From positions 1 to 40,984 of the forward strand of contig QAIB01000021.1 in assembly GCA_030418545.1 (NCBI GenBank): a stretch of DNA of 40,984 nucleotides, in the 5' to 3' direction. The position numbers and the translations under genes were made by a program. The notes below the pieces were generated by a model. It was not told where the DNA came from. It ran no database searches and worked only from the letters and a program-made list of their open reading frames with translations. This DNA is from Xenophilus aerolatus. GTDB lineage: Bacteria > Pseudomonadota > Gammaproteobacteria > Burkholderiales > Burkholderiaceae_C. Positions 1-40,984 of the stretch are shown here, one piece after another (the first letter of the stretch is position 1; each line of letters begins with the position of its first letter).

Positions 1-127
1 GCCTGATAGCCTCAGCCTTGAACTCCTGTGTGTACTGCCTCTTGGGCAGCTTGCCTTCTCTCATTTCGATTCTCCGTACCTCTGAAGTTATCAACTTCCT
101 GCTGTACGTGAAATCGAGGCAGGGTCA
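1..127 (-). mobile_element. End of an IS3-family insertion sequence (partial)
   Basis: Read on the minus strand, position 127 begins TGACCCTGCCTCG, a 5'-TG end as expected for an IS3-type terminal repeat. About 63 bases later comes an ATG followed by a peptide typical of IS3 OrfA N-termini. On the other side of position 127 the glycosyltransferase reading frame starts abruptly in the middle of its GT2 domain, so the boundary is placed at 127/128. The rest of the element lies outside the window. The exact repeat and target duplication cannot be seen, so the boundary may be off by a few bases. Confidence 0.7.
2..64 (-). CDS. IS3-family transposase OrfA, N-terminal 21 residues (partial)
   Basis: The ATG at 64 to 62 (minus strand) opens a frame reading MREGKLPKRQYTQEFKAEA and continues out of the window. 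A lysine/arginine-rich start followed by (K/R)-x-Y-T-x-E-F-K-x-E-A is the usual beginning of the helix-turn-helix OrfA protein of IS3-family elements, which binds the IS ends and is fused to the integrase OrfB by frameshifting. Only the first residues are visible, so the subgroup cannot be assigned. Confidence 0.65.
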   Translation of the reverse strand, partial: MREGKLPKRQYTQEFKAEAIR

Positions 128-1859
128 CCCTCGTAGATTCAACTACGCGCGGCTCAACAATCTCGCGGTGGCAGTCACCAGCGGAGAGCTGTTGGCCTTT
201 GTGAACAACGATGTCGTGGTCCACGATCCAGCTTGGCTGCGCCGGCTGGCGTTCCACGCCATCAAGCCCACCGTGGGAGCTGTAGGCGCAAAACTGCTTT
301 ATCCGGACATGACCGTGCAGCACGGCGGCGTTGTTCTCGGAGTGCAAGGCGTCGCGGCCCACGCGCACCATAACCTAGCGGCCGACGCGCCTGGCTACCT
401 CGGGCTAAGCAACACAACGCATGCGATTTCAGCAGTCACTGGCGCGTGCTTGATGATGCGCAGGAAGCTATTCGACGATTTGGGTGGCTTTAACGAAGAT
501 CTGGCTGTCGCGTTCAATGACACATTGCTTTGCATGGACGCCCTGGCAACCGGCGCGCGCAATGTCTATGTCCATCAGCCGGCGCTGATTCACTTCGAGT
601 CCAAGTCTCGAGGCCTTGACGATACCGATGCCAAAAAGGCTCTCTTCCGTCGCGAGGCGCGCTATGCACGTAGCCGCTATCGCGACCTCTTCAAGAGCGA
701 CCCCTATTACAGCGACAACCTTAGCTTCGAACGCACGTATCAGCTCGCCTACCCGCCACGCACCTTCAAGCCCTGGCATGCTTTCCGCCGGGAGAGTTCG
801 GGATGCATGCGCATCCTCATCCTAAGCATCACCCATCAGATCGGACACGGTGTCGCGGTAGTTGTAGACATACACGCCCGACATCTGGCGAGCCTGGGCC
901 ATGATGTCATCCTGGGTGGCCCCTTCAGCGCCAGCGACTTCGCGTACCCGGGCTGCAGACGCGCTTATCTCGAATCGCCGCAGCAGGCAGCGATCTACGC
1001 AGTGCAGCATGGCGTGGACTGCGTCATCATGCATACGCCGCCATATTTTTCGACCATGCGCTGGCTGGGCACGCAGATCAAGACCCTGGCCTACGATCAT
1101 GGCGAACCGCCGCCAGAACTATTCCCCGATGCCGAGGCACGCAACGCGGAACTAGACGAAAAGGCATTCTGCCTGGAGATGGCCGACGCGCTCTACGCCA
1201 ACTCAGAGGCCACCCGAGACGAGTCGGGCCATGACAATATGGGTGTCATCCCGCTGGGAAATACGCACCTTGCGCAGTGGGATTGTTCGATGGTGGAACG
1301 CCGGGCCCAGGTCAGGGCACGACTGGGATTCGATGACGGCACTATCGTCGTACTCAATGTCTGTCGCTTTCATGCCGCCGAACGCTACTACAAGGGAATT
1401 GACGAATACTGCGCGGTGCGAGACCGCCTCTTGAACGAGTTCGCGGACGTCGGGGAGCGTTTTGTCTTCGCTCTGGTTGGCAAAGGCACGGCGAAGGACG
1501 TGCAGGAGATGGAGCAGCGTGGTCTGAGGGTCTTCGCCAACGTGACCGACGTCGAGATGCTCGATATGTACTGCTGCGCCGATGTCTACGCAAACTTTTC
1601 GCGGTGGGAGGGCTATAACCTGGGAATTGGCCAAGCTTTGGCTATGGGCCTGGGTGTCGTGGCGTCGGATATTCCGGTCCATCGGACCTTTCCAATCTTC
1701 ACGGCCAGCGAGACATCCCTGCAGGCGGCGAAGATTGTGGAACTCGGGCTGAACCCGCCACAGCCTCGTCAAGCAAACGCGACGCCTTGGGAGGGGCCGC
1801 TAGCGATGCTGGAAACCGCTGTGAACCAGTTGTGTTTCGGCAGAGCCGCCGCCCCATGA
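126..1859 (+). CDS. GT2-GT4 two-domain glycosyltransferase, N-terminally truncated by an IS
   Basis: The first ~220 residues after the IS junction are the C-terminal part of a GT2 (GT-A) glycosyltransferase: FNYARLNNLAVA, the NNDVVV segment that carries the metal-binding acidic residue, and TGACLMMRR followed by FDDLGGFNEDL. From MRILILS (about position 804) a second GT4 (GT-B) domain follows, with YANFSRWEGYNLGIGQALA as its C-terminal donor-binding region. Such fusions build O-antigen or capsule chains at the cytoplasmic face of the inner membrane. The nucleotide-binding beginning of GT2 is missing. The frame stays open through the IS end (a TTG at 18 could start it), so a truncated protein may still be made, but the GT2 activity is probably lost. 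Calling it a pseudogene would also be reasonable. It precedes the other glycosyltransferases on the same strand. Confidence 0.75.
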   Translation, partial: HPRRFNYARLNNLAVAVTSGELLAFVNNDVVVHDPAWLRRLAFHAIKPTVGAVGAKLLYPDMTVQHGGVVLGVQGVAAHAHHNLAADAPGYLGLSNTTHAISAVTGACLMMRRKLFDDLGGFNEDLAVAFNDTLLCMDALATGARNVYVHQPALIHFESKSRGLDDTDAKKALFRREARYARSRYRDLFKSDPYYSDNLSFERTYQLAYPPRTFKPWHAFRRESSGCMRILILSITHQIGHGVAVVVDIHARHLASLGHDVILGGPFSASDFAYPGCRRAYLESPQQAAIYAVQHGVDCVIMHTPPYFSTMRWLGTQIKTLAYDHGEPPPELFPDAEARNAELDEKAFCLEMADALYANSEATRDESGHDNMGVIPLGNTHLAQWDCSMVERRAQVRARLGFDDGTIVVLNVCRFHAAERYYKGIDEYCAVRDRLLNEFADVGERFVFALVGKGTAKDVQEMEQRGLRVFANVTDVEMLDMYCCADVYANFSRWEGYNLGIGQALAMGLGVVASDIPVHRTFPIFTASETSLQAAKIVELGLNPPQPRQANATPWEGPLAMLETAVNQLCFGRAAAP

Positions 1860-2182
1860 GCGCCTGCCAGTCGCGGGCCCGGCGAAGCGTAGTACGGCTT
1901 CCACACGGCCACCCAGCCTAAGGCGCTGACCGATGCTCTGCGCCACGTCCAGCCAAGGCGCACCGGTCGCCCTGATGGCGATGGACGGCAGCGAGCAACG
2001 GCACAGTCTGTACGCTTGTGCAAACTCCACCTATATCCAAGCGCCAAGCGACTCTGTGTCACCCGGTACCATGGGGCTGGTATCGACGCTACGAATGTTC
2101 CCCTACTACATCGTTCGCCCGTCTCGGAGCAGATGAGGCGCCGGCCCAAAGTGGCGACACAAAGACCTGACTTGATCTCACC
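1860..2182. other. 323-bp gap without a supported gene
   Basis: No recognisable protein, RNA gene or strong stem-loop is seen between the truncated glycosyltransferase and the next gene. Short open frames exist on both strands, for example on the minus strand around 1800-2030, but none has a recognisable start signal or family resemblance. No convincing ribosome binding site or sigma-70 promoter was found in front of the gene at 2183. The stretch may be decayed sequence left by rearrangement next to the IS. Confidence 0.4.
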
Positions 2183-3985
2183 ATGAGTGCTGAATTGGAC
2201 AACCTCACTTCCGACGCCGACCTGCTCCGGCGTTCGGCATTCTTTGATCCGGCATATTACTTGGCGCGCAACCCCGACGTCGCGGCGGGAGCGATCGATC
2301 CCATCTCGCACTACCTTGGATGCGGAGCACAAGAAGGACGTGACCCGAGCCCCGACTTTTCCACTACCGGCTACCTTGAGCTATATCCCGATGTTGCCGC
2401 GCAGGGCCTGAATCCGTTGGTGCACTTCCTGCGTTGCGGACTTGCCGAAGGAAGGGATACAGGTGTCGACATGCGGGAGCCAATAGTGGCGGCGCCTGCG
2501 GTGTCGCCGATCGTGCCAGCCAGCGATGAAGACCATGAGTTGGTGCTCAAAAGCGGACTCTTCGACCCGGAGTACTATCTCGCTCGCTATCCAGATGTTG
2601 CCGCCGCTGGCCTCGATCCATTGGGCCACTATCTTAGTTCGGGGGTGAAAGAAGGACGCGATCCCAGCGAGTCCTTCTCTACATCGGACTATTTGCGCCG
2701 ACATCAAGATGTCGCCGCTTTGGGACTCAATCCGCTGTTGCACTATTTGCGTTATGGACGCCATGAGGGAAGAACAGCGGCGCGCGCACAACCGCTTCTG
2801 CCATCCCTCTTACAACTGTTCGAGCAGCGCTGGCCTGCGTTGCGCCCCTTGCTTACCTTCAGCGTACCTGCCACCCGACCGCGGGTAAACGTCGTGACAG
2901 ACAGCGTATCTCCCTCACAGCTATTTGGAGGCGTCGGTACTGCATTGATCCTTGCCACTCTGCTCGCGAATCGCCTGGACGCTACCCTGCGTTTAATCAC
3001 CCGGACCGACCCGCCAGATGCCCGAGCGCTGACAGCCGTTCTGCGCGCGAATGGTCTGGAGCTTGCAGGAGCGTTCGAAACAGTTCATGCCCCGTTGGAT
3101 GGGAGCGTCACGGTAGAGATGGGACCCGTCGATCTGATATTGACCACGTCATGGTGGAGCACCTATGCCACCCTGCGCTCAGTTCCGACGAACCGCGTCA
3201 TCTACCTCCTCCAAGAGGACGAACGCATGTTTTATCCACATGGCGACGACCGACTTTTGTGCGCCGAAACTCTCGCGACTCCCGGCCTATCGACCGTCGT
3301 TAACACTCAGCTACTTCACTCGCACCTGACCGTGGGTCCTCATGCGGTACCTGGGCTGGCAGCGCGTGCTACATGGTTTGAGCCAGCTTTTGTGTCCGCA
3401 GCGTCCCATCCCCCCCACGGCGAAGGACACAAGTTGCGCCTGTTCTTCTATTCGCGCCCCCACAACCTGCGCAATCTATTTTGGAGGGGAGCAATGGCTC
3501 TTTGCGACGCAATCGAGCGTGGCATATTAGACCCTGATCAATGGCAATTCTATTTTGTCGGAAAGGATACTCCTGCATTTGTTCTACCAAGGGGCGTTAA
3601 GCCCGAGATCGTCGAGGGCCTGGACTGGACAGAGTACCAACGTTTCGCTGCAGGGATGGACGCGGCGTTCGTGCTAATGGACACACCCCATCCGTCCTAT
3701 CCCCCGCTCGATATGGCAGCGGCAGGCGTGGCGGTTTTAACCAACCGCCAAGGAGTGAAAACCGACCTTTCTGCCTACTCAAAAAATATCCTGATGGCAG
3801 ACGCAGATTTAAACAGCCTGAGGAGTGGTTTGGCCGCTCTTGCTGCGTTGGCTTCGCAACGTGAGCTGCGAAGGTCAAACAGAGCAAATGATGCGATTCA
3901 ACGCAGTTGGTCCACGGCGCTCCAACCGGTTATCGACCAGTTGGAGCTGCAATTTTCCGGGGGGCTCAAGCGACATGTTTCTTGA
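2183..3985 (+). CDS. WsaF-like rhamnosyltransferase with four N-terminal repeats
   Basis: This 600-residue protein has two parts. Residues about 21-197 hold four ~35-residue repeats (21-57, 59-91, 127-163, 165-197) of the form FDPxYYLxxxPDVAAxGxDPLxHYLxxGxxEGR, found in many polysaccharide glycosyltransferases. Residues about 232-600 form a GT-B glycosyltransferase resembling the WsaF rhamnosyltransferase family, with VIYLLQEDERMFYP and a C-terminal SYPPLDMAAAGVAVLTN donor-site segment. WsaF enzymes add rhamnose from dTDP-rhamnose, which fits the rfbBDAC genes downstream. There is no signal peptide, so it should act in the cytoplasm or at the inner membrane face. The ATG at 2183 gives a complete repeat region, though no clear Shine-Dalgarno precedes it. 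The sugar and linkage are inference. Confidence 0.8.
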   Translation: MSAELDNLTSDADLLRRSAFFDPAYYLARNPDVAAGAIDPISHYLGCGAQEGRDPSPDFSTTGYLELYPDVAAQGLNPLVHFLRCGLAEGRDTGVDMREPIVAAPAVSPIVPASDEDHELVLKSGLFDPEYYLARYPDVAAAGLDPLGHYLSSGVKEGRDPSESFSTSDYLRRHQDVAALGLNPLLHYLRYGRHEGRTAARAQPLLPSLLQLFEQRWPALRPLLTFSVPATRPRVNVVTDSVSPSQLFGGVGTALILATLLANRLDATLRLITRTDPPDARALTAVLRANGLELAGAFETVHAPLDGSVTVEMGPVDLILTTSWWSTYATLRSVPTNRVIYLLQEDERMFYPHGDDRLLCAETLATPGLSTVVNTQLLHSHLTVGPHAVPGLAARATWFEPAFVSAASHPPHGEGHKLRLFFYSRPHNLRNLFWRGAMALCDAIERGILDPDQWQFYFVGKDTPAFVLPRGVKPEIVEGLDWTEYQRFAAGMDAAFVLMDTPHPSYPPLDMAAAGVAVLTNRQGVKTDLSAYSKNILMADADLNSLRSGLAALAALASQRELRRSNRANDAIQRSWSTALQPVIDQLELQFSGGLKRHVS

Positions 3986-5171
3986 CTTGCCACAACCGCC
4001 GATTGCAGCGCGGGTGCCTTGGGATACACCGTTGCGGCCACGCATCGACGAAGTGCTTGCGCGCCGATGCCGCATTGCTTGGCTATATTTAAATCCTGAC
4101 ACCAGCACGTTTCGATACCGCGTCTTCAACATGGTGGAAGGATTGAACCGCGATCCTCAGTGTCGCGCCGCTGCCACTTGGTTTAGTGGTGACGAGCTTG
4201 ATCACATCCATCATCTGATTCCACTGCTTCACGCGATCGTCATTACTCGATTCCAATATGGCGCGGCGTTGGACCGAATTATTCGCCTCGCACAACGTGT
4301 TGGCACCCGGATATTGTTCGACAGTGATGATCTTGTATTCGACGTTCGGTACGCGCCTCTGGTGATGGATTCACTAGCATTGGATACCGAGTCGCACGCC
4401 GTCTGGGACGCTTGGTACAGCTACATGGGACGGCTCGCCGCAACAGGGAACCGCGCCCAGGCGGGTATCACCACCAACCCATTTCTGGCGGCACGCATGG
4501 GCGAAGCATTCGCCGGAATGCCGACATCGGTTGTGCCCAACTTCCTTAATCGCGATCAGCAAGCTTTCTCGCGCCAACTGCTTGAGGCCAAACGCAGCCG
4601 CGGATGGCGCCGCGACCGGCACATCACTATTGGATACTTTAGTGGGTCGCCTACGCATCGCAAGGACTTCGCTGTCGCAGCGCCTGCCTTGGCCCGTCTG
4701 TTAGATCGCGACGCGGCCGTGACAGTGCGAATCGCCGGCTATCTGGACGAAGCGGGCGCACTTAGCCGGCACAAGGCGCGCGTAGAAATCGTGCCTCATA
4801 TGAACTACATAGCCCTGCAACGGTCCATTGCGGAGGTGGAGATCAACATCGCACCACTTCAAGACAACACGTTCACCAACTGCAAATCTGAGCTCAAGTT
4901 TTTCGAGGCAGCCGCAGTCGGCACATGGACAGTTGCGACGCCGACGTCGACTTTTGCAGCGGCGATCGTCCCCGGCGAGACGGGGGCACTGGCCCGCGCG
5001 CATGAGTGGGATGACGCGCTTCAGGAAGCGGTCGATCTTGCGCGGGACACCAAGCGCTACGCCGCACTCGCAGATGCGGCAGCCGAGCATGTCCACGTTC
5101 GTTATGGATGGGACCAGTTCGCTGAGCAAATTCTGCGGGCCGTCGAAGCACCTACTGAGTTAACACAATGA
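3975..5171 (+). CDS. Glycosyltransferase, GT4-like (GT-B fold)
   Basis: This 398-residue protein resembles the GT4-like enzymes found with WsaF-type genes in rhamnan and O-antigen loci. It has an N-terminal RIAWLYLNPDTSTFRYRV, a FDSDDLVFD acidic segment, IGYFSGSPTHRKDF at the start of the C-terminal domain, and NCKSELKFFEAAAVGTWTVA as the donor-sugar binding region. The frame is open further upstream, but the ATG at 3975 is chosen because it overlaps the preceding stop by 11 bp, follows a GGGGGGCTC stretch, and begins where family similarity begins. It is probably translationally coupled to its neighbours. The sugar transferred cannot be read from the sequence. Confidence 0.8.
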   Translation: MFLDLPQPPIAARVPWDTPLRPRIDEVLARRCRIAWLYLNPDTSTFRYRVFNMVEGLNRDPQCRAAATWFSGDELDHIHHLIPLLHAIVITRFQYGAALDRIIRLAQRVGTRILFDSDDLVFDVRYAPLVMDSLALDTESHAVWDAWYSYMGRLAATGNRAQAGITTNPFLAARMGEAFAGMPTSVVPNFLNRDQQAFSRQLLEAKRSRGWRRDRHITIGYFSGSPTHRKDFAVAAPALARLLDRDAAVTVRIAGYLDEAGALSRHKARVEIVPHMNYIALQRSIAEVEINIAPLQDNTFTNCKSELKFFEAAAVGTWTVATPTSTFAAAIVPGETGALARAHEWDDALQEAVDLARDTKRYAALADAAAEHVHVRYGWDQFAEQILRAVEAPTELTQ

Positions 5172-6382
5172 ACGCCACGCCAGCTTCCCGCCTGCCTTCG
5201 ATCGGAGCGCACTGCCTTTCTATCGCTTCTTTCTGGAGGCCCCAACATCTGGTGTGGTCGGCCTGGGTCGAGCACGGCGCGTTCGCCTTCTGGCTCATAA
5301 ACGCCTTGCGTCCCCGAACCGTTGTTGAGTTGGGCACGCACAACGGCTACTCCTTTTTTGCGATGTGCCAAGCGGTAAAAAGCTTGGGACTGTCCACCGC
5401 CTGCTATGCGGTCGATACGTGGAGAGGTGACGAGCATGCCGGCTTCTATAACGACGACATCTATGCGTCAGTGTCACGAGTGCGCAACGAAGAGTACTCC
5501 GATGTTGCCACGCTAATTCGCTCAACCTTCGACGAAGCACTGCCCTATTTTCCAGACGGAACGATTGATCTCTTGCACATTGATGGGCGTCATGGTTATG
5601 AGGACGTGCGTCACGATTTCGAGACTTGGCGGCCCAAGTTGTCATCGCGTGCCATCGTCCTTTTCCACGACACCAATGTTCGGCGCGATGGTTTTGGTGT
5701 CTGGAAGCTGTGGGAGGAACTGAAGGCCGCACATCCAAACTTTGAGTTCGTCCATGGGCATGGACTCGGTGTGATGCTCGCGGGCAACGAAATGCCGCAA
5801 GGGATTGAACCGCTGTTTGCTGCTTCGTTGGACACTGATGCGCAAGCCATGGTACGTACGGCCTATAGCAGGCTGGGACGTGCAGCGAGCGATAGCTTCG
5901 ATTTCGGAAGAGATCGTGAAGCGTTAGAAGGCCAGCTTCGGGTTGCGCAAGAAGCTAAATCCGCGCTAGAGGTGGTCATCGTCAACGAGCGCGCGGCCCG
6001 TGAGGCTCAAGTCCTCGAGTGCCGAGCCAACGAAGCGAGAGCTGCGGACGAAAGAGGACGCGCTTTTGAATTCCAACTCGCGTCTCTCGAAGAAGCGAAC
6101 GCCGCCTTGGCAGCTCAGTTGGAAGAGTCGTTGCGCAAGCTTGCAAACCAGCACAAGCAACTGGTGCGGCAACGTGTTCTCTCCGAGCAACAAGCGCACA
6201 TCAAGAGCCAACTGCAAGATGACCTTCAGTCACGCCACCCACTGGCGGGATGGGTGGACCGCTGGTCTCGCTTGCACCCGCGCCGCGCCCGGTGGACGTG
6301 GCGCGCCATGCGGGTTGGCCACATGATTCTCACCTTCCAGTTCCTCAGGCTAGCGCGCGCTGCATTGCGGCGGCTGAGGTAG
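5168..6382 (+). CDS. SAM-dependent methyltransferase with long C-terminal coiled coil
   Basis: Residues about 45-205 form a class I methyltransferase domain of the Methyltransf_24 type. Motif I is VVELGTHNGYS (52-62), followed by the acidic VDTW (82-85), LLHIDGRHGYEDV (135-147) and IVLFHDTN (163-170). Residues about 247-352 are a long, charged, heptad-like helix rich in E, A, Q, L and R, predicted to be a coiled coil. The last ~45 residues are basic and aromatic or hydrophobic (WVDRWSRLHPRRARW through RLARAALRRLR), suited to membrane contact. The ATG overlaps the upstream stop (ATGA), so it belongs to the glycosyltransferase operon. It may methylate the chain end; the architecture recalls the chain-terminating ruler protein WbdD, although no kinase domain is present. 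Confidence 0.8.
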   Translation: MNATPASRLPSIGAHCLSIASFWRPQHLVWSAWVEHGAFAFWLINALRPRTVVELGTHNGYSFFAMCQAVKSLGLSTACYAVDTWRGDEHAGFYNDDIYASVSRVRNEEYSDVATLIRSTFDEALPYFPDGTIDLLHIDGRHGYEDVRHDFETWRPKLSSRAIVLFHDTNVRRDGFGVWKLWEELKAAHPNFEFVHGHGLGVMLAGNEMPQGIEPLFAASLDTDAQAMVRTAYSRLGRAASDSFDFGRDREALEGQLRVAQEAKSALEVVIVNERAAREAQVLECRANEARAADERGRAFEFQLASLEEANAALAAQLEESLRKLANQHKQLVRQRVLSEQQAHIKSQLQDDLQSRHPLAGWVDRWSRLHPRRARWTWRAMRVGHMILTFQFLRLARAALRRLR

Positions 6383-6450
6383 GCAATCACGCCTTCGAAT
6401 GGGCACCACGAGGGATGCCATCGCACACTCTGACCCAGTGAGCTGGCGTC

Positions 6451-6475
6451 GGGAAACCGCATGCGCACGGTTCCC
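6451..6475. terminator. Stem-loop between convergent operons
   Basis: GGGAAACCG and CGGTTCCC pair over eight base pairs with one bulged A and an 8-base loop. The stem lies between the stop of the methyltransferase gene and the stop of rfbC, where a bidirectional terminator would be expected. There is no T-run on either side, so it does not fit the classical intrinsic form. Confidence 0.35.
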
Positions 6476-6485
6476 AACGAGGCGC

Positions 6486-7034
6486 TTAGTCAAACAGATC
6501 AGCCTCTGCCAATAAGCGCGCTGCCTGATCCTTGCCAGACAGTTGGACAGCAGCGCCGAGCTCTGGCCATCCAATATTCAATTGGGGGTCGTTCCAAGCA
6601 AGCGACCGCTCGTGAATCGGCGAGTAGTAATCGGTGGTCTTGTACAGGAAGTCAGCAGTGTCGCTGAGCACCAAGAAACCGTGTGCGAATCCCGCAGGCA
6701 CCCAGAGTTGGCGATGGTTGGCCTCGCTGAGCTCAACGCCTACCCATTGGGCAAAGGTAGGCGAGGACCGCCGAATATCCACTGCGACGTCGTAGACGGC
6801 GCCTCTCGTGACTCGAACCAATTTTCCTTGCGGCTGCTGTATTTGATAGTGCAAGCCGCGCAGAACTCCCTTGCCCGAACGGGAATGATTGTCCTGAACG
6901 AACTGCACGCTCCCGCCGACTACTTCTTCAAAAGTTCGCTGGTTGAAACTTTCCATGAAGAAGCCGCGCGCGTCACCAAAAACCTTCGGCTCAAGAATCA
7001 GTACCTCTGGGATGGCTGTGGAAATGACATTCAT
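6486..7034 (-). CDS. rfbC: dTDP-4-dehydrorhamnose 3,5-epimerase
   Basis: This 182-residue cupin-fold enzyme converts dTDP-4-dehydro-6-deoxy-glucose to dTDP-4-dehydro-rhamnose, the third step of dTDP-L-rhamnose synthesis in the cytoplasm. Family signatures are present: [13 protein letters not shown] near the start, VLRGLHYQ (57-64) with the catalytic His62, [15 protein letters not shown] (111-125), and YKTTDYY (131-137) with the catalytic tyrosine. Length is normal for RmlC. The start at 7034 overlaps the rfbA stop (ATGA), showing tight coupling; the frame is open further upstream, but that part lies inside rfbA. It is the last gene of the rfbBDAC operon. Confidence 0.96.
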
Positions 7035-7918
7035 CGCGCACCGCCTTCCTTCAACGTCCGTAGCAAATACTGCCCGTAACCATTCTTGCTCAACGGCGCT
7101 GCCAGCTTGGCAACCCGCTCGGCATCGATCCAGCCCGCGCGCCACGCGATTTCTTCGGGGCAAGCAATCTTGAGGCCCTGACGGTGTTCCAAGGTCGCGA
7201 TGAACTGGCCTGCTTCGAGCAAGCTTTCATGCGTGCCCGTATCCAACCACGCGTAGCCCCGCTGCATGATCTGCACGTTGAGGCGGCCGGACTGCAGGTA
7301 GGCTTCGTTGACCGCCGTGATTTCCAGTTCGCCTCGCGGGCTTGGCTTCACCGATTTGGCGATCTGAGTGACGGCGCTGTCGTAGAAGTAGAGACCCGTG
7401 ACGGCGTAGCTGCTCTTGGGCTTGGCAGGCTTTTCCTCGATGCTGCTCGCCTTGCCGGCTTCGTCAAAAGCCACGACGCCGTAACGCTCTGGGTCGTGCA
7501 CGTGGTATGCGAACACCGTCGCGCCGTCTGGCTGGGAATCGGCATTCTTGAGCAACAGCGCAAGATCGTGGCCATGGAAGATGTTGTCCCCGAGCACCAA
7601 TGCGCTGGGCGCACCATCCAGAAATTTCTCACCAATGATGAACGCTTGCGCAAGCCCATCCGGGCTGGGCTGCACGGCATATTGCAGATTGATGCCCCAC
7701 TGGCTGCCATCCCCCAGCAGTTGCTGGAAGCGCGGCGTGTCCTGCGGCGTGCTGATGATCAGGATGTCTCGCATGCCGCCCAGCATCAGGGTGCTGAGCG
7801 GGTAGTAGATCATCGGCTTGTCATACACGGGCAGCAGTTGCTTGCTGATCGCCAGCGTGGCGGGATGAAGGCGCGTGCCCGATCCGCCCGCCAGGATGAT
7901 GCCTTTGCGTTGTGTCAT
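7031..7918 (-). CDS. rfbA: Glucose-1-phosphate thymidylyltransferase
   Basis: This 295-residue enzyme makes dTDP-glucose from dTTP and glucose-1-phosphate, the first step of dTDP-L-rhamnose synthesis. The nucleotide-binding signature [16 protein letters not shown] is at residues 6-21, followed by [27 protein letters not shown] and the sugar-phosphate segment [18 protein letters not shown]. Length and order match RmlA throughout. The ATG at 7918 is preceded by a strong AGGAGG, which decides the start. It is the third gene of the operon, 62 bp after rfbD. Confidence 0.97.
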
Positions 7919-7924
7919 CGAATT

Positions 7925-7930
7925 CCTCCT
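7925..7930 (-). promoter_or_regulatory. Strong ribosome binding site of rfbA
   Basis: AGGAGG on the minus strand lies 6 bases before the rfbA ATG. It is the best Shine-Dalgarno in this operon, whose other internal junctions (rfbB/rfbD and rfbA/rfbC) rely on ATGA overlaps. Confidence 0.75.
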
Positions 7931-7980
7931 TGGATATGAGACTCGGCTGCCCGAGCTCGTGTCGGCGCAGGCGCCAAAAC

Positions 7981-8871
7981 TCAGAGCACTTCGCGCAGCA
8001 TGCGCGCAACACCGTGCTGCCACTCAGGCAAGCGAAGGCCGAATGCCTCCTGCAACTTGGTGGTATCCAGCCGCGAATTGGTGGGCCGTGTGGCTGGCGT
8101 CGGAAAGGCGCTGGTGGGCACCGGGTCGACCGCATCCGGCCCCGCCTTGAGCGCAGTGCCAGCGGCCGCCGCCTGCTCGAGGACGAAGCGCGCGTAGCCG
8201 TGCCACGAGGTCACACCGCCCGCCACGAGGTGGTAAAGCCCCGCCTTCTCGGGCACCCGCAGGGTGTCGCGAATGGCGTGCGCCGTCACGTCTGCAAGCA
8301 ACTCAGCGCCGGTGGGCGCACCGAACTGGTCGTTGATCACAGTCAGGCGGTCTCGCTCCCTGGCCAGCCGCAGCATCGTCTTCGCAAAGTTGCCGCCCCG
8401 CGCCGCGTACACCCAACTGGTACGAAAGATGAGATGGCGCGGGCCGGCAGCCGCCACGAGTTGCTCGCCTTCGAGCTTGGTCCGCCCGTACACGCTGAGC
8501 GGGCCCGTCGCGTCGTCCTCCCGCCAAGGCCGCTCGCCGCTGCCATCGAACACGTAGTCGGTCGAATAGTGCACCATCAGCGCGCCGACCTGCCGCGCCG
8601 CTTCGGCGACAACGCCGGGGCTCGTCGCGTTCAAGGCCCGGGCCAGGTCAGGCTCGCTCTCGGCCTTGTCGACGGCCGTGTGGGCCGCGGCATTGACGAC
8701 GACGTCAGGACGTACCGCCTTGACCGTGTCCGCCAGGGCCTCCGGACGGCTGAAGTCTGCATGAAACTCCGTGCTGTCGAAGTCCAGGGCCACCAAGTCG
8801 CCCAGCGGCGCCAGACTCCGCTGAAGTTCCCAACCGACCTGGCCGCCCTTCCCGAAAAGAAGGACCTTCAT
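7981..8871 (-). CDS. rfbD: dTDP-4-dehydrorhamnose reductase
   Basis: This 296-residue extended short-chain dehydrogenase reduces dTDP-4-dehydro-L-rhamnose to dTDP-L-rhamnose with NAD(P)H, the last step of the pathway. It has the Rossmann motif [10 protein letters not shown] (8-17), [22 protein letters not shown] and the catalytic YGRTK (YxxxK) motif. The length is that of RmlD. The ATG at 8871 overlaps the rfbB stop (ATGA), so the two are translationally coupled. The open frame continues further upstream, but that part lies inside rfbB and has no family similarity. Confidence 0.96.
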
Positions 8872-9938
8872 GCCGGGACCGCGCCGCCGTACTGCTTGCT
8901 CACCCAATCGCGATACGAGCCGCTTTGCACGTTGCGCACCCACTCGCCGTTGGCGAGGTACCACTCGACGGTCTTGCGGATTCCCGACTCGAAAGTCTCC
9001 GCGGGCTTCCAGCCCAATTCACGCTCAAGCTTCCGTGCATCGATCGCGTAGCGACGGTCGTGCCCCGGTCGGTCGGTGACGTAGGTGATCTGCTCGGCAT
9101 AGGGCTTGCCATCGGCACGCGGCTTGAGTTCGTCGAGCAGCGCGCAGACCGTGCGCACGATCTCGATGTTCGGTTTCTCGTTCCACCCGCCGACGTTGTA
9201 CGTCTCGCCGAGCTTGCCAGCTTCCAGCACGCGCCGGATGGCGCTGCAGTGGTCCTTGACGTAGAGCCAGTCGCGCACCTGCATGCCGTCGCCGTACACG
9301 GGCAGCGACTTTCCGGCCAGCGCATTGACGATCATCAGCGGGATGAGCTTCTCGGGGAAGTGATAAGGCCCGTAGTTGTTGGAACAGTTGGTCGTGAGGA
9401 CCGGGAGCCCGTAGGTGTGGTGCCACGCCCGGACCAGATGGTCGCTGGCCGCCTTGCTCGCCGAATAGGGGCTGTTGGGCTCGTAGCGATTGGTTTCGGT
9501 GAAGGCCGGGTCGGTGGCCGAGAGCGTGCCGTACACCTCGTCGGTCGACACATGCAGAAACCGGAAGGCGGCCTTTTCGGCCTGGGGCAGGCTGGCCCAA
9601 TGGCCACGCACTGCCTCGAGCAGACGGAACGTGCCCAACACATTCGTCTGCACGAAGTCTTCAGGACCGTGGATGGACCGGTCCACATGTGATTCGGCGG
9701 CGAAGTTCACGACCGCGCGCGGCCGGTGCTCGGCCATGAGGCGGGCCACGAGGGCGGTATCGCCGATGTCGCCCTGCACAAACACGTGGCGCGGGTTGTC
9801 TGCCGCGGACGCCAGCGTCTGGAGGTTGCCTGCGTAGGTCAACTTGTCGAGGTTGACAATTGCTTCCGTGCTGCCTGCCAGCCAGTCGAGAACGAAATTG
9901 GCGCCGATAAAGCCCGCGCCGCCGGTAACCAGGATCAT
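8868..9938 (-). CDS. rfbB: dTDP-glucose 4,6-dehydratase
   Basis: This 356-residue extended SDR enzyme converts dTDP-glucose to dTDP-4-dehydro-6-deoxyglucose, using a tightly bound NAD+. Signatures are [12 protein letters not shown] near the N-terminus, [22 protein letters not shown], the catalytic [15 protein letters not shown] (YxxxK) and [17 protein letters not shown]. Length is typical of RmlB. The start at 9938 begins directly with the Rossmann fold (MILVTGG), as is normal. It is the first gene of rfbBDAC and is divergent from manC across 209 bp. Confidence 0.97.
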
Positions 9939-9963
9939 GGGGTTCCCTGTGTGTCGTTGAATC

Positions 9964-9978
9964 CGCCATTTCATGGCG
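9964..9978. promoter_or_regulatory. Small perfect inverted repeat in front of rfbB
   Basis: CGCCAT-TTC-ATGGCG is a 6-bp inverted repeat with a 3-base centre, 26 bases before the rfbB ATG and just downstream of the candidate -10 box at 9986-9991. It could be an operator or a short leader hairpin. No regulator can be named. Confidence 0.3.
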
Positions 9979-9985
9979 CGAAAGG

Positions 9986-9991
9986 ATTATC
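9986..9991 (-). promoter_or_regulatory. Candidate -10 box of the rfbBDAC promoter
   Basis: The minus strand reads GATAAT here (five of six matches to TATAAT), about 48 bases before the rfbB ATG. The best -35-like hexamer at a 16-base spacing is TTTCGA, which is poor. The position is sensible for a promoter firing into rfbB, but support rests on the -10 alone. Confidence 0.35.
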
Positions 9992-10147
9992 CCATCCGTT
10001 ACATGTGTCGAAACGTGGCGTCTTGCACAGTATGTAGAGTCGGCGCGGCTTGTGCTTGGGGAACTCCAGCGCCGGAATCCGCCAACTCTTTCACCCAATC
10101 ATGAATCCTTTTGTTTTACATTTAGGCTCTCAGCGCAACTTCTAGCC

Positions 10148-11614
10148 ATGAATACTGTCACTGACTCTCGAGCGGCGTCGCCGGGCGCCGCCATCCGCCC
10201 CATCGTCTTGTGCGGCGGCAGTGGGACGCGCCTCTGGCCGCTGTCGCGCAAGGCCCTGCCCAAACAGTTCGTGCCACTGGTGGGCAACAAGAGCCTGCTG
10301 CAGCTCACGCTCGAGCGCCTGATACATGTTGGCCCGCAGGTCGACTGCGTGGCGTCGGAAGAACATCGTTTCCTGGTGCAGGAGGCCATGGACGCCGCGG
10401 GTGTGAACGGCCAGCAGGTGCTCGAACCGGTCGGCCGAAATACGGCCGCTGCGATGGCGGTGGCTGCGCTGATTGCGGCGCCCGACGACCTGCTGCTTTT
10501 CGCCCCTGCAGACCACCACGTGCCGGACGCCGACCTGTTCGCCCGCACCGTGCGCCAGGGCGTGGAGGCGGCGCAGGCCGGCTACATCGTGACTTTCGGG
10601 GTGGTCCCGACCTTTCCAAGCACGGCCTACGGCTACATCCAGCCGGGGGTCGACCTCGATGGACAGGCCGGCCGCACGGTGGCCCGTTTTGTCGAAAAGC
10701 CCCCGGCCGAACGCGCGCAAGCCATGCTGCTCGACGGCGGCTACCTCTGGAATGCCGGCATCTTCCTGGTGCGCGCGGGCACCCTCATCGACGCACTGCG
10801 CACCCATGCAACGGACATCCTGGCCGCCTGCCAGAAGGCGGTGGCCGGCCGCAAGCCGGACGGCTCGTTCGTCCGGCTGGACGCCGTGGCCTTCGAAGCC
10901 TGCCGCAGCGACAGCATCGACTACGCCGTGCTCGAGAAGCACGACAAGGTGGCGGTGATTCCCTTCGCCGGCGCCTGGAGCGACGTCGGCAGTTGGAACG
11001 CCGTGGCGCAACTCCAGCCGGCGGATGCGGGTGGCAACCGCGCCTCGGGGCATGCCGTCCTGCTGCAGGCGTCCAACACTTTCGTACACGCCCCCGTTCG
11101 GCCGGTGGTCGCCCTGGGCACCGAAGACCTGGTGATCGTCGACACGCAGGATGCCGTGCTGGTCGCGCGCACCGACTGCGTCGAACAGGTCAAGGACGTG
11201 GTGGCCCTGCTCGCGGCCAACGGCCACAGCGAAGCCACCCAGCACCGCCGCGTGGCCCGCCCATGGGGCGCCTACGACAGCGTGGACAACGGTGAGCGCT
11301 TCCAGGTCAAGCGCCTGACGGTCAAGCCGGGCGCGAAGCTGTCGCTGCAGATGCACCACCACCGCGCGGAGCACTGGATCGTCGTCAGGGGCACGGCCAA
11401 GGTGACGCGTGGCGACGAGACGCTGCTGGTCCAGGAGAACGAATCCGTCTACATCCCGCTGGGCACCGTGCACCGGCTCGAGAACCCGGGCAAGGTGATG
11501 CTCGAGGTGATCGAAGTCCAGTCCGGCAGCTACCTCGGCGAGGACGACATCGTGCGCTACGAGGACACCTACGGCCGCGTCGCCCCCCTTCAGCGGCCCG
11601 CCAAGGGCGGCTAG
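10148..11614 (+). CDS. manC: Mannose-1-phosphate guanylyltransferase / mannose-6-phosphate isomerase
   Basis: This 488-residue, two-domain enzyme makes GDP-mannose from GTP and mannose-1-phosphate; the C-terminal half is a type II phosphomannose isomerase cupin. The N-terminal domain starts with [18 protein letters not shown] (18-35) and ALPKQF, with VARFVEKPP and the WSDVGSWNA segment. The cupin carries [18 protein letters not shown] and [13 protein letters not shown]. Length is that of ManC/AlgA. The start at 10148 gives the usual short N-terminal extension. It leads the manC-fcl-gmd operon, divergent from rfb, and supplies GDP-mannose for the next two enzymes. Confidence 0.95.
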
Positions 11615-11645
11615 CCGGTCAACCCAGGTTTTGCCCACAGACGCC

Positions 11646-12604
11646 ATGACATTCAAGAAGATCTACATCGCCGGCCATCGCGGCATGGTCGGAGGCGCCA
11701 TCGCCCGTGCGCTGGCGCGCGATGCCGGCGTCGAACTCGTCACGCGCACCCATGCGCAGCTGGACCTGACCGATCCGGCGGCGGTCCGCGCCTTCTTCGA
11801 AACCGAGAAGCCCGACGCCGTCTACCTGGCGGCGGCGCGCGTGGGCGGCATCCATGCCAACAACACCTACCCGGCCGACTTCATCTACGACAACCTGATG
11901 ATCCAGGCCAACGTGATCCACGAAGCCTGGCGCAGCGGCGTGAAGCGGCTGCTGTTCCTCGGGTCAAGCTGCATCTATCCCAAGATGGCCGAACAGCCGA
12001 TCGCCGAGGATTCGCTGCTCACCGGCAAGCTCGAACCCACCAACGAGCCCTACGCCATCGCCAAGATCGCCGGCATCAAGCTGTGCGAGAGCTACAACCG
12101 CCAGCACGGCACGGATTTCCGCAGCGTGATGCCGACCAACCTGTACGGGCCCGGCGACAACTACCACCCGCAGAACAGCCACGTGCTGCCCGCGCTGATC
12201 CGCCGCTTCCATGAGGCGCGCGAGTCCGGCGCGCCCAGGGTCACCATCTGGGGCACCGGCACGCCGCGGCGCGAGTTCCTGCATGTCGACGACATGGCGG
12301 CCGCCTGCGTGCACGTGATGAACCTCGACCCGGCCACCTACGCCACCGCCACGTCGCCGATGAGCAGCCACATCAACGTGGGCTGCGGCAGCGACGTCAC
12401 GATCGCCGAACTCGCGCGCCTGGTGGCCGACGTGGTCGGCTACGAGGGCGAGATCGACTACGACACCAGCAAGCCGGACGGCACGCCCCGCAAGCTGCTC
12501 GACGTCTCGCGCCTTGGCGCGCTCGGCTGGCGAGCCAGCATCTCGCTGCCCGACGGCATCCGTACCACGTACCAAGAATTCCTGACCAGCACGGCCACGC
12601 CAGC

Positions 12605-12608
<4 letters not shown>
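11646..12608 (+). CDS. fcl: GDP-L-fucose synthase
   Basis: This 320-residue extended SDR performs the 3,5-epimerisation and NADPH reduction of GDP-4-dehydro-6-deoxymannose to GDP-L-fucose. It shows [14 protein letters not shown] at the N-terminus, the family-specific [34 protein letters not shown], the catalytic [11 protein letters not shown] (YxxxK) and [12 protein letters not shown]. The ATG at 11646 is preferred over an upstream TTG at 11631 because it starts right before the Rossmann strand. It lies 31 bp after manC and overlaps gmd by 4 bp. Confidence 0.96.
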
Positions 12609-13729
<1,121 letters not shown>

Positions 13730-13779
13730 CTTCGCGATTCCGTGCCGCACTGCAGCACGGCATTGCGCCGCTCTTGCGC

Positions 13780-13785
13780 TAGAGT
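13780..13785 (+). promoter_or_regulatory. Candidate -10 box of the TetR-family gene
   Basis: TAGAGT lies 30 bases before the ATG at 13815 and directly precedes the inverted repeat at 13786-13810. No good -35 box is visible at the right spacing, so this rests on the -10 likeness and its position. Confidence 0.3.
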
Positions 13786-13810
13786 GGCCTCAAGAGACAC
13801 CCTTGAGGCC
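13786..13810. promoter_or_regulatory. Perfect 9-bp inverted repeat before the TetR gene (putative operator)
   Basis: GGCCTCAAG and CTTGAGGCC are exact inverted repeats separated by 7 bases (AGACACC). They start directly after the candidate -10 box and end 4 bases before the TetR ATG, the classic place for an autoregulatory operator covering the transcription start. As RNA it would also fold into a 9-bp hairpin over the ribosome binding region, so control of translation is an alternative. Confidence 0.5.
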
Positions 13811-13814
13811 CCGC

Positions 13815-14489
13815 ATGGCCAAGAAGGCACCACGACGCACCGCGCAACGCATCCTCGAAACGGGGCTCGACCTGTTCAATCGCTTCGGCGAGCCGAACGT
13901 GTCGACGACCCTGATCGCGTCCGAGCTGGGCATCAGCCCCGGCAACCTGTACTACCACTACCCGGCCAAGGACGCCCTCATCAACCGGCTCCATGAGGCC
14001 TACGAGCACGAGCTCGGCGAGGTGCTGGAGGACGCACAGGGCGTGCGCGACATCGGGCAGGCCGGCGCCTTCCTGCACCGCTTGTTCGAGCTGATCTGGC
14101 GCTACCGCTTCCTCTACCGCGACCTCAACGACCTGCTGAGCAAGAACCGGCACCTGGAAACACGCTTCCAGCAGGTGCTGCGCAGCAAGCAGACCGCCTT
14201 GCGCACCCTGCTCGGCCGCATGGCCGAGGCCGGCCACCTGAGCATCGACCCTGCCGAGGCCGACCTGCTGGCGCGCAGCATGGTGGTGCTGGTGACCTAC
14301 TGGCTCAGCTACGAGTACGTGGGCAACCCGCGTGAGGCGCTGGAGCCCGAGCACGCCGAGGAGTCGCTGATGCGCGCCAGCCGGCACACGTTGCAGCTGC
14401 TCACCCCCTACCTGGCGCCTGCCCAGCAGCAACATCTGCTGACGCTGGGCACGATGGATGCAGGTGAAGATGCCGCACTGACCGCCTGA
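13815..14489 (+). CDS. TetR/AcrR-family transcriptional regulator
   Basis: This 224-residue protein has an N-terminal TetR DNA-binding domain (about 10-55): RILETGLDLFNRFGEPNVSTTLIASELGIS can be followed into the recognition helix SPGNLYYHYPAKDALI. The C-terminal part (60-210) is all-helical, as in TetR ligand and dimer domains, with a FLYRDLNDLLSKN segment seen in a subgroup of proteobacterial TetR proteins. The ligand is unknown. The ATG at 13815 starts the normal short arm (MAKKAPRRTAQR). It is coupled by a TGATG overlap to a TPR-like gene and preceded by a possible operator. Confidence 0.9.
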   Translation: MAKKAPRRTAQRILETGLDLFNRFGEPNVSTTLIASELGISPGNLYYHYPAKDALINRLHEAYEHELGEVLEDAQGVRDIGQAGAFLHRLFELIWRYRFLYRDLNDLLSKNRHLETRFQQVLRSKQTALRTLLGRMAEAGHLSIDPAEADLLARSMVVLVTYWLSYEYVGNPREALEPEHAEESLMRASRHTLQLLTPYLAPAQQQHLLTLGTMDAGEDAALTA

Positions 14490-15346
14490 TGCAAGAACGC
14501 ACCATCCCGATGCAGGTTCCCCAGACCTCCCCGCATTCACCCGCAGGCGGCCGTGCGCCGATGGCGCTGGAAACGCACGGCTGGGTGGCACTGCCCTTCA
14601 CCGACCTGCCGCATTTCGACCCGGAAAGCGTGCGGGCGCACTGGGCCCGGCTGCATGCCGGACAGATCGGCCCGCCGCCCGCCAGCGACGCACTCGCCCG
14701 CGCCTGGGCCAGCTACCACAACGGCGATTTCGCGCGGGCCGTGACCGAGGCGCAGGCGCTGGGCGACGCTGGCCAGGGCCTGGTCGACCAGGCGACCGCC
14801 ATCTACGCCAATTACGTCGAGCCGCGCGAGAGCGTGCGCCTCGCCCTCTTCCGCCAGGTGGCCGAGCACGCCGGCGCCCGAGCCGCCGCCGCGCCGGACG
14901 ACTGCCAGGCGCTGTACTGGCAGGCCTACGCGCTGGGGCGCTACGCGCAGGCGGTGAGCGTGGCGCGCGCCCTGGCCCAGGGCCTGGGCAACAGGCTCAA
15001 GGACGCGCTGGAACGCATCATCGCCCTGCAGCCGCGCCATGCGGACGCGCACTTCGCCCTCGGCGCCTTCCATGCCGAGGTGATCGACAAGGTGGGCCCG
15101 CTGGTCGGACGCATGACCTACGGCGTGCGGGCCGACACCGCGCGCGCCCTGTTCGCCCGCGGCCTGGAACTGCATCCCGACTCACCCACCGGCCTCATCG
15201 AGCACGCCCGCGCCCTGCTGGTCCTGGAGGGCGATGACCGCCTGGCCGAGGCGACGCGCCTGTACGAGCGCGCCGCCGCCCTCGAGCCGCAGGACGCGCG
15301 CGAGCGCCTCGACGTGGAACTGGCGCGCGCCGGCCTGAGGGACTGA
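14489..15346 (+). CDS. TPR-like protein of unknown function
   Basis: This 285-residue protein has no signal peptide. The central and C-terminal parts are helical with tetratricopeptide-like pairs: ALARAWASYHNGDFARAVTEA, LERIIALQPRHADAHFALG, ARALFARGLELHPDSP and ATRLYERAAALEPQDA. Such repeats bind protein partners in the cytoplasm. The start overlaps the TetR stop (TGATG), so the two are probably made together; a second ATG at 14510 would also do. No catalytic motif is seen. A role linked to the regulator is only inferred from the coupling. Confidence 0.75.
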   Translation: MQERTIPMQVPQTSPHSPAGGRAPMALETHGWVALPFTDLPHFDPESVRAHWARLHAGQIGPPPASDALARAWASYHNGDFARAVTEAQALGDAGQGLVDQATAIYANYVEPRESVRLALFRQVAEHAGARAAAAPDDCQALYWQAYALGRYAQAVSVARALAQGLGNRLKDALERIIALQPRHADAHFALGAFHAEVIDKVGPLVGRMTYGVRADTARALFARGLELHPDSPTGLIEHARALLVLEGDDRLAEATRLYERAAALEPQDARERLDVELARAGLRD

Positions 15347-15387
15347 TCGCCCCGCAAGCCAGACCGGCCGCCAAGGGCAAAAAAAAA

Positions 15388-15399
15388 GAACGATCGTTC
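15388..15399. promoter_or_regulatory. 12-bp palindrome GAACGATCGTTC (putative TetR-type operator)
   Basis: This is a perfect 12-bp palindrome 48 bases before the acyl-CoA-binding protein ATG. It follows an A-run and lies where the -35 region would be if CACAAT at 15409-15414 is the -10. AACG-x2-CGTT cores are typical of several TetR-family operators in fatty-acid and phenylacetate regulation. Whether the TetR protein at 13815 or another regulator binds it cannot be told. Confidence 0.45.
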
Positions 15400-15447
15400 G
15401 CAGGCGGTCACAATGGGGACCTTCCTCCCACTCGCTCCCTGCACGCC

Positions 15448-15714
15448 ATGTCTTCCCCCGACCTCCAGGCCCGTTTCGAAGCCGCCGAAGCCAACTCCAA
15501 GCTGCTGCCCGCCCGCCCCGACAACCCGACGCTGCTGAAGATCTACGGCTTGTACAAGCAGGCCACGCTGGGCGACAACACCGAGAAGAAGCCCAGCTTC
15601 AGCGACATCGTGGCCCGCGCCAAATGGGACGCCTGGAGCGTCCACAAGGGCGTGTCGGCGGACGACGCCAAGCAGAGGTACATCGACCTGATCGAATCGC
15701 TGCGCAACGCATGA
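15448..15714 (+). CDS. Acyl-CoA-binding protein
   Basis: This 88-residue single-domain ACBP binds medium- and long-chain acyl-CoA in the cytoplasm and buffers or delivers it. It has the family's conserved residues: FEAAEANSKLL, LKIYGLYKQATLGDN and the ARAKWDAWSVHKGVSADDAKQRYI segment containing the CoA-binding lysine, tryptophan and tyrosine. Length is normal (about 85-90). It stands alone, 101 bp after the TPR-like gene, with its own candidate promoter and a palindromic operator, and a repeat-rich region follows. Confidence 0.94.
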   Translation: MSSPDLQARFEAAEANSKLLPARPDNPTLLKIYGLYKQATLGDNTEKKPSFSDIVARAKWDAWSVHKGVSADDAKQRYIDLIESLRNA

Positions 15715-15719
15715 ACTGA

Positions 15720-15870
15720 TACACCCCCCAAGCCGCTTCGCGGCTCCCCCCTCTCTCGCCTTCGGCGGGAGGGGGGCGCACCCAGCGGCCTGGCAAAGCC
15801 AGTTCCGCGGGTGCCCTGAGGGCTTCGCTGCGCTTGCCGGCTGGGCTGCGTTTGCCAAGCGTCGCGGGTG
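15720..15870. repeat. Structured intergenic repeat with several stem-loops
   Basis: Stem-loops follow one another: AGCCGC-TTC-GCGGCT (15731-15745), a 13-bp stem with a TTC loop at 15748-15776 including two G-T pairs, and CTGGC-AAA-GCCAG (15790-15802) nested inside CACCC/GGGTG. The C-rich and G-rich arms and the wording GCGCACCCAGCGGCCTGGCAAAGCC are, from memory, a common intergenic repeat in Comamonadaceae genomes. It lies between the convergent ACBP and CoA-transferase genes and may also help end transcription, though there is no T-run. Confidence 0.6.
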
Positions 15871-15912
15871 CTCAACCTAATCGGGCTGAAATGCCGCCAC
15901 ACCTGGACAACG

Positions 15913-15931
15913 CGCTATCGATTCGATAGCG
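15913..15931. repeat. Palindromic GCTAT...ATAGC repeat
   Basis: CGCTATCGA-T-TCGATAGCG is a perfect 9-bp inverted repeat with a single central base, just past the 3' end of the CoA-transferase gene (stop at 15951, minus strand). Related GCTA...TAGC elements are at 17868-17886 and 22008-22024. Such sequences are a familiar small repeat of Comamonadaceae. Confidence 0.55.
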
Positions 15932-15950
15932 AGGCACTCGACGGGGGCAG

Positions 15951-17192
15951 TCAGCCGACCACGCCCCGCTCGCGCAGCGCCACGATCTGCGCCTCGCTCA
16001 GCCCCACCTCGCGCAGCACCGCGTAGGTATCCGCCCCCAGCGCCGGCGCGTTGCGCCTGTGGCCCGCCGGCGTGGCCGACAGCTTGGGCACGAAGCCCGG
16101 CAGCAGCACCTCGCTGCCGTCGTCCAGGCGAATGGGGAGCACCATGCCGCGCGCGGCGTAGTGCGGGTCGGCCGCGATGTCGGCCACGGTGTAGATGCGG
16201 CCGGCCGGCACCTGGGCCGCCTCCAGCGCGGCCAGCGCCTCGGCCACGGTGCGTCCTGCAGCCCATTCGCCGATGGCGCCATCGAGCATGCCGACCTGCG
16301 CCACGCGGCCGGTGTTGTCGGCCAGTTGCGGATCGGCCGCCAGCTCGGGCCGGCCGATGCACTGCATCAGCCGCTTGAAGATGCTGTCGCCGTTGCCTGC
16401 GATGAGCACGTAGCCGTCGGCGCAGCGGTACGCGTTGGTCGGCGCGATGCCGGGCAAGGCGCTGCCGGCCGCCTCGCGCACGGCGCCGAAGGCGCTGTAC
16501 TCGGGCAGCAGGCTTTCCATGCAGTTGAAGACCGCCTCGTACAGCGCCACGTCGATCACCTGGCCGCGGCCCTTGGGATGCTCGGCGCTCACCGTCGCGT
16601 GCCGGTGCTGCAGCGCCATCAGGATGCCGATCACGCCGTGCAGCGAGGCCAGCGTGTCGCCGATCGACACGCCCACGCGCACCGGCACGCGGCCCGGCTC
16701 GCCCGTGAGGTGGCGCAGCCCGCCCATCGCCTCGGCCACGACGCCAAAACCCGGGCGGTCGCGGTACGGCCCGGTCTGACCGTAGCCGCTGATGCGCAGC
16801 ATGACCAGCGCGGGGTTGGTGGCCAGCAATGCGTCGGGGCCCAGGCCCCAGCCTTCCATCGCGCCGGGGCGGAAGTTCTCGATCAGCACGTCGGCTTCGG
16901 CCGCCAGGCGCCGCACGATGTCTTGCGCCTCGCTCTGGCGCAGGTCCAGCGCGAGCGAGCGCTTGTTGCGCGATTGGGCCTGCCACCAAATCGACGTGCC
17001 ATCCTTGAGCAGGCGCCACTTGCGCAGCGGGTCACCCTCGTTCGGCGGCTCGACCTTGACGACATCGGCGCCGAAATCGGCCAGGGTGCGGGCCGAGAAA
17101 GGGCCGGCAATGAGCTGGCCCAGCTCGATGACCTTCAGGCCCGCGAGCGGGCCGCTGACCGTTCGCGGGGCACCGGATCGGGCGTCGGTCAT
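15951..17192 (-). CDS. CaiB/BaiF family (class III) CoA-transferase
   Basis: This 413-residue protein has the class III CoA-transferase fold. Features are LAGLKVIELGQLIAGPF at the N-terminus, FGADVVKVEPP (40-50), SRNKRSLALDL (74-84), VLIENFRPGAMEGWG (102-116), and SIGDTLASLHG, whose Asp179 is in the place of the catalytic aspartate that forms the acyl anhydride. Members move CoA between carboxylic acids (formyl-, succinyl-, carnitinyl-CoA and others) in the cytoplasm; the substrate here cannot be told. It lies 16 bp after the PHA-system gene and appears to be the last gene of a four-gene operon. Confidence 0.92.
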   Translation of the reverse strand: MTDARSGAPRTVSGPLAGLKVIELGQLIAGPFSARTLADFGADVVKVEPPNEGDPLRKWRLLKDGTSIWWQAQSRNKRSLALDLRQSEAQDIVRRLAAEADVLIENFRPGAMEGWGLGPDALLATNPALVMLRISGYGQTGPYRDRPGFGVVAEAMGGLRHLTGEPGRVPVRVGVSIGDTLASLHGVIGILMALQHRHATVSAEHPKGRGQVIDVALYEAVFNCMESLLPEYSAFGAVREAAGSALPGIAPTNAYRCADGYVLIAGNGDSIFKRLMQCIGRPELAADPQLADNTGRVAQVGMLDGAIGEWAAGRTVAEALAALEAAQVPAGRIYTVADIAADPHYAARGMVLPIRLDDGSEVLLPGFVPKLSATPAGHRRNAPALGADTYAVLREVGLSEAQIVALRERGVVG

Positions 17193-17208
17193 GGCAGCTG
17201 CCGGCCGG

Positions 17209-17523
17209 TCAGCCGGCCGCCCGCTCGCGGGCCAGCAGCTCGTCGAGGTTGCGCGACACCTTCTCCTCGATCATCTCGCTGAAGCTGCCGAGCAGAAAGC
17301 CCAGTTGCACGTTCATGCCGAAGCGCTCCGGCGTGACCTCCACCGTGCCGCTGGCACCGGCGCCGCTGAAGTGCACCCGGTCGCAGGCGCCGGCCTCGGA
17401 CGACTCCTCGTAGGTGCACGACAGGCCGTAGTCGCGCTCGGCCTGGCTGACCCACTGGCGGGCCACCTCGCGCGCGCGGGCCATGCCGAGGTTGTGCTGG
17501 CGTTCGATCTGGATGTCAGGCAC
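17209..17523 (-). CDS. Polyhydroxyalkanoic acid system family protein
   Basis: This 104-residue protein matches the small PHA_gran_rgn family found near polyhydroxyalkanoate genes. It has PDIQIERQHNLGMARAREV at the start, SQAERDYGLSCTYEE, VHFSGAGASGTVEVTPERFG and LGFLLGSFSEMIEEKVSRNL. The GTG at 17523 is chosen as start: the family begins with (M)PDI, and a GGAGAG ribosome binding site precedes it. The start overlaps the aminopeptidase stop by 8 bp. The function of the family is not established. The frame is open further upstream inside the aminopeptidase gene, but that part is only its shadow. Confidence 0.85.
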   Translation of the reverse strand: MPDIQIERQHNLGMARAREVARQWVSQAERDYGLSCTYEESSEAGACDRVHFSGAGASGTVEVTPERFGMNVQLGFLLGSFSEMIEEKVSRNLDELLARERAAG

Positions 17524-18718
17524 CGGGGGACTCTCCGTGGGATGCGGTGGAAGAAGAAGAAGATGAAGAAGAAGCGCCCGAGGCGGGCGCCGAGGCCGGC
17601 ATGATGCCCGCCTCGGCGCGCAGCGCGTCGGCTCGCCGCTGCGCAGTGGGCAGCGCGGCGATGCGGCGCACGGCGGCATAGAAGCGTGGCCAGTCGCGGC
17701 CCTCGCGCTCGTACAGTTGCTCGAAGGCCGGCACCAGCGCATCGTAGGCGGCCTGGGTGCCGAAGGTGGCGTTGTTGGCGTTGGCCACCCAGGCGTCGTA
17801 GGCGCCATGGCGCGGGCCGCTCCAGCCGGCCCGCATCTGCTGGTAGCGGGCGCGGAACTCGTCCATTGCTACCTTTTTCATAGCATCCACCGCCCGCCAG
17901 TCCTGCGCTTTCGCCTCTTTCGACTCATAAATGTTGGCCAGGGCACGGCGCGTGTCGGCCATCAGTGCACGCATGGCGCGGCGCCGGGCGTCGAACTGCT
18001 GGTATTCCTCGCGCGCGGCCGGGCTGGCCTGCGTGGCCAGCCACTGCCCGCCACCCAGCCGCTCCACCGAGGTGGCGAAGGACTCGTTGAAGTCGGTGTC
18101 GCCCGACACGTACAGCAGTTGGTGCGCCAGCTCGTGGAAGATCAGCCGCGCCAGTTCGCCCTCGGGATAGCCGATGAAGGTGGACAGCAGCGGATCGCCG
18201 CCGGCCCAGTCGAGCCAGCCCAGCGTCGAGTACGCCGGCACGGGGTAGACCGAAGCCTCCAGTCCCTCTGCCTGCAGCTGCTTCGCCTCAGCCTGCGCGG
18301 CGGCCTCGGCGTAGTAGCCGCGGTAGCCCACGCAGCCGGCGATCGGGAAGCACCAGGTCTTGAGCGTGAGCGAATACGGCGGCGCCGCCACCACGTTCCA
18401 CACCGCCGCGCCGCGATGCAGGTCGGCATACGCCGTGTAGCTGCGGTTGTCGGGCAGGTGCAGCTGCGTGGAGGCGTAGCGGCGGATGCGCTGCGCCAGC
18501 TCCAGCTTCTGCTTGAGCGCCGCCGAGGTGGCCGGGTCGGCCAGCCAGTCGGGCACCGGGCGCGCGGCCCGCATCAGGCTCAGGTGGCCGCTGGCCGACT
18601 GCCAGTAGTAGCCGACATTGGCGCAGCCGGCCAGGGCGGCGACGGTCGCGACCACGGCCAGCAACGCGCCAAGGCGCCAGCGCGAGCGGCCGTGGCGGGC
18701 AGGCGGCAACAGGCGCAT
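17516..18718 (-). CDS. Lipoprotein aminopeptidase (gluzincin-like)
   Basis: This 400-residue protein has an N-terminal hydrophobic segment ending in the lipobox LAGC (Cys32), so it is predicted to be a lipid-anchored, periplasm-facing protein. The zinc site is HELAHQ (195-200) with a downstream glutamate in FNESFA (Glu212), as in the predicted aminopeptidase family (PF10023). GWLDWAGGDPLLST and NNATFGTQAAYDALVPAFEQL are also family-like. The C-terminus carries eight serines in a row encoded by a trinucleotide repeat. A GCTA...TAGC repeat sequence lies inside the gene, encoding AMKKVAM. The ATG at 18718 is 4 bp after the oxidoreductase stop. The natural substrate is unknown. Confidence 0.85.
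   Translation of the reverse strand: MRLLPPARHGRSRWRLGALLAVVATVAALAGCANVGYYWQSASGHLSLMRAARPVPDWLADPATSAALKQKLELAQRIRRYASTQLHLPDNRSYTAYADLHRGAAVWNVVAAPPYSLTLKTWCFPIAGCVGYRGYYAEAAAQAEAKQLQAEGLEASVYPVPAYSTLGWLDWAGGDPLLSTFIGYPEGELARLIFHELAHQLLYVSGDTDFNESFATSVERLGGGQWLATQASPAAREEYQQFDARRRAMRALMADTRRALANIYESKEAKAQDWRAVDAMKKVAMDEFRARYQQMRAGWSGPRHGAYDAWVANANNATFGTQAAYDALVPAFEQLYEREGRDWPRFYAAVRRIAALPTAQRRADALRAEAGIMPASAPASGASSSSSSSSTASHGESPGA
17550..17575. repeat. GAA/TTC trinucleotide run in the aminopeptidase 3' end
   Basis: The plus strand reads GAAGAAGAAGAAGATGAAGAAGAA. On the coding strand this is the TCT/TCA/TCC serine run of the aminopeptidase C-terminus. Slippage would change the number of serines without shifting the frame. 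Confidence 0.7.
17868..17886. repeat. GCTA...TAGC repeat copy inside a coding region
   Basis: TGCTA-CCTTTTTCA-TAGCA resembles the palindromic repeats at 15913 and 22008 but has a T-rich centre. It lies inside the aminopeptidase gene and encodes AMKKVAM in frame, so the element may have inserted into the gene or the likeness may be chance. Confidence 0.35.
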
Positions 18719-18722
18719 GCGA

Positions 18723-20780
18723 TCAGGCCGCGGTCGTCGGTTCGACCTGCACCAGGCAGTCGTAGAAGGTCGGCCCGCGTCCGAGGTCGGTGAGGCGCTG
18801 GCTTGTGAGCTGGTTGACGTTGGTGCCGTCCACGCCCAGCTTGCGCCACCAGATGCCCAGGCCGTGCACCACGCCCGGCCGCGCGCGGAACGAGACCTCG
18901 GCGCGGCAGTGGTGCTCGCCGCGGCCGTTGAAGACACGCACCATCGCGCCGTCGGCGATGCCGCGCGCGGCCGCGTCGTCGGCATGGATCTCCAGCAGCG
19001 GCTCGCCCTCGATGGCGCGCAGGCTCTTCACGTTGACGAAGCTGCTGTTGAGGAAGTTGCGCGCCGGCGGCGAGATCATGGCCAGCGGAAAGGCGCTGGA
19101 GCTGCCCGCCGGCTCGTGGTTGGGCAGGTGCTCGGGCAGGCCGTCCAGGCCCTGCGCGGCCAGCCGCTCGCTGAAGAATTCGACCCGGCCCGACGGCGTG
19201 GGAAAGCCGCCCTTCGCATACGGCGCCTCGGGCAAGGGCACGCTGGCGAATCCCTGCGTCTCCAACGCGGCCCAGTCGATGGCGCCGGGGGCGAAGGCCT
19301 GGCGGCACAGCGCCTCGTCGTCGTCCCGGAAGCAGGGATCGTTGAAGCCCATGCGCCGCGCCAGCTCGCGGAACACCCAGGCGTTGCTGCGCGCCTCGCC
19401 GCGCGGCGCGATGGCCGGACGGTTGAGCAGCACGTCGGTGTGGCCGTAGCTGGTGTGGATGTCCCAGTGCTCCAGCTGCGTGGTGGCTGGCAGCAGGTAG
19501 TCGGCATAGTCGGCGGTGTCGGTCTGGAACTGCTCGAGCACGACGGTGAAGAGGTCCTCGCGCGCGAAGCCGGCCGCCACCTTGGCCGACTCGGGCGCCA
19601 CCGCGACCGGATTGCTGTTGTAGACAACGACCGCCTCGATCGGCGGCCCGCCCGAGAGCGCGTCGGCGTCGCCCAGCAGCGCATCGCCGATGCGCACCAT
19701 GTTGACGGTGCGCGGCCGGCGCCCGGCCAGCAGATCGGGCCGCTGCAGTGCCGCACGGTCCACCGGGAACTGGCCCGAGGCGCTGAGCAGCAGCCCGCCC
19801 GCGCGATCGCGCCAGGCGCCCACCAGCGCCGGCAGGCAGGCGACGGCGCGGGCCGCGTTGCCGCCGCCGCGCACGCGCTGCATGCCATAGTTCAGGCGGA
19901 TCGCGGCCGGCTTCGTCGTGCCGTAGGCGCGCGCCAGCTCGCGGATCTGCTGCACCGGCACGCCGCACACGGCAGCGGCGCGCTCGGGCGGCCATTGCAG
20001 CGCGCGTTCGCGCAGGCGCTCCCAGCCCAGCGTGTGCTGGGCGATGTAGTCGTGGTCCAGCCAGTCGTGGGCGATCAGCTCGTGCATCAGCGCCAGGGCC
20101 AGCGCGCCGTCGGTGCCCGGCAGCAGCGCGACGTGCTCGTCGCACTTGTCGGCGGTCTCGGTCTTGCGCGGATCGATGCACACCAGGCGTGCGCCGGCGC
20201 GCTTGGCGGCCTGCGCATGGCGCCAGAAATGAAGGTTGCTCGCAATCGAATTGCTGCCCCAGATCAGGATCAGCTTCGCCTCGGCGAAGAACTCGACCCG
20301 CATGCCGACCTTGCCCCCCAGCGTGTAGACCATGGCGTCGCCGCCCGCCGTGGAACAGATCGTGCGATCGAGGAAAGACGCGCCCAATTGGTGAAAAAAG
20401 CGACGGTCCATCGACTCGCCTTGCACCAAACCCATGGTGCCGGCATAGCTGTAAGGCAAAATCGTATCTGGATTGTTACAACTCAGCCGGGCCAGGCGAT
20501 CGGCGATGTCGTCCAGTGCGACGTCCCACGACACCGGCTCGAAGCGTCCGGCGCCCTTGGGGCCGACGCGACGCATCGGCTGGGTGAGTCGTTCGGGGTG
20601 GTCGTTGCGCTCGATGTAGCGCGACACCTTGGTGCACAGCACACCGGCCGTGTGGCGGTGGTCGGCGTTGCCCTGCAGCTTGACGGCCCTGCCGTCCTGC
20701 ACGGTGGTGACGAGCGCACAGGTGTCGGGGCAATCGTGGGGACAGGCCCCTCGCACGACGGCATTGGACAGGGGAGTCAT
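18723..20780 (-). CDS. Molybdopterin-dependent oxidoreductase (DMSO reductase family)
   Basis: This 685-residue protein has the [4Fe-4S]-binding N-terminus CPHDCPDTC (Cys13, Cys17, Cys21) with a fourth cysteine at Cys49 (GVLCTK). It also has SYAGTMGLVQGESMDRRF, LILIWGSNSIASNLHFW, VCIDPRKTET, VVVYNSNPVAVAP and a C-terminal molydopterin-dinucleotide-binding domain (FPLAMISPPARNFLNSSF). No Tat signal is visible, so it is likely cytoplasmic. The ATG at 20780 starts the usual short segment before the cluster. The molybdenum ligand and substrate cannot be named with confidence. It is the first gene of the minus-strand operon and is divergent from the Liv-type binding protein gene. Confidence 0.92.
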   Translation of the reverse strand: MTPLSNAVVRGACPHDCPDTCALVTTVQDGRAVKLQGNADHRHTAGVLCTKVSRYIERNDHPERLTQPMRRVGPKGAGRFEPVSWDVALDDIADRLARLSCNNPDTILPYSYAGTMGLVQGESMDRRFFHQLGASFLDRTICSTAGGDAMVYTLGGKVGMRVEFFAEAKLILIWGSNSIASNLHFWRHAQAAKRAGARLVCIDPRKTETADKCDEHVALLPGTDGALALALMHELIAHDWLDHDYIAQHTLGWERLRERALQWPPERAAAVCGVPVQQIRELARAYGTTKPAAIRLNYGMQRVRGGGNAARAVACLPALVGAWRDRAGGLLLSASGQFPVDRAALQRPDLLAGRRPRTVNMVRIGDALLGDADALSGGPPIEAVVVYNSNPVAVAPESAKVAAGFAREDLFTVVLEQFQTDTADYADYLLPATTQLEHWDIHTSYGHTDVLLNRPAIAPRGEARSNAWVFRELARRMGFNDPCFRDDDEALCRQAFAPGAIDWAALETQGFASVPLPEAPYAKGGFPTPSGRVEFFSERLAAQGLDGLPEHLPNHEPAGSSSAFPLAMISPPARNFLNSSFVNVKSLRAIEGEPLLEIHADDAAARGIADGAMVRVFNGRGEHHCRAEVSFRARPGVVHGLGIWWRKLGVDGTNVNQLTSQRLTDLGRGPTFYDCLVQVEPTTAA

Positions 20781-20845
20781 GGCAACAACATCAAGAAGAG
20801 GGACGAGGCGGGTCCGCACCGGGCGGTCGGCCGAGTCTAGTGGGA

Positions 20846-20862
20846 GCGCGCGAGCAGCGCGC
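20846..20862. promoter_or_regulatory. GC-rich inverted repeat in a leader
   Basis: GCGCGC-GAGCA-GCGCGC forms a 6-bp stem just before the GAGGGGG ribosome binding site of the gene at 20877. It could affect translation of that gene or be a chance GC palindrome. Confidence 0.25.
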
Positions 20863-20876
20863 GAGGGGGTTTTACG

Positions 20877-22004
20877 ATGATCAACCGCAGACATTTCTCC
20901 TTGGGCGCCGGCGCTTCCGTGCTGGGCGGCTTCGCGGGCGTGGCGCGCGCGCAGAGCGAGGCGCCGATCGTGCTGGGCCAGTCCGCGCCCTTCACCGGGC
21001 CGGCCGCGCAGCTGGGCATTCAGTTCTACGAAGGCGCCAAGCTCTTCCTCGACCAGTACGGCGCGCAGCCGGGCGTGCGCAAGGTGGTGATCAAGCAGCT
21101 CGATGACGGCTACGAGCCCGAGCGCACGGTGGCCAATACCCAGAAGCTGATCCAGGAAGACGTGTTCGCCCTCTTCGGCTACATCGGCACGCCCACGAGC
21201 GTGGCGGCGCTGCCGCTGGCCGTGAAGGACAAGGTGCCCTTCGTCGCGCCCTTCACCGGCGCCATGAGCCTGCGCGAGCCCTTCCACAAGAACGTGTTCC
21301 ACCTGCGCGCCTCGTACAACGACGAGACGGCGCTGATCGTGAACCAACTGCACCATCTGGGCCTGAAGAAGATCGCGGTCTTCCACCAGAACGACGCCTA
21401 CGGCAAGGCCGGGCTGGACGGCGTGACGCTGGCGCTGGAGCAGCACCAGCTCAAGCCCGTGGCGGCGGCGACGGTGGAGCGCAACTCGGTCGACGTCGCC
21501 GCGGCGGTGAAATCGCTGGTGGCGGCCAAGCCCGACGCGATCGTGCAGGTCAGCGCGTACAAGAGCTGCGCGGCCTTCATCCGCGAGGCCCGCAAGGCCG
21601 GCTACGGCGGCACCTTCTACAACGTGTCCTTCGTCGGCACGCAGGCGCTGGCCGACGAGCTGGGCAAGGACGGCGCCGGCATCGTCGTGTCGCAGGTCGT
21701 GCCCTCGCCCTACAGCAGCGCCAACGCCATCACGCGCGAGTTCAACGACACCGCGCGCAAGTCCGGCGGCAAGGTGCAGGCGAATTTCTCCAGCATCGAG
21801 GGCTACCTGGCCGCGCGCGTGCTGGTCGAAGGCCTCAAGCGCAGCGGCGGCAAACCCTCGCGCGAGGGCCTGATCGCCGGGCTGGAAGGCATCGACCGCC
21901 AGCAGTTCGGCGGCTTCGAGGTGTCCTTCTCGCCGAAGAACCACGTCGCTTCGAAGTTCGTGGAGCTGTCGATGATCACCGGCGACGGCCGCATCCGCAC
22001 CTGA
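20877..22004 (+). CDS. Branched-chain amino acid ABC transporter substrate-binding protein (LivK-like)
   Basis: This 375-residue periplasmic binding protein is of the type I fold used by Liv/Urt/Hpb ABC importers. The N-terminus MINRRHFSLGAGASVLG is Tat-like (RRHFSLG), followed by a hydrophobic stretch and ARA-QS cleavage near residue 25. The mature part has VLGQSAPFTGPAAQLG, FALFGYIGTPTSVAALP, VPFVAPFTGAMSLR and IAVFHQNDAYGKAGLDG. In Burkholderiales such proteins often bind aromatic or carboxylic acids rather than amino acids. No permease or ATPase gene is in the window. It is a single gene with a GAGGGGG site before the ATG and a strong terminator after it. Confidence 0.9.
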   Translation: MINRRHFSLGAGASVLGGFAGVARAQSEAPIVLGQSAPFTGPAAQLGIQFYEGAKLFLDQYGAQPGVRKVVIKQLDDGYEPERTVANTQKLIQEDVFALFGYIGTPTSVAALPLAVKDKVPFVAPFTGAMSLREPFHKNVFHLRASYNDETALIVNQLHHLGLKKIAVFHQNDAYGKAGLDGVTLALEQHQLKPVAAATVERNSVDVAAAVKSLVAAKPDAIVQVSAYKSCAAFIREARKAGYGGTFYNVSFVGTQALADELGKDGAGIVVSQVVPSPYSSANAITREFNDTARKSGGKVQANFSSIEGYLAARVLVEGLKRSGGKPSREGLIAGLEGIDRQQFGGFEVSFSPKNHVASKFVELSMITGDGRIRT

Positions 22005-22007
22005 TCT

Positions 22008-22024
22008 GCTACTGAATCGATAGC
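22008..22024. repeat. GCTAC...ATAGC repeat copy
   Basis: GCTACTGAATCGATAGC is a 17-base imperfect palindrome of the same type and length as the core of the repeat at 15913-15931. It lies between the stop at 22004 and the terminator. Confidence 0.45.
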
Positions 22025-22026
22025 TG

Positions 22027-22062
22027 GTGCCGCAAGCGCAGCGCGCGTTTGCGGCACTTTTT
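22027..22062 (+). terminator. Intrinsic terminator after the LivK-like gene
   Basis: GTGCCGCAA (22027-22035) pairs exactly with TTGCGGCAC (22049-22057). The inner GCGC segments can pair further, and TTTTT follows at once. It starts 22 bases after the stop at 22004 and ends just before the LacI gene's stop on the other strand. The T-run makes it work for plus-strand transcription. Confidence 0.85.
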
Positions 22063-22064
22063 GC

Positions 22065-23093
22065 TTATGAGGTGGCGCGCGCCGCGGTCGACGCGCGCAC
22101 CACCAGCTCCGGCCGCAGCACCACCGTGGACGCCGACAGCGACTTGCCCTCGATCTCGTCGAAGAGCATCTCGGCCGCCCGCCAGCCCAGTTCGCGGTGC
22201 GGCAGGCGGATGGTGGTGAGGGGAGGATCGACCATGTCCACCAGCGGCATGTCGTTGTGGCCGGTGATGGAAAGGTCCTGCGGCACCCGCAGCCCGGCCT
22301 CGCGCAGCACGTCGTAGGCGCCCAGCGCCACCAGGTCGTTGCAGCACACCACCGCCTCGGGGCGCGGCCCGCTGGCCAGCAGGGTGCGCATGGCCTCGCG
22401 GCCGGCCTCGCGGCTGTAGCTCTCGCACTCGACGACGCGCGGGGGCTTGAGGCGATGGTCGTGCATGGCCTGCTCCACGCCCTGGCGGCGGCCCACGCCG
22501 GTGGGCACGTTCTGCGGCCCGGCCAGGTGCGCGATGCGGCGATGGCCCAGGGCCGCGAGGTGGTCGACCGCGAGCTTCATCGCCAGGCGGTCGTCGCTCA
22601 CCGCTGCGGGCAGGCGGCCGCTCTCGTCGGCGCGGTTGACCATCACCGCATGCAGGCCGTTGTCGCGCACGAAATCGATCAGCGGGTCGTCGCGCAGCGC
22701 GATGGCCATGACCAGCCCGTCGATCTGCTGCGCCTGCATGCGCGCGAGGATGGGCCGCGCGAGCTGCGGGTCGCCCACATTGGCCACGAAGACGAAATAG
22801 CCGCGCGCCGCCGCGCTGGCCTCGATGCCCTGCAGGATGGGCGGGAACACCGGGTTGGTGATGTCCGGCACCAGCACGCCGATGGTGTGGGTGCGCCCGG
22901 TGCGCAGCGCCGAGGCGGCGCGGTTCGGCTGGTAGCCCAGGCGGCGCGCCGTCTCTTCCACCAGTTCGAGCACCTCCTTGCTGATGCGCTTGCGCCGTGC
23001 CGGATCGAGCGCGCGCGACACGGTGGAGAAGTGCACCCCGCTCGCCGTCGCGACGTCGCGGATGGTGACTTTGGGGCTCTTCGCGGGCTTCAT
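22065..23093 (-). CDS. LacI-family transcriptional repressor
   Basis: This 342-residue protein has an N-terminal LacI helix-turn-helix: VTIRDVATASGVHFSTVSRAL (9-29 as continuous helices) and the hinge region GYQPNRAASALRTGRT. The effector domain is of the periplasmic-binding type: IGVLVPDITNPVFPPILQGIE, RRIAHLAGPQNVPTG and ITGHNDMPLVDMVDPPLTT. The ATG at 23093 gives the usual ~9-residue arm; an ATG further upstream is open but would run through the operator. It is divergent from the dioxygenase gene, with two LacI-type operators between them. The inducer is unknown, probably an aromatic acid or a pathway product. Confidence 0.93.
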   Translation of the reverse strand: MKPAKSPKVTIRDVATASGVHFSTVSRALDPARRKRISKEVLELVEETARRLGYQPNRAASALRTGRTHTIGVLVPDITNPVFPPILQGIEASAAARGYFVFVANVGDPQLARPILARMQAQQIDGLVMAIALRDDPLIDFVRDNGLHAVMVNRADESGRLPAAVSDDRLAMKLAVDHLAALGHRRIAHLAGPQNVPTGVGRRQGVEQAMHDHRLKPPRVVECESYSREAGREAMRTLLASGPRPEAVVCCNDLVALGAYDVLREAGLRVPQDLSITGHNDMPLVDMVDPPLTTIRLPHRELGWRAAEMLFDEIEGKSLSASTVVLRPELVVRASTAARATS

Positions 23094-23097
23094 CTGT

Positions 23098-23109
23098 GCA
23101 ACCGTTTGT
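23098..23109. promoter_or_regulatory. LacI-type operator O2 (imperfect)
   Basis: GCAACCGTTTGT matches the palindrome GCAAACGTTTGC of the upstream site at 10 of 12 positions. It lies 5 bases before the repressor's own ATG, so binding there could give autoregulation. Centre-to-centre spacing to the other operator is 91 bp. Confidence 0.6.
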
Positions 23110-23125
23110 CCAACTTTTACAGGCC

Positions 23126-23131
23126 TGTCAA
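23126..23131 (-). promoter_or_regulatory. Candidate -35 box of the LacI gene promoter
   Basis: The minus strand reads TTGACA, a perfect -35 hexamer, 33 bases before the repressor ATG. No good -10 is found; at a 17-base spacing it would be CAAACG, inside operator O2. Support therefore rests on the -35 and its position. Confidence 0.35.
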
Positions 23132-23156
23132 TAGGAACAATTCTGCCACCGTGGAC

Positions 23157-23186
23157 TTGCTTCCGCCGCACTCACAGACAAATAAT
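23157..23186 (+). promoter_or_regulatory. Candidate promoter of the dioxygenase operon
   Basis: TTGCTT (23157-23162) and AATAAT (23181-23186) are spaced by 18 bases. The -10 has five of six matches to TATAAT; the -35 has three. The LacI-type operator begins right after the -10 and so would cover the transcription start, a normal repressor layout. Confidence 0.5.
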
Positions 23187-23202
23187 GCGCAAACGTTTGC
23201 AC
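23187..23202. promoter_or_regulatory. LacI-type operator O1 (near-perfect palindrome)
   Basis: The core GCAAACGTTTGC (23189-23200) is a perfect 12-bp palindrome with a central CG, the hallmark of LacI-family sites. With one mismatch it extends outwards to TG...CA. It lies between the candidate -10 box and the GTG start of the dioxygenase gene, 96 bases from the divergent LacI gene. Confidence 0.8.
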
Positions 23203-23218
23203 AAACAGAGGTCCCACC

Positions 23219-24085
23219 GTGAACATCGTGACCACCCCCGATTCGGTGCTCGGCATCGCGCTCGACGCGATGGAGCGCACGCCCGACCCCCGCCTGCGCG
23301 AGGTGATGGCCTCGCTCACTCGCCACCTGCACGCATTCGTGCAGGAGGTGAAGCTGAGCGAGGACGAGTTCGAGCACGCGCTGGACTTCATCGTGGCGCT
23401 GGGCCAGGCCACCGGCGAGAAGAAGAACGAGGTGGTGCTGGCGGCGGACATCCTCGGCATCTCCACGGTGGTGGCGCTCCAGAACAACCAGGACCCGGAA
23501 GGCGAGTCGCCGTCCGCCCTGCTCGGCCCCTTCTGGCGCGCCAACGCGCCCGACTGCGCCTGCGGCGACTCCATCGCGCGCTCGGGCACGCCGGGCGTGC
23601 CGCTCTTCGTCTCCGGCACGGTGCGCAACGCGGCTGGCCAGCCGCTGGCCGACGCCGTGGTCGACGTGTGGCAGGCCTCGCCCGTGGGCCTGTACGAGAA
23701 CCAGGACCCGACGCAGGAGAACATGAACCTGCGCGGGCGCTTCCGCACCGACGCCGAGGGCCGCTACCACTTCCGCAGCGTGCGCCCGGCCGGCTACCCC
23801 GTGCCGGTGGACGGGCCCTGCGGCGTGCTGCTCAAGGCCCAGCGCCGCCATCCCAACCGGCCGGCCCACCTGCACTTCATGGTGAGCAAGCCGGGCTTCA
23901 AGGTGCTGGTGAGCCAGGTCTACGCCGACGACGACGAGAACCTCGAGAGCGACCCGACCTTCGGCGTCACGCGCCGGCTGATCGGCAACTACGCGATGCA
24001 GCCCGACGGGCAGAGCGCGACGCTGGCCTACGACTTCCGGCTCGAACCGGGCGAGACCAAGTTCCCGCGGCCGCCCATTCCCTGA
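23219..24085 (+). CDS. Intradiol ring-cleavage dioxygenase (catechol/hydroxyquinol type)
   Basis: This 288-residue non-haem Fe(III) enzyme cleaves catechol-like rings between the two hydroxyls to give a muconate or maleylacetate. The N-terminal helical dimer domain (1-95) is that of catechol and hydroxyquinol 1,2-dioxygenases. LLGPFWR (101-107) leads into the catalytic domain. The four iron ligands are visible: Tyr159 (GLYENQ), Tyr193 (AGYPVP), His217 and His219 (RPAHLHF). Overall layout favours hydroxyquinol 1,2-dioxygenase, but the substrate is not proven. The GTG at 23219 lies behind an AGAGG-like site. It is the first gene of the LacI-controlled run. Confidence 0.92.
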   Translation: MNIVTTPDSVLGIALDAMERTPDPRLREVMASLTRHLHAFVQEVKLSEDEFEHALDFIVALGQATGEKKNEVVLAADILGISTVVALQNNQDPEGESPSALLGPFWRANAPDCACGDSIARSGTPGVPLFVSGTVRNAAGQPLADAVVDVWQASPVGLYENQDPTQENMNLRGRFRTDAEGRYHFRSVRPAGYPVPVDGPCGVLLKAQRRHPNRPAHLHFMVSKPGFKVLVSQVYADDDENLESDPTFGVTRRLIGNYAMQPDGQSATLAYDFRLEPGETKFPRPPIP

Positions 24086-24125
24086 TGCACCCCTTCTTCC
24101 ACTTCTCTCCATCGACTGCAAGACC

Positions 24126-24890
24126 ATGAGCTTCGACCCCGTTTCACGCCTGGACGGCCAGGTGGCCGTCATCACCGGCGGGCTGGGCGCCATCGGCTGG
24201 GCCAGCGCCGAGCGCCTGGCCGCCCTGGGCGCCACCTGCGTGCTGCTGCACCGCAAGGGCGACGACGCGCAGGCCCGCGCGTCCACCCTGCCCTCGGCCC
24301 AGGGCCAGCGCCACACCGCCCTGCGTGCCGACATCGTCGACAGCGCCAGCCTGCAGGCCGCCGCCGAGGCGGTGAAGGCCACGCGCGGCCGCTGCGACAT
24401 CCTGGTCAACAGCGCCGGCCACACGAAGCCCGTGCCCGCGGGCGACCTCGACGGCCTGACGGACGAGCTGATCGACGAGCTGCTGCGCGCCAACTTCCGC
24501 GGCGTGTTCGCCACCATCCGCGCCTTCGCACCGCTGCTCAAGGCCAGCGGCGACGGGCTGATCGTCAACGTGTCCTCGATCGCCGGCTTCACCGGCGTCG
24601 GCAGCAACCTCGCGTACGTCGCTGCCAAGGCCGGGCTGGACGTGGTGGGCGATGCGCTGGCCAAGGTGCTGGCGCCGCAGGTGCGCGTGGTGTCGGTCTC
24701 GCCGGGTGCGGTCGAGTCCGGCTTCGTGCCGGGCCGCGGCGAGGACTTCAGGAACAAGATGGCCAGCACGACGCCGCTGGGCCGCATCGGCCTGCCGCAG
24801 GACGTGGCGGCGACGGTCGAGGCGCTGGCGACCACGCTGCGCTTCGTCACCGGCACACGGATCGTGGTGGATGGAGGACGGCACCTATGA
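24126..24890 (+). CDS. Short-chain dehydrogenase/reductase
   Basis: This 254-residue classical SDR has the cofactor motif TGGLGAIG (17-24), NSAG in the middle, INVSS-like VNVSSIAG with the catalytic serine, and YVAAK (YxxxK). The C-terminus GTRIVVDGGRHL is standard. It oxidises or reduces a hydroxyl/keto group with NAD(P). It lies 40 bp after the dioxygenase gene and is probably co-transcribed. Its place in a ring-cleavage pathway could be preparation of the diol or reduction of a later keto intermediate; the sequence does not tell. Confidence 0.93.
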   Translation: MSFDPVSRLDGQVAVITGGLGAIGWASAERLAALGATCVLLHRKGDDAQARASTLPSAQGQRHTALRADIVDSASLQAAAEAVKATRGRCDILVNSAGHTKPVPAGDLDGLTDELIDELLRANFRGVFATIRAFAPLLKASGDGLIVNVSSIAGFTGVGSNLAYVAAKAGLDVVGDALAKVLAPQVRVVSVSPGAVESGFVPGRGEDFRNKMASTTPLGRIGLPQDVAATVEALATTLRFVTGTRIVVDGGRHL

Positions 24891-24969
24891 GCGCCGCATG
24901 GCCGCCCAAAGGCGCGAGCGCCCCCTCGGGGGGCAGCGCAGTGCACGAAGTGACAAGCGTGGGAGTCCA
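24891..24969. repeat. Intergenic repeat with GC stem-loop inside the operon
   Basis: The 79 bp between the SDR and BKACE genes hold GCCCCC-TCG-GGGGGC (24920-24934), a 6-bp GC hairpin within a longer sequence ending GCACGAAGTGACAAGCGTGGGAG. I recognise this wording as a frequent Comamonadaceae intergenic repeat. It may weaken read-through or stabilise the upstream mRNA part. Confidence 0.5.
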
Positions 24970-25857
24970 ATGAACAAGACGCTCATCACCTGTGCCGTCA
25001 CGGGCAACCTCGTGAAGCCCGAGCAGACCCCGCACCTGCCCATCACCCCCACGCAGATCGCCGACGAATGCCTGGCGGCGGCCGAGGCGGGTGCGGGCCA
25101 GGTGCACATCCATGTGCGCGACCCCGGCACCGGCAAGCCCTCGATGGAGGTCGAGCTGTATCGCGAGGTGGTCGATCGCATCCGCCGCCACGACCGTGAG
25201 CTGATCGTGAACCTCACGACCGGCCCGGGCGGTCGCTTCATCCCGAGCGAGGACGACCCCAAGGTCTACGCGCCCGGCACCTCGCTGCTGCCGCCCGAGC
25301 GCCGTGTGGAGCACATCGCGCTCATCAAGCCGGATGTCTGCTCGCTGGACCTCAACACCATGAACAGCGGCCCCGACGTCGTGATGAACACGCCGAAGAA
25401 CGTGCGCCGCATGGCCAAGGTGATCCGCGAGGCCGGCGTGAAGCCCGAGCTGGAGATCTTCGACTCCGGCGACATCAACCTGGCGCTGGACCTGATCGCC
25501 GACGGCACGCTCGACGGCCCCGGCATGTGGACCTTCGTGCTGGGCGTGAAGTACGGCTTCGCGCCCACGCCCGAGACGCTGCTCTACGCCCGCAACATGC
25601 TGCCGCGGGGCGCCTTCTGGAGCGCCTTCGGCATCGGCCGCATGGAGTTCCCCATCGTCGCGCAGGCCTGGCTGATGGGCGGGCATGTGCGCGTGGGCAT
25701 GGAAGACAACATCTACCTGTCGCACGGCGTTCTGGCCGAGAGCAACGCGCAGCTGGTGGCCAAGGCACGCGACATCATCCGCAGCCTGGGCGGCCAGGTG
25801 GCCAGCGCCGCCGAGGCGCGCCAGAGGCTGAACCTGCCGGCCGGAGGTGCGCGATGA
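24970..25857 (+). CDS. Beta-keto acid cleavage enzyme (BKACE, DUF849)
   Basis: This 295-residue TIM-barrel zinc enzyme belongs to the BKACE family, which splits a beta-keto acid with acetyl-CoA into acetoacetate and a new acyl-CoA. Seen are ITCAVTGNLVKPEQTPHLP at the start, AGAGQVHIHVRDP with zinc ligands His46 and His48, NLTTGPGG, LEIFDSGDI and GGHVRVGMEDN with Glu245. Length is as usual. The ATG at 24970 directly starts the family's first strand. The next gene overlaps by 4 bp. Next to a ring-cleavage dioxygenase the natural substrate could be 3-oxoadipate or a relative; this is inference. Confidence 0.93.
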   Translation: MNKTLITCAVTGNLVKPEQTPHLPITPTQIADECLAAAEAGAGQVHIHVRDPGTGKPSMEVELYREVVDRIRRHDRELIVNLTTGPGGRFIPSEDDPKVYAPGTSLLPPERRVEHIALIKPDVCSLDLNTMNSGPDVVMNTPKNVRRMAKVIREAGVKPELEIFDSGDINLALDLIADGTLDGPGMWTFVLGVKYGFAPTPETLLYARNMLPRGAFWSAFGIGRMEFPIVAQAWLMGGHVRVGMEDNIYLSHGVLAESNAQLVAKARDIIRSLGGQVASAAEARQRLNLPAGGAR

Positions 25858-26852
25858 ACGGGGCCACGAACGGCACCGCCGCACGCGCCCTGCGCGTGGA
25901 GCAGAAGGCGGCGGACCTCGCAGCACTGCAGCTTGCCATCGCCCAACAGCCGCAGCCCGAGGCGCCGGCCGGCCATGCCGTGGTGCGCGTCGGCGCCGCC
26001 GCGGTGAACCCCAGCGACGTGAAGGCGACGCTGGGCCTCATGCCCAAGGCCGTGTGGCCGCGCACGCCGGGCCGCGACTTCGCGGGCACGGTGGTCGCGG
26101 GGCCGAGCGCCTGGATCGGGCGCGAGGTCTACGGCTCCGGCGGCGACGTGGGCATCACCCGCGACGGCTCGCACGCGCGCTACCTGGTGCTGCCCGAGGC
26201 CGCGTTGCGCGAGCGGCCGCGCAACATCTCGATGGACGAGGCCGGTGCCGTGGGCGTGCCCTTCGTCACCGCCTACGAGGGCTTCCGCCGCAGCGGCATG
26301 CCGCAGGCCGGGCAGACCGTGCTCGTGCTGGGCGGCAACGGCAAGGTGGGCCAGGCCGCGGTGCAGCTGGCGGCGCAGGCGGGCGCGAAGGTGATCGCCG
26401 TGCAACGGCGCGCCGGCCCCTTCGAGGGCTTCGCCTGCGCGCCGGTCGAGGTGGTCGATGCGCGCAGCGAAGACGTGGCGGCCAGGGTGCTCGAGCTCAC
26501 CAACGGCCGCGGCGCCGACGTGGTCTACAACACCGTCGGCAGCGCCTACTTCGAAGCGGCCAACAAGGCCATGGCCAAGGGGGCGACGCAGATCTTCATC
26601 GCCACGCACGACCGCGCGGTGCCCTTCGACATCTTCGCCTTCTACCGCGGCATGCACACGTACGTGGGCATCGATTCGCTGGCCATGGACTGCATCGCGT
26701 CGACCGCGCAGCTCGATGCGATGCGCGAAGGCTTCGAGCGCGGCACCCTGAAACCCTTCCCGGTGGCGCGCCACTTCACGCTTGACGAAGCGCTGGACGC
26801 CTACCGGCTGGTGCTCTCGGGCAGCACCGACCGCGTGGTGCTGCGGCCCTGA
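25854..26852 (+). CDS. Medium-chain dehydrogenase/reductase, quinone oxidoreductase-like
   Basis: This 332-residue protein has the GroES-like N-terminal domain (VRVGAAAVNPSDVKATLG, TPGRDFAGTVVAG) and a Rossmann domain with VLVLGGNGKVGQAAVQLAAQAG. The catalytic-zinc cysteine/histidine set of alcohol dehydrogenases is not seen, so it is of the zinc-free quinone-reductase or enoyl-reductase type and probably uses NADPH. The start overlaps the BKACE stop (ATGA) and is preceded by GGAGG. It could reduce an unsaturated pathway intermediate such as a maleylacetate-like acid, although classical maleylacetate reductases belong to another family. Confidence 0.9.
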   Translation: MNGATNGTAARALRVEQKAADLAALQLAIAQQPQPEAPAGHAVVRVGAAAVNPSDVKATLGLMPKAVWPRTPGRDFAGTVVAGPSAWIGREVYGSGGDVGITRDGSHARYLVLPEAALRERPRNISMDEAGAVGVPFVTAYEGFRRSGMPQAGQTVLVLGGNGKVGQAAVQLAAQAGAKVIAVQRRAGPFEGFACAPVEVVDARSEDVAARVLELTNGRGADVVYNTVGSAYFEAANKAMAKGATQIFIATHDRAVPFDIFAFYRGMHTYVGIDSLAMDCIASTAQLDAMREGFERGTLKPFPVARHFTLDEALDAYRLVLSGSTDRVVLRP

Positions 26853-26870
26853 GCGCTAAAGGAGGCTGCC

Positions 26871-27236
26871 ATGCACGTCACCCGATTCGACCAGGCGCCC
26901 ACTTACGAGGCGCCGCGCCACTTCGACATGCGCTGTCTGCGCCTGCAGGGCAAGGAGGCCGGCCCGTCCGAGCAGATGTGGATGGGCATGAGCCAGATCC
27001 TGCCCGGCGGACACACCGGCCTGGACGGCTCGCCGATGGAGAAGCTGTACCTCGTGCTCGAAGGCCGGCTCACCGTCATCGGCGAGCTGGACGGCCACAC
27101 CGAGGAGCAGGAGCTCGGCCCCTACGACTCCTGCCGCTTCGCGCCGGGCGAGAAGCGGCAGCTGGTCAACCGCACGAACCGGCCCGTGCTGGTCGCGCTG
27201 GTGATGCCGCACGAGCCGCCGGCGCCCAAGGGCTGA
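26871..27236 (+). CDS. Cupin-domain protein
   Basis: This 121-residue single-domain cupin has GGHTGLDGSPMEKLYLVLEG as first motif and GPYDSCRFAPGEKRQLVN as the second. The usual two-histidine first motif is reduced here (one His, with Glu following), so metal binding is uncertain. An excellent AAAGGAGG site (26858-26865) precedes the ATG, 18 bp after the MDR gene. It may act on, or sense, an intermediate of the pathway; no specific reaction can be given. Confidence 0.85.
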   Translation: MHVTRFDQAPTYEAPRHFDMRCLRLQGKEAGPSEQMWMGMSQILPGGHTGLDGSPMEKLYLVLEGRLTVIGELDGHTEEQELGPYDSCRFAPGEKRQLVNRTNRPVLVALVMPHEPPAPKG

Positions 27237-27278
27237 CGGCCGCATCGATCCCACAGAACACACAAACGGAGACAAGAC

Positions 27279-28268
27279 ATGACATTCGCACCCCACCGCG
27301 GCCTCGGCCGCCGCCTCTTCGTCGCGGGCACGCTCGCGGCCCTCGCCATCGGCAGCGCGCACGCGCAGGGCGACTGGCCGCGGGGCCAGTCGATCCGCCT
27401 CATCGTGCCCTTCACCGCAGGCAGCGGCACCGACATCGTCGCGCGGCTCGTGGCCGAGCGCCTCGGCCCCGCCCTGCAGACCACCGTGGTGGTCGAGAAC
27501 AAGCCCGGCGCCGGCGGCACACTGGGTGCGGCGCAGGTGGCCAAGGCGCCGGCCGACGGCTACACGCTGCTGGTGCATTCGGCGGGGCACCTGGTCAACC
27601 CATCGATCTACCCCAACCTCTCCTACGACACGCTGAAGGACTTCGCCGGCATCACGCCGATGGCCAGCCTGCCCAACGTGCTGGTCACCTCGCCCGGCAA
27701 GTTCGCCGACGTGAAGGACCTGGTGGCGCAGGTCAAGGCCAAGCCGGGCGGGTTCAATTACGCATCGGCCGGCAACGGCTCGGCCACGCACATGAACGCC
27801 GAGGTGTTCCGCCTGGCGGCCGGCATCCAGGCGCAGCACGTGCCCTTCCGCGGCACGCCCGAGGCCATGACCGAGGTGATGGGCGGACGCATCGACTGGT
27901 TCTTCGCGCCGATGGTGTCGGCCCTGCCCCTCATCAAGGACGGCAAGCTCAAGGCCCTGGCCGTGGGCACCGGCAAGCGCTCTTCCGTGCAGCCCGACCT
28001 GCCGACGACGGTGGAGGCCGGCGTGCCCGGCTCCGAGTACCTGTTCTGGGTTGGCCTGTTCGCGCCCGCGAAGACGCCGAAGCCGGTGGTCGACCGCGTG
28101 CAGGCCGAGGTCGCGAAGATCATGGCCGCGCCCGACCTGAAGGACCGGCTGGACAAGCTGGGCGCCGAGCCCTTCACCATGCCGTCGGCGCAGTTCGACA
28201 AGTTCCTCGCCGACGAGACCGCGAAGAGCGCGCGCGTCGTCAAGGCTGCAGGCATCAAGGTCGACTGA
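27279..28268 (+). CDS. Bug-family (TTT) periplasmic substrate-binding protein
   Basis: This 329-residue tripartite tricarboxylate transport receptor has a signal peptide (RRLFVAGTLAALAIGSAHA, cleaved near residue 30) and the mature Bug landmarks IRLIVPFTAGSGTDIVAR, VVENKPGAGGTLGAAQVAK, ADGYTLLV, VPFRGTPEAMTEVMGG and FFAPMVSALPLIKDGK. Such proteins bind carboxylates, often aromatic acids, in the periplasm. No TctA/TctB membrane genes are present, which is common in Burkholderiales. It lies 42 bp after the cupin gene and 16 bp before the amidohydrolase, consistent with one transcription unit supplying the pathway's substrate. Confidence 0.95.
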   Translation: MTFAPHRGLGRRLFVAGTLAALAIGSAHAQGDWPRGQSIRLIVPFTAGSGTDIVARLVAERLGPALQTTVVVENKPGAGGTLGAAQVAKAPADGYTLLVHSAGHLVNPSIYPNLSYDTLKDFAGITPMASLPNVLVTSPGKFADVKDLVAQVKAKPGGFNYASAGNGSATHMNAEVFRLAAGIQAQHVPFRGTPEAMTEVMGGRIDWFFAPMVSALPLIKDGKLKALAVGTGKRSSVQPDLPTTVEAGVPGSEYLFWVGLFAPAKTPKPVVDRVQAEVAKIMAAPDLKDRLDKLGAEPFTMPSAQFDKFLADETAKSARVVKAAGIKVD

Positions 28269-28284
28269 CGCGCCCGAGGTCCGC

Positions 28285-30309
28285 ATGAAGCTCTTCGGAT
28301 CCACTCGCACCGAAGCCGGTGCAGCCGGCCGCTATCGTCATTGGTGCGACCCTGCCTGCATCCATCCGGAACCCGACGCCGCCGAGCCGCCGCGCCGGCA
28401 GTTCCTGCGCAGCTCGCTCGGCCTGGCCGCCGCCGGCGGCCTGGCAGGCTTCGGCCTGGCCGGCTGCGCCAGCACCGCGCCCAGCGGCCCCGCCGACACC
28501 GTGCTGCGCAACGTCCGCATCGCCACGCTGGACCCGAAGCGCCCACGCGCCGAAGCTCTGGCCATCGTCGGCACCGACTTTGTCGCCGTCGGCAGCGATG
28601 CCGACATGCAGCGCTGGATCGGCCCGCGCACCCGCGTCATCGACGCCCAGGGCCGCACCGTGGTGCCGGGGCTGATCGACTCGCACGCCCACTTCATCCG
28701 CGGCGGCCTGACCTACACGCAGGAGCTGCGCTGGGACGGCGTGCCCTCGCTGGCCGACGCGCTGGTGATGTTGCGCGACCAGGCGCGGCGCACGCAGCCG
28801 CCGCACTGGGTGCAGGTGGTGGGCGGCTTCTCGCCCTACCAGTTCCGCGAGAAGCGGCTGCCCACGCTGGCCGAGATCAACGACGCCACCGGCGAAGTGC
28901 CCTGCTTCGTGATGAACCTGTACGACCGCGCCTTTCTCAACCGCGCTGCCCTGCGCGTGCTGGGCTTCAACCGCGACACGCCCAACCCGATCGGCAGCGT
29001 GCTCGAGAAGGACGCGGCCGGCAACCCGACCGGCCTGGTCGTCAACACCACCAGCCTGGGCGGCCTGGTCGCACTGTTCGCGCGCGTGCCCAAGCTGCCC
29101 GACGCCGACCAGGCGCTGTCGACGCAGCTGTACATGCGCGAGATGAACCGCCTGGGCCTGACCAGCGTGGTCGACGCCGGTGGCGGCGGTCAGAACTACC
29201 CCGAGCACTACGCCGGCGTGGCGCAGCTCGCGGCCGAGCGAAAAATGACGCTGCGCATCTCGTACAACCTGTTCGCGCAGCGCCCGGGCCAGGAGCTGGC
29301 CGACTACCAGGCCTGGTCGCAGAAGGTCGCGCCGGGCCAGGGCGACGACTGGCTGCGCATGGTGGGCGCGGGCGAATACATCCTCTGGGCCGCGACGGAC
29401 CCGGCCAACTTCGGCAAGAGCGTCGCGCCGGCGCCGGCCATCATGGAAAGCAAGCTCACCGAGGTGGCCACCTACCTGGTCGGCAAGGGCTGGCCGATCC
29501 GCATGCATGCCAGCTACGACAGCACCGCCACGCGCATCCTCGACGTGCTCGAGAAGGTGAACCGCGAGGTGCCGCTCAAGAACGTGCGCTGGGCGCTCGA
29601 CCACTGCGAGACGCTGTCGCCGCGCTCGATGGAACGCGTGGCCGCCATGGGCGGGCGCATCGCGATCCAGAACCGCATGTCGCTGGACGGCGAGGTCTTC
29701 GCCCAGACCTGGGGCCGCGAGGCCGCGGCCGACGCGCCCGCCATCGGGCGCATGCGTGCCATGGGCCTGCCCGTGGCCTGCGGCACCGACTCCAGCCGCG
29801 CCACCAGCTACAACCCCTGGGTGTCGCTGCATTGGCTGATCACCGGCAAGACCATGGGCGACACCCGCCTGAACGCCGAGCGCAACCTGGTGAGCCGCGA
29901 GGACGCGCTGCGCATGTGGACCGTGGAAGGCGCCGCGCTCACCGGCGAAGAGGCCCGCAAGGGCAGCATCCAGCCCGGCCGGCTGGCCGACTTCGCGCTG
30001 CTGTCGGACGACTACTTCGCCGTGCCCGAGGACGACATCAAGGACATCACGGCGCTGCTCACGGTGGTGGGCGGCCAGGTGGTGCACGGCGCCGGCGCCT
30101 TCGCGGCGCAGGCGCCGGCGGCGGTGAAGCCCATGCCCGACTGGCTGCCCGTGAACATCTACGGCGGCTACCAGCAGCGGCGCAAGAGCGGCGTGGCGCA
30201 GGCGCCCGCGGCGCACGGCGGCGGATGCTGCGCCGGGCCGGGGGCGGCGCCGATCATCATCGGGGACCAGGGGCAGTGGCGGATGAGTTGCGGGTGCGCG
30301 ATGGTGTGA
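28285..30309 (+). CDS. Amidohydrolase (YtcJ-like, amidohydrolase 3 family) with Cys-rich ends
   Basis: This 674-residue protein has a metal-dependent amidohydrolase core: VVPGLIDSHAHFIRGG with the HxH metal site, IRMHASYDSTATRILD, ALDHCETLSP, GTDSSRATSYNPW and GSIQPGRLADFALLS. The N-terminus is odd: about 36 residues with Cys21 and Cys25 precede a Tat-like RRQFLRSS (37-44) and a lipobox LAGC (Cys61). The C-terminal tail holds Cys648, Cys649, Cys669 and Cys671. It is probably exported. The ATG at 28285 lies 16 bp after the Bug gene. The last 53 bp overlap the end of the AraC-type gene on the other strand. Substrate unknown; it could hydrolyse an amide or ester precursor. Confidence 0.85.
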   Translation: MKLFGSTRTEAGAAGRYRHWCDPACIHPEPDAAEPPRRQFLRSSLGLAAAGGLAGFGLAGCASTAPSGPADTVLRNVRIATLDPKRPRAEALAIVGTDFVAVGSDADMQRWIGPRTRVIDAQGRTVVPGLIDSHAHFIRGGLTYTQELRWDGVPSLADALVMLRDQARRTQPPHWVQVVGGFSPYQFREKRLPTLAEINDATGEVPCFVMNLYDRAFLNRAALRVLGFNRDTPNPIGSVLEKDAAGNPTGLVVNTTSLGGLVALFARVPKLPDADQALSTQLYMREMNRLGLTSVVDAGGGGQNYPEHYAGVAQLAAERKMTLRISYNLFAQRPGQELADYQAWSQKVAPGQGDDWLRMVGAGEYILWAATDPANFGKSVAPAPAIMESKLTEVATYLVGKGWPIRMHASYDSTATRILDVLEKVNREVPLKNVRWALDHCETLSPRSMERVAAMGGRIAIQNRMSLDGEVFAQTWGREAAADAPAIGRMRAMGLPVACGTDSSRATSYNPWVSLHWLITGKTMGDTRLNAERNLVSREDALRMWTVEGAALTGEEARKGSIQPGRLADFALLSDDYFAVPEDDIKDITALLTVVGGQVVHGAGAFAAQAPAAVKPMPDWLPVNIYGGYQQRRKSGVAQAPAAHGGGCCAGPGAAPIIIGDQGQWRMSCGCAMV

Positions 30310-31369
30310 CTGGCCGGCTTGCCTCGCCGCGTGCGGCCGATGCGCCGGTGTGCGACACGGCAAACCTTCGTGCGTACTCTCCGGGACTCACGCCCACACG
30401 ACGCACGAATGCCTTTCTGAGAACGTCGACGCTCCGATAGCCGCATCGGCGCGCGATGTCCTCCATCGAGCCTCCCAACTCCAGCGCCCGGCGCACCGCC
30501 TCCAGGCGCACGTCCTCCACGTATTTCGCCGGCGTGGTCTGCAGCTCTCGCTCGAAGGTTCGAATGAGCGTTCGAACGCTCATCGAAAGCCTGTCCGCCA
30601 GCACATCGACCGTGAGTTCCCGGTGCAGGTTCTCGCTGATCCAGGTCCGCATGCCTTCCAGCCTGGGACTCAACCCGTGTTGCGACTGGAGCGACACGCT
30701 GAACTGCGCTTGACCACCCGGGCGGCGCAGAAAGAGCACCAGGCTCTTCGCGACTTCGAGCGCCAGATCCTCGCCCAGGTCTTCTCCCACCAGGGCCAGC
30801 GCGAGGTCGATGCCCGCGGAGATGCCCGCTGACGTGTAGACATTGCCGTCCTTCACCCAGATGGGGTTCGGGTCCACGAGCACAGCCGGATAGCGCTCGG
30901 CCAGGCGCCTTGCCATGCCCCAATGCGTCGTCGCCCGACGGCCGTCGAGCAAACCGGCGTCGGCGAGCGCGAAGGCGCCGACGCAGATGGAACAGACGCG
31001 CCGCACCGACCGCGACCGCGTCCGAATCCACTGAGCGACTGGCCTTTCCAATGGCTGGTCGGCATTGAACCCGGCAGCGACGACGAGTGTGTCGATGGGC
31101 TTGCTCGACCTGCGCTCCTGGTCCAGCGTTCGGTGGGCCCTGAGGCCGATGCCGGTCTCGCTCTCCAGGTCCGGACCGGGCCCCACGCAGACCAATTCCA
31201 ACAGGTAGGGCGCCGTCCCTGCGCCATGCAGCCGGTTGGCGAGGGTGAACACCTCCGCCGGCCCGATGACGTCCAACGCGTCGACCGGGGCCAGTCCCAA
31301 TATGACGATGCGCTTGCGTGCGACCGGTGCGAGCGACGCTTTCGACCTGGATCTCGTTCTTTCAGTCAT
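30257..31369 (-). CDS. GlxA-type AraC regulator with DJ-1/PfpI domain
   Basis: This 370-residue protein joins an N-terminal DJ-1/PfpI (class I glutamine amidotransferase-like) domain (about 20-200) to a C-terminal AraC helix-turn-helix pair (about 240-340). The first shows IVILGLAPVDALDVIGPAEVF and the elbow VCSICVGAFALADAGLLDG with Cys129. The second shows LADRLSMSVRTLIRTFERE and IARRCGYRSVDVLRKAF. The last ~30 residues are low-complexity and overlap the amidohydrolase 3' end. Such regulators sense small metabolites. It is divergent from the HD-domain gene (119 bp) and is the likely regulator of that group. Confidence 0.92.
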   Translation of the reverse strand: MTERTRSRSKASLAPVARKRIVILGLAPVDALDVIGPAEVFTLANRLHGAGTAPYLLELVCVGPGPDLESETGIGLRAHRTLDQERRSSKPIDTLVVAAGFNADQPLERPVAQWIRTRSRSVRRVCSICVGAFALADAGLLDGRRATTHWGMARRLAERYPAVLVDPNPIWVKDGNVYTSAGISAGIDLALALVGEDLGEDLALEVAKSLVLFLRRPGGQAQFSVSLQSQHGLSPRLEGMRTWISENLHRELTVDVLADRLSMSVRTLIRTFERELQTTPAKYVEDVRLEAVRRALELGGSMEDIARRCGYRSVDVLRKAFVRRVGVSPGEYARRFAVSHTGASAARGEASRPVTPSRTRNSSATAPGPR

Positions 31370-31488
31370 GGCAGCCCTGGATAATCGTGCCGCATCTTGG
31401 CAAAAATCGTCCGCAAACAGTCATTTACGCCGACCTGGGCGTTCTAAATTCAAGGCCTGAACAGCGACATCCTGATGGAAGAAGCACC

Positions 31489-32130
31489 ATGGCCACTCCA
31501 ACCCTGATCGACGGCGTCAGCGCCCCCGAATCCGCACTGGCACATAAAGCTGCCTACCTGGTGCAACGCGTGCATTCACCGGCGATGTGCAACCACGTCC
31601 ACAGGACCTGGTGGTTCTCCGAGCTTCTCGGACGCAAGCGCGGACTGAAGTACGACCGTGAAGTCGTCTACCTCGCCTCGCTGTTGCACGACCTCGGCCT
31701 CACGCCGGACTACGCCGCCGAGCACCGGTTCGAAGTCGACGGGGCCGACGCGGCCAGCAGGATTCTGGTCGCGAACGGCTATCCGGAGCGGAAGGCCCGA
31801 CTGGTGTGGGACGCCATTGCACTGCATTCGAGCGCCGGCATCGCGGAGCGCAGGGAGCCCGAGGTTGCACTGGTTCACATGGGCGCCCACGTCGACGTGA
31901 TGGGCCTGTGGATCGAAGAGATCACGCCCGCCCTCATCGACGACGTGCTTGCGCTCTACCCACGCCTGGGCTTCAAGGCCGCATTCCAGAGCGCCTTGGC
32001 GGAGGTCACGCGCAAGAAGCCGCATACCGCCGTTGGAACCGGGCTCGCCGACATCGGGCGGCGCCATGTCCCGGGGTGCCCGATTCCAGATGTGTGCGAC
32101 CTCCTCGATCGTGCCCCTTTCGACAGCTGA
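31489..32130 (+). CDS. HD-domain protein, cyanamide-hydratase-like
   Basis: This 213-residue protein has a metal-binding HD domain: NHVHRTWWF (His36, His38), LASLLHDLGL with the His67-Asp68 pair, RFEVDGADAAS and VWDAIALHSSAG. The last two resemble the HD-type cyanamide hydratases (for example yeast Ddi2), which hydrate cyanamide to urea, rather than nucleotide phosphohydrolases. The ATG at 31489 follows a GGAAGAA site. It is the first gene after the divergent DJ-1/AraC regulator. The activity is inferred from motif similarity only. Confidence 0.8.
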   Translation: MATPTLIDGVSAPESALAHKAAYLVQRVHSPAMCNHVHRTWWFSELLGRKRGLKYDREVVYLASLLHDLGLTPDYAAEHRFEVDGADAASRILVANGYPERKARLVWDAIALHSSAGIAERREPEVALVHMGAHVDVMGLWIEEITPALIDDVLALYPRLGFKAAFQSALAEVTRKKPHTAVGTGLADIGRRHVPGCPIPDVCDLLDRAPFDS

Positions 32131-32214
32131 ACCGGGCCTCGGTCCAGCCCTTTGTGTCAATCGAGAGCGGGACGTCCCGCACGGAATCCGCTCTCCGTCC
32201 TTGGAGCATTCATC

Positions 32215-33096
32215 ATGAGCAAAGCAGAAATTCTCGTCAGCGGCGCCACCGGCCGCACCGGCGGCCTCGCCATCAGCAACCTCTTGAAGATGGGACGGCC
32301 AGTCCGTGCTTACGTTCGCAGGGACGCGGACGAAGCGGCGGCGTTGCGCGAGCAAGGCGTGGAGATCGCGCTGGGCGACTTCACCGACATCGACGCCATC
32401 CGGTCGGCGATGGATGGCATCCGGTCGGCGTACTTCCTGCACCCGTTCCTGCCGGGCATCGTGCAGGCCAGCGCCTTCTTCGCCCAGGCAGCGAAAGAAG
32501 CTGGCGTGGGCGCCATCGTGAACATGTCGCAGATCTCCGCGCGCCGCGACGCCAAGAGCCATGCCGCGCGCGATCACTGGATGTCCGAGCGGGTCTTCGA
32601 CTGGTCGGGGGTACCCACGACCCATCTGCGGCCGACCTTCTTCGCGGACTGGCTCACCTACCCCCATTTCGCCAAGGAGATCTGGGCCGGCAAACAGATC
32701 CTTTTCCCCTTCGGCGAGGGCCGCCATGCGCCCATCAGCACCGACGACCAGGGCCGGGTGATCGCGAAGCTCCTGGCCGAACCGGAGGGCCACGGCGGAA
32801 AGATCTACCGGCTGCATGGGCCGCGCGAGATGGACCACCACGACATCGCGGCGGCCATGAGCGAGGTGCTCGGCGCCCGGATCTCCTACGCACCGATGTC
32901 CATCGAGGCGTTTCGGGAACGGATGGAGCAGACCTACAAGTTCAACCCCTTCCTCGTCCAGCATCTGTGCGAGGTCGCGCAGGACTACCAGAACGGCATC
33001 TTCGCCGGAACCAACAGCGTCGTCGAAGAGTTGACGGGCGAAGCACCGCTTTCGATTCCGGCGTTCATCGCACAGAACCGCTCGGCATTCGTCTGA
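32215..33096 (+). CDS. NmrA-like NAD(P)-binding protein
   Basis: This 293-residue atypical SDR starts with ILVSGATGRTGGLAISNLL (5-23), the NmrA-type dinucleotide motif. LGDFTDIDAIRSAMDGI and the ARDHWMSERVF segment fit the NmrA/azoreductase-like group. No YxxxK pair in the classical place is evident, so it may sense redox cofactor or act as a quinone/NADPH reductase. The ATG at 32215 directly precedes the Rossmann strand. It follows the HD gene by 84 bp and precedes an SDR gene by 32 bp. Confidence 0.9.
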   Translation: MSKAEILVSGATGRTGGLAISNLLKMGRPVRAYVRRDADEAAALREQGVEIALGDFTDIDAIRSAMDGIRSAYFLHPFLPGIVQASAFFAQAAKEAGVGAIVNMSQISARRDAKSHAARDHWMSERVFDWSGVPTTHLRPTFFADWLTYPHFAKEIWAGKQILFPFGEGRHAPISTDDQGRVIAKLLAEPEGHGGKIYRLHGPREMDHHDIAAAMSEVLGARISYAPMSIEAFRERMEQTYKFNPFLVQHLCEVAQDYQNGIFAGTNSVVEELTGEAPLSIPAFIAQNRSAFV

Positions 33097-33128
33097 GTCA
33101 CCCACAGCCAAAGAAAGCGAGATTCGAT

Positions 33129-33965
33129 ATGTCCAGGACCTGGTTCATCACGGGTGCCAGCAGCGGCTTCGGCCGGCAGCTGACCGAACTTTTGCTTGCA
33201 CGTGGCGACCGCGTCGCCGCGACGGTTCGCAAGGCTGACGCGCTCGCCGATGTGAAGGCGCAGTACGGCGATCGCCTGTGGGTCGGCATTCTCGACGTGG
33301 TCGACGGCGCAGCGGTTCGCCGCGTCGTCGCCAGTGCATTTGCCGGCCTGGGGCGCATCGACGTGGTGGTCAGCAACGCCGGCTACGCGCTGCTTGGCGC
33401 CGCTGAAGAGGTCGACGACGCACAGATCGAGCGCCAGTTCGACACCAACTTGCTGGGTTCGATCCACGTCGCCCGCGCAGTCATTCCGCAGCTGCGTGAA
33501 CAAGGCGGTGGCCGGATCATTCAGATCTCCTCCATGGTGGGCCAGGGCTCCTACCCCACCATGGGCGTCTATGCAGCGAGCAAATGGGGGATCGAGGGCT
33601 TCTACGAAGGCACCATTCCCGAAATTGCCAGCTTCGGGATCGAAGTGACGCTCGTCGAGCCGGGCGCTTCACGCACGAATTTCGGCACGTCGAGCGCGGC
33701 GTTCGGCCAACGGATGGAGGTCTACGAGCAGACGGCCGCCGGCGAGTTCCGGCGCCTGGTCGCCTCAGCGGGGCTCGAGATGTTTCGGGGCGATCCCCGC
33801 AAGGTGGCGCAGGCCATCATCGATTCCGCCGAGCAATCTCCGGCGCCGCGCCGTCTCACCCTGGGCAGCGACGCCTACGCCTTCGTTCACGACGCCTTGA
33901 CCTCCAGGCTGGCCGCCCTGGAAGCGCAAAAGGACGTGGCGCATTCGACGGATATCGATCCCTGA
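33129..33965 (+). CDS. Short-chain dehydrogenase/reductase
   Basis: This 278-residue classical SDR has WFITGASSGFGRQL (5-18) as cofactor motif, VVSNAGYALLGA, IQISSMVGQG with the catalytic serine and YAASKWGIEG (YxxxK). VEPGASRTNF follows as the usual C-terminal marker. The group of this length with SGFGR is common and often annotated only as an oxidoreductase. The ATG at 33129 starts at the fold. It lies between the NmrA-like gene and a small membrane protein gene on the same strand. Confidence 0.93.
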   Translation: MSRTWFITGASSGFGRQLTELLLARGDRVAATVRKADALADVKAQYGDRLWVGILDVVDGAAVRRVVASAFAGLGRIDVVVSNAGYALLGAAEEVDDAQIERQFDTNLLGSIHVARAVIPQLREQGGGRIIQISSMVGQGSYPTMGVYAASKWGIEGFYEGTIPEIASFGIEVTLVEPGASRTNFGTSSAAFGQRMEVYEQTAAGEFRRLVASAGLEMFRGDPRKVAQAIIDSAEQSPAPRRLTLGSDAYAFVHDALTSRLAALEAQKDVAHSTDIDP

Positions 33966-34018
33966 ACCCGGACAGTGCCGCGTCCATCCACATCCAGACC
34001 CCATGAAGGTTGAGCACC

Positions 34019-34516
34019 ATGATTCCTCTCGAACTGATCCTGCCGCTCAGTGTCGTCATCGGCCTGCTGGCATCCGGGCTCATGGCCCTCTGGTACGTCT
34101 GGCCGCGTGTCCGGTCCATGCCAGCACGCGACGCGCTGATGCTTCTCATCTTTCCGCATGTCTTTCGATACCTGGGCCTGTCGTTCCTGATTCAGGGCGT
34201 CAGCGCCGCGCCGCTGGACCCCCGCTTCTCGCTTCCGACCGCCTATGGCGATCTGCTGACCTCGGTTCTGGCGCTGCTCTCGATCGCCGCCCTGAAGGCC
34301 AACGCGCGGGTCGCGATCCCGCTGGTGTGGATCTTCAGCGTCGTCGGGACGGTCGACTTCATCAATGCCTTCGCCCGCGGCTTGACGTTCGCGGCCCCCG
34401 GGGACTTCGGGGCCACCTACTTCATCCCGATGGTCGTGGTGCCACCACTGATGGTGGGCCACGCCCTCGTGCTGGCCCGCCTTTGGATCGGCCAACGGTA
34501 CGCCGCACGGAGCTGA
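34019..34516 (+). CDS. Small integral membrane protein of unknown function
   Basis: This 165-residue, strongly hydrophobic protein has about four to five membrane segments (about 3-26, 40-60, 78-95, 102-120, 135-157). No transporter or enzyme motif is recognised. The ATG at 34019 is preferred over a TTG at 34010 because a GAAGG site lies at a good distance before it. It ends the plus-strand run that starts with the HD-domain gene, 53 bp after the SDR gene. Confidence 0.75.
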   Translation: MIPLELILPLSVVIGLLASGLMALWYVWPRVRSMPARDALMLLIFPHVFRYLGLSFLIQGVSAAPLDPRFSLPTAYGDLLTSVLALLSIAALKANARVAIPLVWIFSVVGTVDFINAFARGLTFAAPGDFGATYFIPMVVVPPLMVGHALVLARLWIGQRYAARS

Positions 34517-34585
34517 AGCCGCTCGACCGTGGCCGTCGCTTTTTTGCCGATCAACGAGCGCGGCTGCGTCCGCACTTCCGCGATC

Positions 34586-35812
34586 TCAACCCACCCACAC
34601 CGTCATCGCATGGATGACCAGCCCCACCAGCCCGCCGACCACCGTGCCGTTGATCCGGATGAACTGCAGGTCGCGCCCGATGTTGCGCTCCACCTCGTCG
34701 GTGAGTTCGGCCGTGTCCCATCCGGCGACGCGCTCCTCGATGTAGCGGCGGATGTCCTCGCGGTAGCGCTCGATGGCGGCAGGCGCGGCGGCGAGGATCT
34801 GCTCGTTGATCCAGCGCTGCATGGCGGTGTCGGCCGCCAGGCGCTCGCCCAGCGTGGCGGCGAGGGCAGCCACGCGGCGGCGCACCGACGAGTCCTCCCT
34901 GGCCAGGTCGGCGTCGAGCCAGGCGCGCAGCTGGTCCCACAGGCCCTGCAGGTAGGCGCCCAGCGCCGGGTGCGCGAGCAGCTCGGCACGCAGGCGCTCG
35001 CCGCGGGCGATGAAGGCCTCGTCGTGCTGCAGCCGGTCGACGAAACGGTGCATGAAGTCGTCGAAGCGCAGGCGCAGCGGATGGGCCGGGTCGGCCGCCG
35101 TCTCGCCCAGCGTGCGGGCCACGGCGGCCACGATCTTGCGCGTGGCCAGGCGCGCCGCGACCTGGTCGAGGCCCACGTAGCGCAGCGCCTTCACCTCGTG
35201 GGCGATGGCTTCGGTCAGCTGTTCCTGCAGCGCCTCGTCGTCCAGCAGGCGCGACACCTGGCCCAGCACGTCGTTGAGTAGCTCCTGGTGGCGGCCGTCG
35301 GCCGTCAGCGCCTCCAGCACCTGGCCCGACAGGCGCGACAGGTCGACCTGCGCGATGCCGGCGCTCGCCGCACGCGCCAGGAAGGCCCGCACGCGCTCGT
35401 CGTCGAAGGCCGTGAGGCCGTAGCGCAGCACCGACACGGCGTGCGTGCCCAGCTGCGCGGCGCGCGCCGGTTCGGCCAGCCACAGCGCGAGCCGCCGCGC
35501 CGGGTCGAAGGCCTCGAGCTTGGCCAGCACCTGCGGCGTGGCCAGGAAGTGGTCGCAGATGAAGCGCGCCAGGTTGCGGCCGATGCGCGCCTTGTTGCGC
35601 GGCACGATGGCGGTATGCGGGATGGGCAGGCCCAGCGGATGGCGAAACAGCGCCACCACGGCGAACCAGTCGGCGATGGCGCCCACCATGGCGGCTTCGG
35701 CGAAGGCGGCCAGCCAGCCCCACGCGGCATGCGGATGGGTGCGCTGGCCCCAGTGCGCGGCGACGTAGAGGCCCGCGGCGCCGAGCAGCAGCCCCAGCGC
35801 CACACGCTTCAT
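34586..35812 (-). CDS. DUF445 membrane-anchored protein
   Basis: This 408-residue protein belongs to the DUF445 (YjiN-like) family. It has an N-terminal membrane segment (VALGLLLGAAGLYVAAHW), the conserved GAIADWFAVVALFRHPLG and AIVPRNKARIGRNLARFICDHFL, a long helical middle part and a C-terminal hydrophobic segment (GTVVGGLVGLVIHAMTVWVG). Both ends are thus near the membrane. The function is not established. The ATG at 35812 is preferred over an upstream frame extension because the membrane segment begins there. It follows argE on the same strand with a 34-bp gap. Confidence 0.9.
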   Translation of the reverse strand: MKRVALGLLLGAAGLYVAAHWGQRTHPHAAWGWLAAFAEAAMVGAIADWFAVVALFRHPLGLPIPHTAIVPRNKARIGRNLARFICDHFLATPQVLAKLEAFDPARRLALWLAEPARAAQLGTHAVSVLRYGLTAFDDERVRAFLARAASAGIAQVDLSRLSGQVLEALTADGRHQELLNDVLGQVSRLLDDEALQEQLTEAIAHEVKALRYVGLDQVAARLATRKIVAAVARTLGETAADPAHPLRLRFDDFMHRFVDRLQHDEAFIARGERLRAELLAHPALGAYLQGLWDQLRAWLDADLAREDSSVRRRVAALAATLGERLAADTAMQRWINEQILAAAPAAIERYREDIRRYIEERVAGWDTAELTDEVERNIGRDLQFIRINGTVVGGLVGLVIHAMTVWVG

Positions 35813-35846
35813 GCCGCCGGCCGGATGGCGCGCCGGTGCCCGGGCC

Positions 35847-37058
35847 TCACCCAATCTTCGGGCTGGCCGCGAGGCCGTGCATGAAGGCCTCGCAGCGGGC
35901 CAGCTGTTCCAGCGTGACGTACTCGTCGGGCTGGTGCGCCTGCGTGATGCTGCCTGGGCCGCAGACCACGGTGGGAATGCCGGCGTTCTTGAACAGGCCC
36001 GCCTCGGTGCCGAAGGCGACCAGCGTGGTGCGCTGCTCGCCCGACAGGCGCTGGGCCAGCTTGGTCACCGCGTCGCCGGCCGAGCCGAGGAAGCTCGGGA
36101 TCTCGCAGATGGTGTCGAAGGCGAAGCCGGTGTCGGGCGCGACCTTCTTCATGGCCGGCTCCAGCCGCTTGGCGAAGGCCACCACCTCGGCCTGCATGGC
36201 GCGCGCGTCGGCCGTGGGCAGGTCGCGGAATTCGTAGCGGAACTCGGCGTCGCGCGGCACCACGTTGTCGGCGATGCCGCCGTGGAACTGGCCCACGCTG
36301 GCGGTGGAGAAGGGCACGTCGAAGCCGTCGTAGCGCTTCTCCTTCGCCTCGAAGCCTTCGGCCATGTCGCGCACCTTGCCGACCACGCGCGCGGCCATTT
36401 CGATGGCATTGACCGATTGCGGCGTGAGCGAGGAATGCGCCTCCTTGCCGCGCACGCAGCAGCGGTAGCGGTACACGCCCTTGTGGGCGATGGCCGGCAC
36501 CATCATCGTGGGCTCGCCCACGATGCAGGCCAGCGGCTGGATGCCGGCGTCGCGCAGGTCGGCGATCAGCTCGCGCACGCCGAAGCAGCCGATCTCCTCC
36601 TCGTAGCTGAAGGCGAAATGCACGGCGAAGGGCGCGTCGCTCGCGAGAAAGCGCTCGGCATTCGCCAGCGCCACGGCGATGAAGCTCTTCATGTCGGCCG
36701 AGCCGCGGCCGTACAGGCGCGCCTCGGAATGCCGCACGTCGCCGGCCGCGTCTTCCTGGGGGAAGTCCTGCACCAGCCCCGACAGCGGGTCGACGCTCCA
36801 GTCCTGCCCGTCCCAGGGCACCGTGTCGGTGTGGCCCGACAGGATCACGCCGGCGGGCTTGCCGGCGCCGAGGGTGGCGAAGAGGTTGGCCTTGGTGCGC
36901 TCGGCGTTGTAGGTGAGTCGGCTGCGCACCCCGAGGCCCGCGAGGTGGTCGCGGGCGAACTCGATGAGCTCCAGGTTGCTGCGGTCGCTCACGGTGTTCA
37001 TGCGCACCAGGCGCTGGGCGAACTCGAGGCTGCGGTCGGAAAGGGTCAGTCGGGCCAT
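35847..37058 (-). CDS. argE: Acetylornithine deacetylase (M20 family)
   Basis: This 403-residue zinc amidohydrolase removes the acetyl group from N-acetylornithine in arginine synthesis, or acts on related N-acyl amino acids. It has the M20 metal and catalytic sites: LSGHTDTVPWDG (His76, Asp78), YGRGSADMKSF (Asp122) and SYEEEIGCFG (Glu153/Glu154). PTMMVPAIAHKG and the VRGKEAHSSLTP dimer-domain motif are those of ArgE. Between motifs there are about ten residues more than usual (VQDFPQEDAAGDVRHSEARL). The ATG at 37058 is chosen over one at 37067. It is divergent from the glycerophosphodiesterase gene. Confidence 0.9.
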   Translation of the reverse strand: MARLTLSDRSLEFAQRLVRMNTVSDRSNLELIEFARDHLAGLGVRSRLTYNAERTKANLFATLGAGKPAGVILSGHTDTVPWDGQDWSVDPLSGLVQDFPQEDAAGDVRHSEARLYGRGSADMKSFIAVALANAERFLASDAPFAVHFAFSYEEEIGCFGVRELIADLRDAGIQPLACIVGEPTMMVPAIAHKGVYRYRCCVRGKEAHSSLTPQSVNAIEMAARVVGKVRDMAEGFEAKEKRYDGFDVPFSTASVGQFHGGIADNVVPRDAEFRYEFRDLPTADARAMQAEVVAFAKRLEPAMKKVAPDTGFAFDTICEIPSFLGSAGDAVTKLAQRLSGEQRTTLVAFGTEAGLFKNAGIPTVVCGPGSITQAHQPDEYVTLEQLARCEAFMHGLAASPKIG

Positions 37059-37185
37059 GCGGTGCATTGTGGGCCATGCGCCCGCCGCGCCCCGGATGTC
37101 TCCGCAATGACATCGGGGAGGGCTAGGATGGCGCGTTTTCCTCGCCGTTTTTCTGGCAGCCACCACCTCGAGGGAGTTACTTGCC

Positions 37186-38409
37186 ATGCCTTCAGCCCGC
37201 TTCGCCACCCAACGCCCCGCCACCGCCCTGGCTGCGCTCGCCTGCGCGCTCGGCCTCGCCGCCTGCAGCAGCACCTCGCCCGGCGCGGGCGGCGTTGCCA
37301 CCCTCGACGGCCAGCCGCCGCTGGTGGTGGCGCACCGCGGCGCGTCCGGCTACCTGCCCGAGGAAACGCTGGAGGCCTATGCCCGCGCCATCGAGCTCGG
37401 CGCCGACGTGATCGAGATGGACCTGGTCTCCACCAAGGACGGCGTGCTCATCACCCGCCACGACCCCAACCTGGCGCTGAGCACCGACGTCGCCAGCCGC
37501 CCCGAATTCGCGGCCCGCAAGCGCACGATGCAGGTCGACGGCGAGACGCAGACCGGCTGGTTCAGCCAGGACTTCACGCTGGCCGAGATCAAGCGCCTGG
37601 GCGCCATCTCCACCGACGCCGAGCGCCCGCAGCAGTACAACGGCCGCTACAAGGTGCCCACCTTCCAGGAGGTGCTGGACCTGGTGAAGGCCACCCAGCA
37701 GCGCACCGGCAAGCCCGTCGCCATCTACCCCGAGACCAAAAACCCGACCTTCTTCCGCGACCTGGGCCTGCCGATGGAGGACAAGCTGATCGCCATGCTC
37801 AACCAGGCGGGCCTGAACAGCAAGGCGGCGCCGGTGTTCGTGCAGTCCTTCGAACCCGGCAGCCTCAAGTACATGAAGAGCAAGGGCCTGAGGACCAAGC
37901 TCATCCAGCTGATCGACGGCGACGGCGTGGACATGAAGACCGGCGCCATCACCTACGCGGTGCCGGTCGACCGCCCCTACGAATGGACCAAGGCGGGCGA
38001 CAAGCGCAATTTCGACGTCATGGTCACGCCCGCCGGCCTGGCCGAGATCAAGACGTATGCCGACGGCATCGGCCCCTGGAAGCGCTACATCGTGAGCATC
38101 AAGGGCACGATCGGCGCCGACGGCAAGGCGATCGACATCAACGGCGATGGCAAGGTCAACGACGCCGATGCGACCGCGCTGGCGCCCACCACGCTGGTGG
38201 CCGACGCGCACCGCGCCGGGCTCTTCGTGCACCCCTTCACCTTCCGCAACGAGAAGCGCCGCCTGGCGGCCAATTACCAGGGCGACCCGGTGCAGGAATA
38301 CCTGGCCTTCTACCGCGCCGGGGTGGACGGCGTGTTCACCGACTTCACCGACACCGCCCTCACGGCGCGGGCGCAGTTCATGAAGGAGCGCGGCGCGGCG
38401 GCGCGCTGA
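37186..38409 (+). CDS. glpQ: Glycerophosphodiester phosphodiesterase, predicted lipoprotein
   Basis: This 407-residue enzyme releases glycerol-3-phosphate from deacylated phospholipids. The N-terminus has a hydrophobic stretch ending in a lipobox LAAC (Cys27), so it is exported and probably anchored. The GDPD active site is complete: VVAHRGASGYLPEET (His50, Arg51), ADVIEMDLVSTKDG (Glu77, Asp79) and TRHDPNL (His92), with VAIYPETKNP and VQSFEPGSLKYM further on. Residues 317-328 (DINGDGKVNDAD) form an EF-hand/dockerin-like calcium loop not usual in the family. The ATG at 37186 follows a GAGGGAG site. A weak -10 (TAGGAT, 37124-37129) is upstream. Confidence 0.92.
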   Translation: MPSARFATQRPATALAALACALGLAACSSTSPGAGGVATLDGQPPLVVAHRGASGYLPEETLEAYARAIELGADVIEMDLVSTKDGVLITRHDPNLALSTDVASRPEFAARKRTMQVDGETQTGWFSQDFTLAEIKRLGAISTDAERPQQYNGRYKVPTFQEVLDLVKATQQRTGKPVAIYPETKNPTFFRDLGLPMEDKLIAMLNQAGLNSKAAPVFVQSFEPGSLKYMKSKGLRTKLIQLIDGDGVDMKTGAITYAVPVDRPYEWTKAGDKRNFDVMVTPAGLAEIKTYADGIGPWKRYIVSIKGTIGADGKAIDINGDGKVNDADATALAPTTLVADAHRAGLFVHPFTFRNEKRRLAANYQGDPVQEYLAFYRAGVDGVFTDFTDTALTARAQFMKERGAAAR

Positions 38410-38498
38410 AGGAGGCGGGTGCCGAGAGGCGGAGCGGGCGCCCTGGGCATCCGTATTGCTTCGGTGGTCGTTTTCCTTGAAAAGCCTAGACTGACCGC

Positions 38499-39704
38499 AT
38501 GAAGCTCATCGACTCGATCGTCACCCAGGCGGCCGGGATCGCCGCCATCCGCCGCGACCTGCACGCCCACCCCGAACTGGCCTACGAGGAAGTCCGCACC
38601 GCGGACGTGGTCGCCGCCCGGCTGACCGAATGGGGCATCCCCATCCACCGGGGCCTGGGCACCACCGGCGTGGTCGGCATCGTGAAGAACGGCAGCAGCG
38701 ACCGCGCCGTGGGCCTGCGCGCCGACATGGACGCGCTGCCCATCCACGAACTCAACACCTTCGGCCACGCCAGCAAGCACCAGGGCAAGATGCACGCCTG
38801 CGGCCACGACGGCCACACGGCGATGCTGCTGGCCGCTGCGCAGCACCTGGCGAAGAACCGCAACTTCGACGGCACGGTCTACCTGATCTTCCAGCCGGCC
38901 GAGGAAGGCGGCGGCGGCGCCGACCGCATGATCAAGGACGGCCTGTTCGAGAAGTTCCCGATGGAGGCGGTGTACGGCATGCACAACTGGCCCGGCATGA
39001 AGGCCGGCCAGTTCGCCGTCAGCCCCGGGCCGGTCATGGCCTCGGGCAACAAGTTCTACATCACGGTGCGGGGCAAGGGCGGCCACGCGGCCCTGCCGCA
39101 CACCACGGTGGACCCGGTGCCGATCGCCTGCGAGATGGTTCAGGCCTTCCAGACCATCCTCACGCGCAAGATGAAGCCGCTGGATGCGGCCGTGATCTCG
39201 GTGACCACCGTCCACGCCGGGGACACCAACAACGTGATTCCCAACGACTGCGAGCTCACCGGCACGGTGCGCACCTTCTCCATCGAGGTGCTGGACATGA
39301 TCGAGGCGCGCATGCGCAAGATCGCCGAGCACATCTGCGCCGCGCACGACGCGGAGTGCGACTTCGAGTTCGTGCGCTACTACCCGCCCACCATCAACAC
39401 CCCGGCCGAGGCGGACTTCGCCCGCCAGGTGATGGCCAGCGTGGTCGGCGCGGAGAACGTGCTCAAGCAGGAGCCGGCGATGACCTCGGAGGACTTCGCC
39501 TTCATGCTGCAGGCCAGGCCCGGCGCGTACGCCTTCATCGGCAACGGCGACGGCGACCACCGCGCGCCGCACCACGGCGAGGGCCCGTGCACGCTGCACA
39601 ACGCGAGTTACGACTTCAACGACGACCTGATCCCCCTGGGCGCCACGATGTGGGTGCAGCTGGCCGAGCAGTTCCTGGCCGCCCCGCCGCTCGGGGGCCG
39701 TTGA
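38499..39704 (+). CDS. M20 amidohydrolase (hippurate/N-acyl-amino acid hydrolase type)
   Basis: This 401-residue metal-dependent amidohydrolase has RRDLHAHPELAYEE (18-31), GLRADMDALPI (72-82), MHACGHDGHTAMLL with metal ligands Cys101, His103 and nearby His106, FQPAEEGGGG (Glu135/Glu136) and GMHNWPG. This is the M20D pattern of hippurate hydrolase, HipO and IAA-amino acid hydrolases. It should cleave N-acyl amino acids in the cytoplasm. The start is the first ATG before the fold. It overlaps the following peptidase gene (TGATG), suggesting a joint role in amide or peptide degradation. Confidence 0.94.
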   Translation: MKLIDSIVTQAAGIAAIRRDLHAHPELAYEEVRTADVVAARLTEWGIPIHRGLGTTGVVGIVKNGSSDRAVGLRADMDALPIHELNTFGHASKHQGKMHACGHDGHTAMLLAAAQHLAKNRNFDGTVYLIFQPAEEGGGGADRMIKDGLFEKFPMEAVYGMHNWPGMKAGQFAVSPGPVMASGNKFYITVRGKGGHAALPHTTVDPVPIACEMVQAFQTILTRKMKPLDAAVISVTTVHAGDTNNVIPNDCELTGTVRTFSIEVLDMIEARMRKIAEHICAAHDAECDFEFVRYYPPTINTPAEADFARQVMASVVGAENVLKQEPAMTSEDFAFMLQARPGAYAFIGNGDGDHRAPHHGEGPCTLHNASYDFNDDLIPLGATMWVQLAEQFLAAPPLGGR

Positions 39705-40801
39705 TGCTCGGCGTGGTCGAGGCCTTCTCGGACAGCTACGGCGAGGCCCGCCGCAAGTTTTTGCAGGCCTGCGTGGCTGCCGGCCTGCCGGTGGACACGC
39801 ACCCACTGCCGCTGGAAGGCCGCGACGGCGAACAGCTGGCGATGGACGTCGCGCTCGATGGCCCGGCCAACGCCGAGCGCCTGTTGCTCCTGAGCAGCGG
39901 CTGCCACGGCGTGGAGGGCCACTGCGGCAGCGGCGTGCAGGTGTTCGCGCTGCACGACGCCGAATGGCGCGCCAAGGCCCGTGATGCGGGCGTGGCGGTG
40001 CTCTACATCCACGCGCTCAACCCGCACGGTTTCTCCCACACGCGGCGCGTGACGCAGGAGAACGTGGACCTGAACCGCAACTTCATGGACTTCGCGCAGC
40101 CGCTGCCCGTGAACGCGGCGTATGCGTCGCTCCACCCTTTGCTGGTGCCCGAGGACTGGCCGCCCACGCCGGCCAACCAGGCGGCCATCGCGGCCTGGAT
40201 GGCGAAGCACGGCGACGCCGCCTTCCAGGCCGCCGTGTCGGGTGGGCAGTACCAGTTCGGCGACGGCGTGTTCTACGGCGGCCAGGCGCCGACCTGGAGC
40301 AACCGCACGCTGCGCGAGGTGCTGCGCCGGCATGCGGGCTCGGCGAAGCGACTGGCCTGGATCGACCTGCACACCGGCCTGGGCCCGAGCGGGCACGGCG
40401 AGCGCATCTTCGCGGGGCGCGACGACCCGGCCGCCAAGGCGCGCGCCGATGCGTGGTGGAGCGGCGGCGGCGCGACGCCGGTGACGTCGATCTACGACGG
40501 CAGCTCGACGTCGGCGCTGCTCAGCGGGCTGATGATGAATGCCGCGTACGAGGAGTGCCCTCAAGCCGAGTTCACCGGTTTCGCGATGGAGTACGGCACC
40601 TTGCCGCTGCTGGAGGTGATGGGGGCGCTGCGGGGGGACCATTGGCTGCATCGGCATCCGGAGGCGGCGCCGGAGCTGGCGGATTCGATCCTTGTGCGGA
40701 TGAAAGAGGCGTTCTACAGCGATACCGATCTGTGGAAGGGGCAGGTGGTGAGTCAGGCGAGGCAGGCTTGTTTCCAGGCAGTGGATGGGCTTTCGGGCTG
40801 A
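39704..40801 (+). CDS. M14-like DUF2817 metallopeptidase
   Basis: This 365-residue protein belongs to the DUF2817 family of M14 (carboxypeptidase-like) fold. The zinc site HxxE is seen in GCHGVEGHCGSG (His68, Glu71), with a third ligand in WIDLHTGLGPSGHGE. NPHGFSHTRRVTQENVDLNR matches the M14 substrate-binding arginine/asparagine region, and FAMEYGTLPLLEVM may carry the catalytic glutamate. No signal peptide is present, so it is cytoplasmic. The ATG overlaps the M20 gene's stop. Substrate unknown. Confidence 0.9.
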   Translation: MLGVVEAFSDSYGEARRKFLQACVAAGLPVDTHPLPLEGRDGEQLAMDVALDGPANAERLLLLSSGCHGVEGHCGSGVQVFALHDAEWRAKARDAGVAVLYIHALNPHGFSHTRRVTQENVDLNRNFMDFAQPLPVNAAYASLHPLLVPEDWPPTPANQAAIAAWMAKHGDAAFQAAVSGGQYQFGDGVFYGGQAPTWSNRTLREVLRRHAGSAKRLAWIDLHTGLGPSGHGERIFAGRDDPAAKARADAWWSGGGATPVTSIYDGSSTSALLSGLMMNAAYEECPQAEFTGFAMEYGTLPLLEVMGALRGDHWLHRHPEAAPELADSILVRMKEAFYSDTDLWKGQVVSQARQACFQAVDGLSG

Positions 40802-40808
40802 AGCGCCA

Positions 40809-40847
40809 CCTGCCTTGTTTTGATCGTCTTGTTTGATTGAAGGCAGG
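40809..40847. other. Stem-loop after the DUF2817 gene
   Basis: CCTGCCTT (40809-40816) and AAGGCAGG (40840-40847) form an 8-bp stem with a 23-base T-rich loop, 8 bases after the stop codon. It might help end transcription but has no trailing T-run. Confidence 0.35.
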
Positions 40848-40984
40848 GGCCGGGATTTCGCCCCGGCGGGCGACCTACTTTTCTTTGTCTCGCCAAAGAA
40901 AAGTAGGCAAAAGAAAGGCGACCCCACTGTCTGCGTCCCCTTCGCTTCGCTACGGGGCAACCTGCGGTGCTCGCGGCTGGCGGG
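40848..40984. repeat. Hairpin repeat at the right edge of the window
   Basis: CTACTTTTCTTTG (40875-40887) pairs perfectly over 13 bp with CAAAGAAAAGTAG (40894-40906) around a 6-base loop, followed by GCAAAAGAAAGGCGACCCC and a GC-rich stretch. I recognise this as a widely dispersed intergenic repeat in Comamonadaceae and some gammaproteobacteria. It continues beyond the window. No gene is seen here. Confidence 0.6.

Follow-up and report, generated by a model that had tools for sequence, protein, structure and literature searches.

In the hydroxyquinol pathway, hydroxyquinol 1,2-dioxygenase (HQD) acts together with an Fe-type maleylacetate reductase and PcaIJ/PcaF. The action of BKACEs (beta-keto acid cleavage enzyme family, DUF849) on 3-oxoadipate has already been proposed for other members of the family, and in the same sources BKACEs represented by model NF053568 and by COG3246/DUF849 genes in cat/pca clusters are tied to intradiol cleavage (PMC6449761, PMC8963497). 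DUF849 groups are divided by substrate charge in PMC4922564 (Table 7). BsfD (PDB 9ZSC), the nearest solved sequence to the BKACE analysed here, comes from a phosphonate cluster for flavophos biosynthesis and is described in PMC12871164 as transferring acetyl without cleavage. In the deoxyribonate pathway an SDR adjoins the BKACE, and PMC6365646 reports no dioxygenase for that system, whose substrate class differs from the present one.

The window (the whole analysed stretch of 40,984 nucleotides from Xenophilus aerolatus, contig QAIB01000021.1) resembles the hydroxyquinol pathway in its HQD-like dioxygenase with the HQD-type Asp and the Fe ligands, and differs from it in that its contig is without an Fe-type maleylacetate reductase, a CoA-transferase and a thiolase, an MDR and a BKACE being present in the run instead. 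The six genes from the dioxygenase to the Bug gene, placed in one tight run by the preliminary description, were all confirmed by position and strand (23219-28268), with intergenic distances of 40, 79, -4, 18 and 42 bp, respectively. The run is extended beyond the Bug gene by an amidohydrolase gene at 28285 (gap of 16 bp). The features are as follows.

22065..23171, minus strand: LacI-family regulator (PF00356 and PF13377), divergent to the operon; start codon uncertain, at 23171 or 23093
23187..23202, no strand: LacI-type palindrome GCGCAAACGTTTGCAC, likely operator, read from the sequence
23219..24085, plus strand: intradiol ring-cleavage dioxygenase, hydroxyquinol-1,2-dioxygenase-like (PF04444 and PF00775); start GTG
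24126..24890, plus strand: short-chain dehydrogenase/reductase, SDR (PF13561)
24891..24969, plus strand: about 80 bp of GC-rich sequence inserted between the SDR and BKACE genes, from comparison with close relatives
24970..25857, plus strand: BKACE (PF05853, 330.7 bits, E 8.6e-99)
25854..26852, plus strand: MDR-family oxidoreductase, quinone/enone reductase-like (PF00107, PF08240), with a 4-bp overlap of the BKACE stop
26871..27236, plus strand: small single-domain cupin (PF07883, 27.1 bits, just below the cut-off of 27.2)
27279..28268, plus strand: Bug/TctC periplasmic solute-binding protein (PF03401), accessory
28285..30309, plus strand: Amidohydro_3 family hydrolase (PF07969, 357.6 bits) with a Tat-like leader (TAT_signal 21.3 bits, under the cut-off of 22.7), accessory and lineage-variable

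A published description of this gene set was not found in a search of the openly licensed literature. The general idea of a BKACE in a ring-cleavage route is already published for other BKACEs, and this gene set would be a variant of it. The present BKACE, however, lies outside the NF053568 model (3-oxoadipate:acetyl-CoA acetyltransferase; 171.7 bits against a cut-off of 350), and its neighbours (SDR, MDR, cupin and LacI) differ from those in the cat/pca clusters.

The pairing of dioxygenase and BKACE, proposed earlier as something to be sought in other genomes, was found as a conserved module. All five genes (dioxygenase, SDR, BKACE, MDR and cupin) stand in this order in 46 of the 48 dioxygenase-linked loci, three of the 46 being outside the window's class, and since the order is repeated so often the linkage is not due to chance. 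The SDR is present in 47 of these 48 loci and a Bug gene follows downstream in 40; in one locus (L045) the SDR and cupin are missing and the dioxygenase match is split across two frames. Among loci with a BKACE of at least 54% identity, which were partly picked for their BKACE or dioxygenase, 48 of 51 carry the dioxygenase. The family sample provided a less biased test, in which positions were compared by eye and a dioxygenase cut-off of E 1e-60 was used: an adjacent dioxygenase was recorded in 17/17 genomes with a BKACE of at least 61% identity and in 0/16 genomes with a weaker one. The module also occurs in three of the six best BKACE loci of the phylum sample (own locus excepted). The five-gene set is thus a real, conserved module.

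A divergent LacI gene adjoins the dioxygenase gene in 39 loci, and a GCA..CG..TGC palindrome was found in all 39 of them, against 0.09 expected from base shuffles, the palindrome criterion having been fixed after an initial look at the sequences. The module is probably one LacI-controlled unit.

The dioxygenase has the intradiol N and C domains and, by alignment, retains the two Tyr and two His Fe ligands (Y159, Y193, H217 and H219) of hydroxyquinol 1,2-dioxygenases. Its best PDB relatives are PnpC (3n9t) and hydroxyquinol-type dioxygenases, and it scores below the cut-offs of the models for catechol 1,2-dioxygenase (TIGR02439, 153.1 versus 392 bits) and chlorocatechol 1,2-dioxygenase (TIGR02465, 157.9 versus 359.25 bits). 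The HQD-type Asp (Asp77) is present in all 43 readable BKACE-linked rows (three being unreadable) and in 3/3 loci outside the class, and the position is Gly in 18/18 rows of a sister clade without BKACE. Asp77 also occurs in 6 of the 27 readable unlinked rows, including the second dioxygenase of the same genome, and is not tied to BKACE linkage. Nine loci (L037, L045-L049, L051, L053 and L054), which are fragments, end at a contig end or share a contig with another row, were omitted from the dioxygenase tree, and the duplicate loci L076-L134 were omitted from both the tree and the residue counts. We take the pocket of 1TMX to consist of Leu80, Asp83, Val107, Phe108, Phe111, Ile199, Arg218 and Val251. 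Of this list, Leu, Asp, Phe111 and Arg are retained, with the replacements Val107Leu, Phe108Leu, Ile199Val and Val251Thr. A hydroxyquinol-type ring, named at the outset as an example, is favoured as the predicted substrate by the active-site Fe ligands and Asp77.

The BKACE exceeds the PF05853 cut-off of 24.8 bits widely, and its metal ligands H46, H48 and E245, which correspond to His48, His50 and Glu247 of BsfD, are invariant across the 14 rows of the alignment. Arg89 was found in 78/78 dioxygenase-linked rows, and in unlinked rows the position is Asp in 14/28 and Arg in 6/28, overlapping loci being counted more than once. This residue lies in a loop with AF2 pLDDT below 50, and the Arg of BsfD retained by the BKACE lies near a phosphonate according to PMC12871164. 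The conserved Arg favours an anionic beta-keto acid as substrate, and together with Asp77 of the dioxygenase it would fit a 3-oxo-dicarboxylate from hydroxyquinol-type cleavage. The active-site Tyr stated for all BKACEs in PMC12871164 is absent from this one, Phe164 being found instead. Since Phe occupies this position in 106/106 BKACE rows, carnitine-linked rows included, the Tyr seems not to define the family. Two of the tested loci with Asp89 adjoin L-carnitine dehydrogenase; these BKACEs belong to the same family and share Phe164, and differ in having Asp for Arg89 and carnitine gene neighbours. They presumably cleave dehydrocarnitine. Acetoacetate-forming cleavage is the predicted activity of the present BKACE.

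The MDR misses the cut-off of TIGR02824 (98.2 versus 296.8 bits) and resembles quinone and acrylyl-CoA reductase models with every score far under the cut-off. MDR and SDR are assigned at family level only, with the MDR as a candidate C=C reductase. In the cupin the usual metal His is not conserved by alignment; its AF2 model (mean pLDDT 93.3) has the TM1459 cupin as top Foldseek match.

The absence of PcaIJ- and PcaF-like genes noted in the preliminary description holds locally, as none of the genome's CoA-transferase (5), Fe-ADH (3) and thiolase (11) matches is on the contig of the window, and fails for the genome, in which pcaIJF is encoded on contig C43 (246432-249148) and a maleylacetate reductase homologue near 130,244 of the same contig. 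The BKACE route is therefore not needed to fill a gap, and a stand-in forced by missing PcaIJ/PcaF was ruled out. Nor is a BKACE used in place of CoA-transferase and thiolase, as first worded, supported by the module genomes, 14/17 of which have PcaF over the cut-off. Two small genomes (G573 and G710) carry the module with no PcaF above the cut-off and would fit a stand-in, yet they carry little weight because PcaF can be replaced by other thiolases (PMC12442348); in G707 the PcaF match is divided between two contig ends and not missing.

The operon is tentatively read, at close to an even balance, as encoding the lower pathway by which a hydroxyquinol-type ring is degraded under LacI control by way of MDR and BKACE (3-oxoadipate route); the route as a whole is plausible and unproven. 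The dioxygenase would open the ring of hydroxyquinol, or of a closely related compound, to give 3-hydroxymuconate/maleylacetate, the enone double bond of which would be reduced by the MDR to 3-oxoadipate, the role of the Fe-type maleylacetate reductase. The BKACE would then transfer acetyl-CoA to 3-oxoadipate and cleave the latter to acetoacetate and succinyl-CoA, the net outcome of PcaIJ plus PcaF, and a CoA-transferase of the pcaI/scoA family, present in 17/17 module genomes, could form acetoacetyl-CoA from acetoacetate and succinyl-CoA. Candidate roles are quinone reductase or upstream dehydrogenase for the SDR and isomerase for the cupin; Bug protein and amidohydrolase, which vary by lineage, would supply the substrate. 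A monooxygenase able to make hydroxyquinol was not found in the run; this, the score under the NF053568 cut-off, the lack of cleavage by BsfD and the pcaIJF genes elsewhere in the genome speak against the route.

The same module could instead serve a ring with a substituent or ring nitrogen, the BKACE cleaving not 3-oxoadipate itself but a 3-oxo-dicarboxylate with a substituent, or a beta-keto acid akin to it, which we consider rather unlikely. N-containing or carboxylated substrates are hinted at by the lineage-variable accessories. The large subunit of a molybdenum hydroxylase is encoded close to the module in L135, L137 and L138, which form a single blast cluster with the L138 member scanned, and molybdenum-hydroxylase subunits adjoin it in L189. 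RidA occurs in L142, L146 and L147, L140 has a xanthine/uracil-type permease, both L140 and L142 have NMT1/THI5-like binding proteins, and Amidohydro_1, _2 and _3 occur across lineages. The five core genes nevertheless stay constant while these accessories change, which suggests one shared central intermediate. Thr247 at the position of Val251 in the HQD pocket also fits such a ring, although both residues occur there among BKACE-linked dioxygenases (T in 29 rows and V in 17). It is improbable that the BKACE acts directly on maleylacetate, itself a beta-keto acid, to give acetoacetate and maleyl- or fumaryl-CoA, which the MDR would then reduce to succinyl-CoA. The 4-bp MDR-BKACE overlap and the likeness of the MDR to the above reductase models agree with such an order of steps, but the order is not readable from sequence, and we know of no BKACE that uses an unsaturated beta-keto acid.

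A route in which the SDR oxidises a beta-hydroxy acid for cleavage by the BKACE, as in the deoxyribonate pathway, with a separate function for the dioxygenase, would suit the BKACEs of 55-67% identity without a dioxygenase in the fetched stretch (L185, L188 and L190), the BKACE-SDR-MDR run of L191 and the sugars sensed by many LacI-type regulators. This is very improbable, since the run opens with the dioxygenase gene, which also stands beside every close BKACE of the family sample. Acetylation of a substrate without retro-Claisen cleavage, as by BsfD, in an operon that is not a 3-oxoadipate route, is likewise very improbable. F164 and R89 correspond to Phe166 and Arg91 of BsfD, both discussed in PMC12871164, so that the Phe at the Tyr position and the Arg-bearing loop are common to both; the present operon, however, has a catabolic setting. 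Phe164 was rejected as proof of BsfD-like chemistry and is not diagnostic, since BKACEs adjoining L-carnitine dehydrogenase, for which we assume cleavage, also have it.

The preferred 3-oxoadipate route, if true, would extend the beta-ketoadipate pathway by a compact variant, would assign a probable function to a subgroup of BKACEs with an antibiotic-biosynthesis protein as nearest solved relative, and would allow the '3-keto-5-aminohexanoate cleavage protein' genes in Variovorax and kin to be renamed. That it is a widespread lower pathway without prior description is possible and is held more guardedly: the MDR would stand for the Fe-type maleylacetate reductase and the BKACE for PcaIJ and PcaF, converting maleylacetate (or 3-oxoadipate) to acetoacetate and succinyl-CoA with no CoA-transferase step on the C6 acid.

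A homologue of the amidohydrolase follows the Bug gene in Xenophilus, Pseudacidovorax and many Variovorax loci, with mostly 35-38% identity in Variovorax. Among close relatives, the insert between SDR and BKACE is absent from L014 and L017 and present in L013, L018, L019 and L021.

The genome around the window was 5.84 Mb in 47 contigs, with the window as contig C13, and the window dioxygenase and nine further window genes compared were all 100% identical to those of Xenophilus sp. E41. The closely spaced run of dioxygenase, SDR, BKACE, MDR, cupin and Bug genes named in the preliminary description was confirmed, and an amidohydrolase gene followed it. The features were as follows:

23187-23202: palindrome GCGCAAACGTTTGCAC, between the LacI gene and the dioxygenase gene
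From 23219, + strand: closely spaced run of intradiol dioxygenase, SDR, BKACE, MDR, cupin and Bug protein genes, then amidohydrolase gene

The intergenic gaps from dioxygenase to amidohydrolase were, in order, 40, 79, -4, 18, 42 and 16 bp, and on this spacing the run is likely to be a single transcript; a promoter and terminator scan of the run gave no added support. The LacI gene was located upstream of the dioxygenase and divergent from it. By a criterion fixed only after a first look at the sequences, a palindrome of this type was detected in 39/39 loci that had LacI in divergent orientation, against an expectation of 0.09 from base shuffles. The 79-bp gap between SDR and BKACE was mostly a GC-rich insert missing from close relatives. 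This element, which is palindromic and about 80 bp long (24891-24969), was present in loci L013, L018, L019 and L021 and absent from L014 and L017, and owing to its patchy presence in close relatives across genera it seems to come and go.

The dioxygenase-SDR-BKACE-MDR-cupin module is real. For its scoring, 64 loci were used (41 with dioxygenase relatives from public genomes, 13 from genomes with a close BKACE and 10 top BKACE loci of the phylum sample), a set partly chosen for BKACE or dioxygenase. A BKACE of at least 54% identity was found in 51 of them, with the dioxygenase upstream in 48, and these 48 loci also carried SDR (47), MDR (47), cupin (46) and Bug (40) genes. All five core genes were on one strand in identical order in 46 of the 48, the exceptions being L043, where the contig ends, and L045, without SDR or cupin and with the dioxygenase split over two frames. 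A less biased count was obtained from the family sample of 399 genomes, in which the dioxygenase was matched in 95 and BKACE in 33 (E <= 1e-60). The dioxygenase-BKACE pair was adjoining in 17/17 of those with a BKACE of at least 61% and in 0/16 with a weaker one, positions being compared by eye and dioxygenases weaker than E 1e-60 escaping the count. Among the 399 genomes of the order sample, 8 had a match, with more than 55% identity only in the window's own genome. In the phylum sample (378 genomes), the whole module was present in the same order in three of the six best matches after the own one (L186, L187 and L189, labelled as of the same phylum, not the same class) and was not present in L185, L188 and L190.

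The nearest solved structures to the window dioxygenase were hydroxyquinol-type dioxygenases (PnpC, E 1.2e-61), and the catechol and chlorocatechol dioxygenase models were both failed. The Fe ligands Y159, Y193, H217 and H219 were retained, and Asp stood at the position of Asp77 in all five solved relatives aligned. We take Asp77 to be Asp83 of 1TMX, a position presumably not Asp in catechol dioxygenases. Asp77 was found in 43/43 readable BKACE-linked rows (three more were unreadable) and in 3/3 module loci outside the window's class, and the 29 unlinked rows had Gly (21), Asp (6: L037, where the contig ends early, L044, L166, L052, L148 and L065, the own genome's second dioxygenase) or were unreadable (2). 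In a tree of 66 dioxygenase rows, the 43 BKACE-linked ones formed one clade (support 97/91) together with the unlinked L044, whose contig ends there, and L166. The neighbouring clade of 18 rows had Gly77 and Gln247 throughout, and no BKACE was found in the examined stretches of its loci. BKACE pairing is thus accompanied by retention of Asp77, yet each is a trait that a single clade shares by descent, and the two amount to a single event. No Fe-ADH was among 20 scanned neighbour proteins of unlinked dioxygenases, which included FAA hydrolase, TctAB, DctM/DctQ, shikimate dehydrogenase and dehydroquinase; the outgroup locus L148 carried a gene homologous to the maleylacetate reductase of the own genome (blast cluster c129). 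A sister clade (L149-L165) with Gly/Gln at two pocket positions, having FAA hydrolase, shikimate dehydrogenase, dehydroquinase or TctAB genes as neighbours in single loci, perhaps represents a separate hydroaromatic pathway.

The window BKACE matched PF05853 with 330.7 bits and retained the metal ligands of the family. NCBIfam already has a named model for BKACE on 3-oxoadipate (NF053568), of which the window BKACE was not a member (171.7 vs a cut-off of 350 bits), nor were the module BKACEs of L141 (173.5) and L187 (165.7). Its closest solved protein by sequence was the flavophos-biosynthesis protein BsfD (9ZSC), whose Phe166 is described as standing where all BKACEs are said to have Tyr and whose Arg91, in an inserted loop, as lying near the phosphonate (PMC12871164). 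Both residues are shared by the window BKACE, as Phe164 and Arg89. Phe164 does not, on the alignment, separate cleavage from non-cleavage BKACEs, because it was present in 106/106 rows (78 dioxygenase-linked and 28 unlinked, overlapping loci being counted more than once), including the BKACEs of L071 and L073, which adjoin genes passing the L-carnitine dehydrogenase model NF005471 (683 and 577 vs a cut-off of 414); the Tyr to Phe change alone may therefore not explain the different chemistry of BsfD. L074 and L075 also carried a member of the blast cluster to which these dehydrogenase genes belong. Position 89 was Arg in 78/78 linked rows, and Asp (14), Arg (6) or another residue or gap (8) in the 28 unlinked ones. 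L071 and L073, for which a cationic substrate is expected, belong to the Asp rows, and Arg89 would suit an anion. The AF2 model of the window BKACE was good overall (pLDDT 84.8) and not good in the Arg89 loop. A published grouping of DUF849 splits by charge, placing beta-ketoadipate in a G3 subgroup and assigning negatively charged substrates to G4 (PMC4922564, Table 7).

Hydroxyquinol cleavage leads to maleylacetate, and the dioxygenase would catalyse this step. No Fe-type maleylacetate reductase was found on contig C13, and the MDR, whose gene overlaps that of the BKACE, is the natural candidate for C=C reduction. BKACE would then convert 3-oxoadipate to acetoacetate and succinyl-CoA; after the action of a CoA-transferase, the net outcome would equal that of PcaIJ and PcaF combined. 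Genes of the pcaI/scoA family were present in 17/17 module genomes. BKACE on beta-ketoadipate in place of PcaIJ has been proposed for the catechol cluster of R. eutropha H16 (PMC6449761) and for Methylobacterium pca clusters (PMC8963497). The five-gene module was not found described in a literature search limited to openly licensed papers. The suggestion that BKACE works in place of 3-oxoadipate CoA-transferase/thiolase found no support in that form, because the own genome encodes pcaIJF away from the window contig. A maleylacetate reductase homologue was also located elsewhere in it (best match the unnamed Fe-ADH 3jzd, with 3w5s and 3hl0 as the best among named proteins), so the module, judged by gene content, appears to add a route rather than to fill a gap. 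PcaF was over the cut-off in 14/17 module genomes; the copy of G707 was cut by contig ends, and G573 and G710 had none over the cut-off. Other thiolases are reported to serve instead of PcaF (PMC12442348).

Accessory genes varied by lineage and included three kinds of amidohydrolase, RidA, molybdenum hydroxylase, permeases and binding proteins. The constant core with changing accessories looks like a lower pathway with several feeders, and leaves room for a ring carrying a substituent or N instead of a plain hydroxyquinol-type ring. Molybdenum hydroxylase subunits adjoined the module in L189 (L189:3343-5939) and were near it in L135, L137 and L138. In L186, a second BKACE (L186:12835-13755), located beyond the LacI gene as seen from the module and adjoining a 3HCDH gene, passed the 3,5-dioxohexanoate:acetyl-CoA acetone transferase model (537.7 vs a cut-off of 430). 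A BKACE-SDR-MDR run without dioxygenase (L191:8158-10857; 53, 36 and 28% identity) may be a related operon that serves a different substrate. The own genome's second BKACE (L062; G000:C41 308169-309035), 32% identical to that of the window, was neighboured by 3HCDH, AMP-binding and branched-chain ABC transporter genes.
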